DNA from: Parabacteroides goldsteinii DSM 19448 = WAL 12034 | Lineage (GTDB): Bacteria > Bacteroidota > Bacteroidia > Bacteroidales > Tannerellaceae | Reading direction: 5' to 3' | Length of the DNA stretch: 64,000 nucleotides | Assembly: GCF_000969835.1 (NCBI RefSeq) | Contig: NZ_KQ033912.1 | Span: 124,001 to 188,000, forward strand | Shown: positions 1 through 64,000 of the stretch, piece by piece | How positions within the stretch are numbered: the first letter of the stretch is position 1 | How the letters are laid out: each line of letters begins with the position of its first letter | Position numbers and translations under genes: made by a program | The notes under the pieces: generated by a model | Databases searched by the model: none | Told to the model about the DNA's origin: nothing | The model's input: the letters and a program-made list of their open reading frames with translations, nothing else

Positions 1-1104
1 TACGCCATCGAAAAACTTCCGGTACAGTGGCCCTCTGACAAATACGGACGAATCACAAAAGGTGCCGCCTATGCAATGAAAGCACGTGCCGCCCTGTATT
101 ATGCCGATTGGGAAGTTGCGGCAAAAGCGGCAAAAGCTGTTATCGACTCAAATCAATACGAACTGTTCGATGCTGAAGGTACAGGCCGTTATGCCGAATT
201 GTTCTGGGAAAGCCAAGAAGCTTGTAGTGAAGCCATTTTGATCCGCCAGTTCAATGCTCCCGATAACACAAACTACATCATCGGATGGGAATGTTTTCCT
301 ACTAAAGGTTGGGGAGGTATCAATCCGACACAAAGCCTGGTAGACGCATTCGAATGTATCGACGGTGCTCCGATCAACAAATCTTCTTTATATGATGAAA
401 CAGATCCATTTACCAACCGCGATCCGCGTCTGGAAGTCTGTGTATTGCATGACGGCGAAGAAATGTATGGAACGACTATTAAAGTAGCACCATTAAAATC
501 AAGTGGAAACACCGGTATCGCACAACATGGCGATGCCACAGCCACCGGTTATTATCAACAAAAATGGTTAGATCCCAATATAGACCCTCAATCCACAGGA
601 TGGGATATGGGAAAAGATTGGCATGTAATCCGTTTTGCCGAAGTCTTATTAACTTATGCAGAAGCCCAAAATGAAATAGCAGGTCTGGACGATTCAGCAT
701 TCGAAGCGGTAAACCGTGTACGTCGTCGTGCCGGCATTCCCGAATTGCAAAAAAACGATGCGAGCAAACCGACCTATTGCGGAACACAGGATGAACTGCG
801 CCAGCGTATCCGTAACGAATGGCGTGTTGAATTTGCACTGGAAGGAGGTAAACGCCAATGGGATATTCGTCGTTGGGGCATAGCCAAAGATGTACTGAAT
901 GCTCCATTCCTGGGATTAAAATACAAATTAGTTGACGATCCGAATGCTCCTGCCGAAGACGGAGGTAAAAAGTGTATTCTCTATCAGGGAGAAAACATAA
1001 AACTGACAGGTAGCCGTTATTCCGATCATAATTATGTATATCCGGTTCCACAATCCGAAATCGATCTGAATCCGGCATTGACCCAAAACGCCGGTTATGA
1101 ATAA
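1..1104 (+). CDS. SusD/RagB family outer-membrane glycan-binding lipoprotein, C-terminal part
   Basis: The frame is open from the first base of the window, so the N-terminus, including the lipoprotein signal, lies upstream. What remains (about 367 residues) carries the typical SusD ending: a helical stretch with VIRFAEVLLTYAEAQNE, then NRVRRRAGIPE, a RNEWRVEFALEGGKRQWDIRRWG segment, and a terminal YPVPQSEIDLNPALTQN. SusD proteins sit on the cell surface and pass oligosaccharides to a SusC TonB-dependent channel; the SusC partner would be expected upstream, outside the window. The beta-galactosidase 4 kb downstream suggests a galactoside-related locus, but the substrate cannot be read from the sequence. 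A strong hairpin follows the stop. Confidence 0.93.
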   Translation, partial: YAIEKLPVQWPSDKYGRITKGAAYAMKARAALYYADWEVAAKAAKAVIDSNQYELFDAEGTGRYAELFWESQEACSEAILIRQFNAPDNTNYIIGWECFPTKGWGGINPTQSLVDAFECIDGAPINKSSLYDETDPFTNRDPRLEVCVLHDGEEMYGTTIKVAPLKSSGNTGIAQHGDATATGYYQQKWLDPNIDPQSTGWDMGKDWHVIRFAEVLLTYAEAQNEIAGLDDSAFEAVNRVRRRAGIPELQKNDASKPTYCGTQDELRQRIRNEWRVEFALEGGKRQWDIRRWGIAKDVLNAPFLGLKYKLVDDPNAPAEDGGKKCILYQGENIKLTGSRYSDHNYVYPVPQSEIDLNPALTQNAGYE

Positions 1105-1117
1105 CAAACTCTAAAAG

Positions 1118-1161
1118 GGAAGATGTATCAAATGTCTCTGACTGTCTTTGATACATCTTCC
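1118..1161 (+). terminator. Intrinsic terminator after the SusD gene
   Basis: A perfect 15-bp inverted repeat (GGAAGATGTATCAAA and its complement) surrounds a 14-base loop and is followed by TCTTTTCC. It lies in the 78-bp gap between the SusD gene and the next gene and should end or attenuate the transcript. Confidence 0.8.
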
Positions 1162-1182
1162 TCTTTTCCTGAAACATAAAAT

Positions 1183-2739
1183 ATGAAAAACACCTATTGG
1201 ATTCCATTCCTATGCCTGACCGGACTGTTTCTGTTTCTATTTTCCGACAGTATGGCTTACGTCATATCTTATCATGAACAGCAGGAACTATTTCTGTTCA
1301 GCCGTCCTTATCTGGAAAAGTATATTTATGAAATCGGTGGTGCAGGTCGGTATATCTCAAATTTCATCACCCAATTCTTTTATTTTCCCCTTGCCGGTAA
1401 ACTTATTTTTTCATTGTTATTGTCTTCTCTTTATCTGCTTCCCTGCTTAACCTGCCGGAAACTTACCGGTAAAGAAGACCCGCTACATATAGCTTTATTG
1501 ATGCCACTCCATCTGCTCATTCAATTCGAATCTGTTGATTTCAACTTTTACCATGCTTCAAATCTCTTTTGCTCTTTTCTTATATTATATCTTCTTTCTT
1601 TTTCCGGAAAAAAATATTTCTGCTATACCTTAATTCCTTTTTTATTAATAACAGTGTTCTGTCTGGGATATTCATCCCCTCTCCTGTCTGTCTCCATCCT
1701 CTTCGTCACGGGATTATCTGCGCGGTATTTAACACCTTATCTTACCAATAAAAAAAGATATTTCTACTGTTCTGCCATCTGTCTCTGTTTATATACCGGA
1801 AGTACATTTTATTCTTTTGTTATTCATTATAATATGAAAGAACGGTTACTGCTTGAGGCCGAGACTTATGTAATAAATAAAGAATGGGACAAAGTGCTAA
1901 TCTGCTCCGGTAAACTCCGCGGTAACAACCAACTGATGGAGTATTTCCGTAATATGGCTCTTTTTCATACCGGACGTATGCCCTACGACCTCTTGAAATA
2001 TCCCCAAAGTAAAGGAGTCGCCTCTCTGTACCTCCCCTGGACAGGCGAAGCCAGGAGAAGCCGGTACGGACATTATATTTACGAACAACTGGGCTATATA
2101 AACGAAGCTCACCGCTGGGCATTCGAAGCAATGGTCGTATATGGAGAAACGGCGCCAATCGTCATCAACCTGATTCGGTATAATATAGCGAACCGACGTT
2201 ACCCTATTGCATTACGCTTCATCAACATTTTGAAACAAACGCTTTTCTATCAAAAAGAAGCGGAGAAATATGAAAAAATGATACGGGAAAAGCAAAATCC
2301 GCTGCCGAATGCTCTTCCGTATGCCCCAAACGAAAAGATACGCTTTGCAAATATACTGAATCTAGGTCCGGAATTAAGTTATTTATGTGACCGAGATTCT
2401 ACCAATCGTATGGCCTTCGAGTACCTGATGAGCAATTTGATTCTTAGCAACCAAATCACACGGTTTGCCGAGAATTTAGGAAGAATCCGGAATTTCGCCT
2501 ACCCCTCCTTGCCCCGACTATACGAAGAAGCACTCTATTCCTATAAACTGGGAGTAGATGATGAAACATTCCAGGCACTCGGTTTCACAATCAGCCAAGA
2601 AACGGAAGAAAGGTTTCGGAATTATTATATCCTCTATCAACACAAAGAACTAAAAAAACTCAAGGAACAATTCGGGGACACCTTCTGGTATTACCTTCAC
2701 TTCCTGAGTCCTTACGGTAATAAAATTATTGATAAATAA
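1183..2739 (+). CDS. DUF6057 family membrane protein with soluble C-terminal repeat domain
   Basis: This 518-residue protein starts with several hydrophobic segments (about 7-25, 60-90, 100-120, 130-180, 190-215), and its second half is a soluble, helical, TPR-like region rich in Tyr and Arg. The arrangement fits DUF6057, a family seen in Bacteroidales next to TolB/PD40 proteins, as here: the next gene begins only 6 bp after this stop. The helical region holds motifs such as AHRWAFEAMVVYGETAPIV that look like repeat units. The function is unknown. Co-transcription with the PD40 lipoprotein suggests the two act together at the inner membrane and in the periplasm. Confidence 0.72.
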   Translation: MKNTYWIPFLCLTGLFLFLFSDSMAYVISYHEQQELFLFSRPYLEKYIYEIGGAGRYISNFITQFFYFPLAGKLIFSLLLSSLYLLPCLTCRKLTGKEDPLHIALLMPLHLLIQFESVDFNFYHASNLFCSFLILYLLSFSGKKYFCYTLIPFLLITVFCLGYSSPLLSVSILFVTGLSARYLTPYLTNKKRYFYCSAICLCLYTGSTFYSFVIHYNMKERLLLEAETYVINKEWDKVLICSGKLRGNNQLMEYFRNMALFHTGRMPYDLLKYPQSKGVASLYLPWTGEARRSRYGHYIYEQLGYINEAHRWAFEAMVVYGETAPIVINLIRYNIANRRYPIALRFINILKQTLFYQKEAEKYEKMIREKQNPLPNALPYAPNEKIRFANILNLGPELSYLCDRDSTNRMAFEYLMSNLILSNQITRFAENLGRIRNFAYPSLPRLYEEALYSYKLGVDDETFQALGFTISQETEERFRNYYILYQHKELKKLKEQFGDTFWYYLHFLSPYGNKIIDK

Positions 2740-2745
2740 GAATTT

Positions 2746-4239
2746 ATGAATCATACTTCTTCTATATCTTTTATACATTCCTGCATACTGCCCTGTCTGG
2801 CAATACTGGCCTTGTTGTGTGCATGCCGGCAAACACATATAACTCCGGATGGGCAAAGCGATAAACCGCTCACTATTTTTCCGGACTATACAGGAGTCAC
2901 ATTTCCTTCCAACATTGCTCCGCCCAACTTTCGGATCATGGAAGAAGGGGATGAATTCTACACGGAAATAGGTAACTCAAAAAAGATATTCTTCACTTCT
3001 AAAACAAGACAATCATCAGTCAACATCACAGAAAACAATTGGAGTAAACTTTTGAAAGAGACAGCCGGTGAGACATTCTATATCCGCATCTTTGTACGCC
3101 AAAACGGAAAATGGATACAATTTCCCGATATAACAAATTATATTTCCGAATCGCCTATAGACCCCTATCTGGTTTACCGGCTAATCTATCCAGGATATGA
3201 ATTATGGAACCAAATAGGCATTTATCAGCGCGACCTCACCTCTTATCGGGAAATACCGCTGATAGAAAACCAATCCATTGAAAAAGACTGCCTGAATTGT
3301 CATACCTTCTGTAAAAATTCACCGGAAACTATGATGATACATATACGGGGAAAGGTTGGAGGAACTTTAGTTTACAGGCAGGGAAAAATCAACAGGCTAG
3401 ATGTCAAATCTCCGGAGATGAAAAACGGAGGAGCATATGCCGCCTGGCATCCGGAAGGACGGTATCTGGCTTTTTCAGTTAATGAAATTCAACAATATTT
3501 CCATTCGACAGGCCCGAAAGCCGTCGAAGTATCTGATTCAGAATCCGACCTGCTCTTATTGGACACGAAAACAAACCGTCTAATATCCTCACCCGCCATT
3601 TATGGAAAGGAATGGATGGAAACTTTCCCTACCTGGAGTCCAGACGGAACAATGCTCTACTTCTGCCGGAGCAAAGCAATCAATGAAAAAACGCCTTTGG
3701 ACAGCATACATTATGACCTATTCAAAATAGCATTTGATGCCGGAAAAGAATGTTTCGGAACACCGGAATGTATCTACGAAGCTTCCCAAAAAGGAAAAAG
3801 CGTCTCCTTTCCCCGGATATCGCCAGACGGAAAATACCTGATGTTCACCTGTTCGGATTATGGTAATTTCTCTATCTGGCATCCTGAAAGCGAACTATAC
3901 CTATTAAATATGGAAACAAACGAGATACGTAATATGGAAGAGGTTAACAGCAACGATGTCGAAAGTTTTCACACTTGGTCTTCAACCGGAGAATGGTTCG
4001 TCTTCAGCAGTAAACGGCAGGACGGATTATGGGCACATCCTTACATCGCTAAATTCGACAGACAAAAAGGTACAGCCGGCAAACCTTTCGTTCTACCCCA
4101 AAAAGACCCGGATTTTTATTTCTACTTTACCCAGACATTCAACTTGCCGGAACTACTCACAACACCTGTAAAAATCGGGAGCGAACTGATCAGGCAAACT
4201 CGAAATAATAAAGAAACAGTAAGTTGGGATAGAAAATAA
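2746..4239 (+). CDS. PD40/TolB-like beta-propeller lipoprotein with a CXXCH motif
   Basis: This is a 497-residue lipoprotein; the signal ends ALLCACRQ, giving a lipid-modified Cys near residue 27. From about 220 onward there are repeated PD40 blades (AAWHPEGRYLAFSV, PTWSPDGTMLYFCRS, PRISPDGKYLMFTCS, HTWSSTGEWFVFSS), the TolB-type propeller signature. Between the N-terminal domain and the propeller sits C182-L-N-C185-H186, which matches the covalent haem c attachment motif, with another Cys at 189. The gene is 6 bp downstream of the DUF6057 gene. A redox role or metal binding is possible, but no Met ligand has been assigned. The product is probably periplasmic or on the outer membrane. Confidence 0.75.
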   Translation: MNHTSSISFIHSCILPCLAILALLCACRQTHITPDGQSDKPLTIFPDYTGVTFPSNIAPPNFRIMEEGDEFYTEIGNSKKIFFTSKTRQSSVNITENNWSKLLKETAGETFYIRIFVRQNGKWIQFPDITNYISESPIDPYLVYRLIYPGYELWNQIGIYQRDLTSYREIPLIENQSIEKDCLNCHTFCKNSPETMMIHIRGKVGGTLVYRQGKINRLDVKSPEMKNGGAYAAWHPEGRYLAFSVNEIQQYFHSTGPKAVEVSDSESDLLLLDTKTNRLISSPAIYGKEWMETFPTWSPDGTMLYFCRSKAINEKTPLDSIHYDLFKIAFDAGKECFGTPECIYEASQKGKSVSFPRISPDGKYLMFTCSDYGNFSIWHPESELYLLNMETNEIRNMEEVNSNDVESFHTWSSTGEWFVFSSKRQDGLWAHPYIAKFDRQKGTAGKPFVLPQKDPDFYFYFTQTFNLPELLTTPVKIGSELIRQTRNNKETVSWDRK

Positions 4240-4251
4240 TTGTTATCTTCG
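4221..4251 (+). promoter_or_regulatory. Predicted Bacteroidota promoter for the DUF3332 gene
   Basis: TATCTTCG at 4244-4251 resembles the -7 box TAnnTTTG, and a TTGG lies about 18 bases upstream. The start codon follows at 4284. Confidence 0.45.
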
Positions 4252-4283
4252 TCCCCAAATTAACTACTAACAATTTATAATTC

Positions 4284-4838
4284 ATGAGGAAAAAAAGTTT
4301 AACATTATTAGTGGCTACTACCTTAGCCAGCAGTGTTCTATTTTCGTCTTGCATCGGATCATTCGGCTTGACAAACAAACTTCTGAGTTGGAACAGCAAT
4401 ATCGACAGCAAGTTCGTTAACGAACTGGTATTTATCGCTTTCTGGATTGTCCCTGTTTATGAAATTTCAGCGCTCGCTGATGTACTGGTGCTGAACTCTA
4501 TCGAATTTTGGAGCGGAAGCAACCCTGTAGCAGATGCAGGAACCGTAAAGACAATCAACGGAAAAGACGGTGTATACACTGTTGAAACCAAAAAAGACGG
4601 ATACCACATCCAAAAAGAAGGCGAAGAAAAAGCCATCGATCTCGTATTCAACGAAGCAGACAAGAGCTGGAGTGTTGAAGCCGACGGCGAAGCAACCAAG
4701 CTGTTAAAGTTTACTGAAAACGACGAAGTTGTCATGTATTTGCCGGATGGTAAAGAAATGAACGTAGAATTGAATCAGGCAGGTGTTCTAGCATTCCGTC
4801 AAGTAGCTGAAGGTTATTCTTTTTACGCTGCTAAATAA
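4284..4838 (+). CDS. DUF3332 family lipoprotein
   Basis: The 184-residue protein has a lipoprotein signal (SVLFSSC, modified Cys at 23) and the family core near the N-terminus: GLTNKLLSWN, followed by a hydrophobic region and then ADVLVLNSIEFWSGSNP. The remainder is charged and beta-rich. DUF3332 proteins are widespread small envelope lipoproteins of unknown function. The gene has its own promoter-like sequence upstream and a strong hairpin downstream, so it is probably monocistronic. Confidence 0.85.
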   Translation: MRKKSLTLLVATTLASSVLFSSCIGSFGLTNKLLSWNSNIDSKFVNELVFIAFWIVPVYEISALADVLVLNSIEFWSGSNPVADAGTVKTINGKDGVYTVETKKDGYHIQKEGEEKAIDLVFNEADKSWSVEADGEATKLLKFTENDEVVMYLPDGKEMNVELNQAGVLAFRQVAEGYSFYAAK

Positions 4839-4856
4839 AAAACAACTTTAAAAATG

Positions 4857-4906
4857 GGAGACTGGTAATTGGTATGTATATAACCTTACCAGCCTCCTAT
4901 TTTTTA
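4857..4906 (+). terminator. Intrinsic terminator after the DUF3332 gene
   Basis: GGAGACTGGTAA pairs with TTACCAGCCTCC with one mismatch, and TATTTTTTAT follows. It separates the DUF3332 gene from the beta-galactosidase gene. Confidence 0.8.
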
Positions 4907-4929
4907 TCAGATACTACCAACCTAAATAA

Positions 4930-8316
<3,387 letters not shown>

Positions 8317-8339
8317 ATAAAGCAATCATAAGATAGAAA

Positions 8340-8371
8340 GGGGACTCTGTGCATTCAGGGTTCCCTTTTTT
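8340..8371 (+). terminator. Intrinsic terminator after the beta-galactosidase gene
   Basis: GGGGACTCTG and CAGGGTTCCC form a stem with two G-U pairs around a 6-base loop, followed by TTTTTTAT. Confidence 0.75.
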
Positions 8372-8442
8372 ATATTATGTGAATTTGGTATAACTAATTA
8401 AGAAATATTTGAACTATCAATTTATAGCATCAGGAGTAATTC

Positions 8443-8462
8443 TTCCCCTCTCAAGAGGGGAA
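8443..8462. repeat. Perfect inverted repeat TTCCCCTCT-CA-AGAGGGGAA
   Basis: Two 9-bp arms are separated by only two bases. It is a possible cruciform or protein-binding palindrome; the loop is too tight for a good RNA terminator and no T-tract follows. Confidence 0.6.
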
Positions 8463-8511
8463 CTAGTTACAACCAGTTACTATAAACAACTACAGAAAGT
8501 TTTATATATTT

Positions 8512-8755
8512 ATCTGCCATCTGCAACCAATCCATATAACACACTGTATATATGCCACATAGATGGTGACAGATACCTGATTTTATCTGCAACCACATCT
8601 GCCATCTACCACTCTTTAATTGATATTATTCTGAAGCGTTTACTATATATGCAGGTGACAGATGGCAGATACAATGGCAGATAAACACACTGCATCTGCA
8701 ACCCCTAATTTATTGGAAATTAATACCATATCTGAGATAGTAACAGATGGCAGAT
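8512..8755. repeat. Interspersed ATCTGCCATCT / AGATGGCAGAT repeats
   Basis: ATCTGCCATCT occurs at 8512 and 8597, and its reverse complement within ACAGATGGCAGAT at 8658 and 8743. Both pairs are 85 bases apart. ATCTGCAACC occurs at 8519, 8585 and 8694. Opposite orientations could pair as long-range stems. The sequence between copies is not conserved, so this is not a simple tandem repeat. Confidence 0.65.
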
Positions 8756-8892
8756 GTTTTTGTAAAACATTATGTATTATATTTGTATCAGCTTAGAGAA
8801 ATTGTCACTGAATATTATCTCAAAGGTTACTACTTATTATCACCAAAGTCACTGCTAACTAATGCATGAGTCGTAAGCAAGTATTACTACCC

Positions 8893-8964
8893 TGTACAGG
8901 ATAGCCGATTACGGTGTACAGGTTGTTCGACTAAGGTGTACACCCTAATCCACCAGGGTGTACA
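8893..8964. repeat. 22-bp-period array of TGTACA sites (four copies)
   Basis: TGTACA occurs at 8893, 8915, 8937 and 8959, exactly 22 bp apart. The flanks are G/C pairs (GGTGTACA or TGTACAGG) and the rest of each unit differs. The core is palindromic. The array lies just beyond the 3' end of the epimerase gene, between convergent genes. It resembles phased protein-binding sites more than a CRISPR: units are too short and spacers too small. Confidence 0.7.
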
Positions 8965-9072
8965 AGATAATTTTACTGAGTCAGGACTTTAGAGATAGAA
9001 GTTAGGGAGATATGTAATAGTTTATCCTTTACTTCTTTATAATAGATGAAAGAAGTAATCTTTCCGTGCCTA

Positions 9073-9945
9073 CTACATCATGAAACTAAGTAACGCCAGC
9101 CGTATATCCGAATAACGGAAAACATACCCTGCTGAAAGTAACCGCGCCGGATAAGCCTGTTGTCCTTTGGTGATTAATTCTTCTCCTTCTCCATAAAGAT
9201 ACCTGAATACTCTCCGGGGAAGGGGTAACCATGCCGGGCGGTGCATCACTTCGGCAACCACCTTTGTAAAAGCCCGGTTCGTCAGTGGTTGAGGAGCAAC
9301 CAGGTTGACAACTCCCGATAAATCCTTATGTTCGATAATAAACTGCATGGCATGCAGCACATCTTCTATATGTATCCAGGAGAATCCCTGTTTGCCGGAA
9401 GCAATCTTTCCTCCGACAAAAAAGCGGAATGGCAGCAACATCTTAGGCAATGCCCCTCCATCCTTTGACAATACAACCCCAAAACGGACTACTACCAACC
9501 GGATGTCTCTCGACAATTTCTGCGCCTCATCTTCCCAACGGATACAGACATCAGACAGGAAACCCGTTCCCACAGACGTACTGCTTTCCGAATAAATACC
9601 GCTATCCGGATAAATACCGACTGCTGATGCGGAGATAAATACTTTCGGCTTCACTTCCATCTCATTGATGATAGATACCAACCGCCTGGTAGTATAAATA
9701 CGGCTGTTCATTATTTTACGTTTGGCTTTCCTTGTCCAACGCTGGTTTATCGTAGCTCCGGCCAGATTGATTACAACATCACATCCGGTCAATGCCTGTT
9801 TCAGCTTTTCGTCCGACCTCGAACGGAACATCGCATGTTTCAAAGGGACAACGACATCTCCGCCGGCAGATAAAAACTCTGTCAGATGCTGTCCTATAAA
9901 ACCTGAATTACCGCTGATTGCAATTCTCATCTCCTTCTTCTTCAA
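9073..9945 (-). CDS. TIGR01777 family NAD(P)-binding epimerase/dehydratase-like protein
   Basis: The 290-residue protein opens with the Rossmann motif SGNSGFIGQHL, followed by DVVINLAGATINQRW, SASAVGIYPDSG, VVVRFGVVLSKDGGALPKML and WIHIEDVLHAM, all typical of the YfcH-like TIGR01777 family of extended SDR proteins. The family's substrate is unknown. Translation could begin at residue 1 or at Met6 (MRIAISGNSG), which matches the usual family start better. It is transcribed away from the broken small gene at 10.0-10.25 kb and is not obviously in an operon. Confidence 0.9.
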   Translation of the reverse strand: MKKKEMRIAISGNSGFIGQHLTEFLSAGGDVVVPLKHAMFRSRSDEKLKQALTGCDVVINLAGATINQRWTRKAKRKIMNSRIYTTRRLVSIINEMEVKPKVFISASAVGIYPDSGIYSESSTSVGTGFLSDVCIRWEDEAQKLSRDIRLVVVRFGVVLSKDGGALPKMLLPFRFFVGGKIASGKQGFSWIHIEDVLHAMQFIIEHKDLSGVVNLVAPQPLTNRAFTKVVAEVMHRPAWLPLPRRVFRYLYGEGEELITKGQQAYPARLLSAGYVFRYSDIRLALLSFMM

Positions 9946-10012
9946 TATTATTCTTCAATAATAGAACAAGAAGGGTTTATAGTTTGTTGTAACTAGTTGG
10001 ATGACAATTGTA

Positions 10013-10248
10013 TTAAAGGTTGTAATTCTTGTTCAAAAATTTCTTTACTGATGATACGGTAATGCGGAGAGTAACTGTCGGCTCTGCAATCTCCCCTTCT
10101 GTTTCCGTATAGGAAGCCATTTCGCGGCGAAGATAATTACCGGCGGCTATTGTGTCGCTGACGATATGCCCCGGACCGAACTTATCCTGGAAAAAGTTCT
10201 TGTACGGCAGAGAAGACAGAAAAAAGAGATAAGCAGATTGCGCTTCAT
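10013..10248 (-). pseudogene. Small broken gene downstream of the TlpA-like gene
   Basis: An ATG at 10248, 2 bp after the TlpA stop, starts a signal-like peptide (MKRNLLISFFCLL) that ends after about 33 codons. In a second minus-strand frame a protein-like sequence continues to a stop at 10013-10015, with GPGHIVSDTIAAGNYLRREM followed by a charged segment and TVTLRITVSSVKKFL. Joining both would give a product of about 78 residues. This suggests a frameshift, or the surviving C-terminal end of a larger gene. The family was not recognised. Confidence 0.4.
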
Positions 10249-10250
10249 GC

Positions 10251-11234
10251 TTATTTGATTACTTCTTTTAATGTATTAGGCAAATCTTCGCCAGTGATAT
10301 TCTTGGCGATGATTACACCGTCAGGATTGAGCAATACGTTTGCCGGAATGCCGCGGACACCATACAAGGCAGGTATCTCCGAATCCCAATACTTCAAATC
10401 GGAGACGTGTGTCCAGGTCAGGTTGTCATCGGCGATGGCCTTCAACCATTTGTCTTTGTTATTATCCAGGGAGATACCGATAATCGTAAAGTTCTTATCC
10501 TTGTAATCCTGGAAAGCCTTCACTACATTCGGATTCTCACGACGGCAGGGAGGACACCAGGAAGCCCAGAAATCAAGTAATACATATTTACCTCGGAAAT
10601 CAGACAGAGAGACAGCCACACCGGCTGTATCCGGCAAAGAAAATTCGGGAGCCGTCTTGCCAATCTGCACATTCTCCAACTGGCCGATGATGCCATCCAG
10701 GTCTTTTACATAAGGACAGTCGGCCAGCGTCGGAGCTATCTTGGCACGGGTCGCCTTCAACTGGTCCAACGGAAGCTGATAGGTAAAATAACGATACAGG
10801 TAGAAAGCCGCAGCCGGCGAATCCGGGTACTTGCTTATCAGGCTATCTATATCGAAACCTTTCTCAAAGACCTTACTCTGGTTTTCCTGGAAAATCGTAT
10901 TGACCGGAGAGTTCTGAACGATAATAGTCTCGCCGTCATTTCCGAGCGTCACGTCCATATTCGTATTCTCAACAAAGAGTTGTACCGGATAATTCATATC
11001 CTCGGTAGCCAGACCATACAGCAGGGGCTGGCTCACTTCTCCCTTGAATGTGAATTTACCATCCTTAATATCGGCGGTATCCACATCGAAGAACATTTTA
11101 TTACGGAACGTTTTCAGGTAAATCTTACCGTCAGGCATATTCTCCACGACTCCGTTTATCACATAACCTTTAGGCGTTTCCTGGCAACTTGCCAACAGGA
11201 ACACAGCCATAACCATCATTACTAGTTGTTTCAT
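10251..11234 (-). CDS. TlpA-like thiol-disulfide oxidoreductase lipoprotein with DUF4369 domain
   Basis: A 327-residue lipoprotein (signal VFLLASC, Cys 17). The N-terminal half (about 24-120) is a DUF4369-type beta domain (GYVINGVVENMPDGKIYLKTF). The C-terminal half is a thioredoxin fold of the AhpC/TSA-TlpA type, with FRGKYVLLDFWASWCPPCRREN holding the WCPPC redox pair and a cis-Pro segment in RGIPANVLL. In Bacteroidota such proteins are thought to reduce or rearrange disulfides in the periplasm. The broken small gene follows 2 bp downstream. Upstream, 36 bp separate it from the EFR1 gene, so they may share a transcript. Confidence 0.9.
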   Translation of the reverse strand: MKQLVMMVMAVFLLASCQETPKGYVINGVVENMPDGKIYLKTFRNKMFFDVDTADIKDGKFTFKGEVSQPLLYGLATEDMNYPVQLFVENTNMDVTLGNDGETIIVQNSPVNTIFQENQSKVFEKGFDIDSLISKYPDSPAAAFYLYRYFTYQLPLDQLKATRAKIAPTLADCPYVKDLDGIIGQLENVQIGKTAPEFSLPDTAGVAVSLSDFRGKYVLLDFWASWCPPCRRENPNVVKAFQDYKDKNFTIIGISLDNNKDKWLKAIADDNLTWTHVSDLKYWDSEIPALYGVRGIPANVLLNPDGVIIAKNITGEDLPNTLKEVIK

Positions 11235-11270
11235 TTTGCTTTACTTGTTTTTATAGTTGACAGGCGCAAC

Positions 11271-12044
11271 TTATTTAACATCGGGATGATGATACCTTCC
11301 TTTCTTCAGGGTAATCTTACCATATTCTATGGCACGTACCGGACAACGGTGAATGCAGGCAACACATTGCACACAGGTATCCGACCAGACAGGCTTTCCT
11401 TCGGACAGCGTTATGGTCCCGGTCGGACAAACTTTCTCACACAAACCGCATGAGATGCAGGCATCCGTTACCCGAAAGGAGTTCTTCCCTATGGCAAAAT
11501 TAGCAAAAAGAGGATATATCCAGTAGCTTTTGAGTCCCGGCAGACTTCCTTTATTGTATAAATTAACGTTTTTACTTTCGCGGATAGCAGCAGCGATAGT
11601 AGCGACGGCGGCGGGCGCATCTTCCAGTTTCTGTCTTTCGACTTCCTTGCTGTCTACGTCAAAACCAGGCAGGAGGATATAGTTATTCGGCATAATGACC
11701 GAGTAACCAGCCATAAGCGTTATCCCTCGTTTAGACAAGGCTTTCTGCACCCTGTCAGCGGTATAACCGCATTCGTCGCCACAGGTGGAAACGGAATATA
11801 CGGGTTGCTTATCGTAGCCGGTCAGCTTCAGTTTCGAGATAAAACGGGTAACAGGGACAGCCGGTCCCCACGAATGTACGGGATAGACAAACAGCACTTT
11901 CTCATCTTCCCTGAGCGGACAGACAATTTCCTTTTTATTGGTTTTTAACTCCTCCGCTATCGAAACGACAGGTTCTCCCAACGCGATACTCAAAGCATTC
12001 GCCACCCAACGGGAGTTTCCGGTACCTGAAAAGTAAAATATCAT
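11271..12044 (-). CDS. EFR1 family flavodoxin-like/ferredoxin protein
   Basis: The 257-residue protein has an N-terminal flavodoxin-like domain (MIFYFSGTGNSRWVANAL, with SGTGNS as the FMN phosphate loop) and a C-terminal pair of 4Fe-4S clusters: CISCGLCEKVCPTG and CVQCVACIHRCPVRAI. This is the EFR1 arrangement seen in anaerobes, a cytoplasmic electron-transfer protein. Its redox partner is unknown. It is transcribed towards the TlpA-like gene, and its promoter region faces that of the antitoxin-like gene. Confidence 0.9.
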   Translation of the reverse strand: MIFYFSGTGNSRWVANALSIALGEPVVSIAEELKTNKKEIVCPLREDEKVLFVYPVHSWGPAVPVTRFISKLKLTGYDKQPVYSVSTCGDECGYTADRVQKALSKRGITLMAGYSVIMPNNYILLPGFDVDSKEVERQKLEDAPAAVATIAAAIRESKNVNLYNKGSLPGLKSYWIYPLFANFAIGKNSFRVTDACISCGLCEKVCPTGTITLSEGKPVWSDTCVQCVACIHRCPVRAIEYGKITLKKGRYHHPDVK

Positions 12045-12097
12045 ACGCGTATCTCTGTTTTGCCCACAAATGTAAATATAATTCAGAACTAATATCT

Positions 12098-12105
12098 TAT
12101 CTTTG
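12098..12105 (+). promoter_or_regulatory. Predicted -7 box for the antitoxin-like gene
   Basis: TATCTTTG matches the Bacteroidota -7 consensus TAnnTTTG exactly and lies 29 bases before the ATG at 12135. No clear TTTG -33 box was found at the usual distance. Confidence 0.5.
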
Positions 12106-12134
12106 TCAAATAAGAAAACCTAAGAAGATATATT

Positions 12135-12389
12135 ATGACAACAATGGAATTAAATTTACGGAAACAACACTTTACCCAGTTCATCCTTTCGATGGATGAA
12201 GAGGAGTTTACTGAATTGGAGAAATATGCTAAAACATTATCTCTAAAAAAGGCTGCATCTAAAAGTAAGCCCTACCCATGGGCTTTATCTGAAAAAGAAT
12301 TGACATCTTGTGTTAGGGAAGCCAGGGAAGATGTCTTGTATGGACGTTGTATTTCTGACGAAGACCTGACAAAAGATTACCGTATTTGA
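12135..12389 (+). CDS. Small acidic antitoxin-like protein, no toxin partner
   Basis: An 84-residue soluble protein with a helix-rich N-terminus (FTQFILSMDEEEFTELEKYAKTL) and a C-terminal ELTSCVREAREDVLYGRCISDEDLTKDYRI. The ending resembles antitoxin tails of the RelB/YafN type that wrap around a RelE-like toxin in Bacteroidales. No toxin gene follows: 49 bases later a bidirectional terminator begins. It is therefore an orphan antitoxin or an unrelated small protein. The promoter-like TATCTTTG supports expression. Confidence 0.55.
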   Translation: MTTMELNLRKQHFTQFILSMDEEEFTELEKYAKTLSLKKAASKSKPYPWALSEKELTSCVREAREDVLYGRCISDEDLTKDYRI

Positions 12390-12437
12390 TACCCGGCAAG
12401 CCCCTGATAAATTAAGGAGTTTACTCAATCTATAAAC

Positions 12438-12472
12438 CGAAAAGCCCCGATGTTCGTTATCAGGGCTTTTCG
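12438..12472. terminator. Bidirectional terminator between convergent genes
   Basis: CGAAAAGCCC and GGGCTTTTCG form a perfect 10-bp stem around a 15-base loop. T/A runs on both sides let it serve the antitoxin-like gene (plus) and the efflux operon (minus). Confidence 0.8.
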
Positions 12473-12488
12473 ATTTATATCCAATTTC

Positions 12489-13745
12489 TTACAACTCCAC
12501 ATCCCAAACCCCGGCACTCTTCTCCAGTTCCACCAGTGCCGCACTGTAATTGAAGAGTGTTTCTATATACTGGGCCTGCACATCATCATACGTCCGCTGG
12601 GCATCGAGTACCTCCAGGAGGGAGACTTCTCCACGGTTATAGCTGTAAATCTTTCCGTCGATTACCTCCCGGGCGGCATGAAGCATACCGTTTTCATAAT
12701 GACTGACCTGCTCTGTCAGCGACTGATAACTCCGGTATGCCTGCATAACTTCCGTCTGTACCTGCAACAAAGCCTGCTGATACTGCGTCTCGGCCTGCTG
12801 TTCACGGAAACGGGCAGCACGGACAGTCCCCTTATTGAAGTTGGAAAACTTCAGGGGAATGGCAATCCCGGCCGTCACCCCGGTAAAGGGTGGTGCCGGG
12901 GCCTCCTCATTATGCACCCGGGCATTCTTACTGATGGCAATAGACAGGTCGACATCCGTATTCCGTTCCCGCCGGGTCGCTTTCAGGGCACGGGAAGCGA
13001 CTTCCTTATTCTTCATGGCTGCTACCAAGTCGGCACGATTCATCGAGGCTGTGGAAATCAAATCAGCAAGCACAAAATCACGGGGTGAAATCTGCAATGA
13101 AGCATCGGGGACGTACAAGGTATCGAGAGCAACCGAACCGGTCAACAGGTTCAGATTGGAAAAAGCATTATGCAAATCGGTTTCCGCTTGCAATAATTCA
13201 TTTTTCAATATCCCTGCCTCCAGACGGCTCTGGATAGCATCAATCTCCATAATTTTCCCTAAAGTAAAACGGACACTGTCGCTCTCTGCCAGCTGCCGGA
13301 TATTCTCATAGGCGTTCTGTTTTACCTTATATAATTCATATTGTTTCAACGCCTCCAGGTAGGAAACGGTTGCTTCGGCACGCAGGTTACGGAAATAATC
13401 GGCAAGGAGTGCCTTTGTCAACTCGCTTTCACTACGGGCCAACGCCATATTCGCTCCCCGCTTTCCGAAAGAAAACGTTTTACTCAGTTCAACCTCCACT
13501 CCTTCTCCCATTTGCAGACTTCCGTTCTCGTTGTTGAAATAAGAGACGGACAGGTTCGGGTCGTTGAATACTTTCGACGCAACCACTTCCGCCTCGGACA
13601 CATTCATATTCAGACGTTCGGCTGCATACTCCAGATTCCCTTCCGCCACCTTCTCCATATAATTGTGGTAAGAAAGGGGAACCATTTGTTGTGCACTGCC
13701 AGCCAGGCTTCCGGCAAGCAGGCACATTGTTATATAATGTCGCAT
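12489..13745 (-). CDS. TolC-family outer-membrane efflux channel (CusC/CzcC-like)
   Basis: A 418-residue protein with a cleavable signal (LLAGSLAGSAQQ) and two related long helical halves with TolC-type features: ANMALARSESELTKALL, then AEATVSYLEALKQYEL, and near the end EVSLLEVLDAQRTYDDVQAQYIETLFNYSAALVELEKSAG. It would form the outer-membrane duct of the RND system encoded 15 bp upstream. It is the last gene of the minus-strand efflux operon and is followed by the bidirectional terminator. Metal specificity cannot be read from this subunit. Confidence 0.9.
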   Translation of the reverse strand: MRHYITMCLLAGSLAGSAQQMVPLSYHNYMEKVAEGNLEYAAERLNMNVSEAEVVASKVFNDPNLSVSYFNNENGSLQMGEGVEVELSKTFSFGKRGANMALARSESELTKALLADYFRNLRAEATVSYLEALKQYELYKVKQNAYENIRQLAESDSVRFTLGKIMEIDAIQSRLEAGILKNELLQAETDLHNAFSNLNLLTGSVALDTLYVPDASLQISPRDFVLADLISTASMNRADLVAAMKNKEVASRALKATRRERNTDVDLSIAISKNARVHNEEAPAPPFTGVTAGIAIPLKFSNFNKGTVRAARFREQQAETQYQQALLQVQTEVMQAYRSYQSLTEQVSHYENGMLHAAREVIDGKIYSYNRGEVSLLEVLDAQRTYDDVQAQYIETLFNYSAALVELEKSAGVWDVEL

Positions 13746-13760
13746 AGCTACTATTTTTAA

Positions 13761-16700
13761 TCAGACATTCGTATTCTTTACATCAGAAGATACTATCTCT
13801 TCATCCAGATAATGCTTTTCCACCAGATAGTATAAGGCAGGAAGCACATAAAGCGTAATAACGGTCGCAAACAACAGTCCGTACACAATCACCGTCGCCA
13901 GCGGACGTTGCACATCGGAACCGATACCTGTACTCAACGAGGCTGGCAGCAAACCGAGCACAGCCACCGTTGCCGTCATCAGAATCGGGCGGAAACGGTG
14001 TTTCGCCCCGGTTATGATTGACTGCTTAAAACCTCGGTCACGGCTACGCAGGTTATTGATATGCGAAATCATAATCACACCGTTTTGTATAGCGACACCA
14101 ATCAAGGCTATAAAACCGACGGCAGAAGAGACATTCAACGTCATCCCCCGGACATTCAATGCCAGCATCCCTCCGAAAAGGGCCAGGGGGAACCACACAC
14201 ATCATCAGAGCCGCCTGGCGGAATTTTCCACAGGCGGCAAACAGCAACAGCAGCATAATACCCAACGCCAAAGGGACTACTGCCGCCAGACGGTTATAGG
14301 CACGGTGCTGGTTCTCGAACTGACCGGCCCATTGCAGATGGACGGTGTCGTGATTATAATCTATGTCGCGGTCAATCAACCGGTTCGCTTTATTCAGAAA
14401 CTCCGTCAAATCCACGCCACGCAGGTTGACATGGATGGTCAGGTGACGCTTGTTCATCTCACGGGAGATTGTACTGGCACCGGTTGTCATTTTCACTTCG
14501 GCAACCTGCGAAAGCGGTATCTTTGCTCCGGCCCCATTCGTCAGTAAGAGATTGCCGATACTTTCAGGCGAGTTACGGCTGGCATCGTCGAAACGGCAAA
14601 TGACGTCATAACTTTTACTGCCGACAAAGATTTGCGAGATGGCCTTTCCCCCGATTGCCAGTTCAATCATATCGGCAACATCGGAGAAGTTCAGACCATA
14701 TTGGGCAATACGGTCGCGGTCGGCAATAATCTGCAACTGGGGTAACGGCGGTTCCTGGTCGATGGCTACGTCGGCGGCACCGGGAATCGTTCGCAACACA
14801 TTCACGACCTTATCGGCTATATGGCGGGTATCGGCAATATCATCTCCGTAAACCTTTATCGCCAGGTCGCTGTGAGCACCGGCAATCTGGTCCATGACCA
14901 TATCGATAATCGGCTGGGAGAAACTGACGGTATAACCGGGCATAGTCAACAACTTTTCAGACATTTCCTCGATCAGGTCCGCCTTCGTCTTGCCGAATTT
15001 CCAGGTGTCGTAAGGCTTCAACCCTACTCCGCATTCGATATGTGACAACGAGAAGGCTTCGGCTCCCTCATCGTCGCGTCCGACCTGTGTCATGACATAA
15101 GAGACTTCATCAAACTGTTTCAATGTTTTGCGAAGCTCCGCTCCCATCGCCTTCGACTTCTCGATAGAGATACCCGGAGGCAATTGCACCTGTACCCAGA
15201 TAGCCCCTTCGTCCAAAGGCGGAAGGAAATCTTTTCCTACCGTATAACTCAATACGCCGGCTGCCACCAGAATAAGGAACAAAGGTAACAGGACCCGCTT
15301 CGGTTTCTCCAGCAAAGCAATGATTTGCCGGTTATAGATCTCACCTAACTTTTCAAGCCAGCGGTTATGATAAATCTTCCTGGGTTTGTAATAAGCATAG
15401 AAAGCCAGGCCCGGTATCAGGAACAACGCCACAGCCAATGCCCCCAACAGGGCATAACCGACCGTATAAGCCATCGGCGTAAAGAGTTTCTTTTCGATAT
15501 GCTCAAAGGCAAACAGGGGAAGATAAGCAGTGATAATAATTAATGTAGAGAAGAAGATAGGGCGGGCCACTTCAGTTGCACGGCGCAGGATTGAATCTTC
15601 CGTCAATATTTCATCAGGATGCCGTTCGCGCTTCTTCAGAATTGTTTCCATCATTACGATAGCCCCGTCTACCAGGATACCAAAGTCGATAGCTCCCAGC
15701 GAAAGCAGGTTGGCAGGAATATCGGTCAGTTGCATCAGGATAAAAGCAATCAGCAACGACAACGGGATGGTCAGGGCAACCAGCAAGGCACCACGCCAGC
15801 TTCCGAGGAACAGGATGAGCACCAGCACCACCAGCACCATGCCTTCAAAAAGCGTATGGGAAACCGTATGCAATGTCGTATCCACCAGGTTCGTTCGGTC
15901 CATAAAGACATGCAGGCGGGTTCCTTTGGGAAGGGTTTCATTATTCAGTTCGTCGACCGCCTGATGCACTCCTTCCAGCACCTGCGAAGGATTCTCTCCG
16001 CGAAGCATCTGGACAATCCCTTCCACCCCATCGGAATAATCACGGACGCCGTCGTAGAATCCCAATACCCCTTTACGTTCCAGACTACCATATTTCAGGG
16101 TTCCTAAATCATCCAGGTAGACAGGTACACCGTCCTCGGTCTTGATAACGATACGTCCCAGGTCCTTCAGGTCTTTTACCAGTCCGATACCGCGAATTAC
16201 ATAACTCAGGTCGCCACGGCTTAACATACTGCCGCCGGCATTCACATTATTCTTTTCTATCTTCTCGGTGATATCGCCCAGCGTCACATTATATTGTTCC
16301 ATCTTGTGCGGGTTCACTTCTATCTGGTATTGGGTAGTGATACCGCCAAAGTTGCTGACATCGGCCACTCCCGTCACTTGCTTCAGACGGGGGATGACAA
16401 CCCATTTATGCAGGTCGGTCAGTTCGCGGATATCGAGTTGGTCGCTTTCCAGTACATAACGGAAGATTTCACCGGTAGGCGAAGTCAGCGGGTTCAATCC
16501 CGGAACGGCATCATAAGGAAGTTCCACGTCTACCAGGCGTTCCTGCACACGCTGACGTGCCCAGTAATCGTCGATACCGTCATCAAAAACCAGCACAACG
16601 GTCGAGAGGCCGAAAGTATTCTTACTTCGCATCACATTCAGTCCCGGCATCCCGTTCATCGCCCTTTCAATAGGGATACTGATTTGCTGTTCTATCTCTT

Positions 16701-16872
16701 CCGCCGCCAGTCCCGGCACCTGGGTAACGACCTGGACGGTCGTGTCGGCAATATCCGGATAGGCATCAATGGCCAGTCGGGTCCACGAATAATATCCCAC
16801 TACAGCAAGAAACAGGAATAATACGAACATCAGCCCCCGCCGGTGTATCGCAGTATATATTATCTTCTTCAT
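13761..16872 (-). pseudogene. Heavy-metal RND efflux pump (CusA/CzcA family), interrupted by a one-base frameshift
   Basis: Read from 16872, the frame encodes a CusA/CzcA-type inner-membrane pump: first TM segment, porter motifs, DFGILVDGAIVMMETI in TM4 (the acidic heavy-metal RND signature) and repeated TM blocks. It leaves frame at a run of five G on the plus strand (14186-14190), where one fewer base would continue VVPLALFGGMLALNVRG to the stop at 13761. The restored product would be about 1036 residues, the normal family length. As given, the product loses its last TM segments. Sequencing error, phase-variable tract and true pseudogene are all possible. Adaptor and channel genes flank it. 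Confidence 0.88.
14186..14190 (-). other. Frameshift site in the RND pump gene
   Basis: This is a GGGGG run on the plus strand (CCCCC in the coding strand). Four bases would restore the reading frame through VVPLALF. Homopolymers are common sites of both slipped-strand mutation and sequencing error. Confidence 0.8.
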
Positions 16873-16877
16873 AGAAT

Positions 16878-17987
16878 TTATCGTGCATCAAGTAAATAAA
16901 AGGCTCCGGTAGTTACAATCGTATCGCCGGAGTTCAGTCCGGTCAGGATAACCGTCTTGCCGTCTTCTGTGACAGAGGTAGTTACCTTCTGTTTGCGATA
17001 AGCATTGTTTCCCAATGAGACAAGCACATAAGCGCCTTCCTCTTCCTGAAGGATGGCAGATGTCGGGATACGGATGACATCGGCACTTCTGTCGCACAGC
17101 TTAACCGTCCCGTACATAGCCGGCTTCATCAGGTGGGCACTGTTGTCACATTCGATGAGGACTTCAACCGAACGGGTATCTTCGTCCAGCATTTCGCTGA
17201 CATGATAAATCTTTCCGGGCAAAGGCAGGTCGGGCATGGCTACCAGACGAATCTCAACGCTGTCCAGCGATTGTATCATTCCCATATCCTTTTCCTTGAC
17301 ATGGGCAGCCACCCATACTTTATTCAGGTTGGCTATCACGGCCACGGGTTCGGCATCTTCCTTGATATACTGGCCGATGACAATACGGTCGGTCACTATT
17401 TCGCCCGCTATCGGTGAGCGGACAATCAAAGGTTGTCCCAATACCAGGTCTTCCGGTTCTATCTGAAAGACCTTCAAAGCGGCAACAGCATTTTCATAGT
17501 CTTTCTTCTTCAATTCATAATTGACTTCCGCTTCTTCCAGTTCTTTCTGTACGCCGACCTTATTTTGCAGCAGGTCTTTTTCGCGTTTCAAGCTTTTCAG
17601 GGCCAGTTCCATCTCCTGTTTAGCCTGATAATACCCTTTTCCCGTCTCAAAGAAAGAAGGAGAACTTATCTCAAAGACCGGACTTCCGGGCGTCACCATC
17701 TGCCCCAACCGTACGAATGATTTGGAGATACGTCCGGCAAAAGGGGAAGCAATCTCGGCATAATTGGAGGGGATAGCTTTCACCACCCCCGAAGTGGAAA
17801 ACTCCAGGCGGTAAGGTTCTTTCTTCACTACGTCTGTTTTCAACCGGGATAAGATAGGTGATTTATCCCCTATTTGTATCGTGTCGCCCCGTAAAGTTAC
17901 GGCAATAGCAACCTCATCGTCCTGCTTGTTCTGGTTGCAGGAACATAATACCATTGCTGGAAGCAATAGCATAAGTAATTGTTTCAT
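16878..17987 (-). CDS. RND efflux periplasmic adaptor lipoprotein (CusB/CzcB-like)
   Basis: A 369-residue lipoprotein (signal ending VLCSC, Cys 16). It has the membrane-fusion layout: a lipoyl-type half motif (IASPFAGRISKSFVRLGQMVTPGSPVFEI), a helical hairpin (about 120-175), the second half motif (VRSPIAGEIVTDRIVIGQYIKEDAEPVAVI) and a C-terminal beta-barrel with IPTSAILQEEEGAYVLVSLG. It connects the pump to the TolC-like channel. The gene lies 5 bp before the pump gene and 45 bp after the His-rich membrane protein gene, forming one operon. Confidence 0.92.
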   Translation of the reverse strand: MKQLLMLLLPAMVLCSCNQNKQDDEVAIAVTLRGDTIQIGDKSPILSRLKTDVVKKEPYRLEFSTSGVVKAIPSNYAEIASPFAGRISKSFVRLGQMVTPGSPVFEISSPSFFETGKGYYQAKQEMELALKSLKREKDLLQNKVGVQKELEEAEVNYELKKKDYENAVAALKVFQIEPEDLVLGQPLIVRSPIAGEIVTDRIVIGQYIKEDAEPVAVIANLNKVWVAAHVKEKDMGMIQSLDSVEIRLVAMPDLPLPGKIYHVSEMLDEDTRSVEVLIECDNSAHLMKPAMYGTVKLCDRSADVIRIPTSAILQEEEGAYVLVSLGNNAYRKQKVTTSVTEDGKTVILTGLNSGDTIVTTGAFYLLDAR

Positions 17988-18032
17988 ATTGATTTTCTTG
18001 TATTAAATAATTCTTTTCTTCGTTGCTGGTAA

Positions 18033-18407
18033 TTATTTAATACAGAAAGGCGGGGCGCGGAGGCTGATATTACGTACTGAACGTACGGGAGTTATATACT
18101 TGTGTTGTTGAATGAACACGGAAAGAAGTACCCAGGCTGTCACCAATGTGAGACACAAGGCAGCAGCCTCCATCATGATATCATCCAGTTCTTCAATCGT
18201 ATTAAAAGCGGACGAATTATGCGTATGATGCGGCAAACCGTCTGCTCCCGGAAGGAAGGGATGGGAATGGGTAATGGAATAAGTCGGGAAATAATGGGTA
18301 TGGGTGAACGCAGTACCTCCTACATAGTAACTCACAAAGAGTACTATCAGCAGATATTTTGCTATGGTAGTAAAGATAGATTTCACATGCTCCCGATTTG
18401 GACACAA
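18033..18407 (-). CDS. Small His-rich membrane protein at the head of the metal efflux operon
   Basis: A 124-residue protein with a hydrophobic segment near the N-terminus (about 13-32) and another at about 82-103. Between them lies a His-rich loop, including THTHYF, THSHPF and LPHHTHNS, on the outer side of the membrane if the N-terminus is cytoplasmic. No named family was recognised. Its place as first gene, 45 bp before the adaptor, suggests that it binds or senses the exported metal. Confidence 0.65.
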   Translation of the reverse strand: MCPNREHVKSIFTTIAKYLLIVLFVSYYVGGTAFTHTHYFPTYSITHSHPFLPGADGLPHHTHNSSAFNTIEELDDIMMEAAALCLTLVTAWVLLSVFIQQHKYITPVRSVRNISLRAPPFCIK

Positions 18408-18476
18408 AGGTATCTATTTATTTTGGTAATACTTTTACAAAAAGGGAACGATTCTGTTATTATTTTCTGCTTTTCA

Positions 18477-18508
18477 TTTGGTACACATTATTTTTATCCA
18501 TTAATTTG
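18477..18508 (+). promoter_or_regulatory. Predicted promoter of the M28 peptidase gene
   Basis: TTTG at 18477-18480, then 20 bases, then TTAATTTG at 18501-18508, a near match to the -33/-7 pair of Bacteroidota. The start codon is at 18531. Confidence 0.5.
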
Positions 18509-18530
18509 CAAGACTTAAACAAACATTGAT

Positions 18531-20084
18531 ATGAAAAGGACTATACTTCTCTTCGCAACCATGGCCTGTATGACCATAACTTCCCTTCCGGCACAGGAGG
18601 CCGCTGTAAATAAAATCATTGAAACCGGACGTTCCGATAACCAGGTCATGAACCATCTGGACATACTGACCAACCGCTTCGGCGGACGCCCTATCGGTTC
18701 GGATGCCTATGACAACGCCACCGAATGGGTTGCCTCCAAGTTCAAAGAATGGGGGCTGGAAGTGGAGTTACAGGAAGCCGGAACTTTACCTGTCGGATTC
18801 AACCGGGGGCCGTGGTTCGGTAAGCTGCTTGGTGAAAACGGGATGGAGTTGCATTTTGTCACCCCTTCCTATACCTCCGGAACGAAAGGACTTCAACGGG
18901 GACATGTACTGCTCGAGCCTCTTACACAGGATGAGTTCGACCGGATAAAAGGACAGTTGAAAGGCGCCTGGGTACTGGTAAATGGCAAAAACACGGGCTG
19001 GCCAATCAATTGGTCGGCAATAGCAGACTATGACCGTGCAGGTGTTATTGCAGAAAACAACACAATCGCTCAAAAGAACCGTGAGATAATGAGGGATAAC
19101 TGGGTAAATAAAAAGAATACCCCCTTACTGCCTTTAAATGATGAAAAGCCGGCTCTCTTTTACAAGGAAATGTGCGAAGCCGGTGTCTTAGGTTTTATCC
19201 AGTCGGCTTCTGTCCCACTGCGTGCACTTTATGATAAGAATGTCGTATTCGATAAGGACATGACCATCGAGAAACTACCGACCGTACCCGATATCAAACT
19301 GGATGAACATCAATACGCCATCATCAAACAGATGGTAAAAGAGCGTCGTTCCTTTATGCTGGAGTTCGATATACGTAACCATTTCCGCCTGGGACCGGTC
19401 AAATATTATAATGTAATCGGTTCCATAAAGGGAAGTAAACATCCGGGGGAATATGTTATGCTGAGTGGCCACCTCGATTCTTTTGATGTTGGAACCGGCG
19501 GAGTCGATGACGGTTCAGGCGTTACCCCTGTTATGGAAGCCGCCCGTCTGATTGCCACGTCGGGAGCAAAACCTAAACGTACGATGCTTTTCTGTGCTTT
19601 TGCAGGTGAAGAGTTCGGTTTGCTAGGTGCACAGGCCTGGGTAAGGGGTAATCCAAAGAAGATGGATAAAATATCGAATCTGTTCAACCGTGACGGCGGA
19701 CCTACTCCTCCGGTAGGTATTAGTGTGCCGCAAGCCATGTATGATGATTTTGTGAAGATATGCGAACCGGTAAAGAAGATTAATGCCGAATATCCGTTCG
19801 AAGTCAAAGTAGCCGAACCGCGTAAACAGCCGACGACCATAGGCGGTACGGATGCTTCCGTCTTTGCACTGGATGGCGTACCGACCATCGGCTTTATGGA
19901 GAAAGACATCAAAGGCTATAACTTCAGCTACGATGAGATATGGCACACGGAACGTGACTTATATACCAAGAGCATTCCTGAATATCAACAACATGCTGCA
20001 ACGGTCATGGCTATTGTCGGCCTGGGAGTAGCCAACCTCGACCATCAGTTATCACGCGAAGGATTATATCTGAAAGAAGAATAA
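18531..20084 (+). CDS. Secreted M28 family zinc aminopeptidase
   Basis: The 517-residue protein has a signal peptide (ITSLPAQEAAVN) followed by a region containing a PA-like insert and an M28 catalytic domain. The two-zinc motifs are visible: SGHLDSFD (H314), GGVDDGSG (D326/D327), FAGEEFG (E360/E361), FNRDGG, and a final IWHTERD (H472). M28 enzymes in this setting are exported aminopeptidases or carboxypeptidases with one catalytic domain. It has its own promoter-like sequence and a terminator 30 bp downstream, so it is probably transcribed alone. Confidence 0.92.
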   Translation: MKRTILLFATMACMTITSLPAQEAAVNKIIETGRSDNQVMNHLDILTNRFGGRPIGSDAYDNATEWVASKFKEWGLEVELQEAGTLPVGFNRGPWFGKLLGENGMELHFVTPSYTSGTKGLQRGHVLLEPLTQDEFDRIKGQLKGAWVLVNGKNTGWPINWSAIADYDRAGVIAENNTIAQKNREIMRDNWVNKKNTPLLPLNDEKPALFYKEMCEAGVLGFIQSASVPLRALYDKNVVFDKDMTIEKLPTVPDIKLDEHQYAIIKQMVKERRSFMLEFDIRNHFRLGPVKYYNVIGSIKGSKHPGEYVMLSGHLDSFDVGTGGVDDGSGVTPVMEAARLIATSGAKPKRTMLFCAFAGEEFGLLGAQAWVRGNPKKMDKISNLFNRDGGPTPPVGISVPQAMYDDFVKICEPVKKINAEYPFEVKVAEPRKQPTTIGGTDASVFALDGVPTIGFMEKDIKGYNFSYDEIWHTERDLYTKSIPEYQQHAATVMAIVGLGVANLDHQLSREGLYLKEE

Positions 20085-20091
20085 GAGTAAA

Positions 20092-20292
20092 TCAGGCTAC
20101 CTGACGACACAAATAAGGCAGACGCCTCTGGGCATCTGCCTTATCTCTTTTACGGTTGTAAACCTTTTTCGATACATGTACCCGGTTATGACTGACCGGA
20201 CGTCCGTGATTCTCTATTTCCGCTTCCCGGCTCCCCTTGCGGTTTGCCTTGATGTACTCGTCCAGCGGAGAGACTTTCTTTTTCTTCTTCAT
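20092..20292 (-). CDS. Small basic conserved protein
   Basis: A 66-residue, Lys/Arg-rich protein (MKKKKKVSPLDEYIKANRK, then SREAEIENHGRPVSHNRVHVSKKVYNRKRDKAD). I believe very similar short proteins occur across Bacteroidales, but the family has no name known to me. The charge suggests binding to RNA or the ribosome (inference). The last 15 codons run through a terminator hairpin shared with the M28 gene, so the true end is uncertain only if translation is affected. The DUF4491 gene lies 32 bp upstream and may be in the same transcript. Confidence 0.6.
   Translation of the reverse strand: MKKKKKVSPLDEYIKANRKGSREAEIENHGRPVSHNRVHVSKKVYNRKRDKADAQRRLPYLCRQVA
20115..20142. terminator. Terminator between convergent genes, inside the end of the small basic protein gene
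   Basis: AAGGCAGACGCC and GGCATCTGCCTT form a stem with one G-U pair and a TCTG loop; ATCTCTTTT follows on the plus strand. It lies inside the last codons of the minus-strand gene at 20092-20292, so termination there would depend on translation. Confidence 0.7.
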
Positions 20293-20324
20293 AGCTGTAT
20301 TACTTTACGGCTACAAAGATACAA

Positions 20325-20630
20325 TTATTTTTCCGGATATTGTCTTTTTGGATTTTTAGGGAACCATCCTTTCAATACGCGTTCTTCCTGCTCGAATACT
20401 TCCTTGATCGTCCAGAACGAAGAAAAGGCAAACACACCGCAGATGGCAGAGACAAAAACACTCTCTATCAGCAAAGATGCAACCGTTCCGGCAATCCCCA
20501 GAAGAAGGAATATCCACCAGCATTTAGTCCCCCAATAATATTCAGCCTTCACAACTATCGGATGAAACAACCCGATTATCAGAAAAGTAACGATACCAAT
20601 CAGTAGCCCGTCAAAATTTATCATCTCCAT
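20325..20630 (-). CDS. DUF4491 family small membrane protein
   Basis: A 101-residue protein with three hydrophobic helices (about 8-27, 37-55, 58-78): FDGLLIGIVTFLIIGLFHPIVVKAEYYWGTKCWWIFLLLGI is the DUF4491 signature. The function is unknown. A 22-bp-period repeat array lies about 205-280 bp upstream in an otherwise empty region. Confidence 0.85.
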   Translation of the reverse strand: MEMINFDGLLIGIVTFLIIGLFHPIVVKAEYYWGTKCWWIFLLLGIAGTVASLLIESVFVSAICGVFAFSSFWTIKEVFEQEERVLKGWFPKNPKRQYPEK

Positions 20631-20834
20631 ATTTGTATTGTTTAATATAAAACAGTTTAATCAGTCTCAACAAAGATACAAAAATCAACTGTCATTCCTC
20701 ATAAAATATATCTATCCGGGTATAAACATCCACAAACCGTTCACCCCAACCTGCACAACTCTTTATCTATATAACTATCCTTTATCAGTATTGCCTAAAA
20801 GCCATTCGGACATATATCCAACGATTCTTTTGTC

Positions 20835-20912
20835 AGAGGTAGGTGTAAATAAATTTAGAGGTAGGTCTATTTTCATTTAGAGGTAGGTCTAAATCAATTT
20901 ACACCTACCTCT
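20835..20912. repeat. 22-bp-period AGAGGTAGGT array (three direct copies plus one inverted)
   Basis: AGAGGTAGGT starts at 20835, 20857 and 20879. At 20901, again 22 bp on, the unit appears inverted as ACACCTACCTCT. The bases between are AT-rich. The last direct and the inverted copy form a hairpin with 10-bp arms. The array is on the 5' side of the DUF4491 gene. Confidence 0.75.
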
Positions 20913-20995
20913 AAATAAAAAAACATTAGTACTATCCTTTCTTTTCATCCTAGACGAAAAGGAATCATTGTAGAGAGTTTCCTTATATGATTCAT

Positions 20996-21026
20996 AAAAA
21001 AAGGCATCCCGAAATGGAATGCCTTT
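20996..21026 (-). terminator. Terminator of the sigma-54 regulator-lptE-TPR-secG operon
   Basis: AAAGGCAT and ATGCCTTT pair around an 11-base loop; on the minus strand the stem is followed by a run of seven or more T. Confidence 0.85.
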
Positions 21027-21050
21027 AGTATATGCTATAAAATCTACATC

Positions 21051-21431
21051 TTATTCAGCCTGAGCAGGAGCTTCTGCCGGCGTTTCTTCTTCAACCGGAG
21101 CATTTGCTGACGGCTGAGCAGTTCCAAAGTTAGGAGCTACCGTATTCGGGTCGATTGTAACAGCATTGTTTATCTGTTCTTTGATTTCAGATTGTGTAGT
21201 AGTTGTTGCTCTTGGGATAAATGCTGTAATAACGATACTACAAACAATAACAAAACCAGCCAGGCCCCATGTTGCTTTTTCCAAAAAGTCTGTGGTTTTA
21301 CGTACACCCATAATTTGGTTAGATGAAGAGAATCCCGAAGCCAGACCTCCCCCCTTTGAGTTCTGGATCAATACTATCAAGATCAGAAGTATTGAAGCGA
21401 TCAGGATTAGAATAGAAATAAATACGTACAT
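21051..21431 (-). CDS. secG: Preprotein translocase subunit SecG
   Basis: A 126-residue protein with two TM helices (about 3-24 and 52-72) and the family motif LIVLIQNSKGGGLASGFSSSNQIMGVRKTTDFLEKATW between them. The C-terminal 50 residues are a low-complexity, Ala/Pro/Glu-rich tail, common in Bacteroidota SecG. SecG assists the SecYEG channel; secA lies 29 kb away in the same window. It is the last gene of a four-gene minus-strand run, 7 bp after the TPR-like gene. Confidence 0.95.
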   Translation of the reverse strand: MYVFISILILIASILLILIVLIQNSKGGGLASGFSSSNQIMGVRKTTDFLEKATWGLAGFVIVCSIVITAFIPRATTTTQSEIKEQINNAVTIDPNTVAPNFGTAQPSANAPVEEETPAEAPAQAE

Positions 21432-21438
21432 TTTAGTT

Positions 21439-22206
21439 TTATTTTTTAGTGTTAATAATCAATTTTTCCAAAAATCTAATTTGGTCTGCAAAGTAAGCAT
21501 TTTTTTCTGGATAATTCAAATATAAGTTTTTAATAATTTGCAATGCCTTCTCATACCGTTTCTGTTTAACATAAATATGAGCCAATGTCTCGGTAAAATA
21601 AGAATCATCGTCCAACGATCGGGGTTGTTCGTTCTCCACTTCTTTCAATGGTCCCTGGGAAGATGGATCATCCGGTTGCAGGGATAAGACCAATCCGCTG
21701 CCCGGTGCCCGCTGTTCGTCATTTTTAATGAAAGAATCGATCAGGTCATGGTGCTGAAGTTTAGCTTCCGGCTCCTCTTCCGCCGATATATCATCCTTTG
21801 ACAACGACCAATATATATAATCAGATGAAACGGAAGGCTGAAACAACAAAGTAGGATCGGCCGCCTGTTGTTCTCCCTCACTTTCACGATCAGCCAAAAA
21901 AGCATCGATCAGGGAGAAAGAGTCTGTTGCCGGTTCATTTTCTTCCGCAGATGCCGCAAACGGCATCCCGTAACGTTCTCCCTCGATCAGTGCGAATAAT
22001 TTTCTTCTGTCCGGTATGTAAACTGCCATTCTTTTCAGTTCTGCGGCAAAGCGTATATCATTCAATACAGCCAGATTCTTCAGATAAAGCATCCGGGCTA
22101 TATGAAAATACGGATATTCAGCCACTACCTGCTGTAACGGGGAAAGTGTTTCCTTCGTCAGCAAAGAGGGGTCTTCCATCAGTAGATATAAGTCTGCAGC
22201 TTTCAT
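21439..22206 (-). CDS. TPR-like helical protein upstream of secG
   Basis: A 255-residue soluble protein without a signal peptide. The N-terminus (LYLLMEDPSLLTKETLSPLQQVVAEYPYFHIARMLYLKNL) and C-terminus (TETLAHIYVKQKRYEKALQIIKNLYLNYPEKNAYFADQIRFLEKLI) carry TPR-type helices, joined by an acidic, disordered middle. It is found between lptE and secG, 3 bp after lptE. This suggests an envelope assembly role, but its function is unknown. Confidence 0.75.
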   Translation of the reverse strand: MKAADLYLLMEDPSLLTKETLSPLQQVVAEYPYFHIARMLYLKNLAVLNDIRFAAELKRMAVYIPDRRKLFALIEGERYGMPFAASAEENEPATDSFSLIDAFLADRESEGEQQAADPTLLFQPSVSSDYIYWSLSKDDISAEEEPEAKLQHHDLIDSFIKNDEQRAPGSGLVLSLQPDDPSSQGPLKEVENEQPRSLDDDSYFTETLAHIYVKQKRYEKALQIIKNLYLNYPEKNAYFADQIRFLEKLIINTKK

Positions 22207-22209
22207 ATA

Positions 22210-22725
22210 TTACCAATTGGCTACGGTTGCATTATAAATCTGGTCTGTCAACTCGTCAATGATCTCTGCACAGAGTTCGGCCTGTACATCCTGTAACATC
22301 CGGGTAGCATCAAACTCACGATAAGCAGAAAAACTCTGTGCATCAAAATCCTCATCAGGGTTTGTACGATTAGAATAACTCACGCGCACAGTTATCGTCA
22401 ACTTTGTCTGCGAAGACCAGGCATCTTCTTTAACAGCCATTGGTGTCAGTTCATATCCGGTAATCTCACCTTGCAGCTCCAAATCACCATTATTGTTGAC
22501 CATCTGAAGGCGTGTCTGACGGATATAAATATCCTTCAACGCTTCAGTAAACTCCTGTGATAACGGAGGATAAACCAAAGGTGCCTGATTTGGAAAGTCC
22601 TTAATAGTTATCGTTTTTACCTTTGTATAGTCAATCGAAGCTCCGTTGAACTTGTAGGAAATGGAACAGGCCGTCACCATGACTCCTATCAGTAAACAAA
22701 ACCAGATTATATTCTTTCTCAACAT
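22210..22725 (-). CDS. lptE: LptE-family LPS-assembly lipoprotein
   Basis: A 171-residue lipoprotein (signal GVMVTAC, Cys 20) with YKFNGASIDYTKVKTITIKDFPNQA and RLQMVNNNGDLELQGEITGYE, characteristic of the Bacteroidota LptE/DUF4136-like family. LptE plugs the LptD barrel that inserts lipopolysaccharide in the outer membrane. The gene abuts the sigma-54 regulator (1 bp between them). The periplasmic partner lptC is at 34.0-34.7 kb. Confidence 0.88.
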   Translation of the reverse strand: MLRKNIIWFCLLIGVMVTACSISYKFNGASIDYTKVKTITIKDFPNQAPLVYPPLSQEFTEALKDIYIRQTRLQMVNNNGDLELQGEITGYELTPMAVKEDAWSSQTKLTITVRVSYSNRTNPDEDFDAQSFSAYREFDATRMLQDVQAELCAEIIDELTDQIYNATVANW

Positions 22726-22726
22726 A

Positions 22727-23914
22727 TTATTCCAAATTATATTCTTTAATCTTTCTATAAAGAGTACGTTCTGATATTTTCAGATCAGCCGCCGCATTTT
22801 TCCTCCGTCCGTTATGTTTCTCCAATGCTTTACGGATCATCTCTTTCTCCACTTCTTCCAAAGAAAGAGTTTCTTCTTCCTCTACGGCTTCCGCTTCCTG
22901 AATCGGAGCAGAATGTACCGGACGGATCGGATGGGCATAGGGCGTCTCATCGGCAACCGGCATAGGCATCTTACCTCCCATTATATCGTGAACCAGCTTT
23001 TTCAGATCATTGACATCTTTCTTCATGTCAAAAAGGACCTGGTAAAGTATCTCGCGTTCACTATTGAAAAACTTCTGGTCGTTATCCTGCTTTTTGACCA
23101 GCACCGGATATTTTTCCACATTCAGATCGGGAAGATACAAACGCAGAACGTCTGCTGTAATATCACGGTTCTCTTCGATAACCGAGATACGCTCCGTTAT
23201 ATTCTTCAACTCACGGACGTTACCCGGCCAACGGTAGGAGGTCAGCAGCTGTCGTGCTTCATCATCCAAACGAACCGGCGGCATACGATATTTCTCCGCA
23301 CAGTCTCCGGCAAATTTACGAAACAACAAGATGATATCATCCGGACGTTCACGCAACGGAGGAATCTGGATAGGTACGGTATTCAAACGATAATACAGAT
23401 CTTCACGGAATTTTCCGTCGGCTACCGCCTGTATCAGATTAACATTCGTTGCAGCAACAATCCTCACATTTGTTTTCAGCACCTTTGAAGAACCGACTTT
23501 TATAAACTCACCGGTCTCAAGCACACGCAGCAAACGGGCTTGTGTCGGGATAGGCAGTTCCCCTACTTCATCCAGAAAAATAGTTCCGCCGTCGGCTACT
23601 TCAAAATATCCTTTACGGTCGGCCAAAGCTCCGGTAAAGGAACCTTTTTCATGTCCGAACAACTCTGAGTCAATCGTTCCTTCCGGAATGGCACCACAGT
23701 TTACGGCTATATACTGTCCGTGTTTACGCGGACTGTTCTGATGTATAATCTGTGGAAAAGTTTCTTTACCGACACCACTCTCCCCGGTAATAAGCACAGA
23801 CAAATCTGTCGGAGCCACCTGTAGAGCGACATCGATTGCCCTGTTCAGGCCAGGGCTGTTTCCTATAATTCCAAAACGCTGTTTTATTTGCTGGACATCA
23901 ACCTTAATCATCAT
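22727..23914 (-). CDS. Sigma-54-dependent transcriptional activator without a receiver domain
   Basis: A 395-residue AAA+ activator. The Walker A motif GESGVGKE is at 44-51, the sigma-54 contact loop GSFTGA at 91-96 (the common form is GAFTGA), Walker B GGTIFLDEVGEL at 109-120, and RYRWPGNVRELKN follows. The C-terminus is a Fis-type helix-turn-helix (AAADLKISERTLYRKIKEYNLE). There is no receiver, PAS or GAF domain before the ATPase, so activity must be set by other means, such as expression or a partner. It is the first gene of the lptE-TPR-secG run. Confidence 0.92.
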   Translation of the reverse strand: MMIKVDVQQIKQRFGIIGNSPGLNRAIDVALQVAPTDLSVLITGESGVGKETFPQIIHQNSPRKHGQYIAVNCGAIPEGTIDSELFGHEKGSFTGALADRKGYFEVADGGTIFLDEVGELPIPTQARLLRVLETGEFIKVGSSKVLKTNVRIVAATNVNLIQAVADGKFREDLYYRLNTVPIQIPPLRERPDDIILLFRKFAGDCAEKYRMPPVRLDDEARQLLTSYRWPGNVRELKNITERISVIEENRDITADVLRLYLPDLNVEKYPVLVKKQDNDQKFFNSEREILYQVLFDMKKDVNDLKKLVHDIMGGKMPMPVADETPYAHPIRPVHSAPIQEAEAVEEEETLSLEEVEKEMIRKALEKHNGRRKNAAADLKISERTLYRKIKEYNLE

Positions 23915-24014
23915 ATCTTCTATTGAATATCTGTAATTATTTCAGTTTGTCTGCCAAAATTACAAATCTTAATTCAAATTCCAGCTATCAGGAGTAGATT
24001 CTATCAGCGGTTTC

Positions 24015-24842
24015 TCATTTTTTTGCAGCATAAGTGCGATTGAATAAAAATTCAGCCAGTGCCGTATCATCTGCAAAATTCTTCATTTCTTCCGGAGAGA
24101 TAGGTTTCCCCACATACACATCGACCGTTTTACCGCGTTTGTTGAAGGCTTCGGCAGGAATGCGCAAAGTACGTATTTTCCAACTGATACTTCCCAACCA
24201 GTAAAAGAAGCGGGAATTAAGAAAATCAAAGTAAACTGGATATACCGGCACATTTGCCTTCCGGATCAGGCGAATCACGCTATGTGTCCAGGGCAAGTCA
24301 TGGATCTCTTTATCATCCTTATTATAAAAGGAAATCGCCCCAGCCGGAAAGAATCCCATCGGATGCCCTTCTTTCAGTCGCTGCAAAGAATAACGCACCC
24401 CGTTTATGTTGGCCGGATTCGGACCATTACCGGTTGAATCGGGCAACACCGAAACAAAATTATCCTTCATGGCACCGATCTTCACCAGAATTTCGTTCAC
24501 CATCACTTTAAAGTCCGGACGACGAGCGGCCATAATGTCAATCAATATAATGCCGTCGATCGAACCGATCGGATGATTGGATATGGTTATAAATGCCCCT
24601 TCGGGCAGGTTATCCAGTATTTCCGCATGATGCAGATTATACTTGATATCGATCAGGGGATCGCTCAGTAATGCTGTAGTAAACGCTGAGCCACGCAGAT
24701 GGCAGTTATTGGCATGCACTTTGTTTACTTTGTCAACACTCAACCACTTAATCAATAATTTGCCAAGGAAGGTGCCTATACGGCTTTTGAAGAACGGGGC
24801 AGCTTCCTGCAAATCATTAATGTCTACTACGCTCTTTTTCAT
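24015..24842 (-). CDS. Lysophospholipid acyltransferase (PlsC-like), H-x5-D variant
   Basis: A 275-residue protein with ITISNHPIGSIDGIIL, in which H90 and D96 are separated by five residues instead of the usual four. This spacing is familiar from the hemolysin-like branch of acyltransferases. FFPAGAISFYNK is the second block. It should acylate a glycerol- or alcohol-phosphate lipid. It is the last gene of a four-gene set with a CDP-alcohol transferase (9 bp upstream), an SDR and a cytidylyltransferase. Confidence 0.85.
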   Translation of the reverse strand: MKKSVVDINDLQEAAPFFKSRIGTFLGKLLIKWLSVDKVNKVHANNCHLRGSAFTTALLSDPLIDIKYNLHHAEILDNLPEGAFITISNHPIGSIDGIILIDIMAARRPDFKVMVNEILVKIGAMKDNFVSVLPDSTGNGPNPANINGVRYSLQRLKEGHPMGFFPAGAISFYNKDDKEIHDLPWTHSVIRLIRKANVPVYPVYFDFLNSRFFYWLGSISWKIRTLRIPAEAFNKRGKTVDVYVGKPISPEEMKNFADDTALAEFLFNRTYAAKK

Positions 24843-24851
24843 ACTTTTTAT

Positions 24852-25739
24852 TTATTCAATAAACGATGCGCACATTTTTTCGTGCTTGCGCATCGACAAT
24901 AACAGCACGATATTCAATACGATTATCTCATACAGGAAATAAACCCATACTTCGCCGACCAATACAACTATAAACATAACGATCGTACGTCCGTTAAATG
25001 TCAGGAGATCAATATAACGCATTAACTCACGACTTTGTTTACGAAAAGCAATACGCACATTTTCCGGAATATCATCTCCGTATTTGGCATGGAGGCTCTG
25101 CAACATACGCTGCAAGGCAGGAGTGGCTTTCACCTGAAGTAATGTGTATCCCCTATAAAGGAAATAAAAAGTTTTATTGATACCCAGCTTCATCTCCTTA
25201 TGACGGGCAATGACCTGTTCCAGCGACTGGAACTCAGCTCCTTTGTCCTTACTGATAAAATAGAGATGCAATGTTTTATAATAATCGGTTATATTAGCCT
25301 GCACCAGATGGGATAAGCCGGACACAACGGCCAAAGCAAAAAACCAATAAGTACCATACTCATGAGACAGACGAAGGGCAAAACCGACATAGATAGAGGC
25401 AAACCAGATATCACCGGCAAATCCGTCCAATATACGTCCGATAGCGGACTTGATACCTGTCAGACGAGCCAACTGTCCGTCTACGCAATCCAGTATATTG
25501 GCAAAAACCAACAATAAAATACCACAAATAGTATAAACCAGATTATCATGATAAAACATGAAGCCGACAGCAGCTCCCACAAATATAGAAATGACCGTTA
25601 CCATATTCGGGGTAATCCCCGTGCCGCGCAACATACGAGCGATACGAAAACCTATCGGACGGTAAAACGCCCGGTCGACAACATTTTCTGTTTCTATTGA
25701 TTTTAGTGATGCTTCGTATTCTTTATCCAAATTACTCAT
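24852..25739 (-). CDS. CDP-alcohol phosphatidyltransferase family membrane protein
   Basis: A 295-residue multi-TM protein with the family signature NILDCVDGQLARLTG (D84, D87, G88, R92), eight residues, G101, then D105. The final Asp appears at 110, one residue later than the common D-x3-D. It would transfer a phosphoalcohol between CDP and another alcohol. The adjacent cytidylyltransferase probably supplies the CDP-linked substrate. A long C-terminal region (about 170-295) with two more TM helices is present. The product lipid is unknown. Confidence 0.85.
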   Translation of the reverse strand: MSNLDKEYEASLKSIETENVVDRAFYRPIGFRIARMLRGTGITPNMVTVISIFVGAAVGFMFYHDNLVYTICGILLLVFANILDCVDGQLARLTGIKSAIGRILDGFAGDIWFASIYVGFALRLSHEYGTYWFFALAVVSGLSHLVQANITDYYKTLHLYFISKDKGAEFQSLEQVIARHKEMKLGINKTFYFLYRGYTLLQVKATPALQRMLQSLHAKYGDDIPENVRIAFRKQSRELMRYIDLLTFNGRTIVMFIVVLVGEVWVYFLYEIIVLNIVLLLSMRKHEKMCASFIE

Positions 25740-25745
25740 GATCTA

Positions 25746-26474
25746 TTATTTATACGAATATCCGCCGTCTACAACGACCACTTCGCCATTAAAATAACTA
25801 TTTTCTATTAACATCTTATACACTTCGGCCAACTCTTCCGGATCACAGAAACGGCCTAAAGAAACTTTATTTTCTATATTCCGCCGTATTTCTGCCGGTT
25901 TAGTCTTCTGCCATTCGGTATCGACAAACCCGGGAGCAACTGCGTTCACACGCAATTCATAAGGAACCAGGAATTTAACCATATTCTTTACTAAGGCATG
26001 TACAGCACTCTTTGTCACTCCGTAAGCCAGAGATACCGAATGAGGCTGGATCCCCATCAGGGAACCGGTAAAGACCACACTACCACCTTTATTTATCCGT
26101 CCGACAATACGTTGCAATAAGAATACCGGAAAATGAACATTAGCAAAGAATACACGTTCCCAATCAGTAAGTGACAAGTCCTCGAACGAATCGCGGCAAG
26201 TCAATCCCGCATTAAAGATCAGTGCATCTAAAAGCAAACTCTTCTCCTGCAAATAAGCATCTATTTTATCAACGGACTCTTTTTTTGTAATATCTGCCTG
26301 TAGCACAGACACATTGATTCCGAATTGCTGTTGCAAACCTTCGCGGGTTTGTTCGGCCATCCCGGGATCGGAAGCATAAGTAAGCACAAGGTTATACCCG
26401 GCTTTCCCCAAACAGAGAGCCACCGCTTTACCTATACCCTTTGTACCACCGGTAATTAAAGCACACTTTTCCAT
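25746..26474 (-). CDS. Short-chain dehydrogenase/reductase (FabG-like)
   Basis: A 242-residue classical SDR: TGGTKGIG at 8-15 for NAD(P), NAG at 88-90, S138, Y151 and K155 (YGVTK), and APGFVDTEW. Many such genes are labelled 3-oxoacyl-ACP reductase, but location between a CDP-alcohol transferase and a cytidylyltransferase suggests that it reduces a phospho-sugar or polyol to the alcohol that is activated (inference). Confidence 0.88.
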   Translation of the reverse strand: MEKCALITGGTKGIGKAVALCLGKAGYNLVLTYASDPGMAEQTREGLQQQFGINVSVLQADITKKESVDKIDAYLQEKSLLLDALIFNAGLTCRDSFEDLSLTDWERVFFANVHFPVFLLQRIVGRINKGGSVVFTGSLMGIQPHSVSLAYGVTKSAVHALVKNMVKFLVPYELRVNAVAPGFVDTEWQKTKPAEIRRNIENKVSLGRFCDPEELAEVYKMLIENSYFNGEVVVVDGGYSYK

Positions 26475-26483
26475 GAGTAATCT

Positions 26484-26951
26484 TTATTCCTCCCCTTTTC
26501 CCTTTACAGTGGCAGGTTTAGCATGTCGTTGATATTTAAGATTTTCTTCGTAAGAATCATGAATCGTTTTCTTCAGATTAGAGGAAGAAACCCCGGTTCC
26601 ATAAGGGAAATAAAAAACCTGTACGCCTAAATCTTTTAAATAATCATATTTACCAAACCAGTCATCTCCCACAACAAAAGCATCGATATTCAGCTTCTTT
26701 ACGATCTCCGTATGATCCAGTGTATGCTGCGGTATTACAATATCCGGAGTTTTCAACGCTTCAATAATTTGAAGGCGTTCATTGAACGGGATAATAGGAT
26801 TCGCTTTATAAGAAGAAACCAGTTCGTCCGTGCTCACTCCTACAATCAGGATATCAGCCAGGCTACGGGCATAATTGATCATCCGGAGATGATTATAATG
26901 AAACATATCGAATGTTCCGGAGGTATATACGATCGTTTTATCTTTAAACAT
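26484..26951 (-). CDS. Glycerol-3-phosphate cytidylyltransferase-like nucleotidyltransferase
   Basis: A 155-residue protein with SGTFDMFHYNHLRMINYA, where H18-Y-N-H21 is the nucleotidyltransferase HxxH motif, plus ILIVGVSTDELV and VGDDWFGKYDYL. It resembles TagD and the other CTP:alcohol-phosphate transferases. The length is slightly above TagD because of a basic C-terminal tail. It starts the gene set SDR, CDP-alcohol transferase, acyltransferase, all within 15 bp of one another, so it probably makes the CDP-linked donor. Confidence 0.85.
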   Translation of the reverse strand: MFKDKTIVYTSGTFDMFHYNHLRMINYARSLADILIVGVSTDELVSSYKANPIIPFNERLQIIEALKTPDIVIPQHTLDHTEIVKKLNIDAFVVGDDWFGKYDYLKDLGVQVFYFPYGTGVSSSNLKKTIHDSYEENLKYQRHAKPATVKGKGEE

Positions 26952-27086
26952 AATTCATGTTGCAATTTTGAACCACAAACTTACGCAAACTTTTCCTATC
27001 AAAAAAAGATTGAAGTCAAAAAGCGCAATACAGACCATATTATTATAAAATACAACAGATATGGACCGTTAGTCTTTATAACAAAT

Positions 27087-27116
27087 ATCCCCTGAAAAAG
27101 CATGTTTCCAGGGGAT
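27087..27116. terminator. Stem-loop downstream of pdxA
   Basis: ATCCCCTG and CAGGGGAT form an 8-bp stem around a 14-base loop. TCTGTTTTTT follows on the plus strand; the minus-strand side has a poorer T-run. It lies between the pdxA and cytidylyltransferase genes and may end the pdxA transcript. Confidence 0.5.
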
Positions 27117-27130
27117 CTGTTTTTTATTAT

Positions 27131-28246
27131 TTACTGAGGACAAACCTCTGCATCGTCATCTTTGGTAAGATCCAGCTTTTCATTATCGCCTCCCTTATCA
27201 AAATATTGCTTGCGGAGAGGATTCGCAGTAGCTTCCCGATAATTCAACCTGTTCCGGTAAATATCCAGCGCAGTATATAACGCCTGGCGGAACGACTCTT
27301 CGGAAGCCACATTCTGTCCGGCTATATCGTAAGCTGTTCCGTGAGCCGGCGAAGTACGGACAATCGACAGACCGGCCGTATAGTTAACCCCGTCATCCAT
27401 GGCCAGCGTTTTAAACGGTGCCAAGCCCTGATCATGGTACATCGCTAATACGCCATCAAATTTGTCGTACATCTGAGAGCCGAAAAATCCGTCTGCCGCA
27501 TAAGGTCCAAAAGACATGACACCTCTTTTTTCCGCCTCTTCCATGGCCGGAATAATGATCGTTTCCTCTTCTTTTCCCAATAAGCCATCATCACCTGCAT
27601 GAGGATTCAATGAAAGCACGGCAATACGTGGTTTTACAATCCCGAAGTCCTGTTTGAGCGACTGATTGAATATGCGCAATTTCGACACGATATCCTCTAC
27701 GGTTATTCTGGAAGGAACTTCTGCCAATGGGATATGTCCGGTCACCAAAGCAACACGCAGACCATCCTTCATCAAAATCATCAATGCTTTCCGGCCCACT
27801 CCGCCAAAACGTTCTTCCAGGTATTCGGTATGTCCCGGAAAATGGAACTCGTCATTCTGGATATTATGCTTATTGATCGGTGCTGTCAGCAATACATCAA
27901 CAGCACCCCGTTTCAAGTCTGTAACAGCAGCTTCCAAAGCTAAAAATGCTGCTTCCCCGGCTATCGATGTCGACTGCGATAATTCTACTTTTGTTTCATC
28001 GTCCACACAGTTGATGATATTCACCCGGTTAATACCGGCATCTTCTGCCTGGGAAATGATGTTCATATTCACAGGAGGCAATTCCAACGCTTTCCGGTGA
28101 TAAGCTGCGATTTTTGATGATCCGTATATAACCGGAGTACAAAGTTCGGCAACTCTGGCATCCGAGAATGTTTTCAGTATCACCTCATATCCGATGCCAT
28201 TTATATCTCCGTGGGTAATGCCCACCTTAATCAATCGTTCTTCCAT
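27131..28246 (-). CDS. pdxA: 4-hydroxythreonine-4-phosphate dehydrogenase PdxA
   Basis: A 371-residue enzyme of pyridoxal phosphate synthesis. GITHGDINGIGYEVI begins the fold, followed by LLTAPINKHN, FPGHTEYLEE (metal-binding His), AVLSLNPHAGDDG, AMYHDQGLAPFK and RTSPAHGTAYDIAG. It ends with an acidic tail of about 25 residues beyond the usual end. PdxA oxidises 4-phosphohydroxy-L-threonine for PdxJ. It is the third gene of a run with rlmN and the DUF4837 gene, 13 bp after the latter. Confidence 0.95.
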   Translation of the reverse strand: MEERLIKVGITHGDINGIGYEVILKTFSDARVAELCTPVIYGSSKIAAYHRKALELPPVNMNIISQAEDAGINRVNIINCVDDETKVELSQSTSIAGEAAFLALEAAVTDLKRGAVDVLLTAPINKHNIQNDEFHFPGHTEYLEERFGGVGRKALMILMKDGLRVALVTGHIPLAEVPSRITVEDIVSKLRIFNQSLKQDFGIVKPRIAVLSLNPHAGDDGLLGKEEETIIIPAMEEAEKRGVMSFGPYAADGFFGSQMYDKFDGVLAMYHDQGLAPFKTLAMDDGVNYTAGLSIVRTSPAHGTAYDIAGQNVASEESFRQALYTALDIYRNRLNYREATANPLRKQYFDKGGDNEKLDLTKDDDAEVCPQ

Positions 28247-28259
28247 GTATTATGTTTGT

Positions 28260-29303
28260 TTATTTCTTACTTTCCGGTATGTCGAGCTTTTCTTCCACCG
28301 ATTTTTCAAATTCACCCGGTAAGCGAAGTGTATATAAAGCTGCTTCGATACGGCGGATAAAGTTACGTTTATCTGTTTCAGGAGCAAAAACAAAGCCTTC
28401 GGCTACAACGACCCGGTTATTCTTTTCATCCAGACGGACATGACTGACAAACGGTCCGCCCATCATATCACCGACCATCTTCCACAAACCGCGTAGCACA
28501 CCGCAATATTTGCCATTAACAGTGATCGGCGTATAATCAACCCCAAAACGGGACTCAGTCGTCATATACGATTCAGGGAAAGCTCCCGGCAGATTTTCCT
28601 TCAACACCGAGTCGCGCTTTGCTACCAGATATTCAGCCGTGAAGGTATTCGGATCGGTATAAGGGAAAGTATATACAATCAAATCCGTACGACCAGTATT
28701 GGCATTATTGGATGCCCAGAAGAAATCTGTCGTATCACGATAATAGGTCATATTAGACGGAGCATTCAGCATCAGGTCATGATTATTTTTCAGGTTATCC
28801 ATGACAACTGTACTGTAATCTTTCTCCAACTGGCCAATCGCCCGGTTCATTTCGACTTTCACAAAGAAATCAACCAGCGCTTTCGGATGAGCCTGTGAAT
28901 ATTCAATAATAGCTTCAGGAGAAGGAGCATTCAGTGTCACAACCACCTGTCCTTTAGCCCAACGGTCGTTTTCATAGCTTATCGAAGCCTTCGTGTAAAT
29001 AGACGGATCAATATTTACAATCAGTATATTGCGGACATAAGTCAATAATCCGTCGAATTGTGAAGGATCTACATAAGTAATCTTCAATGCAGGTTCAGAT
29101 TGAGGAAGACCAGGGACATCAGATGTCAGCTCTTGTTTAATAGCCTTTCCCGAAGGGCCATCCCAATCAGCTTTTTTCATTACAACTACAACCTCATAAG
29201 CAAGGCCTGTGGCCCGTTTTCCAACCGGTCCTGAGCTACATGCTCCCAGCAATACCAGAAACATGAGTAAGCTAATCTGTAAAGAAATCTTTTTCATACC
29301 CAT
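28260..29303 (-). CDS. DUF4837 family lipoprotein
   Basis: A 347-residue lipoprotein (signal VLLGAC, Cys 22). GLAYEVVVVMKKADWDGPSGKAIKQELTSDVPGLPQ, then YVRNILIVNIDP and VFAPETDKRNFIRRIEAALYTL, identify the Bacteroidales family DUF4837, whose function is unknown. It lies between rlmN (49 bp upstream) and pdxA (13 bp downstream), so it may belong to an envelope-related transcript. Confidence 0.88.
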   Translation of the reverse strand: MGMKKISLQISLLMFLVLLGACSSGPVGKRATGLAYEVVVVMKKADWDGPSGKAIKQELTSDVPGLPQSEPALKITYVDPSQFDGLLTYVRNILIVNIDPSIYTKASISYENDRWAKGQVVVTLNAPSPEAIIEYSQAHPKALVDFFVKVEMNRAIGQLEKDYSTVVMDNLKNNHDLMLNAPSNMTYYRDTTDFFWASNNANTGRTDLIVYTFPYTDPNTFTAEYLVAKRDSVLKENLPGAFPESYMTTESRFGVDYTPITVNGKYCGVLRGLWKMVGDMMGGPFVSHVRLDEKNNRVVVAEGFVFAPETDKRNFIRRIEAALYTLRLPGEFEKSVEEKLDIPESKK

Positions 29304-29352
29304 TCGTTTTTATAACACAAATATAATTCTTTTCTATCAAATGACTTGTCTT

Positions 29353-30384
29353 CTATCCGTTTTGTTGTTTTTTTGCTGTCGACAGCATTCCGCAGGCGGC
29401 AAATATATCCTCTCCTCTCGAAGCACGGATTGTACAAACAATCCCTGCATTGTTCAATGTATCACGAAAGACTTCCATCTTCGCCAAATCCGAACTTTCC
29501 AACGGGACGTTGGGGATAGCATGAAAACGAATCAGGTTAACCCTGCAATCTACATCATTTAATAAACAAATCAGGGCTTTAGCATGTTTCAGACTATCAT
29601 TTAAATTTTTAAAAACTATATACTCAAAAGAAACACGACGTTGATGGGAGAAATCATATTGCCTGATGAGATCAATGACGCCCTGTGCCGGATAAGCTTT
29701 TTCTACAGGCATTAAAGACAAACGTTCTTCATGAAAAGGAGAATGCAGACTGACCGCCAAATGGCAGTCGCTTTCTTCCAGAAAACGCTTCAAGCCTTTT
29801 GCCACCCCGATAGTAGAAACTGTTATCCGCTTGGGACTCCACCCATATCCATAGGTAGAAGTAAGGATTTCAAGGACCTTAAACAACTCATCCACATTAT
29901 CCAAAGGCTCCCCCATTCCCATAAAGACCAGATTTGTCAATGATTCTGATTCTGGAACAGACTGGATTTGGTTCAATATTTGATTTGCCGTAAGATTGGC
30001 AGTAAAACCTTGCTTACCTGTCATACAAAACAGGCAGTTCATCTTGCATCCGACCTGCGAGGACACACATAATGTAGCCCTGTCGTCGGTCGGGATATAA
30101 ACAGCCTCCACAAAATTGCCGTTCCCTGCAGCAAACAAATATTTAATCGTTCCATCGACCGATTTCATACAATCAACCGGAGGGAGTGCCCCTACCTCAA
30201 AAGACTCTTCCAAAAGAGTACGTTTGGCAACAGCAATATTAGTCATTTCCGCAATAGAGGTAACTTTCTTCTTATACAGCCAATCGGCCATCTGTTTTGC
30301 TGCATATCCCGGTAAACCGACCTGTGCCGCCACTTCCTTCAGCTCGTCCAGCGTCATGCCTAACAATTGTCTCTTTTCTTGCAT
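29353..30384 (-). CDS. rlmN: 23S rRNA/tRNA adenine-C2 methyltransferase RlmN
   Basis: A 343-residue radical SAM enzyme that methylates A2503 of 23S rRNA and A37 of some tRNAs. The cluster motif is C113-x3-C117-x2-C120 in VGCKMNCLFCMTG. GMGEPLDN, RITVSTIGVAKGLK and FHAIPN are further conserved segments, and a Cys near the end (IVCTIRASRGEDIFAACGML) supplies the methyl-carrying residue. The length is normal. Confidence 0.96.
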   Translation of the reverse strand: MQEKRQLLGMTLDELKEVAAQVGLPGYAAKQMADWLYKKKVTSIAEMTNIAVAKRTLLEESFEVGALPPVDCMKSVDGTIKYLFAAGNGNFVEAVYIPTDDRATLCVSSQVGCKMNCLFCMTGKQGFTANLTANQILNQIQSVPESESLTNLVFMGMGEPLDNVDELFKVLEILTSTYGYGWSPKRITVSTIGVAKGLKRFLEESDCHLAVSLHSPFHEERLSLMPVEKAYPAQGVIDLIRQYDFSHQRRVSFEYIVFKNLNDSLKHAKALICLLNDVDCRVNLIRFHAIPNVPLESSDLAKMEVFRDTLNNAGIVCTIRASRGEDIFAACGMLSTAKKQQNG

Positions 30385-30426
30385 TGTATATTGTTATATA
30401 ACGATTAATCCGGCACAAAGATAAAA

Positions 30427-30464
30427 AAAGCTGCCGGACTTTTCTGAATAAGTCCGGCAGCTTT
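30427..30464 (-). terminator. Terminator of the PpiD-like gene run
   Basis: AAAGCTGCCGGACTT and its complement form a perfect 15-bp stem around an 8-base loop. On the minus strand the stem runs into CTTTTTTTAT. It lies between the stop of the PpiD-like gene and the start of rlmN. Confidence 0.9.
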
Positions 30465-30505
30465 CCTTAAAAAGGATTATGTAATACCTTTTGAGCTTTA
30501 TTTGT

Positions 30506-32641
30506 TTAGAAGAAACGTATACGGTTGTCTTCTACATCTGCTTTGTTAACCAGTGACTGGATAGCCTGGAATCCGAAGCGGTATGCGTTCGATGCATCCA
30601 ACGTTTTAATTTCTTCTGCTTCGTTGTATTCTTTTGCATCCTTGTTTCTGTCGTATACTTTAAATACATATACACCATTGTTACCGGCAACCGGAGCACT
30701 TACCTGACCAACCTCAGCAAGAGAAACCATTGCATTCAGTTTCGGTTCTACACCGATACCGGAGATACGACGTGTTCCGAAGTTGATAAACTTCACTGAA
30801 TCAACTTTTGAACCCATAGCATCAGCATAAGCTTCAACTGATGTCAGATTTTTAGCCTTCAGATCAGCAGCGATCTTCTCACCTTTCTTCTGAGCAGCGA
30901 TTTCAGCTTTCAAAGCAGGAGTTAAAGAGGCAACCGAACGGTAACCTTCTTTTACAGTACCTTCTACGCCTGCAATTACAAACTTATCGTCACATTCAAA
31001 GATTTCAGAGATTTTACCCTTATCATTCTGGAATGCCCAACGGATTACCGGACGAGAATTTTTAATGCTACCCAACGTCTGGTTATCAGCAGTAACATTT
31101 ACACCAGCAATCAGATTATATCCGGCTTCTTTAGCAGCTTCATCCAACTTAGCTAAATCGTTGTTCTGTGAAATGAACTGGTTCAACTCGTTATAGATAT
31201 TGCTATAAGTTTTAGAGCTCGGAGATACTGTCATGTCAATATCCGCTACTTTATACTTATTCACATTAGCTGTCTTTTCTGTTACTTTCACCAGGTGAGT
31301 TCCATACAAAGATTTCACTTTTGCAATTTCGTTTACCGGAGTAGAGAAAACAGCATTCTTAAAGTCTTCATTTACACCTCTCAGTGCAGTAATTTCAGTG
31401 AACCATCCCAGTTCTCCGCCATTTTCAGCAGCCTGGTCTGCAGAGAATTCTTTTGCCAATGCAGCAAAGTCCCCACCGTTCTTCAGTACATTCATCAAGC
31501 TGTCAGCCAAAGCGGTCGTACGGGCTTCGTCCCCATTTGCCAACATAATATGGCTTACCTTAACAGAGTCAGGCCCCATTTTCTTGTCTACCAACTTGAA
31601 CATTCTGTACTTATCGTTATCGAATACCGGACCATATACAGCACCCACTTCCGAAGTCGTTGCGAATTGTTTCATTTCCGGATCAAAGGCATTTTCTGTA
31701 AAGAAAGCATCCATGTAAGGAACTTCTGAATTTTCATTTACAATATCAGCCACCTTTTCAGAAGTCGTGAATTCTTCTTTCAAAGATTCGATATCAGCAC
31801 TTGCTTTGTCATAATCCTCCTGGCTGGGACGAATGTCAACAGCGATATACTTGATCACTTTACCTTCTTTTTGTTTGTAAAGTTCCTTACGCTGGTTGTA
31901 CAGCTTTTCGATTTCACTCTTGCTTACTTCGATTGTTGAGTCAGGAATGCTTGCATACGACTGCATAGCATAAACAATGTCAGAGTTTTCAGCTGCGTCA
32001 TTGAATGCTTCTTTTGCATCCAGCACGTTTGCTGCAACAGCCTTACTTAACAATGTTGTATATTTTTGTTCCAGACGCTGACGTTTAATGTTCTTTTCCC
32101 AGAACAACCAGAAATTACGAGCCTGGAGCAACTGAGCCTGCTGATCTGCAGGGTAACTTGCGATATTGTCGTCGTCAATTGTTTTCAGGAAATTCAACAA
32201 AGCAGTTTTGTCGAACTGTCCGGTCTGCGGATTAACAAACATCTGCATCTGCTGGATCATCGGTGAAATGTTCTCACCCTGAACCATATCAAATAATTCT
32301 TCCGGGCTTACAGCCATTCCTAATTTATCAGTTGCTTCGTCAAGTACAATTTCCTGTACCATAGCATCGAATACCGACTGACGGATCTGATTCATGTATT
32401 CTTCGGGCAGATTGGTCTGACCGGATTGCATCTTGTACATCTCAGTCATTTCATCAATACGTCCCTGATAATCCTGAATTTTAATTACTTCCCCGTCAAC
32501 CTTAGCAACTCTCTCCTGAGTTTGTCTGAAATAAGTAGAACCGGAGTTCAAAAAGTCTCCAATGATAAAAGCGAACAATGCCAAACCCACAACGAGTACG
32601 AGCAGTCCTGCTTTGCTTCTGATTTTTTCCAGCGTAGCCAT
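30506..32641 (-). CDS. PpiD/SurA-like peptidylprolyl isomerase, membrane-anchored
   Basis: A 711-residue periplasmic chaperone anchored by one N-terminal TM helix (LLVLVVGLALFAFIIGDFL, about 13-31). A SurA-type N-terminal region follows (to about 230) and then a parvulin domain with VKVSHIMLANGDEARTTALADSLMN and AENGGELGWFTEI. A second, less regular isomerase-like region occupies the C-terminus. It assists folding of exported proteins. It is the last gene of a conserved envelope run: coaX, outer membrane protein, TPR, lptC, CNNM/CBS, this gene. Confidence 0.9.
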   Translation of the reverse strand: MATLEKIRSKAGLLVLVVGLALFAFIIGDFLNSGSTYFRQTQERVAKVDGEVIKIQDYQGRIDEMTEMYKMQSGQTNLPEEYMNQIRQSVFDAMVQEIVLDEATDKLGMAVSPEELFDMVQGENISPMIQQMQMFVNPQTGQFDKTALLNFLKTIDDDNIASYPADQQAQLLQARNFWLFWEKNIKRQRLEQKYTTLLSKAVAANVLDAKEAFNDAAENSDIVYAMQSYASIPDSTIEVSKSEIEKLYNQRKELYKQKEGKVIKYIAVDIRPSQEDYDKASADIESLKEEFTTSEKVADIVNENSEVPYMDAFFTENAFDPEMKQFATTSEVGAVYGPVFDNDKYRMFKLVDKKMGPDSVKVSHIMLANGDEARTTALADSLMNVLKNGGDFAALAKEFSADQAAENGGELGWFTEITALRGVNEDFKNAVFSTPVNEIAKVKSLYGTHLVKVTEKTANVNKYKVADIDMTVSPSSKTYSNIYNELNQFISQNNDLAKLDEAAKEAGYNLIAGVNVTADNQTLGSIKNSRPVIRWAFQNDKGKISEIFECDDKFVIAGVEGTVKEGYRSVASLTPALKAEIAAQKKGEKIAADLKAKNLTSVEAYADAMGSKVDSVKFINFGTRRISGIGVEPKLNAMVSLAEVGQVSAPVAGNNGVYVFKVYDRNKDAKEYNEAEEIKTLDASNAYRFGFQAIQSLVNKADVEDNRIRFF

Positions 32642-32738
32642 TTATCGTTATTTATTTTTAAAGTTTATATTTTACAGTTTAAGGGCACGAAGATACGAAA
32701 AAAAGGATTTGTTACATCTTTTATTCCACTTTTTTTCA

Positions 32739-33995
32739 TCAATTGCCTACTTTCATTCGCACAAGTTCTATTTTCGTTGCCGTTACTTTTATGATTTTAA
32801 AAGTATATTTATCAATTACGATTGATTCATTCAATTTAGGAAATTTTTGGTAGAAATGCAGGATATATCCGGCAATCGTTACGTAATCGTCTGATTCCGG
32901 GAGCTCAAGATTGAACTTTTCATTGAGAGTATCGATCTCCATACGACCGGATATCAGGTATTCATCGTCCGAAACTTTCCGGGCTACGTATGATTTCATA
33001 TCATGCTCATCCTCTATCTCTCCAAAGATCTCCTCTACCAGATCCTCCAGCGTCACAATCCCCGCTGTACCGCCAAATTCATCCACAACCACAGCCAGAC
33101 TCTTTTTGTCCTGCATCAGCACCTTCATCAACTTATTGGCCGCCATCGTTTCCGGGACAATGGAAACAGTCTTTATACTCTGTGTCCAGTCTTCCGGATT
33201 TTTAAATAATTCCGATGAATGGATATATCCGATAATATCATCTATATTTTCGTTATAGATCAATATCTTTGACAACCCCGTTTCAATAAACTTAGAACGA
33301 AGTTCTTCCATACTGACAGTCTTGTCACAGGCGACAATCTCCGTACGGGGAACAATACAATCGCGCAAACGGACATTGGAAAAATCAAGCGCATTCTGAA
33401 ATATTTTCACTTCCGTATCCATATCTGAGTTCAGAGGAGCATCTTCGATACTTTGCTGAATAAAGAAGTCAAGATCCACTTTACCTAAAGTACGCCTGCT
33501 CGATTGAGTAATATTCTTTACACCCACCAATTTCAGTATCAGATAAGAAATCAGTGCCGAAAACTTCGAGATAGGATATAATATAATGTATATGATCAAC
33601 AAAGGAACCGAAAACAAATTCAAAGAAAAGTTTGGATTCAATTTGAAAATCGTCTTCGGGATAAACTCGCCTGTAAACAATATCAGGAGTGTCGAGATAA
33701 TAGACTGAATAAGAACAATCAGAGCCTCATTATCAACGAAACGGGCGATAAACGGTTCCAGAACAATTGCCATCTGTAAACCATAGACAACCAGTGCGAT
33801 ATTATTACCCACCAGCATCGTTGATATAAACTGGTTTGGATTCCGGTAAAAAATATCCAATATCTTACCGGCTATATTCTTATTCTTTTTATCCAGTTCA
33901 TGCCGCAACTTATTAGAAGAAATAAATGCGATCTCCATGCCGGAAAAAAAAGCGGAAAAGGCTAATGAAATCAATATGTACGTTAATGCATTCAC
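32739..33995 (-). CDS. CNNM/CBS-domain membrane protein (hemolysin/CorC family, GldE-like)
   Basis: A 418-residue protein with a DUF21/CNNM membrane domain (helices about 3-22, 60-85, 90-110, 120-145), a CBS pair (about 200-320, with PRTEIVACDKTVSMEEL and MAANKLMKVLMQDKKSLAVVVDEFGGTAGIVTLEDLVEEIFG) and a CorC_HlyC C-terminal domain. In Bacteroidota the ortholog is often called GldE; here it is more likely an ion transporter or regulator. It sits between lptC and the PpiD-like gene. Confidence 0.9.
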   Translation of the reverse strand: MNALTYILISLAFSAFFSGMEIAFISSNKLRHELDKKNKNIAGKILDIFYRNPNQFISTMLVGNNIALVVYGLQMAIVLEPFIARFVDNEALIVLIQSIISTLLILFTGEFIPKTIFKLNPNFSLNLFSVPLLIIYIILYPISKFSALISYLILKLVGVKNITQSSRRTLGKVDLDFFIQQSIEDAPLNSDMDTEVKIFQNALDFSNVRLRDCIVPRTEIVACDKTVSMEELRSKFIETGLSKILIYNENIDDIIGYIHSSELFKNPEDWTQSIKTVSIVPETMAANKLMKVLMQDKKSLAVVVDEFGGTAGIVTLEDLVEEIFGEIEDEHDMKSYVARKVSDDEYLISGRMEIDTLNEKFNLELPESDDYVTIAGYILHFYQKFPKLNESIVIDKYTFKIIKVTATKIELVRMKVGN

Positions 33996-34002
33996 ATCAG
34001 TT

Positions 34003-34668
34003 CTATTTTATTGAATCCGGCTTTGCTATATCCACAGCCACAGAATCGCCGGTTGCAGTATTCACACGCGAAGTATCACGTGCTGTATCGCTAACAGGAA
34101 ATGTTCCCTGCGAATTAAATATCTTATATTTCGTCATGTTCTGGTTCGACTTAAATCCGATGCCGGTGATAATCTTATCCCCTTCTTCCAGCTCAAAGTA
34201 TTCATCTGTGTAAATTTGGTCTTCTTTCTGGTCGAAATACAGTATTGAAGTATCCAACTTTTTACCTTCCTGGCTTAATATACTCACATGACCAATCAGC
34301 TTATACAGCCCTTTCTTATCCCAATAATAAGCAGTATCTGCTTTTACACTTGCTTCTACATTAAACAAGGAATCAAATTTCTCCACGTAAACACCCTGGG
34401 GAAAATAGCTGTAAGGCTCCTTGGCTTTTCCGAACACCAACCACTCTTTCGCGTTCATCCGGTAACGGGTGATACCGGAATCAGAGATAAGACTGGAGAC
34501 ATCGGTCGTTCTCAGCGTATAGGTATTTTCCGGATCGAAGGTTACTTCCACCACTTCTTTATTCTCCTTGCCACAGGAAGCCATAAATAAAAGAAGCATA
34601 ACAACTACCGCGAAAGTAGTTGTTATGCCATATTTGTTCGTTTTACAAAGAAAACGCGTTTCCGTCAT
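34003..34668 (-). CDS. lptC: LptC-family LPS export periplasmic protein
   Basis: A 221-residue protein with an N-terminal hydrophobic helix ending LLFMASC and an extended beta structure: ARYRMN-type segment (GITRYRMNAKEWLVFG), YFPQGVYVEKFD and DTAYYWDKKGLYKLIGHV. The pattern is the Bacteroidota LptC. It links the LptBFG transporter to LptA in the periplasm. The C-terminal 25 residues are an acidic, Ser/Thr-rich tail. The start lies 2 bp after the TPR gene. Confidence 0.85.
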   Translation of the reverse strand: MTETRFLCKTNKYGITTTFAVVVMLLLFMASCGKENKEVVEVTFDPENTYTLRTTDVSSLISDSGITRYRMNAKEWLVFGKAKEPYSYFPQGVYVEKFDSLFNVEASVKADTAYYWDKKGLYKLIGHVSILSQEGKKLDTSILYFDQKEDQIYTDEYFELEEGDKIITGIGFKSNQNMTKYKIFNSQGTFPVSDTARDTSRVNTATGDSVAVDIAKPDSIK

Positions 34669-34670
34669 AA

Positions 34671-36035
34671 TTATCTGATTCTTGTTGTCTCACCGATCCA
34701 ACCACCTACAGTAAACGATTTACCCTTTTCCAGATCCGGATGCATGAAAATTTCCTCTGTAGAAGGTAAATGAGCACGATAAGTACCGATCAATTTATTA
34801 GCTTCCTCTACACAGCTTTCATCAACCTGTTTTGCTTTTTCCCACTGGTCGATTGCCACATTGTAGGCAGCTCTTGCCAAAACACCGTCATTCGGAAATA
34901 CATTCTTAACTGTAGCAGCATACATCTGGCCAATCAGGATGTACGGCTGACCATAGCTAGTATTTGTAGCTGCTGCTTTCTTTGCATATTCCCTTGCTTT
35001 TGAATAATTTTTCTGATCCAGATTAATCACTGCGATCATATAATAATCTTCAGCTTTTGAAGAAGGGTCTGTTTCCATATTGGCAGCTTCTTCAAAATAT
35101 TTGACAGCTGTGTCATATTCTTTATTCTTTACAGCACGTTTAGCGATACCGATAGCGGCATCTGCACTCGGCTCAAGTTCATAAGCATAGGCTGCTGCTG
35201 CAAAGAATGCATCGATTTCCTGGCAACGAACACGTCTCAACAGAGAAACGATTTCTTTTAAAGCAGCCAGATCACTCTTGCTTTCTTCAACTTTCGGAGC
35301 ATACAGGTTCTGCAATGTTTCGCAATCGGCAGCACCACTGTTTGCAAACGCACCGTTCACACTGGTTTTGAATGTTGTCAGGTTGTTAACTTCTTTTTCA
35401 TTGTTAGCAGCCTGTGCAGCCTGCAACTGAGTATCCAGGATTTTAGATGCTTTCAGATAATCTTCAACATATTGTCCTTTGTGATTAGGATCATCAGCCA
35501 TCTTCTGGTAAGAAGCAAACATATACAAAGAAACACCTAATGCTTCCGTATTGTCTCCATATTCGTTGATGATTTCACCCAACCAATTATACAATTTATT
35601 ATAATCGGCTTTATCTCCCATTTGCTGGATATAATCCTGTGCCTTACGGGAAACGATCCAGTCTTTACCATAACGTTTGTCATCACCAAAATATTTCACA
35701 CGTTTGTCATATACTCCCATCAGATCATCGATCAAAGCAGCTTTCTTTGCCGGATCTTTTTCATTGGCAATCTTCCATGCCATGATCTTTACACCATGCA
35801 GATAAATATCCTTTGTTGCAGCAGGACATTCATCGTAAACAATTTTCCAAAAATCATATGCATCCTTAAAATTCCCTGCCTTAGCATAAGGAACGAACAA
35901 GCTGATATTGGTTATACAACGGATACTGTCTTCGCCAGATCCAAATTGTGTTCCATTATCTACTCCTTTCTGTGCATACGCGCCTAGTGCTCCCATAGAG
36001 CATGCAGCCGCAATTAATAATACCTTTATTTTCAT
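34671..36035 (-). CDS. Secreted tetratricopeptide repeat protein
   Basis: A 454-residue protein with a signal peptide (CSMGALGAYAQKG). Repeats are visible in AVKNKEYDTAVKYFEEAANM, EDYYMIAVINLDQKNYSKAREYAKKAAA and PYILIGQMYAATVKNVF. Such proteins in the periplasm usually act as scaffolds. It stands between the outer membrane protein gene (30 bp) and lptC (2 bp) in a run conserved in the group. Confidence 0.8.
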   Translation of the reverse strand: MKIKVLLIAAACSMGALGAYAQKGVDNGTQFGSGEDSIRCITNISLFVPYAKAGNFKDAYDFWKIVYDECPAATKDIYLHGVKIMAWKIANEKDPAKKAALIDDLMGVYDKRVKYFGDDKRYGKDWIVSRKAQDYIQQMGDKADYNKLYNWLGEIINEYGDNTEALGVSLYMFASYQKMADDPNHKGQYVEDYLKASKILDTQLQAAQAANNEKEVNNLTTFKTSVNGAFANSGAADCETLQNLYAPKVEESKSDLAALKEIVSLLRRVRCQEIDAFFAAAAYAYELEPSADAAIGIAKRAVKNKEYDTAVKYFEEAANMETDPSSKAEDYYMIAVINLDQKNYSKAREYAKKAAATNTSYGQPYILIGQMYAATVKNVFPNDGVLARAAYNVAIDQWEKAKQVDESCVEEANKLIGTYRAHLPSTEEIFMHPDLEKGKSFTVGGWIGETTRIR

Positions 36036-36065
36036 ATCTGTTTTAATTTAAGTTAGCAATTTAAA

Positions 36066-37349
36066 TTAATCTACCTTTTTCTTCCAGAACCACATTTCAT
36101 TGAATGTGTAATTAACAGTAAAACGGAAATACTGTTCATCAATCATGTTTTTACCACTTGGGTTAATCTTCGTGTATTCAAAAGACACATTTACCAACGA
36201 ACGATTATCAACCAACGGTAATCCAAAACCGACACTCACACCATATTCATTATAGCCATTACCTTTATATGCTGCATCATCTGTATTATTTATCATCAGA
36301 TAGGAATTGCTATAATGGGCACCTGCGCGGTATCTTACCCGACCGAAAAAATTACGATTCTGATAATTTGGAATAAACTCGCCTCCGGCTGCAACCCGAA
36401 CACGGTTCTTAAAACTATCTTTTGAATCATCATAATACGCTTTATCCCATGTTTCATACAGTACATCCGCAGCTAATGTCATCTTATTATTTTTCACATA
36501 TGATGCACCAAAACCAATCGAGTTCGGTATATCAAATGCTTTACTCTTTGTCGTATCCGAAGCTACGATCTCGGCAGAACCGGAACTGGTTGCCGCATAA
36601 GTCATATTAATAGAAGTCGCATTCAAACGGTTTTTTGGAGAAAAGGCCAACCCGAATGTAACATTTTCTGTTTTACTGATCGGGTGGGTATACTGAACAC
36701 CAAAGTCCAGTTTTATATCCCGTACTTCCAGATTCTGATTACGAATCGTGTTCCGTTCTGAACCCTGTCCTACAATAGAACTCTGCTCATGCTTGATGTT
36801 TCCAAAAAGATATCCGACATTCGCTCCGACAGAAAGACGCTTCTTCCATATATCTATAGACAAACCTGCATACAAATCGTTTAATCCGCCGGAACCATTA
36901 AATGTTTCCACATAATTAAATCCACCTTCAGATGTTCTCCGGGCACCAAAACTATATCCGACATACGAGTAAGGTAAAATACCCACACTCATCGCAATAC
37001 GTTTATGTATCGGGAACTGCATTGCAATATACTCCACATTCCCATTAATATTGTGCTGTTTATTGACTCCGTCATCAAACCATGAAAGCTGACCTGAAGC
37101 ACCAAAATCAAACAAAAATGTCAATGAATCCATACAACTGTACGATGCCGGGTTCATCGGGTTGATCTGTTTCGACGATCTTAATCCGAAACCAACGCCA
37201 CCCATTGCCCGTCCGGCTCCGAATGAACGATCCGCTAATTCACCATACCCAAAACGGGTATAGGGCGAGTTAGTATTATTTTGTGCCGCTAGCGACAACT
37301 GTGTCAATATAAGAATGCTTGCTATTAGTAGCTTATTAATCTTCAACAT
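36066..37349 (-). CDS. Outer-membrane beta-barrel protein (FadL-like)
   Basis: A 427-residue protein with a signal peptide (LTQLSLAAQNN). The N-terminus TNSPYTRFGYGELADRSFGAGRAMGGVGFGLRSSKQINPMNPASYS resembles the start of FadL/OmpP1-type transporters. Alternating hydrophobic strands run to the aromatic C-terminus. It is often annotated simply as a hypothetical outer membrane protein. Its start overlaps the end of coaX by 14 bp. Confidence 0.75.
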   Translation of the reverse strand: MLKINKLLIASILILTQLSLAAQNNTNSPYTRFGYGELADRSFGAGRAMGGVGFGLRSSKQINPMNPASYSCMDSLTFLFDFGASGQLSWFDDGVNKQHNINGNVEYIAMQFPIHKRIAMSVGILPYSYVGYSFGARRTSEGGFNYVETFNGSGGLNDLYAGLSIDIWKKRLSVGANVGYLFGNIKHEQSSIVGQGSERNTIRNQNLEVRDIKLDFGVQYTHPISKTENVTFGLAFSPKNRLNATSINMTYAATSSGSAEIVASDTTKSKAFDIPNSIGFGASYVKNNKMTLAADVLYETWDKAYYDDSKDSFKNRVRVAAGGEFIPNYQNRNFFGRVRYRAGAHYSNSYLMINNTDDAAYKGNGYNEYGVSVGFGLPLVDNRSLVNVSFEYTKINPSGKNMIDEQYFRFTVNYTFNEMWFWKKKVD

Positions 37350-38094
37350 TATACTCTAAGATTCTGTTTAATCCTGTCAACACTAAATTAATGTCTGCAA
37401 AGATGGAGTTTTTTAGTCGGCTTTCAAAATAAAACGAATGACCGCCTGTTAAAAAAACCAAAAGGTTAGGATATTTTATCCGTAACTTCTCGATATACCC
37501 GTCCATCTCGTAGACTATCCCATTCACTACTCCTGCCTGGATAGCACTCTCGGTATTGGTACCCAATAAAGGGACTTCCTCCTGTTCCGTCACCAAAGGT
37601 AGTTTTTTTGTATAAAAGTTCAAAGCCTTGAAACGGGTAGTCATTCCCGGAGAGATATTCCCTCCCAGATAAGCACCCGAGGCCTCGATCAATTCGTAAG
37701 TAATTGCTGTGCCAGCATCAATGACAAGCAGGTCTTTTCCCGGTTCCAGGTAATTGGCACCGACAGCCGCAGCCAACCGGTCTTTTCCCAAAGTTTCGGG
37801 CGTTTCATATTGAACCGTTATAGGCAACTTTACAGTTTCATCCAAAAAGATAAAGCGCCGGAGCTTACCACGCAGGTAATCATTCAGCACTTCATTTTTG
37901 CCTATCACAGTCGACAATATTCCATGTTCAAAATCGTATTTCCCAAAGAGAGACTCCAATTCATCAACATCGAATTTCTTATATACAAAAGAGGCTTCCA
38001 TGTGCTTCTTATTGTATACCGCAACTTTTGAAGAGGTGTTTCCTTGTTCTATAATTAAATTCACGTGACTGAAATTTTCCGCAAAGAAAAGCAA
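37336..38094 (-). CDS. coaX: Type III pantothenate kinase CoaX
   Basis: A 252-residue enzyme, first step of CoA synthesis. The ATP-binding motif VNLIIEQGNTSSKVAVY, the catalytic block TLGKDRLAAAVGA, DLLVIDAGTAITYELI and GGNISPGMTTRFKAL are all present. The given ATG start adds about 10 residues before NLIIEQGN; a GTG at 38064 (reading NLIIEQGN directly) matches the usual CoaX start better. Confidence 0.92.
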   Translation of the reverse strand: MLFFAENFSHVNLIIEQGNTSSKVAVYNKKHMEASFVYKKFDVDELESLFGKYDFEHGILSTVIGKNEVLNDYLRGKLRRFIFLDETVKLPITVQYETPETLGKDRLAAAVGANYLEPGKDLLVIDAGTAITYELIEASGAYLGGNISPGMTTRFKALNFYTKKLPLVTEQEEVPLLGTNTESAIQAGVVNGIVYEMDGYIEKLRIKYPNLLVFLTGGHSFYFESRLKNSIFADINLVLTGLNRILEYNVED

Positions 38095-38223
38095 AATTGG
38101 TGAAATAACACCTATACAGGCAGCACAAACTGAAAAAAAGAGTTATCCAAGCAATTGTATTTCTACCTGTGACCAAAACGATGCACAGCCGAAAAATCCC
38201 GCTAACAGCGAGTTGTAACCAGT

Positions 38224-38921
38224 TTATATCAGAAATCTGTCCCATCTGAATTTATCCGTATATGGGTCTACCGACTTCCAGATAATCCATGCTTTCCCGA
38301 CAGTATATTCTTCAGGTAGTAATCCCCAATAGCGTGAATCCTGTGAGTTCATGCCTTTGTCGCCAGCCATGAAATAATAGTTTTCTTGGAAACGATATCT
38401 GTAGATCGGCTTTCCATTAAGAAAAGTCGTAGAATCCTTGTATTGAAGACTACCCTGTTGTTCCCATTCGATCAGTTTTTTATATAACCGGAAGTTTGTA
38501 CGCCTTCCACATGAAAGAATCCGTTTCGGATGGATAGGGTATCTCCCGGTATTCCGACACACCGTTTGATGTAATATTTGAGTATATGCATTTCAATTTT
38601 ATCCCAACTGTTTGGATGCGGAAAATTGAAAACCAGAATATCATTGCGTTTTATCTTTTTGAAACCGGGAATGCGATAAATCTCTGTTTGTTCGTTTCGC
38701 ATGGAGGCAAACAGGTTGAATATGCGAGGTCCGACGGTCGGTTTCCAGACAAGTATATTGTCTCCTGTAATTAATCCCGGTTCCATCGAATCGCTGGGGA
38801 TTTTGAAAGAGGCAAAGACAAATACCTGTAAAACAAGCCATAGAGTAACTGTCATACATAGCCAGAAGACTATATTGACGGCTTTGTTGATCAGGGTATG
38901 TATTTTTCTATGCTCTTTCAT
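38224..38921 (-). pseudogene. Signal peptidase I-like gene (frameshifted), linked to the NVEALA modules
   Basis: From 38921 a protein begins with one TM helix (about 18-37), SFKIPSDSMEPGL (catalytic Ser45), KRNDILVFNFPHP and YYIKRCVGIPGD (catalytic Lys119). It loses frame at about 38480-38510 within FFHVEG and ends after 149 residues. The second frame carries the rest: LYKKLIEWEQQG, NYYFMAGDKGMNSQDSRYWG and FLI. One inserted base would join them to about 232 residues. Both catalytic residues are in the first part, but the box E region would be lost. It is downstream of the third NVEALA module, 187 bp after the propeller gene. Confidence 0.82.
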
Positions 38922-39108
38922 CGAATTAATAGCTTTTTATACTGTCGTTTTCAATAAAAAATATCCGTTGGTTAACGATCCTTTCCGGAATAGTGAACCA
39001 TAATAATGCATTAGCGGATATTTGATTGTATGTTTATGTTGTATCAGTTGAACTTGCTATTTGCACGTGTAAATATGACTATGATCAATAGATGCTTTCC
39101 TATTTTTC

Positions 39109-40152
39109 TTATATATCTTTTAGATCATATGCAAGAATATGATCATCCTCATCTATGCCATATAATGTTTTATTCTTCTCATTAATAGAAAAATACAGTA
39201 CATTGGCATTCAAATATAGTTTATATTTAAAAACTCCGTTCCAATCGTAAGTATATAAAACAGAATTATTGTTTTTGTCTTTTCTTAGTCCAAAAAGAAG
39301 TGAGTCAGTAGCAAATGCCTCATAATGTATTTGCTTTTTTTGTTCAATTGCATATTTTGTATTTAATCCCATATTTGATAATCCTATTTTTGTTTTATTT
39401 TTCGTGTTCAGATCAATTATTATTATAGCATCCATATAAGTATAAAATAATGCTATTTTATCTCTGTTTGGTTTGATTACAGGATAAGCACTGTATATTA
39501 AATTATTTTCAAAATTTATACCTTTCAAATTGTTAATATAAATTGTATCATAAACTATATTTGAGCAATAATTTAGTTTTACATAAAACGGATTTGTGTT
39601 TTCTTTAAAAGTTTGAGATCTTATAGGATCTTTAGTTAATAAAAAAACAGAATCACTTAATTCAAAAACAGCATTAGATTCCTCAAATATATTTTTCATA
39701 TCATTGCTTTTTGTGAAATCAACTTTCTTCTCAAAAAAAGTATTGTTGTTTTTTATTGATTTGTTGATATTTAATAACCCCATAAAGTTTGGATAGGATT
39801 GTATCCAAAGTAAAGATTCATTATTTTGTTGAAAAAACTGATTAAATCGTGTAAATAAAACGATTTCATTAGGTCCATTACCTTTGCGAAGAAAATTTCC
39901 CAGTATCTTGTAATCATTAACACTGTATACTTTTATTATTTTATTCTCATGTCGTTGAACAAATACTAAGAATGTATCAATTGCTACTATTCCTGTTGGA
40001 TTCAAAATATCAATTGGAAGTAACTGAGGTGATAAAGAATATTCTACAGCCTCTTCTTTTATATATTTTGTCGTAAACTTATTATTTTCATATTTTTTAC
40101 AACCAATCAATAGTATGAACGATAGTAAAATATAACCTGTTATTTTATTCAT
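39109..40152 (-). CDS. Six-bladed beta-propeller (TolB-like) lipoprotein, NVEALA module 1
   Basis: A 347-residue lipoprotein (signal LSFILLIGC, Cys 18). The conserved block ILGNFLRKGNGPNEI (about 86-100) is the TolB-like six-blade propeller mark; LYTYDWNGVFKYKLYLN and KNKTLYGIDEDDHILAYDL end the fold. It is visibly more AT-rich than its neighbours. It follows NVEALA peptide 1 by 146 bp and precedes the broken signal peptidase gene. The two other propeller proteins in this island share the layout but little sequence. Confidence 0.82.
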   Translation of the reverse strand: MNKITGYILLSFILLIGCKKYENNKFTTKYIKEEAVEYSLSPQLLPIDILNPTGIVAIDTFLVFVQRHENKIIKVYSVNDYKILGNFLRKGNGPNEIVLFTRFNQFFQQNNESLLWIQSYPNFMGLLNINKSIKNNNTFFEKKVDFTKSNDMKNIFEESNAVFELSDSVFLLTKDPIRSQTFKENTNPFYVKLNYCSNIVYDTIYINNLKGINFENNLIYSAYPVIKPNRDKIALFYTYMDAIIIIDLNTKNKTKIGLSNMGLNTKYAIEQKKQIHYEAFATDSLLFGLRKDKNNNSVLYTYDWNGVFKYKLYLNANVLYFSINEKNKTLYGIDEDDHILAYDLKDI

Positions 40153-40298
40153 AAATCTTCTATTGTTAAAAATATTAGCTATTGTTATATCCTAGAAAAC
40201 TACTTTATAAAAACAATTAATTTATCATTTATATATTGTTATTTCCTAGGAGAAACATTTCAAATTTTTACTAATATATTGGTGTCAATTCTTGTTTA

Positions 40299-40625
40299 CT
40301 AAATATATGTATAGCATTTTCCAACCAAAGTAACACCCCATGCTGGCTTTTGTGACGTGGCAGCTCCACAAGGGTAGTGAACAGATGTATCAGATGAATA
40401 TTGGCTACAAGTCAAATAAATATTACTATCATAACCACTAAAAGCAGTATAACAATCTTTTACAACCGTGGGGCCCCACCCTTCTTCTTCCCATCTAGCT
40501 AACGCCTCCACGTTAGCTAAAGCCAAGTCAGAGAGTTCCACCTCGTTCTGACTCTGGCTGTAATTCCAGCCTGCTGCAAGAGCTATGGCAGTAAACAGAA
40601 CTGCCAAAAAAATCTTAAGTTTCAT
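40299..40625 (-). CDS. NVEALA family secreted peptide 1
   Basis: The 108-residue product has a hydrophobic N-terminus (LKIFLAVLFTAIALAAG), the leader QSQNEVELSDLALANVEALA with the motif at 38-43, and a variable, non-conserved C-terminal part with four Cys (KDCYTAF, LTCSQY, HYPCGAA, GKCYTYI). Family members are short Bacteroidales proteins of unknown function. The Cys suggest disulfide bonds after export. No lipobox is present. It is the longest of the three here. Confidence 0.85.
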   Translation of the reverse strand: MKLKIFLAVLFTAIALAAGWNYSQSQNEVELSDLALANVEALARWEEEGWGPTVVKDCYTAFSGYDSNIYLTCSQYSSDTSVHYPCGAATSQKPAWGVTLVGKCYTYI

Positions 40626-40665
40626 ATCTTAATCTTTTTATTTGTTATTTGATCGGGTTATTTTC

Positions 40666-40673
40666 TATCTTTG
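40666..40673 (+). promoter_or_regulatory. Plus-strand promoter-like element opposite the NVEALA 1 gene
   Basis: TATCTTTG fits the -7 consensus and TTTG lies 21 bases upstream (40641-40644). It points away from the NVEALA gene, into the DUF1573 remnant. An equivalent TATCTTTG is at 43126-43133 in the second copy. Confidence 0.4.
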
Positions 40674-40729
40674 CCTACTCTTCTTCGGATTTAGATAGTC
40701 GAATGAAGTGATTCATTCTGTTTTGTCGG

Positions 40730-40756
40730 TTATATTACCATCATACACCTCCTTTT
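40730..40756 (-). promoter_or_regulatory. Strong ribosome-binding site and four-codon micro-ORF, copy A
   Basis: On the minus strand AAAAGGAGGTGT is followed by ATG ATG GTA ATA TAA. The same arrangement occurs at 43191-43217. Strong Shine-Dalgarno sites are uncommon in this phylum, so its conservation before two NVEALA genes is notable. Confidence 0.45.
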
Positions 40757-40766
40757 CGAGGTCTCC

Positions 40767-40809
40767 GGGAGTTTGCTTGTACTATTTTGCGGTTGTGCAG
40801 CAAACTCCC
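40767..40809. terminator. Perfect 11-bp hairpin before NVEALA 1, copy A
   Basis: GGGAGTTTGCT and AGCAAACTCCC are separated by about 21 bases. There is no T-tract on either side, so an attenuator or RNA element is as likely as a terminator. The same hairpin is at 43228-43269. Confidence 0.5.
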
Positions 40810-40819
40810 ATTCGTTCGA

Positions 40820-41165
40820 TCACCGAACATTCCCCTTTATCTTTACTTTGACAGGTTGATTGTTAATACTATTGTACTTGATCGTAACGACTTCATCGAA
40901 GAAACCTGTGTCTTTCGGTGTCATCTTAATTCCTACCCGAAGAGATTCTCCGGGTTTCGCAGGTCGTTTGTCATAGGTGGCTGCCGTGCAGCCGCAGGTG
41001 GTACTTACGTCCACGATCACAAGGGGATTGTCCCCGGTGTTTTTTATTTCTATGGTTGTCTCCTTTACTCCCGATTTGTCGAAAGTACCGAAATCGATTT
41101 CTGTCTTTGTTGCTTCGGCTGCTGTTTTCGGTATATTTTTGTTTGGGCTGTGTACCAGGTTTTCC
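40820..41165 (-). pseudogene. Truncated DUF1573 domain (remnant)
   Basis: From the motif SPNKNIPKT onward the frame matches the C-terminal half of the intact DUF1573 gene at 43280-44161 almost residue for residue (TEIDFGTFDKSGVKETTIEI, VDVSTTCGCTAATYDKRPAK). Upstream of it there is a stop codon and then the 41172 gene, so signal peptide and thioredoxin-like domain are missing. It is probably a recombination remnant. Confidence 0.8.
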
Positions 41166-41171
41166 TGGTTT

Positions 41172-41738
41172 CTACTTTACATTGAATGAATCTAATATTT
41201 CTTTTATCTTCTCGTTAATCTCAGATTGTTCTGCTAAATTATTTCTCAAAGATATTTTTATACAATGTACAATATTTTTATTTTGCTTAAATAAATAATA
41301 GGTACGATATGTGACAGTTTTACCGTCCATTTCTTTACTATCTTTAATTATGAAAAATCTTTTTTGCTCTTTGGTTGGCCATATGTTATTTTTTTTTACT
41401 GGTACGGGAGAAGATATAAGAGACATTTCTAATTGTTCTATCTCTTCTACTGATAAAGTTTTATTGTCTGTTTTTTGATAGCTTTGTATATCTATACCGA
41501 TTGTTTTTGGAATATCTTCTATGTTTTTAATGGGAGTGCTCCATGCCCAATAAAAAAGATGAAATCCATTAATGTCTCTTTCTCCCGGATTTATTCCATC
41601 TCCAGGCATTCCTGACATAGGTTCCCACTCAGCTGGAATACAAATTGAATACAACTTATTAGTTATTATTTTTAATCCATTGTCACTAGTAAAAGAACAT
41701 AAGATTAGTATTATAGGGAAAATGTATGTTTTTATCAT
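41172..41738 (-). CDS. Secreted protein of unknown family in NVEALA module 2
   Basis: A 188-residue protein with an N-terminal signal (TYIFPIILILCSFTSDN). The mature part has alternating beta and helix (KLYSICIPAEWEPMSG, ERDINGFHLFYWAWSTP, GKTVTYRTYYLFKQNKNIVHCIKISLR). It could be a PsbP/DcrB-like fold, judged only from pattern. Its start overlaps the propeller gene's stop by 4 bp (translational coupling). It is AT-rich and is followed directly by the DUF1573 remnant. Confidence 0.6.
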   Translation of the reverse strand: MIKTYIFPIILILCSFTSDNGLKIITNKLYSICIPAEWEPMSGMPGDGINPGERDINGFHLFYWAWSTPIKNIEDIPKTIGIDIQSYQKTDNKTLSVEEIEQLEMSLISSPVPVKKNNIWPTKEQKRFFIIKDSKEMDGKTVTYRTYYLFKQNKNIVHCIKISLRNNLAEQSEINEKIKEILDSFNVK

Positions 41739-42766
41739 TTTTCTTTTATTTTAGGTAAATCGTATATATATATTTCATTTTCAATACTGTTGTCTAAAGC
41801 GTATAATTTATTATATTTTCTGCTAATGGCCATTAATGATATCTTTCTGTCAAATTCAAAACAAGCAATAGCTCTGCCTTCCCAAGTCCAAACTTGTAGT
41901 TCACAGTGATTATCCTTCTTTGTATTACGTGGATTGGAATTCTCACACAATATGTAGATATGATCATTAGTAGCATAGGGTTGCCCCATATAATAACCTG
42001 ATTGATACTGTACTTCTTCTTCAAAATTTGTAGAATAAGGTTCAATTTGTACATCTATATCATGTAATAAGTGAGCATTCTGATCATATATCCTCAAATG
42101 TTTGAAACGTGCATAAAAACTTGCAAATTTTTTACCATTAGGATGGACAACACAGGTTTTCAAATAAGTAACAAATAGAGGAGGAGTATTCTTTTTTCTT
42201 TTAATTTCAACCCAATTTGGATAAATATCTGTTTTAATAATTTCTCCCGTTTTTTCATTTAGCAAACAGTATTCATTTTCTTCATCTAGTCTTCCTAAAG
42301 TCAGATATATATCGTCCGCTAGTGGATAAAAGCCATTATTAGAAATCCCCTGTTCAAAAACGGGTTGATTATTAACTACTTTGAGCTCATTATTTTGAAT
42401 AGCAACAGTTTTCAAAAGATTACTTCCTACTTCTAACACCTTAAATTCATTTTCATATAAATAAAAACTACGTGTATCTAATAGATTGAAATCATTAGGA
42501 CCTTGTCCTCGATTTCCCATATCTCCAATATAAGAACAATCAGGAAGATTAAAAAGGGAGAAAAGTTTTTCTTCCTTTTCTTTATAAACAACTAATTTTT
42601 CACCAACAATTCCCATATAACGAGGCAACAAGACAGGCACGGGTAATTGTGTTACCTGTGCCTGTAGTTTACCTGTTTGTGGAAATGAAGTTACAATTGT
42701 TGCTTTCTCATTGTCATGATCACATGCATTAAGAACAAATAACAATAATAATAATAGATGCTTCAT
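41735..42766 (-). CDS. Six-bladed beta-propeller (TolB-like) lipoprotein, NVEALA module 2
   Basis: A 343-residue lipoprotein (signal LLFVLNAC, Cys 15) with SYIGDMGNRGQGPNDF at about 76-91, the same G-x-x-G-x-G-P-x-(D/E) block as in the other two propeller proteins. Other blade-like segments are MGIVGEKLVVYKEKEEKLFSLF, ILCENSNP and LYALDNSIENEIYIYDL. AT-rich. It follows NVEALA 2 by 33 bp and overlaps the next gene by 4 bp. Confidence 0.82.
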   Translation of the reverse strand: MKHLLLLLLFVLNACDHDNEKATIVTSFPQTGKLQAQVTQLPVPVLLPRYMGIVGEKLVVYKEKEEKLFSLFNLPDCSYIGDMGNRGQGPNDFNLLDTRSFYLYENEFKVLEVGSNLLKTVAIQNNELKVVNNQPVFEQGISNNGFYPLADDIYLTLGRLDEENEYCLLNEKTGEIIKTDIYPNWVEIKRKKNTPPLFVTYLKTCVVHPNGKKFASFYARFKHLRIYDQNAHLLHDIDVQIEPYSTNFEEEVQYQSGYYMGQPYATNDHIYILCENSNPRNTKKDNHCELQVWTWEGRAIACFEFDRKISLMAISRKYNKLYALDNSIENEIYIYDLPKIKEK

Positions 42767-42799
42767 AATAACAACATTCCTTAAATAAACATTCGTGAA

Positions 42800-43072
42800 T
42801 TAATGCCAACAACGTTCTTGCTGCCAAACACTTACTGCTGTACTGGAATTACAATCCATACAACGTGTATAAGTAAAAAAGAAAGAAGAATTATCGTCTT
42901 GACTAAATCTAAAGCAAACCCATCCGTCTGGGGTCCATTCGTTGAAAGCCAAAGCTTCCACATTAGCAAGTGCCAGTTCTGATAATTCCACTTGATTTTG
43001 ACTCTGGATGAAATTCCAGCCTGCTGTAGCTGCTATCGCAACTAGAGCCATGATACCGAATAACTTTTTCAT
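42800..43072 (-). CDS. NVEALA family secreted peptide 2
   Basis: The 90-residue product has a hydrophobic N-terminus (GIMALVAIAATAG), a leader QSQNQVELSELALANVEALA (motif at 37-42), closely like peptide 1, and a different tail with four Cys (WVCFRF, TRCMDC, ERCWH). Leader conserved and tail variable: the pattern of a precursor whose business part is the C-terminus. It is preceded by the hairpin and micro-ORF copy B. Confidence 0.87.
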   Translation of the reverse strand: MKKLFGIMALVAIAATAGWNFIQSQNQVELSELALANVEALAFNEWTPDGWVCFRFSQDDNSSFFFTYTRCMDCNSSTAVSVWQQERCWH

Positions 43073-43190
43073 ATTCGTATATGTTTAATTATTTATTAAA
43101 ATCATTATTTAATCAGGCTATTTTCTATCTTTGCCTACTGTTATTCGGATTAGATAGTCGAATGGCACCTGTATCATTCTGTTTTGTCGG

Positions 43191-43217
43191 TTATATTACC
43201 ATCATACACCTCCTTTT
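43191..43217 (-). promoter_or_regulatory. Strong ribosome-binding site and four-codon micro-ORF, copy B
   Basis: AAAAGGAGGTGT followed by ATG ATG GTA ATA TAA on the minus strand, matching copy A. It lies about 120 bases before the NVEALA 2 start. Confidence 0.45.
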
Positions 43218-43227
43218 CGGGGTCTCC

Positions 43228-43269
43228 GGGAGTTTGCTTGTACAATTCGAGGTCGTGCAGCAAACTCCC
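43228..43269. terminator. Perfect 11-bp hairpin before NVEALA 2, copy B
   Basis: GGGAGTTTGCT and AGCAAACTCCC about 20 bases apart, just downstream of the DUF1573 stop on the minus strand. It has no T-tract; attenuator or structured RNA is possible. Confidence 0.5.
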
Positions 43270-43279
43270 ATTTGTTCGA

Positions 43280-44161
43280 TCACTGAACATTCCCCTTCAT
43301 CTTTACTTTGACAGGTTGATTGTTAATACTATTGTACTTGATCGTCACGACTTCATCGAAGAAACCTGTGTCTTTCGGTGTCATCTTAATTCCCACCCGA
43401 AGGGTTTCTCCGGTTTTTGCAGGTCGTTTGTCGTATGTGGCTGCTGTGCAGCCGCAGGTGGTACTTACGTCCACTATCACAAGGGGATTGTCCCCGGTGT
43501 TTTTTATTTCTATGGTCGTCTCCTTTACTTCCGATTTGTCGAAAGTACCGAAGTCGATTTCTGTCTTTGTTGTTTCGGCTGTTGTTTTCGGTATATTTTT
43601 GTTCGGACTGTCCTTACCTGTAATCTGTTTCAGATACAGTTCTTTAACATCTGTGTTATGTACCGGATTCCCTAATACAGTGACTTTATTGTCCTTATCT
43701 AGCAGGAATGTCTGGAAAGTTATGTCTGCCGGGAATTTGTTCAGTTTGTTTAGTCGATCGTCTATATCAATACAGATAGGGCGATCGAATGCGTCTCGTT
43801 TCAGGAGGTAACGTATTTCCTTCGCATCTTTTGGATGCATGAAGAAGAGGAAAGGAACTTTTCCCTGTGTTACTGAATCAGTGTATTCGATCAGTTCCTT
43901 CCATTTATGAAGTTGCAGTTTACAACTGGTGCAACCGATAGAGTCTACATATATTAATACCTTATATTCAGATTGTGGGATTTGGAAATCCGTAGTATCT
44001 GTCAGATAGCGGGTGAAGGTCAGGTTTTCAGGGAACTGTATTTGTTTCCCTTGCCATTCGCTGACCAGATGCGCAATCTTATTTTCCTTCTCTTTCTGTT
44101 CGTTGTAGCAGGAAAAGAAGGTGGTTGCTATTAATAATATGTAAAGATAAAAGGCTTTCAT
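43280..44161 (-). CDS. Thioredoxin-like/DUF1573 lipoprotein
   Basis: A 293-residue lipoprotein (signal TFFSC, Cys 18). Residues about 60-180 look thioredoxin-like (YKVLIYVDSIGCTSCKLQLHKWKELI, with C-T-S-C, and CIDIDDRLNKLNKFPADITFQTFLLDKDNKV). The C-terminal part from about 200 is DUF1573, an immunoglobulin-like domain (TEIDFGTFDKSEVKETTIEIKNTGDNPLVIVDVSTTCGCTAATYDK). It may keep Cys-containing substrates, such as the linked peptides, in the right redox state (inference). The intact copy is the third gene of module 3. Confidence 0.88.
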   Translation of the reverse strand: MKAFYLYILLIATTFFSCYNEQKEKENKIAHLVSEWQGKQIQFPENLTFTRYLTDTTDFQIPQSEYKVLIYVDSIGCTSCKLQLHKWKELIEYTDSVTQGKVPFLFFMHPKDAKEIRYLLKRDAFDRPICIDIDDRLNKLNKFPADITFQTFLLDKDNKVTVLGNPVHNTDVKELYLKQITGKDSPNKNIPKTTAETTKTEIDFGTFDKSEVKETTIEIKNTGDNPLVIVDVSTTCGCTAATYDKRPAKTGETLRVGIKMTPKDTGFFDEVVTIKYNSINNQPVKVKMKGNVQ

Positions 44162-44169
44162 ATCGTTTG

Positions 44170-45228
44170 CTAAATCTTAAATTCTATAATCGGATCATCG
44201 CTTTTCACCTCGGTGGCGACAATCGTATTTGTTTCTTCGTTTACATCAATGCCGTGTATTGCGTGATCAAGAGTGTATTTTTGTACCGGATTTCCTTTCA
44301 GGTCGAATACATAAATAAATCTGCCTCCGTCTTCCAGTTCTTTTCCCTGCTTATAGGCGGCCAATTCATCTTTTAACTTCATTCCCTGAAATACCGCATA
44401 AATGTATTTGTCGGTAACTTTTATATCATTGAATCCCATAATTCCGTCCGGGACACCTGAACCGTCACGTGCCGTTTTGAACTCGGGCTCTCCGTTTGGG
44501 CCATACAATACTTTATGCGTACTGTCTTTTAAATTGTATATTTCCAGTGTTTCTCCCAATTGGGTGGCCATTGCCAATATACCATTATCGGGATTATAGT
44601 CCATGAAGGGACGCCAAGCTTGTGCCAATGCCGGACGCGATGTCTCTTCTTCTGCTGCTTCGCTGGGTATAGTGCCGTGGTTTTGGATGGCTTTGCCATC
44701 GCCGTCTACTTCCCAAAAACGGTGCTCACCCATGTAGTCGGGAACCAAAAATCCCGATTCCATCGTATGAAAGTCGAGCGAACGGACTAATTTCTTATCT
44801 AATTTGATCTCTTCGACCCGTTCCGCTGAACCGTTAGTCGAAGAGATTTTCCAACGTGTAATCTCCATCTTATTGGCATCAAGTGCCCATAAAGAGTCTA
44901 AGGAGTTGAATTGGATGCTGATAGCCGATAGCATTTCCTGTGGGGCCTCTCCACGTCTACCGAATGAAGCGATGTGTTTCCATTCCGGATAGGTAAATGC
45001 ATGTAAATAATGATCCATATTATGTAGGTCCATGACAACAGCGATACTGTCCCTGACCGCTACCCGGAAGGGGTAGCGGAACAGGATAGTATCCAGGTTG
45101 ATTACCTGTGCACTGAGCGCCTTGGTTTTGGGAAAATCCGAGTATCTTGGAAAGTGCGAATCCGGAGAACTCGAACAGGCGGTCAGATAACTAATACCTA
45201 TTAATAATATGGATAAAGGATACTTCAT
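44170..45228 (-). CDS. Six-bladed beta-propeller (TolB-like) lipoprotein, NVEALA module 3
   Basis: A 352-residue lipoprotein (signal ISYLTAC, Cys 18). HIASFGRRGEAPQEM carries the conserved propeller block; TDKYIYAVFQGMKLKDE and YALDHAIHGIDVNEETNTIVATEV are others. Its base composition is close to the genome's, unlike the AT-rich modules 1 and 2. It begins directly after the NVEALA 3 stop (no gap). Confidence 0.85.
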   Translation of the reverse strand: MKYPLSILLIGISYLTACSSSPDSHFPRYSDFPKTKALSAQVINLDTILFRYPFRVAVRDSIAVVMDLHNMDHYLHAFTYPEWKHIASFGRRGEAPQEMLSAISIQFNSLDSLWALDANKMEITRWKISSTNGSAERVEEIKLDKKLVRSLDFHTMESGFLVPDYMGEHRFWEVDGDGKAIQNHGTIPSEAAEEETSRPALAQAWRPFMDYNPDNGILAMATQLGETLEIYNLKDSTHKVLYGPNGEPEFKTARDGSGVPDGIMGFNDIKVTDKYIYAVFQGMKLKDELAAYKQGKELEDGGRFIYVFDLKGNPVQKYTLDHAIHGIDVNEETNTIVATEVKSDDPIIEFKI

Positions 45229-45459
45229 CTATCTACAATTGATATATTTTCTTTTAACCCAATCTCCATAACAATCAACGGAACCTTCTCCCAAGCACAG
45301 AACATCTATATATTCATCTTCAGGATTTGCCAGGGCTTCGATGTTTGCAAATGTCAATTCTGTCATGCCGTTTTCATTGCTTTGTGCCGTATATAAATAA
45401 GTGGCAGCAATAAAGGATATCAGTCCTAATGTTAGTTTAAATGTTTTTTTTCTCATCAT
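45229..45459 (-). CDS. NVEALA family secreted peptide 3
   Basis: The 76-residue product starts MMRKKTFKLTLGLISFIAATYLYTAQ, then has a leader with FANIEALAN (motif at 39-44, NIEALA form) and a short tail with three Cys (VLCLG, VDCYG, INCR). It is the first gene of the island transcript, with a clear promoter upstream and the regulator gene divergent. Confidence 0.85.
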   Translation of the reverse strand: MMRKKTFKLTLGLISFIAATYLYTAQSNENGMTELTFANIEALANPEDEYIDVLCLGEGSVDCYGDWVKRKYINCR

Positions 45460-45479
45460 TTATTGTATTTAAGTTTTAA

Positions 45480-45510
45480 CGAAGATAGGGCTATTTATTT
45501 GAAAAAGCAA
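45480..45510 (-). promoter_or_regulatory. Predicted promoter of the NVEALA 3 transcript
   Basis: On the minus strand TTGC (45507-45510), 19 bases, then TATCTTCG (45480-45487), a good -33/-7 pair. The start codon is 21 bases on. Confidence 0.6.
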
Positions 45511-45595
45511 GTGCGTTTACTCTTTTGAGATAGTGAAAATCAAAGATCTTGTCATTTTTACTGGTTAGCGATTAGTATAGTATTGAGATGGATGG

Positions 45596-45633
45596 ATGCA
45601 AAAGATATGCAGTTTATATGCATATAATATGCA
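45596..45633. repeat. Four ATGCA sites phased by 11 bp
   Basis: ATGCA begins at 45596, 45607, 45618 and 45629, exactly 11 bp apart (about one helical turn). The last three are within ATATGCA. The array lies between the divergent promoters of NVEALA 3 and the regulator gene and is well placed for a cooperative regulator. Confidence 0.65.
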
Positions 45634-45733
45634 AGAACCTATTTTCTGTTTGATAATGTTTTGTTTATGGCTTTGCATGAATTGAGCATATTTTATATTT
45701 AAGATTAAAGCTTATTGTTGAAAAAAATATTCA

Positions 45734-45741
45734 TATTTTTG
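45734..45741 (+). promoter_or_regulatory. Predicted -7 box of the regulator gene
   Basis: TATTTTTG matches TAnnTTTG exactly and ends 22 bases before the ATG at 45764. The -33 box is not clear (TTG at 45715-45717). Confidence 0.5.
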
Positions 45742-45763
45742 TTGAAATAAACAGATTGAATCT

Positions 45764-46822
45764 ATGAAAAAAAACATGAGTCTATATTGGGCATTTTTTA
45801 TTTTGTCGGTAATCCTGAGCGGAGGCATACTCTATTATAAGGTATATAACGAAATAAAGATAGAAGCGTATGATATTTTTGAAGAAGTAGTGAATATGGA
45901 TGTTGATGCGCGGATAAAAAATGAAAAAGTTGTTTATAAGAGGGTGAAAAAGGAGCAGTTTCATTTGGATTCTACCTATATTCAGACGTCAGCGGGAATA
46001 GATGCCCAAAGAAAAGAATTAACGTCGAATGCATCCAATAAGTATAACCTGATGCAGCATTATCTCAGTGATTGTACTCCCGTGCAAGTTTCGGCCATTG
46101 ATAGTTTGTTTCAGATTGTTTTACAACGAGCTGGCATTTCTGCTAAAACTGTTGTAAAATCTATAGGAAAAGATTTCCCAGATAAATCGGCAGATGTGGT
46201 TACTTACAGTAAAGACATCCCTTTTATCTTTTTATATGTTGATTTGCCGATGAAAAAAATAGAAATGCCGGTTTACAATTTTACTTTAGGTTTGCAGGGC
46301 TTTATTCAATGTCCATTCTCTTATTTGTTAAAGAAGGCGCAGCACTTATTCTTATTCTGGTTTTTGGTATCAATTTTGGCTATTGCTTTATTGGTGCTAA
46401 TACTATTTACGATAAGTCCGTTTATCCGGAAAAGAGGTAGAATTCTTTTTCCGAAAAATAAGGGATCTGATATTATCAAACATGTAGAACAAACAACCAG
46501 GGAGTGGCTGAGCGTTACAGATACAATTCTTCTGGATGAAATAAGTGGCGAAGTTAAGTGTGATGATGAAATAGTATTACGTTTAAAAGGGTTGAATTTA
46601 AAGTTATTTGCTCTATTTGTTAAAAACAAGGATGTTTGTGTTGTGTATGATCAGTTGAAAGTAGATATATGGAATAATGAGAATTTAAGTAATGCAACAA
46701 TAAGTATACAAATTGGAAAATTGGAGAAAGAATTACAAACAAAAATACCATTTTTGTCTATTGAAAATATTCGTGGAGTAGGATATCATTTAGTAGTTTC
46801 TAAATCGCCTTCCGACAAATGA
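45764..46822 (+). CDS. Membrane-anchored winged-helix transcriptional regulator (ToxR-like layout)
   Basis: A 352-residue protein with TM helices at about 7-25 and 195-220. The loop between them (about 26-194) is helical at first (EAYDIFEEVVNMDVDARIKNEKVVYKRVK) and later beta, and lies outside the cytoplasm. After TM2 comes an OmpR-type winged-helix domain (about 235-352) ending IENIRGVGYHLVV. There is no kinase or receiver domain. It could carry a signal from the periplasm directly to DNA, the reverse of the ToxR order. Divergent from the NVEALA transcript, so probably its regulator (inference). Confidence 0.78.
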   Translation: MKKNMSLYWAFFILSVILSGGILYYKVYNEIKIEAYDIFEEVVNMDVDARIKNEKVVYKRVKKEQFHLDSTYIQTSAGIDAQRKELTSNASNKYNLMQHYLSDCTPVQVSAIDSLFQIVLQRAGISAKTVVKSIGKDFPDKSADVVTYSKDIPFIFLYVDLPMKKIEMPVYNFTLGLQGFIQCPFSYLLKKAQHLFLFWFLVSILAIALLVLILFTISPFIRKRGRILFPKNKGSDIIKHVEQTTREWLSVTDTILLDEISGEVKCDDEIVLRLKGLNLKLFALFVKNKDVCVVYDQLKVDIWNNENLSNATISIQIGKLEKELQTKIPFLSIENIRGVGYHLVVSKSPSDK

Positions 46823-46871
46823 AGATGTATTTCTGTTTTTGTTTTCTCCAACTATCAAAATGACACTACTC

Positions 46872-46924
46872 TACCGGGTAAATCGGATTAATATACCGGG
46901 TAAAATAAAATACCCTACCGGGTA
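46872..46924. repeat. 22-bp-period array of TACCGGGTA (three copies)
   Basis: TACCGGGTA at 46872, 46894 and 46916, exactly 22 bp apart, with AT-rich spacers. The core is almost palindromic (TACC-G-GGTA). It is 160-210 bp before the GlsB-type gene. Confidence 0.75.
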
Positions 46925-47082
46925 ATATTTTTTAACATATCAAAGCGGTTTTCAAAATCGCTATTCGCTATCAAAATGTAAATTACAACACCTTTCTGAT
47001 CGAGTAATACCTAACCATCAATTCGTTTAAACATAAACTCCCTATCCTTTGTTTATTAATCAGAACACTAAATTAAGTTATT

Positions 47083-47325
47083 ATGGGAATTATCAGTTCG
47101 ATTATTATTGGTATCCTGGCAGGCTTCCTGGCCGGGAAAATATTGAAAGGGAGTGGATTCGGGTTGATTGTAAACCTGATAGTCGGTATTATCGGTGGCG
47201 TATTGGGTGGATGGCTATTCGGCCTGCTGGGACTAAGTGTAAACGGAGTGATCGGCAGCCTGGTGATGTCAACCATCGGCGCAATCGTTTTACTATGGAT
47301 CGTTTCACTATTCAAAAGAGAATAA
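47083..47325 (+). CDS. GlsB/YeaQ/YmgE family stress-associated membrane protein
   Basis: An 80-residue protein with three Gly-rich hydrophobic helices: IISSIIIGILAGFLAGKILKG, GLIVNLIVGIIGGVLGGWLFGLLG and VIGSLVMSTIGAIVLLWIVSLF. This is the transglycosylase-associated (DUF1328-like) family. Other, longer frames over this region do not make sense as proteins. A 22-bp array lies upstream. Confidence 0.88.
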   Translation: MGIISSIIIGILAGFLAGKILKGSGFGLIVNLIVGIIGGVLGGWLFGLLGLSVNGVIGSLVMSTIGAIVLLWIVSLFKRE

Positions 47326-47434
47326 GCAGCTTTGAGAATTGAAAAAAGTATACCTTTATCATATATACAACTATATATATTACAGTTAATACTTAATTTT
47401 CAATTCTCAATTTTAATTTTCAAAGCAAAACCCC

Positions 47435-47442
47435 TACCTTTG
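47435..47442 (+). promoter_or_regulatory. Predicted -7 box of the DUF4105 gene
   Basis: TACCTTTG fits TAnnTTTG exactly, 21 bases before the ATG at 47464. Confidence 0.55.
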
Positions 47443-47463
47443 TACGGTAAAAACAAATATCGT

Positions 47464-48678
47464 ATGAAAAAGAACCTGCTTCTGCTTTTCCTGTTCCTTT
47501 GCTTGATTCCGGCAAAGGCACAAACCGGATTAAGCGACGAAGCGCAGATAAGCATATTGACGGCAGCTCCATCCGACGATGAAGTGTATACCGTGTACGG
47601 ACATACGGCCATACGGGTAAAAGATACTTTACGTAAACTTGATACAGTTTTCAATTATGGTATCTTCGATTTCTCAAAACCCAACTTCATCTATCGTTTT
47701 ACAAAAGGAGAAACCGATTATAAACTGGCAGCCTATAATTTTTCACATTATATAATAGAATATCAGATGCGGGGAAGTGAAGTAACCGAACAGGTACTCA
47801 ACCTCACTCCCGAAGAGACCCATAAGATATGGAATGCCTTGATAACGAATGTACAACCGGAAAACGCCGTTTACCGATACAATTTCTTTTTCGACAATTG
47901 CGCGACTCGTCCGGTTGCCATTGTGGAGGAACAGGTAGACGGGAAAGTGCAATATAACAACCCGCCCGAACCTCAAACATTCCGCGACCTTATAAATTAT
48001 TGCACACGTAATCATCCCTGGCTGACATTCGGATGCGATCTGGCACTCGGAAGTCCGACCGACCGGATCGCCACCCCGCATGAAATGATGTTCCTGCCGC
48101 TTTACCTGAAAGATGAATTTGAAAAAGCAACAATCGTGAACCCCGACGGAAGCGAAAGGAAACTGATAAAACAGACAAACCGGCTGGCTGAACAACTGAC
48201 AGACGACAATAATGGCAGTAAGATATGGTTTACGCCTATGTTATGCAGCATGATTTTTTTCCTGCTGATAGCAGCAATCACATTCATAGAATGGAAGAAA
48301 AAAACATATTTCCGCCTGGTGGATTGTATCCTCTTTTTCCTTGCTGGACTGGCGGGTACGGTATTGTTCTTCCTTTGTTTTATATCGACTCATCCTTGCA
48401 TCTGGCCGAACTGGTCGATTGTGTGGTTACAACCTTTCGCCCTTATCGCTGTTATTTTGTTTGCAGTAAAAAAGTTCGGAAAGGCTGCATATTATTATCA
48501 TTTTATTAACTTTGCGGCGCTTACGCTGCTGTTGGCGGGTTGGTATTTCATTCCGCAACACTTAAATATAGCTTTTATCCCGCTTGTTGCCACGCTTTGG
48601 CTACGTTCCGGATACGGTATATACAGGGGTAATATGGCAATTAAAGAATGTGCCAATATGCCAATAAAAGGAAAATGA
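47464..48678 (+). CDS. DUF4105 domain membrane protein
   Basis: A 404-residue protein starting MKKNLLLLFLFLCLIPAKAQ, a signal peptide. An earlier in-frame ATG at 47332 is rejected because it lies in AT-rich DNA upstream of the -7 box. The DUF4105 domain (about 25-225: YTVYGHTAIRVKD, NYGIFDFSKPNF, YNFFFDNCATRPV) contains a Cys/His pattern compatible with an NlpC/P60-related hydrolase. Four TM helices follow. The alkaline-phosphatase-like gene begins 18 bp downstream. Confidence 0.85.
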   Translation: MKKNLLLLFLFLCLIPAKAQTGLSDEAQISILTAAPSDDEVYTVYGHTAIRVKDTLRKLDTVFNYGIFDFSKPNFIYRFTKGETDYKLAAYNFSHYIIEYQMRGSEVTEQVLNLTPEETHKIWNALITNVQPENAVYRYNFFFDNCATRPVAIVEEQVDGKVQYNNPPEPQTFRDLINYCTRNHPWLTFGCDLALGSPTDRIATPHEMMFLPLYLKDEFEKATIVNPDGSERKLIKQTNRLAEQLTDDNNGSKIWFTPMLCSMIFFLLIAAITFIEWKKKTYFRLVDCILFFLAGLAGTVLFFLCFISTHPCIWPNWSIVWLQPFALIAVILFAVKKFGKAAYYYHFINFAALTLLLAGWYFIPQHLNIAFIPLVATLWLRSGYGIYRGNMAIKECANMPIKGK

Positions 48679-48696
48679 AGCGTATAGCTTGAATAT

Positions 48697-50301
48697 ATGA
48701 TGGAAAATCGGATGAGAAAAATAATAACGTCGCTTATTGCAATCCTGGTAGTCACTAACCTGGAGGCACAACAACGTACCCCCAAACTTGTGGTTTGCAT
48801 CACCGTGGACCAACTAAGAGGCGATTATATAGAATACTTCTACAATACATTCGGTGAACGCGGTTTCAAACGGTTGATGAACGAAGGATTGGTTTACAAC
48901 AATATCAAATTCGAATTTTCCGACATCGACCAGGCAAGTGCCTTCGCTACGCTGTTTACCGGAAGCAACCCTTGTTTCCATGGGGTTACAGGAAGTAAAT
49001 ACTACGACTTCGAGAATGATAAAGAAGTCTCTATCCTTTACGACAAAGATTATATCGGTAATTATACCCGCGAAAATTATTCTCCTAAAAAGATGTTCAG
49101 CTCCACAATCGGAGACGAACTGAAGATTGCGTCCAAAGGCAGAAGCGACGTGTATGCCATTGCCCCCGATGCGGAGAGTGCAATCCTTTCTGCCGGTCAT
49201 GCGGCAAACGGAGCATTCTGGATGGACGACATGAACGGGAAATGGGCGACGACCACCTATTATAAAGGTCTTCCCTGGTATGTGGACCGTTATAATAATG
49301 GAGTGGAATCCTTGTCGGCACGTCTGGAGCAGATGGTGTGGACTCCTACCCTTCCATTGGACAAGTATAACGCTTTCCCTTACGTATTGGATGATATTCC
49401 TTTCAAATATACATTTAATGAAAAGACAAACGATTGTTTTCCGAAGCTGAAGACGACCCCTTTCATTAATAAAGAGATTAACCGGCTGGCCTTGCAATTC
49501 CTTGAATACGGTGCATTCGGCACACGAAGTTGTCCGGATATGCTGTCGGTCACCTATTATGCGGGTAACTACAAAGGAATCATGAACAAGGACTACACCC
49601 GGGAGATTCAGGATACGTATTATCAGCTGGATAAAGACCTGGAACAGTTTTTGGATGCCATCGATAAAAAGGTCGGCCTGGCTAATACCCTCGTCGTATT
49701 CACCGGCTCCGGTTATTATACCAGCGAAGAAGAATATGCAGACGGACTACTGATAAACGGTGGAGAATTCCATCCGAAACGTTGCGTCGCCCTGCTTAAC
49801 ATGTATCTGATGGCAATATACGGGCAGCAAAGCAGTTGGGTAAAAGGTTTCTATAATAACCAGATTTACCTGAACCGCAAAGCTATCGAAGACGCCAAAC
49901 TCGACCTGAGAACGATACAGGATAAAGCAGCCGAATTCCTGATGGAATTCAGCGGTGTACAGCATGTAACCACCGACCATGCCCTGCTTGCCGGTGAATG
50001 GAACGAAGGAACGGTTAAATTCCGTCAGGGAACGCACCATCTGAAACGCGGCGACCTGATCATCGAACTGCAACCCGGCTGGATCATCAACAATGACAAC
50101 CCGAAAGAAAAAGTAAAAATAATTCGTAATAACGCAGTAATTACCCCGTTGGTATTTATGGGTAACGGCATCAAACCGGAACATATCTACCGCGAAGTAA
50201 AAGCCACAGAGGTAGCCCCCACGGTAACCCATGTGCTGAGGATACGGCCACCGAATGCATCCCAGAGTTTACCTCTTTGGGAGTTGACGATCAAAAAATG
50301 A
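48697..50301 (+). CDS. Alkaline phosphatase superfamily protein, probably inactive
   Basis: A 534-residue exported protein (start MMENRMRKII or Met6; signal ending NLEAQQ). VVCITVDQLRGD supplies the first metal ligand (D38). At the position of the nucleophile Thr/Ser, SDIDQASAFATLFTGSNPCFHG has Gln (about Q79), and the usual SDHG is replaced by VVFTGSGYYTSEEE. Several catalytic residues are therefore missing. It is possibly a binding or scaffolding protein. Encoded just before secA. Confidence 0.8.
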   Translation: MMENRMRKIITSLIAILVVTNLEAQQRTPKLVVCITVDQLRGDYIEYFYNTFGERGFKRLMNEGLVYNNIKFEFSDIDQASAFATLFTGSNPCFHGVTGSKYYDFENDKEVSILYDKDYIGNYTRENYSPKKMFSSTIGDELKIASKGRSDVYAIAPDAESAILSAGHAANGAFWMDDMNGKWATTTYYKGLPWYVDRYNNGVESLSARLEQMVWTPTLPLDKYNAFPYVLDDIPFKYTFNEKTNDCFPKLKTTPFINKEINRLALQFLEYGAFGTRSCPDMLSVTYYAGNYKGIMNKDYTREIQDTYYQLDKDLEQFLDAIDKKVGLANTLVVFTGSGYYTSEEEYADGLLINGGEFHPKRCVALLNMYLMAIYGQQSSWVKGFYNNQIYLNRKAIEDAKLDLRTIQDKAAEFLMEFSGVQHVTTDHALLAGEWNEGTVKFRQGTHHLKRGDLIIELQPGWIINNDNPKEKVKIIRNNAVITPLVFMGNGIKPEHIYREVKATEVAPTVTHVLRIRPPNASQSLPLWELTIKK

Positions 50302-50474
50302 GATCTTGACCGGTCACTGGTATTATTGTTAACCTCCCATCCCTGGAATAAACAAAATTTGACAAGTATTTACTTTGGCACGGAATTTGATAGTGATATA
50401 TCATTCCGGTGATCAATTAAATCCGATCGTCAGCAAATAATCACTTTACGAAATAAAATAAATTAATATATATC

Positions 50475-53400
50475 ATGGGATTTAATGAATTTATGACGAA
50501 GCTGTTCGGCAACAAGTCGCAGCGAGACCTGAAAGAGATCACTCCATACGTGGATAAGATCAAGGCCGTATATCCGTCAATCCAGAAGCTCTCAAACGAT
50601 GAGTTGAGAGCAAAAACAGATGAAATCAAACAACGTATTCAGGACTATGTAGCCGATGAACGGAAACAGGTGGAAGACCTCCGTAAAGGCATCGATGATA
50701 AAGAACTGGAAGAACGTGAAGCCATCTGGGCAGAAGTAGATAAAATTGAAAAGGCTATCACCGACAAGATGGAAGTGGTCCTGGAAGAATCTCTTCCGGA
50801 AGTATTCTCTATCATGAAGGAAACAGCCCGCCGCTTCACGGAAAACGAAGAAGTAGTGGTTACCGCTACCGATTTCGACCGCGACCTGGCAACCAAACAC
50901 GATTTTGTCCGTATCGAAGGCGACAAGGCTATCTTCTTGAACCACTGGAAGGCCGGCGGTAACGAAATTACCTGGGACATGGTACACTACGACGTTCAGT
51001 TGTTCGGTGGTGTCGTTCTTCATAAAGGTAAAATCGCCGAAATGGCAACCGGTGAAGGTAAAACATTGGTAGCAACCCTGCCGGTATTCCTGAACGCCTT
51101 GACCCGTAACGGTGTACACGTTGTAACTGTGAACGACTACCTGTCAAAACGTGACTCGGAATGGATGGGACCGCTTTATATGTTCCACGGACTTTCCGTA
51201 GACTGTATCGACAAGCACCAGCCTAACTCGGATGCCCGCCGCGCGGCTTACAATGCAGACATCACCTTCGGTACAAACAACGAATTCGGTTTCGACTACC
51301 TGCGTGATAACATGGCGATCAGTCCGAACGATCTGGTACAGCGCAAACACAACTATGCCATCGTCGATGAGGTCGACTCTGTATTGATCGACGATGCCCG
51401 TACACCGTTGATCATTTCCGGTCCGATACCCCGTGGCGAAGAACAGTTGTTCGAACAGTTCCGTCCGAATGTGGAAGTCGTTGTAAACGCACAGAAAGAC
51501 CTTTGTTCCAAGTTGCTGATCGAAGCCAAAAAGAAAATGGCCAGCAGCGACCCGAAAGAAGTAGAAGAAGGTTCTATCCAATTATATCGTTCATTCAAGG
51601 GGTATCCGCGTAACAAAGCGTTGATTAAATTCCTGAGCGAACAAGGTATCAAGGCACAGATGTTGAAGACGGAAGAATACTTCATGTCTGAAAATATGCG
51701 CCACATGCATGAAGCTACCGACGAACTGTACTTCGTGATTGACGAAAAGAATAACAGTATCGAACTGTCCGATAAGGGTATCGACCTGCTGACCGGCCGT
51801 TCCGACGACCCGACATTCTTCGTATTGCCGGATATCACTTCCGAACTTTCCCAGTTGGAAAACTTCAAGGGAACAGAAGAAGAAAAGCAAGCTAAGAAAG
51901 ACGAAATCCTGGCTAACTATTCTGTCAAGAGCGAACGTGTACATACAATCAACCAGTTGCTGAAAGCCTACACATTGTTTGAAAAGGACGATGAATATGT
52001 AGTGATGGACAACAAGGTTATGATCGTCGACGAACAGACCGGACGTATCATGGACGGTCGTCGTTACTCAGACGGTTTGCATCAGGCTATCGAAGCCAAG
52101 GAAGGTGTAAAAGTGGAAGCTGCCACACAGACATTCGCAACTATCACTTTGCAGAACTACTTCCGTATGTACCACAAACTGTCAGGTATGACAGGTACGG
52201 CAGAAACGGAAGCCGGTGAATTCTGGGACATCTATAAACTGGATGTCGTAGTGATCCCGACCAACCGTCCGATTGCCCGTAACGATATGAACGACCGTAT
52301 CTACAAGACCAAACGCGAAAAGTACGCCGCTGTTATCGAAGAAATCAGCGCATTGGTTGAAGCCGGACGCCCGGTACTGGTAGGTACGACTTCCGTAGAA
52401 ATTTCGGAATTACTGAGCCGTATGCTTACCCTGCGTAAGATCAAACATAATGTATTGAATGCGAAGTTACACCAGAAAGAAGCCGAGATCGTTGCCCTGG
52501 CAGGTCAGAGCGGAACGGTAACTATCGCAACCAATATGGCCGGTCGTGGTACCGACATCAAGCTGTCGGCTGAAGTAAAGGCAGCAGGCGGTTTGGCTAT
52601 CATCGGTACGGAACGTCACGAAAGCCGTCGTGTAGACCGCCAGTTGCGTGGTCGTGCAGGACGTCAGGGTGACCCGGGTTCTTCTGTATTCTACGTATCA
52701 CTGGAAGATAACCTGATGCGTCTGTTCGCTTCCGACAAGATTGCCGGACTGATGGACAAGTTGGGATTCAAAGAAGGTGAAGTGCTGGAACACAATATGC
52801 TGAGCAAGTCAGTGGAACGTGCACAGAAGAAGGTGGAAGAAAATAACTTCGGTATCCGTAAACGTTTACTGGAATATGATGACGTAATGAACTCACAGCG
52901 TAACGTAATCTATACCCGCCGCCGTCACGCCTTGATGGGAGAACGTATCGGACTGGACGTATTGAATACGATCTACGATACATCTACCGCTATCGCCGAA
53001 GAGCATTCCGACGGTCTGGACTATGAAGGTTTCAAACTGGAACTGTTCAAGACATTCGCAATGGAAAGTCCGTTCACCGAAGAAGAGTTCAAGAGCATGA
53101 AAGCCTCTCAGTTGGGAGACAAATTGTTCGAAAACGCATTACAGACATTCAAACGCCGTATGGAACGTATGACGCAGGTAGCCAACCCGGTTATCAAGCA
53201 GGTTTACGAACACCAGGGTGCGATGTATGAAAACATCATGATCCCGGTAACCGACGGAAAACGCATGTACAATGTTTCATGTAACCTAAAGGAAGCATAC
53301 GAAACAGAAAGCAAGGTAATCGCAAAATCATTCCAGAAATCAATCGTTCTGCATACGATAGACGAGGCTTGGAAAGAACACCTGCGTGAAATGGACGAAC

Positions 53401-53852
53401 TGCGCCACTCGGTACAGAATGCCAGCTACGAAAACAAAGATCCGCTGTTGATCTACAAACTGGAATCATACAACCTGTTCAAGACAATGGTCGACACCAT
53501 GAACCGTAAGACTGCCGCCGTCCTGATGCGCGGACAGATTCCGGTACGTGAGGAACCGACAGAAGAAGAAAAACAGGCAATGGCTCAGCGCCAGGCTGCT
53601 GCACAAGCTGCTCAGCAAGCTGCCGAACGCCAGCGTATCGAAGTAAAACAGGCCGGTCCGGAACAACGCCAGGACATGAGCCGCTATCGTACGGAGAAAA
53701 CCGACATCAGCGGAAACAATGATCCGGAAGAACGTGCACCGCAACAGCCTAAACAAGAACCGGTTCGCGCCGAAAAACGCGTAGGCCGTAACGATCTTTG
53801 TCCTTGCGGAAGCGGAAAGAAGTACAAAAACTGTCACGGACAAGGTTTATAA
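50475..53852 (+). CDS. secA: Preprotein translocase ATPase SecA
   Basis: The 1125-residue motor of the Sec export pathway. Walker A is MATGEGKT (G193-T197), Walker [22 protein letters not shown], and [12 protein letters not shown] and [16 protein letters not shown] belong to the second ATPase half. Bacteroidota versions are longer than E. coli SecA, with an extra N-terminal region (about 60-160) and inserts. The C-terminus has the zinc motif [17 protein letters not shown]. Confidence 0.98.
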
Positions 53853-53878
53853 TACCTGACAGAATAACAGATAAGAAA

Positions 53879-53909
53879 AGGGTGGCTTGTAAAAGCTGCC
53901 CTTTTTTTC
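53879..53909 (+). terminator. Intrinsic terminator of secA
   Basis: GGGTGGCTT and AAGCTGCCC form a stem with two G-U pairs, a loop of about 4 bases, and a run of seven T. Confidence 0.8.
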
Positions 53910-53944
53910 TATATTTGCACCAGATCACAATAAAGATAAATCCC

Positions 53945-54175
53945 ATGACATTAGAAGAAAAGAAAATGGAATTCGTTGTTTTCTGTATCGAAAATGTTGC
54001 GGAACAGTTGAATGAACTGCCGGAAAATATTTATTCCAGATTAAATAACCTGGGACTTATTGATGATTTATTATTCGACTGTTACGAAGTTCTTCATACC
54101 CAAAGCAAGCAACATATAACGGAAGATATTATATTAGCCCTGAAAAACAGGGAGAAAGGAGAAATAAGTCAATGA
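53945..54175 (+). CDS. DUF3791 protein, first copy
   Basis: A 76-residue acidic helical protein: MEFVVFCIENVAEQLNELPENIYSRLNNLGLIDDLLFDCYEVLHTQSKQHITEDI. It is typical DUF3791. The start at 53945 (MTLEEKKMEF) is chosen over an earlier ATG inside the secA end. It overlaps the DUF3990 gene by 4 bp and is a probable antitoxin. Confidence 0.82.
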   Translation: MTLEEKKMEFVVFCIENVAEQLNELPENIYSRLNNLGLIDDLLFDCYEVLHTQSKQHITEDIILALKNREKGEISQ

Positions 54176-54690
54176 TAGTATATCATGGTTCTACCCTTTG
54201 CGTAGAAAATCCTTTAGTTGGCGTATGCCGTGACAATCTTGACTTTGGCAAGGGCTTTTACCTCACGGATATATGTGAACAAGCCATTAGCTGGGCCAAA
54301 CGGGTAGCTATTATTTACAACAAACCGAACGCATACCTCAATAAATATGAATTAGACTATGAAACAATATGCCGGAATTACCGGATATTATCATTTGAAA
54401 CCTACAACGAAACCTGGCTCGACTTCGTTATGGCTTCCCGGCGTGGCGAGCGTCGTTGGTCTGATTATGACATAATAGAAGGAGGCATAGCCAACGATCG
54501 TGTATTCAACACAATAGAACTATATTTTAACGGTCTGATCGATAAAGGCGAGGCTTTGAAGCGTCTTAGTTATGAACAACCGAATAATCAGATATGTCTG
54601 TTAAACCAATCACTTATAGATAAATATCTGCATTTTATAGATGCTACTAACATTAACAAGGAGGAAAGAAACGATGTCACAAGCCAATAA
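54172..54690 (+). CDS. DUF3990 protein, predicted ADP-ribosyltransferase-like toxin
   Basis: A 172-residue protein with IVYHGSTLCVENP (H5), LDFGKGFYLTDICEQAISWAKR (Tyr30) and QICLLNQSLI. The H-Y pattern resembles ADP-ribosyltransferase folds. DUF3990 commonly sits between DUF3791 genes, as here, in what is believed to be a toxin-antitoxin-like operon. The activity is not established from the sequence. Confidence 0.82.
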   Translation: MIVYHGSTLCVENPLVGVCRDNLDFGKGFYLTDICEQAISWAKRVAIIYNKPNAYLNKYELDYETICRNYRILSFETYNETWLDFVMASRRGERRWSDYDIIEGGIANDRVFNTIELYFNGLIDKGEALKRLSYEQPNNQICLLNQSLIDKYLHFIDATNINKEERNDVTSQ

Positions 54691-54895
54691 TACATTGCTT
54701 CAAATGAAATATGCCCGGATTATTATGGGACTTTCCAAACGCCTGGGAATCAGTAGTCGCAGAGCATTAGCACTTTTTTATGAATCGAATACCTATCAAT
54801 ATCTACGTCAGAAAATAGGAGATCTGCACTGCATGAGTGATAACTACCTCATTGATGAATTGATTATCGAATATACCGGTAAACAGGGTTCATAA
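54674..54895 (+). CDS. DUF3791 protein, second copy
   Basis: A 73-residue helical protein (MSQANNTLLQMKYARIIMGLSKRLGISSRRALALFYESNTYQYL). The ATG at 54674 is preceded by AAGGAGGAAAG at 54658 (a strong ribosome binding site), which decides the start; it overlaps the DUF3990 gene by 17 bp. It differs from the first copy in sequence but keeps the family pattern. Confidence 0.8.
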   Translation: MSQANNTLLQMKYARIIMGLSKRLGISSRRALALFYESNTYQYLRQKIGDLHCMSDNYLIDELIIEYTGKQGS

Positions 54896-54905
54896 GCCAT
54901 TGAAC

Positions 54906-56090
54906 ATGAAAAAAGTTGTCATCGCCGTCGACTCTTTTAAAGGCTGTCTTTCTTCTTCCGATATAGCGAAAGCTGTTGCGGAAGGAATTCACCATGTCAT
55001 CCCCGGATGCGAAGTAATAAAGGTTCCCATTGCCGACGGTGGCGAAGGTACTGTTGAAGCACTGACACAGGCTACTCACGGGCAAGTTATTACGATTCCT
55101 GTACATAATCCATTCATGCAACCCATCCAGGCCAGCTATGGCATAACCGGTGACGGACAAACCGCTGTCATCGAAATGTCGGCAGCCAGCGGACTGGACC
55201 TGATTCCCCGGAAAGAAGGAAACGTGATGCACACCACCACTTACGGAACCGGCGAACTGATAGCCGATGCCATCGATCGCGGTTGCCGTAACTTCATCAT
55301 CGGTGTGGGCGGCAGTGCCACGAACGATGCGGGTGTCGGCATGATGCAAGCCTTAGGAGTCCGTTTCACCGACGATAACGGCAACGAAGTAGAAAAGGGC
55401 GGAAAAGTACTATCTGCTATCTGCCATATCGACACCCGGAGCCAGCTTCCCGAGTTATCTGCCTGTACCTTCCATATAGCGACAGACGTGACCAACCCCT
55501 TCTTTGGTCCGCAAGGAGCCGCCCACATCTTCGGTCCTCAGAAAGGAGGCAATGAAATGCAAGTCGAAGCACTCGACAAAGGGATGAAACACCTGGCCGA
55601 CCTGATTCTTGAAACAACCGGCAGAGACATCAGTGACCTGCCCGGAGCAGGAGCCGGAGGAGGCATGGGAGGCGGCTGCGTAGCTTTCCTTCAGGCAAAG
55701 ATTTCATCCGGTATCGAACTGATTACAGAATATATCCATTTCAAAGAAATAATCAGGGAGGCCGACCTTGTCATCACCGGCGAAGGAAGAATAGACAGGC
55801 AAACCCTGTTCGGAAAAGTCCCGGTCGGAATCGCCCGCATTGCAGCATCACAGCATATACCTGTTATCGCCATCACCGGACAAGTGGAAACAGATGCAGA
55901 AACGGACAAACAATTACAACAGGCCGGATTATCCGCAATCTTTCCTATACACCCCGCTCCGGTTAGTTTGGAAGAAGCTATGCACCCCAATTATGCTTTC
56001 CGGAATATCCGGAGAACAATAGAACAAACCTGCCGGACACTACTTATCTTTGTAAACAAGAAAGATATAAATACAGATCATAAAATTTAG
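54906..56090 (+). CDS. Glycerate kinase
   Basis: A 394-residue kinase of the GlxK/GarK type: MKKVVIAVDSFKGCLSSSDIAKAVAEGI, VPIADGGEGTVEALT, FIIGVGGSATNDAGVGMMQALG, PGAGAGGGMGGGCVAFL and VITGEGRIDRQTLFGKVPVGIA. It phosphorylates D-glycerate, probably to 2-phosphoglycerate. The start is the ATG at 54906, as the TTG before it is less likely. It ends with a slightly longer C-terminus than usual. Confidence 0.95.
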   Translation: MKKVVIAVDSFKGCLSSSDIAKAVAEGIHHVIPGCEVIKVPIADGGEGTVEALTQATHGQVITIPVHNPFMQPIQASYGITGDGQTAVIEMSAASGLDLIPRKEGNVMHTTTYGTGELIADAIDRGCRNFIIGVGGSATNDAGVGMMQALGVRFTDDNGNEVEKGGKVLSAICHIDTRSQLPELSACTFHIATDVTNPFFGPQGAAHIFGPQKGGNEMQVEALDKGMKHLADLILETTGRDISDLPGAGAGGGMGGGCVAFLQAKISSGIELITEYIHFKEIIREADLVITGEGRIDRQTLFGKVPVGIARIAASQHIPVIAITGQVETDAETDKQLQQAGLSAIFPIHPAPVSLEEAMHPNYAFRNIRRTIEQTCRTLLIFVNKKDINTDHKI

Positions 56091-56096
56091 CATGAC

Positions 56097-56837
56097 ATGA
56101 AACATATTAACGGAGAGAACAACGAAATCACATTCATTTTCCCACATGACAGAATTGATTGTATTTCTTCTCAAAACACAAAATTCAACCAGATTATCAG
56201 CCAGGCCAATATTACAATCACAGGAAATAACAATCACATTTCAATGTGTTTCGATTCGGAAGACAGTGCGGAGGAATTACTGCTCAGCGACGGATTTCTC
56301 TTGATTGTAAAAGGAGATAACAATAGTATAAATATGGGAACGATACTGCTACGATGTTCTACTATTTTAGGCATGACAGGCTTGAAACTTATCATCGGAC
56401 AATTGCCCGGACTGGGCGCAGGCGTTTCGCGGGTTGCCAACAACTGCCGGGTAGATATCGGGAACCGTGTGGTGATCAATGGTGTTACATTATATTTACA
56501 AGAAGATGATTCGCATGTCAGTATTGGAGATGACAGTCAGTTAAGCTGGGGCGTCGATATATGGTGCACCGATGCACATACGATAACAGATTTAGAAGGC
56601 GAACCGATAAATTTTGCCCGAAGTATAGAAATTGGCAAACATGTATGGATAGGAAAAGATGTGAAAGTTGGCAAGAATGTAAAAATATCCGATAACAGTA
56701 TTGTCGGTTGGGGAAGCATCGTAACCAAAGAATTTAATGAATCGAATGTGATTATTGCAGGTACCCCCGCCAAAATCATAAAGCGAGGAATAAATTGGGA
56801 CCGCAGATGTATTAATAAGTATTTAAAAGAGAAATAA
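56097..56837 (+). CDS. Hexapeptide-repeat acyltransferase
   Basis: A 246-residue left-handed beta-helix protein. Hexapeptide turns appear in NNSINMGTILLRCSTI, HVSIGDDSQLSWGVDIWCTDAHTI, EIGKHVWIGKDVKVGKNVKISDNSIVGWGSIVTK and IIAGTPAKIIKRG. D-A-H in CTDAHTI may contain the catalytic His. It probably transfers an acetyl or similar group to a sugar. It starts 6 bp after the glycerate kinase gene. Confidence 0.85.
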   Translation: MKHINGENNEITFIFPHDRIDCISSQNTKFNQIISQANITITGNNNHISMCFDSEDSAEELLLSDGFLLIVKGDNNSINMGTILLRCSTILGMTGLKLIIGQLPGLGAGVSRVANNCRVDIGNRVVINGVTLYLQEDDSHVSIGDDSQLSWGVDIWCTDAHTITDLEGEPINFARSIEIGKHVWIGKDVKVGKNVKISDNSIVGWGSIVTKEFNESNVIIAGTPAKIIKRGINWDRRCINKYLKEK

Positions 56838-57000
56838 GACTTCCCGGTGCATTCCTTTATAATCAACCGGTAACAAGCCGTACATTAACAGATATTCCGA
56901 AGTATACAGATTACTTTACGCGACAAAAAGTTGATTATCTATAACATAATGTCATATTTTTCTGTACATTGCAGCATAATAACTATTAAAGACTAACATT

Positions 57001-58107
57001 ATGATCATCGGAATTCCTAAAGAAATCAAGAACAATGAGAACCGGGTAGCGCTTACGCCTGCCGGAGCAAAAGAGTTGGTAAAAAGAGGACACACCGTAT
57101 ATGTACAGCATACTGCGGGTGAGAATAGCGGTTTTCCAGATTCAGCCTATGAGACAGTCGGAGCAAAGATTCTCCCGTCGATCAACGACGTCTACCAGAC
57201 TGCTGAAATGATCGTGAAAGTAAAAGAGCCGATTGCCGTAGAATATCCTTTAGTACGGAAAGGACAACTGGTCTTTACTTATTTTCATTTTGCCTCGGAC
57301 GAAAAGCTGACGCTTGCCATGATGGACAGCGGCTCCGTCTGCCTGGCCTACGAAACGGTAGAAAATCCGGACGGTACACTTCCTTTATTAATCCCTATGA
57401 GCGAAGTCGCCGGACGCATGTCGATACAGGAAGGCGCACGTTTCCTAGAGAAACCCCAGGGAGGCAAAGGCATCCTGTTGGGTGGCGTACCGGGAGTGAA
57501 ACCTGCCCGCGTACTGGTACTCGGTGGCGGTATCGTTGGCTACAATGCCGCGCTGATGGCTGCCGGAATGGGTGCCGACGTGACAATAGCCGATATCTCA
57601 CTTCCACGCCTGCGCCATCTGGAAGAGGTCATGCCCGCCAATGTCAGGACTTTATATTCTTCTACGCATAACATCGAAACGGAACTTCCGGCGACCGACC
57701 TGGTGATCGGTGCCGTCCTGATTCCCGGAGCCAAGGCTCCTCATCTGATCACAAAAGAGATGCTGGGACTAATGAAACCCGGCAGTGTCTTGGTAGACGT
57801 AGCGATCGACCAGGGCGGTTGTTTCGAAACTTCACATCCGACAACCCATGCCGATCCCGTTTACACAGTCGACGGTATCGTACATTATTGCGTAGCCAAT
57901 ATCCCGGGTGCCGTGCCCCAGACTTCCACGCTGGCATTGACCAACGCTACCCTCCCCTACGTGCTGGAACTGGCAGACAAAGGTTGGAAAGAAGCCTGCA
58001 AAGAAGATAAGACACTCTATCCCGGATTGAACATCATTGAGGGACAGATTGTCTATCCCGCCGTTGCCGAAGCATTCGGATTACCTTGTTATCCGGCGGT
58101 ATTATAA
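57001..58107 (+). CDS. ald: Alanine dehydrogenase
   Basis: A 368-residue enzyme that interconverts L-alanine with pyruvate and ammonia. MIIGIPKEIKNNENRVALTPAGAKELVKRGH, VKVKEPIAVEY, the NAD-binding LVLGGGIVGYNAALMAAGMGADV and DVAIDQGGCFETSHPTTHADPVYTVDGIVHYCVANIPGAVPQTST are all standard. It has normal length and no neighbouring operon partner. Confidence 0.97.
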   Translation: MIIGIPKEIKNNENRVALTPAGAKELVKRGHTVYVQHTAGENSGFPDSAYETVGAKILPSINDVYQTAEMIVKVKEPIAVEYPLVRKGQLVFTYFHFASDEKLTLAMMDSGSVCLAYETVENPDGTLPLLIPMSEVAGRMSIQEGARFLEKPQGGKGILLGGVPGVKPARVLVLGGGIVGYNAALMAAGMGADVTIADISLPRLRHLEEVMPANVRTLYSSTHNIETELPATDLVIGAVLIPGAKAPHLITKEMLGLMKPGSVLVDVAIDQGGCFETSHPTTHADPVYTVDGIVHYCVANIPGAVPQTSTLALTNATLPYVLELADKGWKEACKEDKTLYPGLNIIEGQIVYPAVAEAFGLPCYPAVL

Positions 58108-58205
58108 TCTACAAATAGCACGCAGATGACACTGATTTCATCCAACTTTGATAAATCAATTACTCCCTCTCTTTCCTTTATAATTACAAAAAAATGTAAA
58201 ATCGC

Positions 58206-58236
58206 TTTGATACTTTTATTGAGGTTACTACCTTAG
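58206..58236 (+). promoter_or_regulatory. Predicted promoter of the TPR gene
   Basis: TTTG (58206-58209), 19 bases, and TACCTTAG (58229-58236), close to the -33/-7 pair. The ATG is at 58273. Confidence 0.55.
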
Positions 58237-58272
58237 CGCAACTAATAATAAAAATTAAATCGTTTAACAACC

Positions 58273-58992
58273 ATGAAGAAAATTGTTTTGTTATTGGCTT
58301 TTTGCCTGAGTATTGGAAACGTATTTGCACAAGACGCTGATAAACTGCGTGATGAAGGTGATGCTGCCTTGAAAGCAAAGAACTATGCAGAAGCTTTTAC
58401 AAAGTATGACGGGTTCCTGAAACAAACAAACAATGAAGATGCAGACCGTGTTTTCAACTGTGCATTTGCCGCTTTCCAGGCAAAAAAGTATGAAGATGCT
58501 GTAAAGTATTACGATCTGGCTATTCAAAAGAACAAAAACATTGATGACGCTTATACAGGTAAAGCAATGGCATTGCGTAACCTGAATAAAGCTGCCGAAT
58601 TTACTGCAACCGTTGAAGCCGGCCTGAAAGCTAAACCGGGTGATGCAGATTTGGAAAAACTGCTTTATGTATATTGCATGAAACAAGGTCAGGCTGTACA
58701 AAAAAGCGGAAAGATTGCTGATGCTGAAGAATTATACAAAGACGTGCTGATCGTAAGCAATCCCAAATACAAAGAAAATGCTTTGTATAGCTTAGGAGCC
58801 ATGTATTACAACGAAGGAGCCAAGATTCTGGCTGCTGCTACCGACCCGGCTAAATATGAAGCTGAAAAAGATAAGGCAGACGTTCAGATGAAAAAGGCAA
58901 AAGAATATATGGAACAGGCAGTAGCTCTTAACGCAGCGAACGCTAACGCCAAGAAAATCCTTGATTCCATCAACGAAACATTGGCTAAATAA
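58273..58992 (+). CDS. Secreted tetratricopeptide repeat protein
   Basis: A 239-residue protein with a signal peptide (LSIGNVFAQDAD) and TPR units: EGDAALKAKNYAEAFTKYDGFLK, CAFAAFQAKKYEDAVKYYDLAIQK and LYSLGAMYYNEGAKILAAA. Probably a periplasmic scaffold. Followed by a strong terminator. Confidence 0.85.
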   Translation: MKKIVLLLAFCLSIGNVFAQDADKLRDEGDAALKAKNYAEAFTKYDGFLKQTNNEDADRVFNCAFAAFQAKKYEDAVKYYDLAIQKNKNIDDAYTGKAMALRNLNKAAEFTATVEAGLKAKPGDADLEKLLYVYCMKQGQAVQKSGKIADAEELYKDVLIVSNPKYKENALYSLGAMYYNEGAKILAAATDPAKYEAEKDKADVQMKKAKEYMEQAVALNAANANAKKILDSINETLAK

Positions 58993-59030
58993 CATCCCCT
59001 GAATCCACACATTCGGTTATACAACAAAAC

Positions 59031-59062
59031 AAGGCACGGATACACATCATAATCCGTGCCTT
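59031..59062. terminator. Terminator between convergent TPR and HU genes
   Basis: AAGGCACGGAT and ATCCGTGCCTT form a perfect 11-bp stem, loop of 10, followed by ATTTTAT. It serves both directions. Confidence 0.85.
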
Positions 59063-59083
59063 ATTTTATAATCTCCGTTCGAT

Positions 59084-59476
59084 TTACTCCAAACAAATCC
59101 ATTCCAAATCCTCTGCAATCAAGGTCTGTTCGGTAATCTGCCCTTTATGACCACGCTTGTATTCAGGAATAAACCCCACCTTAACGGCTGTAATTTGCCG
59201 AGGTGATACCTCTTCAGGCATATCCACCCCCTGCCCGACGGACTGGCAGGTCAGATAGAAAGTTCCAATCCCCATCAAGCGTACCGACTGCCCTGTGCTC
59301 AACATATCGGCCAACACATCACCCAGATTTGCCAATACGGCATACGTATCCCCACGGCTCACAGTGGAAATCTTTGACAAACGAGCTGCTACATCGTCTG
59401 TCGTAAACGGGCTCTTTCCCGTCACTGCCCGCGGATACCATTTTTTTCCTAACTTTTGTTTCTTGTAAAATGCCAT
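59084..59476 (-). CDS. HU family DNA-binding protein (HU-HIG type)
   Basis: A 130-residue protein starting MAFYKKQKLGKKWYPRAV and continuing ADMLSTGQSVRLMGIGTFYLTC. It belongs to the Bacteroidota branch of HU-type proteins, bending or coating DNA. Although an ATG at 59482 is in frame, AAGGAGG at 59484-59490 is only one base from it and seven bases from the ATG at 59476, which favours the latter. A 22-bp array precedes the gene in the predicted leader. Confidence 0.85.
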   Translation of the reverse strand: MAFYKKQKLGKKWYPRAVTGKSPFTTDDVAARLSKISTVSRGDTYAVLANLGDVLADMLSTGQSVRLMGIGTFYLTCQSVGQGVDMPEEVSPRQITAVKVGFIPEYKRGHKGQITEQTLIAEDLEWICLE

Positions 59477-59508
59477 ATTCATTCCTCCTTATCTGTGAAT
59501 CGACAAAG

Positions 59509-59569
59509 AATCATTCCGGATGATTATATAAATCATTCCCATTGATTGTATGAATCATCGGGGATGATT
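59509..59569. repeat. 22-bp-period AATCAT...TGATT array (three copies)
   Basis: AATCAT starts at 59509, 59531 and 59553, and TGATT at 59521, 59543 and 59565; both repeat at exactly 22 bp. Within each unit the two form an inverted pair around 6 variable bases. It lies between the promoter and start of the HU-type gene. Confidence 0.8.
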
Positions 59570-59582
59570 CCTCATCTTTCCG

Positions 59583-59590
59583 CAAATATA
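59583..59590 (-). promoter_or_regulatory. Predicted -7 box of the HU-type gene
   Basis: On the minus strand TATATTTG fits TAnnTTTG exactly. The transcript would start about 59576, so the 22-bp array falls in its leader. Confidence 0.6.
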
Positions 59591-59612
59591 ATACAAACAA
59601 GTATAAATAAAA

Positions 59613-59655
59613 AGCACATGTCACCCGAATTTTATCTATTCGGATAACACGTGCT
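59613..59655 (-). terminator. Terminator of the murA-rimM-M23-dxr-rseP run
   Basis: On the minus strand AGCACGTGTTATCCGAAT pairs imperfectly with ATTCGGGTGACATGTGCT around a 7-base loop, followed by TTTTATTTAT. It lies 20 bp after the rseP stop. Confidence 0.8.
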
Positions 59656-59675
59656 CAAAAAACCTTCGGTCTACT

Positions 59676-61007
59676 TCAGGACTTGAAGAAGAAGCGGAAT
59701 ATATCATTACCGTTTGCGTAGATCAGCAAAGCGAAAAGCAGGAACATACCGGTTATCTGGGCATATTCGAGGAACTTGTCGCTCGGCTTGCGACGGGCAA
59801 TTACCTCATACAAGAGGAACATCACATGACCGCCATCCAACGCCGGAATAGGCAATATATTCATAAAGGCCAAGATGATGGACAGGAAAGCCGTCTGCAT
59901 CCAGAACACTTGCCAGTCCCAAACTGTCGGGAAAATGCTGCCGATCGTACCAAAGCCGCCCAGGCTCGAAGCGCCTTCCTTAGTAAATACATACTTCATG
60001 TCGTTCACATAGCCTTTCAAGGTATTGATACCCAGTCTGACACCGGCAGGAAACGATTCGAAAAAGCCGTAAGTACGGGTTACCGTCGGGTATAAATCCG
60101 TTTTGCTCATCAGATAAACACCGATCTTACCCGCCGTATCCGGTTGGATAACAACCGACTGTTCCATTCCGTCACGGTAAAATCCCAAAGTAATATCCTT
60201 TCCTTTATTCTGATCCAGCATTTTAGCCACATCTTCAAACAGAGGGGTTGCCTGGCCGTTAATCGAGACAATACTGTCTCCCGGTTGCAAACCGGCAATA
60301 GCAGCAGGCGAATCTTTCTCGGAAAGTTTCTTTACAACCATCGGTACACGATCCGGACTGGCAAATCCTTTTCCTTCGCGCATAAAACGCTGCATCATAT
60401 CTTCCGGTATAGGAATAACCGTTTCCACACCATCACGCAAGACTGTTACATTACTTGCTTCCACAACCTTACGGAAGCTGGACTGATCCAGGCGGTCCAA
60501 TTCCTCATTGTTGGCCTTCAACAGAATATCACCGTCGCGGAAACCTACCTCCTGAAATGCTTCGCTGTAATACATGCCATGCTTCATATTCTTCAGTGGC
60601 AAATAAGTTTCGCCCCAGGTATAAAGCACCATCGAATAAATAAACAACGCCAACAGGAAGTTAAACAAAACCCCTGCAATCATGATCATCAAACGCTGAC
60701 CGGCCGGCTTGGAACGGAACTCGTACGGTTTGGCAGGCTGTGCCATCGCTTCCTTGTCCATACTTTCGTCGATCATACCGGATATCTTGCAATAACCGCC
60801 TAAAGGCAACCAGCCGATACCATATTCCGTATCACTGTTCTTCGGCTTGAATTTGAACAATGAGAACCAAGGATCGAAGAAAAGATAAAACTTCTCTACC
60901 CGTACCTTAAAAATACGGGCAAAGATAAAATGTCCGAACTCATGTACAAGGACCAATATCGATAAGCTCAGGATGAGCTGTAACGCTCTAATTAAAAATG
61001 TCTCCAT
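59676..61007 (-). CDS. rseP: RseP-type site-2 protease (RIP metalloprotease)
   Basis: A 443-residue inner-membrane zinc protease. HEFGH at 22-26 is the catalytic motif; PLGGYCKISGM follows, then a PDZ domain with GLQPGDSIVSINGQATPL, and near the end ILPIPALDGGHVMFLLYE supplies the second metal-binding Asp. It cleaves anti-sigma factors and signal peptide remnants inside the membrane. Last gene of the run with dxr. Confidence 0.95.
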   Translation of the reverse strand: METFLIRALQLILSLSILVLVHEFGHFIFARIFKVRVEKFYLFFDPWFSLFKFKPKNSDTEYGIGWLPLGGYCKISGMIDESMDKEAMAQPAKPYEFRSKPAGQRLMIMIAGVLFNFLLALFIYSMVLYTWGETYLPLKNMKHGMYYSEAFQEVGFRDGDILLKANNEELDRLDQSSFRKVVEASNVTVLRDGVETVIPIPEDMMQRFMREGKGFASPDRVPMVVKKLSEKDSPAAIAGLQPGDSIVSINGQATPLFEDVAKMLDQNKGKDITLGFYRDGMEQSVVIQPDTAGKIGVYLMSKTDLYPTVTRTYGFFESFPAGVRLGINTLKGYVNDMKYVFTKEGASSLGGFGTIGSIFPTVWDWQVFWMQTAFLSIILAFMNILPIPALDGGHVMFLLYEVIARRKPSDKFLEYAQITGMFLLFALLIYANGNDIFRFFFKS

Positions 61008-61062
61008 CTATTTGTTTGTCTGTATTAATTTATTTCTTTTTACTCATATAACCTTCCCCGGT

Positions 61063-62229
61063 CTATTTTCCGGCTATCGTATTCATGACCGAGGCCGCTA
61101 CCCTACGTGCCTCGGCATCTGTCGCCACATAATCCTCATAAGTAGGCGTTGCGATAAAAGAAGAGGTTGCCATCGTCTTTTCAATCACATCACTCATTTG
61201 AAGGAAACCTATTTCGTCGCGCAGGAAAGCAGCTACCACCACTTCGTTGGCAGCATTCAGGATACACGGCATATTTCCTCCCGTACGAATGGCATCGAAC
61301 GCAAAAGCCAGGTTACGGAAACGCGTCATATCGGGTTCCTCGAACGTCAACGTGGAATAGAGGTTAAAATCCAACCGGGGAGCCTTACTCGTCAGGCGCT
61401 TCGGATAAGAAAACGCATAACTGATAGGCAATTTCATATCCGGAATACCCAACTGAGCCATCACAGCACCGTCTTCAAACTGCACCATCGAATGAATGAC
61501 CGACTGCGGATGCACCACGATCTGTATCTGTTCAGGCGTTACGCCGAACAGCCATTTCGCTTCGATCATCTCAAAGCCTTTGTTCATCATAGAAGCCGAA
61601 TCGATCGTGATCTTTGCCCCCATGCTCCAGTTCGGATGCTTCAACGCCTGTGCCTTGGTGACCACTGCCAGTTCCTCCATCGTCTTCGTGCGGAACGGAC
61701 CACCGGATGCGGTAAGCAGAATCTTTTCCACCTGGTTCTCCCATTCTCCCGCTAAACACTGGAAAATGGCGGAATGTTCAGAATCGACCGGCAATACCGG
61801 CACTTTATGTTCCGTTGCAAGCGAGGTAATCAGTTCGCCGGCCACCACCAATGTTTCCTTATTTGCCAACGCTATAGCCTTACCTGCCTTGATAGCGGCT
61901 ATCGTCGGTTTCAGGCCGGAATATCCGACCATGGCAGTCAGTACCATGTCGATTGGCTCCGACTGTACCACCTGGGCGATAGCGTCCGAACCGGCCCACA
62001 CCTTGATCGGCAAATCTTCCAAAGCCTCTTTCAGTTCGGGATATTTCTGTTCGTTGGCAATAACAACCACTTCGGGCATATATTTTCGTGCCTGGTTAAT
62101 CAGTAAATCTACCTGGTTGTTAGCGGTCAGAGCATATACTTCAAACAGGTCGGCATGTTCGCTGACCACCTCCAAAGCCTGTGTCCCGATCGAGCCGGTA
62201 GAACCTAATATGGCTAAACTTCTTTTCAT
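61063..62229 (-). CDS. dxr: 1-deoxy-D-xylulose-5-phosphate reductoisomerase
   Basis: A 388-residue enzyme of the MEP isoprenoid pathway. LAILGSTGSIGTQALEVV binds NADPH; LANKETLVVAGELI, LPVDSEHSAIFQCL, LTASGGPFR, HPNWSMGAKITIDSASMMNKGFEMIEA are the active-site parts. Normal length. It is 55 bp upstream of rseP and 4 bp after the M23 gene. Confidence 0.97.
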   Translation of the reverse strand: MKRSLAILGSTGSIGTQALEVVSEHADLFEVYALTANNQVDLLINQARKYMPEVVVIANEQKYPELKEALEDLPIKVWAGSDAIAQVVQSEPIDMVLTAMVGYSGLKPTIAAIKAGKAIALANKETLVVAGELITSLATEHKVPVLPVDSEHSAIFQCLAGEWENQVEKILLTASGGPFRTKTMEELAVVTKAQALKHPNWSMGAKITIDSASMMNKGFEMIEAKWLFGVTPEQIQIVVHPQSVIHSMVQFEDGAVMAQLGIPDMKLPISYAFSYPKRLTSKAPRLDFNLYSTLTFEEPDMTRFRNLAFAFDAIRTGGNMPCILNAANEVVVAAFLRDEIGFLQMSDVIEKTMATSSFIATPTYEDYVATDAEARRVAASVMNTIAGK

Positions 62230-62233
62230 CGAT

Positions 62234-63106
62234 TTAAAAAGCTATATATTCTTCAGGATTGACCGGAATACCTTTATACCACAACTCGAAATGGAGATGC
62301 GGACCGGTAGACAGTTTCCCCGTGTTTCCCACCAAAGCTATCGCTTCGCCGGCAACAACATGGTCGCCAATCTCTTTCAGCAATAATTCATTATGTTTAT
62401 AAACGGACAGGAATCCGTTCTTGTGTTGCAACTGGATCACATTTCCGAAATTGGGATCAAAGCCGGTGAATACCACCGTTCCGTCCAGAGTTGCCAGTAC
62501 GCTTTCTTTCGGAGCAGCCACCAGGTCTACCCCGAAATGACGGGCATCCGCCTCGTAATGCGAAGAGACCACACCGTTTACCGGCTTATAGAAAAAGATA
62601 CCGTCGGTAGGAACCGGATTCGGATTCAGCACCGTCAGGTTATACTTTTCTTCTTCCTCAAAACTCTTTACAAATTTCTCTTCCGATTTGCTGCGGGGAA
62701 TCTCATAATTGGCATCCACATGGGCCAGGGAGTCTATCTGACGGATAGAATCTAGTTCGATCGTACCCGACAGGATACCGGCGACATTTTCCAGGTAAAG
62801 CGACTGAATGGAGATCATCCGCTCCAGCGAATCGGCACGCAACGCATTGTCCACAATCTCCTTACGTATTTCCACGTCCAGATAACCCGGCAAATAATTT
62901 CGTATCGGTGTTTTAATGATAATCAACGCAGTGAAAGCGATCAGCATGAAAGCAAACAAAGCAAGGGTAAGAAATGCCGTCAATTGCGACAAGCGGAAAG
63001 ACCATACTTCTTCGAGCGTCGTTTCATTGAAAAAAGACAGCTTGTACTTAAACCTTATCCGGTGCCAGAATGATTTCTTATTGTTCTTTCGTTGTTTTCG
63101 TGCCAT
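62234..63106 (-). CDS. M23 family peptidoglycan endopeptidase, membrane-anchored
   Basis: A 290-residue protein with one TM helix (about 38-68) after a basic N-terminus. The LytM/M23 domain is at about 170-290: HFGVDLVAAPKESVLATLDGTVVFTGFD has the first metal-binding His and Asp, and STGPHLHFELWYKGIPVNPEEYI the H-x-H. It cuts peptide cross-links or acts as an activator. It lies between rimM and dxr. Confidence 0.93.
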   Translation of the reverse strand: MARKQRKNNKKSFWHRIRFKYKLSFFNETTLEEVWSFRLSQLTAFLTLALFAFMLIAFTALIIIKTPIRNYLPGYLDVEIRKEIVDNALRADSLERMISIQSLYLENVAGILSGTIELDSIRQIDSLAHVDANYEIPRSKSEEKFVKSFEEEEKYNLTVLNPNPVPTDGIFFYKPVNGVVSSHYEADARHFGVDLVAAPKESVLATLDGTVVFTGFDPNFGNVIQLQHKNGFLSVYKHNELLLKEIGDHVVAGEAIALVGNTGKLSTGPHLHFELWYKGIPVNPEEYIAF

Positions 63107-63177
63107 GTTTTTATGTTAAAACGCAAAAGTAACAAAAACCGTATCTACACGGGCATTGTTTACTCTAATTAACGTTA

Positions 63178-63699
63178 TTATAAATCAAGCAGACCTTCAG
63201 GAACGGATACCCGCAGTGTTTTGTTTTCATGATCCGCAGCCGTTATCAACTCTTCGGCAGCCGGGAGCAGCAGTTCATTGCCGTGATGGTCGATCTGCAA
63301 AAGTACATTGATCGTCGTTTCATCCACGTCGGTGATCTTGCCCAATTCCCCGTGACGCTCGTCGATCACAGTGTATCCGATAAAGCTATCCCATGACATG
63401 TCGCCCACCAAATCTTCCTCATCCGCATCTTCCAGCAGGAAAAAGACTTCACGGTTCGTAAACTCGCGGGCGGCTTTCTCGTCGTCTACATTCTCCAGCT
63501 TCACCAGCATGACGGTATCGGTCTTGTAACGGTATTCCTCTATAAAAAAAGGTACCAGGATGCCATCCATTTCACAGATGATACAAGGGTCTTCGACATC
63601 ATCAAACAGGTCGCAATTGGTCACCAGCGAGATTTCTCCCTTTATCCCGTGAGGCTTGGCAAACTGCCCGATCTTAAAAACTTCTTCTTTTCTTATCAT
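63178..63699 (-). CDS. rimM: 16S rRNA processing protein RimM
   Basis: A 173-residue protein with FKIGQFAKPHGIKGEISL at the N-terminus and a PRC-barrel C-terminal half (DMSWDSFIGYTVIDERHGELGKITDVDET and LLLPAAEELITAADHENKTLRVSVPEGLLDL). It assists maturation of the 30S ribosomal subunit. 11 bp from murA. Confidence 0.95.
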   Translation of the reverse strand: MIRKEEVFKIGQFAKPHGIKGEISLVTNCDLFDDVEDPCIICEMDGILVPFFIEEYRYKTDTVMLVKLENVDDEKAAREFTNREVFFLLEDADEEDLVGDMSWDSFIGYTVIDERHGELGKITDVDETTINVLLQIDHHGNELLLPAAEELITAADHENKTLRVSVPEGLLDL

Positions 63700-63710
63700 A
63701 ACAGGGAATG

Positions 63711-64000
63711 TCAGAGCCGGGTAATACGGGCTCCTATGTTATTCAAACGTTTATCGATATTCTGATATCCACGGTCGATCTGGTCGATGTTATGGATATG
63801 GCTGGTTCCTTCGGCACTCATTGCCGCAATCAGCAGGGCGATACCGGCACGGATATCCGGAGATACCATATTGGAACCACGTAGTTTGAAACGGTTACCC
63901 AAACCGATCACCGTAGCCCGGTGCGGGTCACAAAGGATGATCTGCGCCCCCATGTCGATCAGTTTATCCACAAAGAACAGGCGGCTTTCGAACATCTTCT
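63711..64000 (-). CDS. murA: UDP-N-acetylglucosamine 1-carboxyvinyltransferase, C-terminal part
   Basis: The frame is open to the end of the window, so the N-terminal part lies beyond. The visible 96 residues ([70 protein letters not shown]) are the C-terminal end of MurA, which starts peptidoglycan synthesis. The catalytic Cys is in the missing part. Confidence 0.95.

What the first reader, a model, noticed from the sequence alone, without database searches (positions are those of the whole stretch)
38224..46822. Three-module NVEALA peptide / propeller lipoprotein system with its own regulator
Seen: three minus-strand modules, each an NVEALA peptide gene, a TolB-like six-blade propeller lipoprotein gene, and a third gene (thioredoxin-like/DUF1573, an unknown secreted protein plus a DUF1573 remnant, or a signal peptidase I). 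A membrane-anchored winged-helix regulator is divergent. Known: NVEALA and TolB-like propeller families are Bacteroidales proteins without an assigned function. Inferred: the peptides are exported, cut and oxidised, and the propeller lipoproteins bind or display the matching peptide. The repeated modules, with a conserved leader and varied tails, suggest diversification, as in signalling, immunity or antagonism between strains.
Basis: partly seen in the sequence, partly recalled or inferred. Interest (0 to 1): 0.82.

Follow-up and report, generated by a model that had tools for sequence, protein, structure and literature searches.

The report
Mobile peptide and propeller partner cassettes
Gut Bacteroidales carry swappable gene pairs, each a small cysteine-rich exported peptide with its own matching propeller-shaped lipoprotein, which look like either mini-weapons with antidotes or private chemical signals with receivers; the copy in this window is real, but its peptide-cutting enzyme gene is broken.

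Summary
Three NVEALA peptide genes, each followed by a propeller lipoprotein gene, lie beside a divergent two-TM winged-helix regulator. The 'signal peptidase' is a pseudogene (169-nt internal deletion). The modules are not equivalent: one class A peptide (conserved tail, next to the regulator) and two class B peptides (variable tails).
Comparative tests support linkage. In NVEALA-first regions, 99 of 104 class B peptides have a propeller next downstream, against 76 of 753 other genes. A dedicated signal peptidase occurs in 21 of 23 NVEALA-positive and 0 of 15 negative Parabacteroides genomes.
New result: class B tails co-vary with the adjacent propeller (r 0.71; 0 of 1000 within-locus shuffles reach it), whereas leaders do not (r 0.08) and instead follow the host locus. 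So tail plus propeller is exchanged as one cognate cassette behind a locally kept leader, also on Phocaeicola plasmids.
Best reading: secreted, SPase-cut, disulfide peptides with cognate propeller partners. Class B peptides rarely lack a propeller, while many propellers lack a peptide, which favours bacteriocin plus immunity over pheromone plus receptor. Binding and activity are untested. My term searches of the held open library found no description of the system.

The parts
45764..46822 (+). Regulator: N-terminal TM, ~160-residue predicted periplasmic domain, second TM, cytoplasmic winged helix (PF00486)
   Evidence: relatives adjoin class A peptides in 65 of 77 and 36 of 51 cases, class B in 0 of 81 and 0 of 102
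45229..45459 (-). Class A NVEALA propeptide (tail with C-x3-G-x3-C motif)
   Evidence: PF14055 44.8 bits; class defined
44170..45228 (-). Class A propeller lipoprotein (BF3164 type, PF15869)
   Evidence: 295.2 bits; alignment A1
43280..44161 (-). Lipoprotein with ResA-like thioredoxin domain (CxxC) and DUF1573/ASH domain
   Evidence: PF07610; C77, C80, C236 invariant in 36 aligned; model and PDB matches
42947..43611 (-). Upstream copy of the duplicated flank: end of DUF1573 gene, intergenic stretch, NVEALA leader
42800..43072 (-). Class B NVEALA propeptide 1 (4 Cys in tail)
   Evidence: PF14055 43.9 bits; its tail (0.54) and propeller (0.52) both resemble those of one module in L199
41735..42766 (-). 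Propeller lipoprotein of class B peptide 1
   Evidence: PF15869 41.6 bits
41172..41738 (-). Unknown predicted secreted protein, 188 aa, overlapping the stop of the propeller gene
   Evidence: no Pfam family over cut-off, no NCBIfam match
40497..41151 (-). Downstream copy of the duplicated flank, including a DUF1573 remnant (ORF 40820-41020)
40299..40625 (-). Class B NVEALA propeptide 2 (4 Cys in tail)
   Evidence: PF14055 44.5 bits; no close tail relative found: best propeller relative 0.18, its tail 0.11, at background
39109..40152 (-). Propeller lipoprotein of class B peptide 2
   Evidence: below PF15869 cut-off but a propeller by model
38233..38938 (-). Broken dedicated signal peptidase I (169 nt absent relative to L001, frame lost)

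Best explanation
This is a polymorphic cassette system. SHOWN BY COMPARISON: class B NVEALA genes consist of a leader that follows the host locus and a variable Cys-rich tail that travels as one unit with the propeller lipoprotein gene next to it, so tail and propeller are cognate partners; a dedicated signal peptidase I and a Trx/DUF1573 lipoprotein co-occur with NVEALA genes. INFERRED: the leader inserts in the inner membrane; the dedicated SPase cuts after A-L-A; the Trx protein helps form or correct disulfides; the propeller binds its own tail. MOST LIKELY FUNCTION (about 45%): class B peptides act against related bacteria and the propeller lipoprotein is the specific immunity protein, while the conserved class A peptide with its propeller and the two-TM winged-helix regulator senses and induces the locus, much as class II bacteriocin loci pair a pheromone with bacteriocins that share one leader type (recalled). 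In this window the SPase copy is broken and my profiles found no transglutaminase-like or Wzy-like partner, so this copy is probably impaired or relies on another copy.
For: Next-gene linkage, NVEALA-first regions: class B 99 of 104, class A 36 of 52, control 76 of 753 non-NVEALA genes; propeller-first loci: 72 of 77, 61 of 75, control 108 of 963. Class B co-variation: tail~propeller r 0.705, leader~propeller 0.076; within-locus shuffles mean 0.303, max 0.492, 0 of 1000 reach; leader 104 of 1000 reach; leader~SPase 0.41 but tail 0.04 and propeller 0.095. One pair per propeller type: tail above the 99th percentile of between-type pairs in 30 of 33, leader in 2 of 33. Glu at +3 of the assumed cut in 265 of 304 and Ala (not Ser, Gly, Thr) at -1 in 295 of 304. 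Even Cys in class B 94 of 107 and 76 of 84. Dedicated SPase in 21 of 23 against 0 of 15 genomes, Trx/DUF1573 in 19 of 23 against 0 of 15 (Fisher). Asymmetry: class B peptides rarely lack a propeller, yet 136 of 321 non-A propellers lack a peptide, 64 of those with a peptide-linked relative (35% identity or more over 70% of length) in another locus. Plasmid carriage. In-window duplication whose match ends at the NVEALA motif; class B propellers AT-richer than core genes in 135 of 143 modules.
Against: No binding, toxicity or expression data exist here. Spearman rho for class B tail~propeller is only 0.06, because most pairs are unrelated noise; the signal lies in related pairs. Of the two class B modules in the window itself, one has no related tail in the set. 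Leader and tail do not differ in GC (leader higher in 72 of 143, p 0.49). No C39-type exporter was seen among the annotated recurrent families, so passage through the outer membrane is unexplained. Class A is conserved across genera, and two loci (L009, L022) have it without class B at that place (their genomes G005 and G008 have further NVEALA genes elsewhere), which fits a non-antagonistic core function. Class A linkage is weaker: 16 of 52 NVEALA-first class A peptides are not directly followed by a propeller, 10 of them by another NVEALA gene. Orphan propellers may be other-function members of broad families; 19 of 136 have peptide-like remnants upstream. The A-L-A site lies about 18 residues past the hydrophobic stretch, farther than is usual for SPase I (recalled). 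The Ala at -3 is largely built into the motif used to cut the peptides. Transglutaminase-like gene: score exactly at cut-off in one member, none in another.
Confidence: 0.5

Rival explanations
1. Polymorphic pheromone and receptor system (kin or pherotype recognition): each tail is a signal and its propeller lipoprotein the receptor that passes the state to the cell, with the two-TM regulator reading class A.
For: Cognate pairing and cassette exchange fit pherotypes equally well; a sensor-like regulator adjoins class A only; class A tail and propeller also co-vary (r 0.735, rho 0.768).
Against: No regulator of this family adjoins class B peptides (0 of 81, 0 of 102), so how a class B propeller would signal inward is unclear; class B peptides rarely lack a propeller while propellers often lack peptides, more expected of toxin and immunity.
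Confidence: 0.3
2. The peptide is a co-exported structural or maturation partner of its propeller (for example a bound segment or assembly aid), and variation reflects interaction with host ligands, phage or surface glycans, not other bacteria.
For: Tight gene linkage, short gap for class A (median 3 and 9 bp in the two sets), class A tail with residues shared across genera beyond the defining motif, Wzy-like and transglutaminase-like neighbours suggesting surface chemistry.
Against: 136 of 321 non-A propellers stand without a peptide; the dedicated SPase suggests that the peptide is released.
Confidence: 0.17
3. Accidental hitchhiking of unrelated AT-rich lipoprotein and small-peptide genes in a recombination hot spot.
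For: AT-rich cassettes and duplicated flanks.
Against: Linkage 99 of 104 against 76 of 753, within-locus shuffles 0 of 1000, genome-level co-occurrence with the SPase 21 of 23 against 0 of 15.
Confidence: 0.03

Closest known systems
Class II bacteriocin regulons with pheromone (plantaricin type; recalled)
   Same: Several small peptides share one leader type; one conserved peptide lies by the regulator; variable peptides each have a partner gene; Cys-containing tails
   Different: Leader ends in A-L-A, not Gly-Gly; no C39 exporter seen among annotated neighbours; partner is a propeller lipoprotein; one-component two-TM regulator instead of a histidine kinase system
Polymorphic toxin and immunity cassettes (PMC3482391: passages seen)
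   Same: Constant N-terminal part, variable C-terminal part moved with its adjacent partner gene; arrays of partner genes without the effector, like the polyimmunity loci named there
   Different: Class B tails are short (quartiles 35-47 residues); no family match was looked for beyond NVEALA in the tails; partners are propellers of several families
Pfam families NVEALA (PF14055), TolB_like (PF15869), DUF5128 (PF17170), DUF4221 (PF13970)
   Same: The genes belong to these families
   Different: Family names without a joint system found in my searches; solved structures 4raa (BF0058, 'putative exported protein') and 3s9j (BVU_1028, DUF4221) are relatives by fold or sequence
Phocaeicola plasmids pPvulCL10_1 and pBdorCL06T03-4
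   Same: NVEALA and propeller pairs (five on the first; four in the 49 kb seen of the second); on the first, a block of NVEALA, propeller, redoxin, lepB, O-antigen ligase, hypothetical and transglutaminase genes
   Different: Plasmid-borne; on the second, two transposase genes interrupt the block and no redoxin gene is annotated; annotated gene by gene only

Membership tests
NVEALA (PF14055) | Profile score over the curated cut-off | tested here: met
   43.9, 44.5 and 44.8 bits against 27
TolB_like propeller (PF15869) | Profile score over cut-off, 44170-45228 and 41735-42766 | tested here: met
   295.2 and 41.6 bits against 29.2
TolB_like propeller (PF15869) | Profile score over cut-off, 39109-40152 | tested here: not met
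   16.4 bits; the propeller fold itself is supported by the model, so it is filed as a propeller, not as a PF15869 member
Signal peptidase I (PF10502) | Intact reading frame over the whole domain | tested here: not met
   Domain recognised in both pieces but frame broken by a 169-nt deletion
Trx-like plus DUF1573 lipoprotein | CxxC in a thioredoxin-like fold and PF07610 | tested here: met
Double-glycine leader bacteriocins (class II, bacteroidetocin-like) | Gly-Gly before the cut | tested here: not met
   Ala at -1 in 295 of 304 peptides, Gly in 5; Leu at -2 is part of the motif used
Double-glycine leader bacteriocins (class II, bacteroidetocin-like) | C39 peptidase ABC exporter at the locus | tested here: inconclusive
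   None among the recurrent neighbour families whose representatives were annotated; not searched directly
Polymorphic toxin and immunity systems | Variable C-terminal part co-inherited with an adjacent partner, decoupled from the N-terminal part | tested here: met
Polymorphic toxin and immunity systems | Toxic activity neutralised by the partner | not testable with these tools
   needs experiment

The most novel reading that the evidence does not exclude
A new class of polymorphic intercellular peptide systems in Bacteroidales, chromosomal and plasmid-borne: SPase-processed disulfide peptides recognised with allele specificity by six-bladed propeller lipoproteins, exchanged as tail-plus-propeller cassettes by recombination at a conserved leader, and governed by a conserved class A peptide, propeller and transmembrane winged-helix regulator that acts as a built-in autoinducer circuit.
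Probability: 0.4. Interest if true: 0.9.

Novelty: new variant of a known kind. Interest (0 to 1): 0.76.

Why it matters
It turns several domains of unknown function (NVEALA, TolB_like, DUF5128, DUF4221, DUF1573) into one testable system with a clear prediction: each tail binds only its own propeller. If antagonism is right, it is an unrecognised peptide weapon and immunity repertoire of common gut Bacteroidales, also carried on plasmids; if signalling is right, it is a pherotype system in a phylum where few peptide signals are known (recalled).

Tried and rejected
Equal modules: rejected, because class A and class B differ in tail, neighbour and co-variation. Surface display by an acidic export signal: acidic residues after the lipobox averaged 0.38-0.87 in five positions across six families, by a crude pattern that found a lipobox in only part of each family (for example 74 of 109 class A propellers); no support. 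Foreign-composition boundary inside the peptide gene: leader and tail GC do not differ (leader higher in 72 of 143, p 0.49). Phage carriage: no match of propeller A or of one class B peptide (L078) in the phage collection. Regulator-first scan of genomes: 24 pattern stretches, none a relative; its protein search found 21 relatives. Simple motif counts: SPase Ser motif 61 of 70 and Lys motif 67 of 70; transglutaminase-like Cys motif 11 of 80 and His motif 55 of 80; the latter are not used as evidence of activity. Sequence searches of solved structures with the class A propeller profile and with a Trx homologue (L001:11069-11929) found none. NVEALA-profile ORFs over 150 aa, sought as natural fusions with a propeller: only one 154-aa ORF, present in two overlapping loci, no fusion. 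NCBIfam gave no family for propeller A.

Selection and dropped rows. One search kept the best 80 of 112 matches (78 loci); two of these records are labelled Clostridiales and Bacillales MAGs. One search used a motif pattern that left out 45 distinct NVEALA-profile ORFs; one search put back those that the profile could cut, leaving out tails under 12 residues. Class A is defined by C-x3-G-x3-C, so that motif and part of its even Cys count are by construction; likewise the cutting pattern fixes Ala at -3 and limits -1 to four residues. One search also needs a propeller of over 250 aa. NVEALA-first regions were picked by me from the listings: 80 regions from 38 genomes, that is 16 of the 23 positive genomes, 21 of the 22 and one; several short contigs were left out. 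The last 6 regions come from genomes first met through propeller loci, and some sampled genomes were in both sets. Identical peptides were removed within each set and across both sets. SPase and Trx thresholds (E below 1e-80 and 1e-40) were set after seeing the gap; below the Trx line, NVEALA-negative G440 has a 92-aa partial match (E 2.8e-31). Records OY726023.1 and OY725998.1 are unannotated assemblies called plasmids and were not used as plasmid evidence.
Full report

The signal peptidase here is a pseudogene. Relative to the intact gene in Parabacteroides faecis (L001), blocks of 436 and 270 nt align at 79% identity with 169 nt absent between them, and the frame changes. The DUF1573 remnant belongs to a duplication: 43611-42947 and 41151-40497 align, nearly base for base over the DUF1573 end and most of the intergenic stretch, less well in the leader, and the local match ends at the end of the NVEALA motif. 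It looks as if a module was inserted with a repeated flank plus leader (inference). GC falls to 25-31% in the two class B propellers against about 39-46% in the class A propeller and Trx genes. Among the window's genes my profiles found no transglutaminase-like or Wzy-like partner.

THE CONSERVED LOCUS. A profile of 20 propeller A relatives (A1) drew 78 loci (the best 80 of 112 matches) from named genomes: Parabacteroides, Bacteroides, Phocaeicola, Massilibacteroides, Petrimonas, Proteiniphilum, Tannerellaceae MAGs and a few others. A common layout recurs: regulator, class A peptide, class A propeller, Trx/DUF1573, then zero to several class B peptide and propeller pairs, and a transglutaminase-like lipoprotein (PF01841 exactly at cut-off in one member, none in another), a dedicated signal peptidase I (PF10502) and an O-antigen-ligase-like protein with TPRs (PF04932). 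Of 52 such loci of 15 kb or more, 49 hold the regulator, 45 Trx, 34 SPase, 41 transglutaminase-like and 29 Wzy-like genes; of 25 NVEALA-first loci of that size, 20, 21, 15, 16 and 6. Propellers next to class B peptides fall in several profile groups: PF15869-like, PF17170 (DUF5128) and PF13970 (DUF4221), by representatives.

TWO PEPTIDE CLASSES. Class A is defined here by C-x3-G-x3-C in a short tail; its consensus also shows G-S-V-D-C-P and K-V, which the definition does not demand. Class B tails vary, with mostly 4 or 6 cysteines. Cysteine number is even in 54 of 56 and 74 of 78 class A, and in 94 of 107 and 76 of 84 class B peptides (NVEALA-first and propeller-first sets); for class A this follows partly from the definition. 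The regulator adjoins class A in 65 of 77 and 36 of 51 cases and class B in 0 of 81 and 0 of 102. It has two hydrophobic segments in 79 of 92 family members of usable length.

NEIGHBOURHOOD TEST FROM THE NVEALA SIDE. PF14055 was sought in sampled genomes: over cut-off in 2 of 296 of the phylum, 5 of 119 of the order, 23 of 38 of the genus of G001 (locus L002, P. gordonii) and 22 of 41 of the genus of G013 (locus L034, B. cellulosilyticus). Eighty regions from 38 genomes with such matches, picked from the listings, were fetched. The next gene on the same strand is a propeller for 99 of 104 class B and 36 of 52 class A peptides that have a downstream gene on the contig; for other genes in the same regions it is 76 of 753. 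In the propeller-first loci: 72 of 77, 61 of 75 and 108 of 963. Ten of the 16 class A exceptions in the first set are followed by another NVEALA gene.

COGNATE CASSETTES. For 162 class B modules in 111 loci, all between-locus pairs were compared. Tail similarity follows propeller similarity (r 0.705; 0.61 without near-identical propellers), leader similarity does not (0.076). Shuffling propellers only among modules of the same locus (35 loci, 86 modules), which keeps relatedness of hosts, gives mean 0.303 and maximum 0.492 in 1000 trials; for leaders 104 of 1000 reach the observed value. Leaders follow the host locus (r with SPase 0.41, with class A propeller 0.38, with regulator 0.27) while tails (0.04 to 0.06) and class B propellers (0.06 to 0.10) do not. 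The rank correlation for class B is low (0.06), since most pairs are unrelated; the informative pairs are the related ones. To avoid counting families many times, one pair per propeller type was taken: tail similarity exceeds the 99th percentile of between-type pairs in 30 of 33 types, leader similarity in 2 of 33. Among 112 modules with a moderately close propeller relative, that relative is also the nearest tail in 72 and the nearest leader in 9. There are 76 propeller types among the 162 modules, 39 seen once, so the diversity is far from sampled out. The window module at 42800/41735 pairs in both tail (0.54) and propeller (0.52) with one in L199; the module at 40299/39109 has no close relative (propeller 0.18, tail 0.11).

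MATURATION. With peptides cut at the end of the motif, Ala is at -1 in 295 of 304 and Glu at +3 in 265 of 304; Ala at -3 (299 of 304) is largely fixed by the pattern used. A-x-A is the rule of signal peptidase I (recalled). A dedicated SPase, clearly separable from the roughly 470-residue housekeeping enzyme, occurs in 21 of 23 NVEALA-positive and 0 of 15 NVEALA-negative Parabacteroides genomes (Fisher p 9e-9); the Trx/DUF1573 protein in 19 of 23 and 0 of 15 (p 5e-7). The Trx protein keeps CxxC in 109 of 112 family members, has C77, C80 and C236 invariant in 36 aligned, and its model matches ASH/PapD domains and ResA-type thioredoxins. The hydrophobic stretch ends about 18 residues before the cut, so the propeptide may be membrane-held until cut: inference.

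MOBILITY. Two named Phocaeicola plasmids carry NVEALA and propeller pairs: five on pPvulCL10_1, with a block of redoxin, lepB, O-antigen ligase, hypothetical and transglutaminase genes after one pair; four in the 49 kb seen of pBdorCL06T03-4, where two transposase genes lie in the block and no redoxin is annotated. PLSDB types both as non-mobilizable although relaxase and tra genes are annotated on the first. One of the five pairs on pPvulCL10_1 matches a chromosomal Parabacteroides module, L014, in both propeller (48.6% identity) and, by eye, tail; the best propeller relatives of the other four are 23-29% identical. Class B propellers are AT-richer than core genes of their locus in 135 of 143 modules.

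WHAT IT DOES. Cognate pairing with cassette exchange behind a shared leader is what both toxin with immunity and signal with receptor predict. The asymmetry favours the first: class B peptides are rarely without a propeller, while 136 of 321 non-A propellers have no peptide, often behind another propeller, and 64 of these have a peptide-linked relative elsewhere. Against it, class A is conserved and stands without class B at L009 and L022, and nothing was tested for toxicity. I put bacteriocin-like antagonism at about 0.45, signalling at 0.3.

PRINT. 'NVEALA' gave no paper in the held open library; BF3164 gave one and a set of family terms one, both seen as listings; Pfam and DUF names gave five papers, seen as listings, mostly on malaria, presumably through gene numbers that read like PF14055. 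Wider term sets were seen as listings, and one plasmid name gave none. Polymorphic-toxin parallels were seen as passages of PMC3482391. Most subscription papers and all bioRxiv preprints are outside that library.

Noticed in passing
G003, G438, G444 and G435: Dedicated signal peptidase genes with stop codons inside occur in four other Parabacteroides genomes, so loss of this gene is recurrent; G003 also has a copy without stops, while both G438 copies bear one.
   Followed up: no
L248, L249, L250: The Phocaeicola plasmids repeat a small set of genes (single-stranded DNA-binding protein, small ORFs) between the NVEALA pairs, which may be a means of cassette insertion; RloB, TIR, SIR2 and retron-type genes lie on pPvulCL10_1.
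   Followed up: partly
L051, L052, L060, L066, L070: A protein of one family (glutaminase-A-like domains PF16335, PF17168, PF16334 in the L051 member) lies between the transglutaminase-like and signal peptidase genes in these Bacteroides loci.
   Followed up: no
window 41172-41738: A 188-residue predicted secreted protein without family follows class B propeller 1; proteins of similar size and position follow propellers in L048 and L054, similarity judged by eye only.
   Followed up: no
window 14053-17987: Genes matching my RND pump and HlyD-type adaptor profiles, far from the locus.
   Followed up: no
window 47332-48678: Lnb N-terminal periplasmic and transmembrane domain protein (PF13387, PF25221); looks ordinary.
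   Followed up: no
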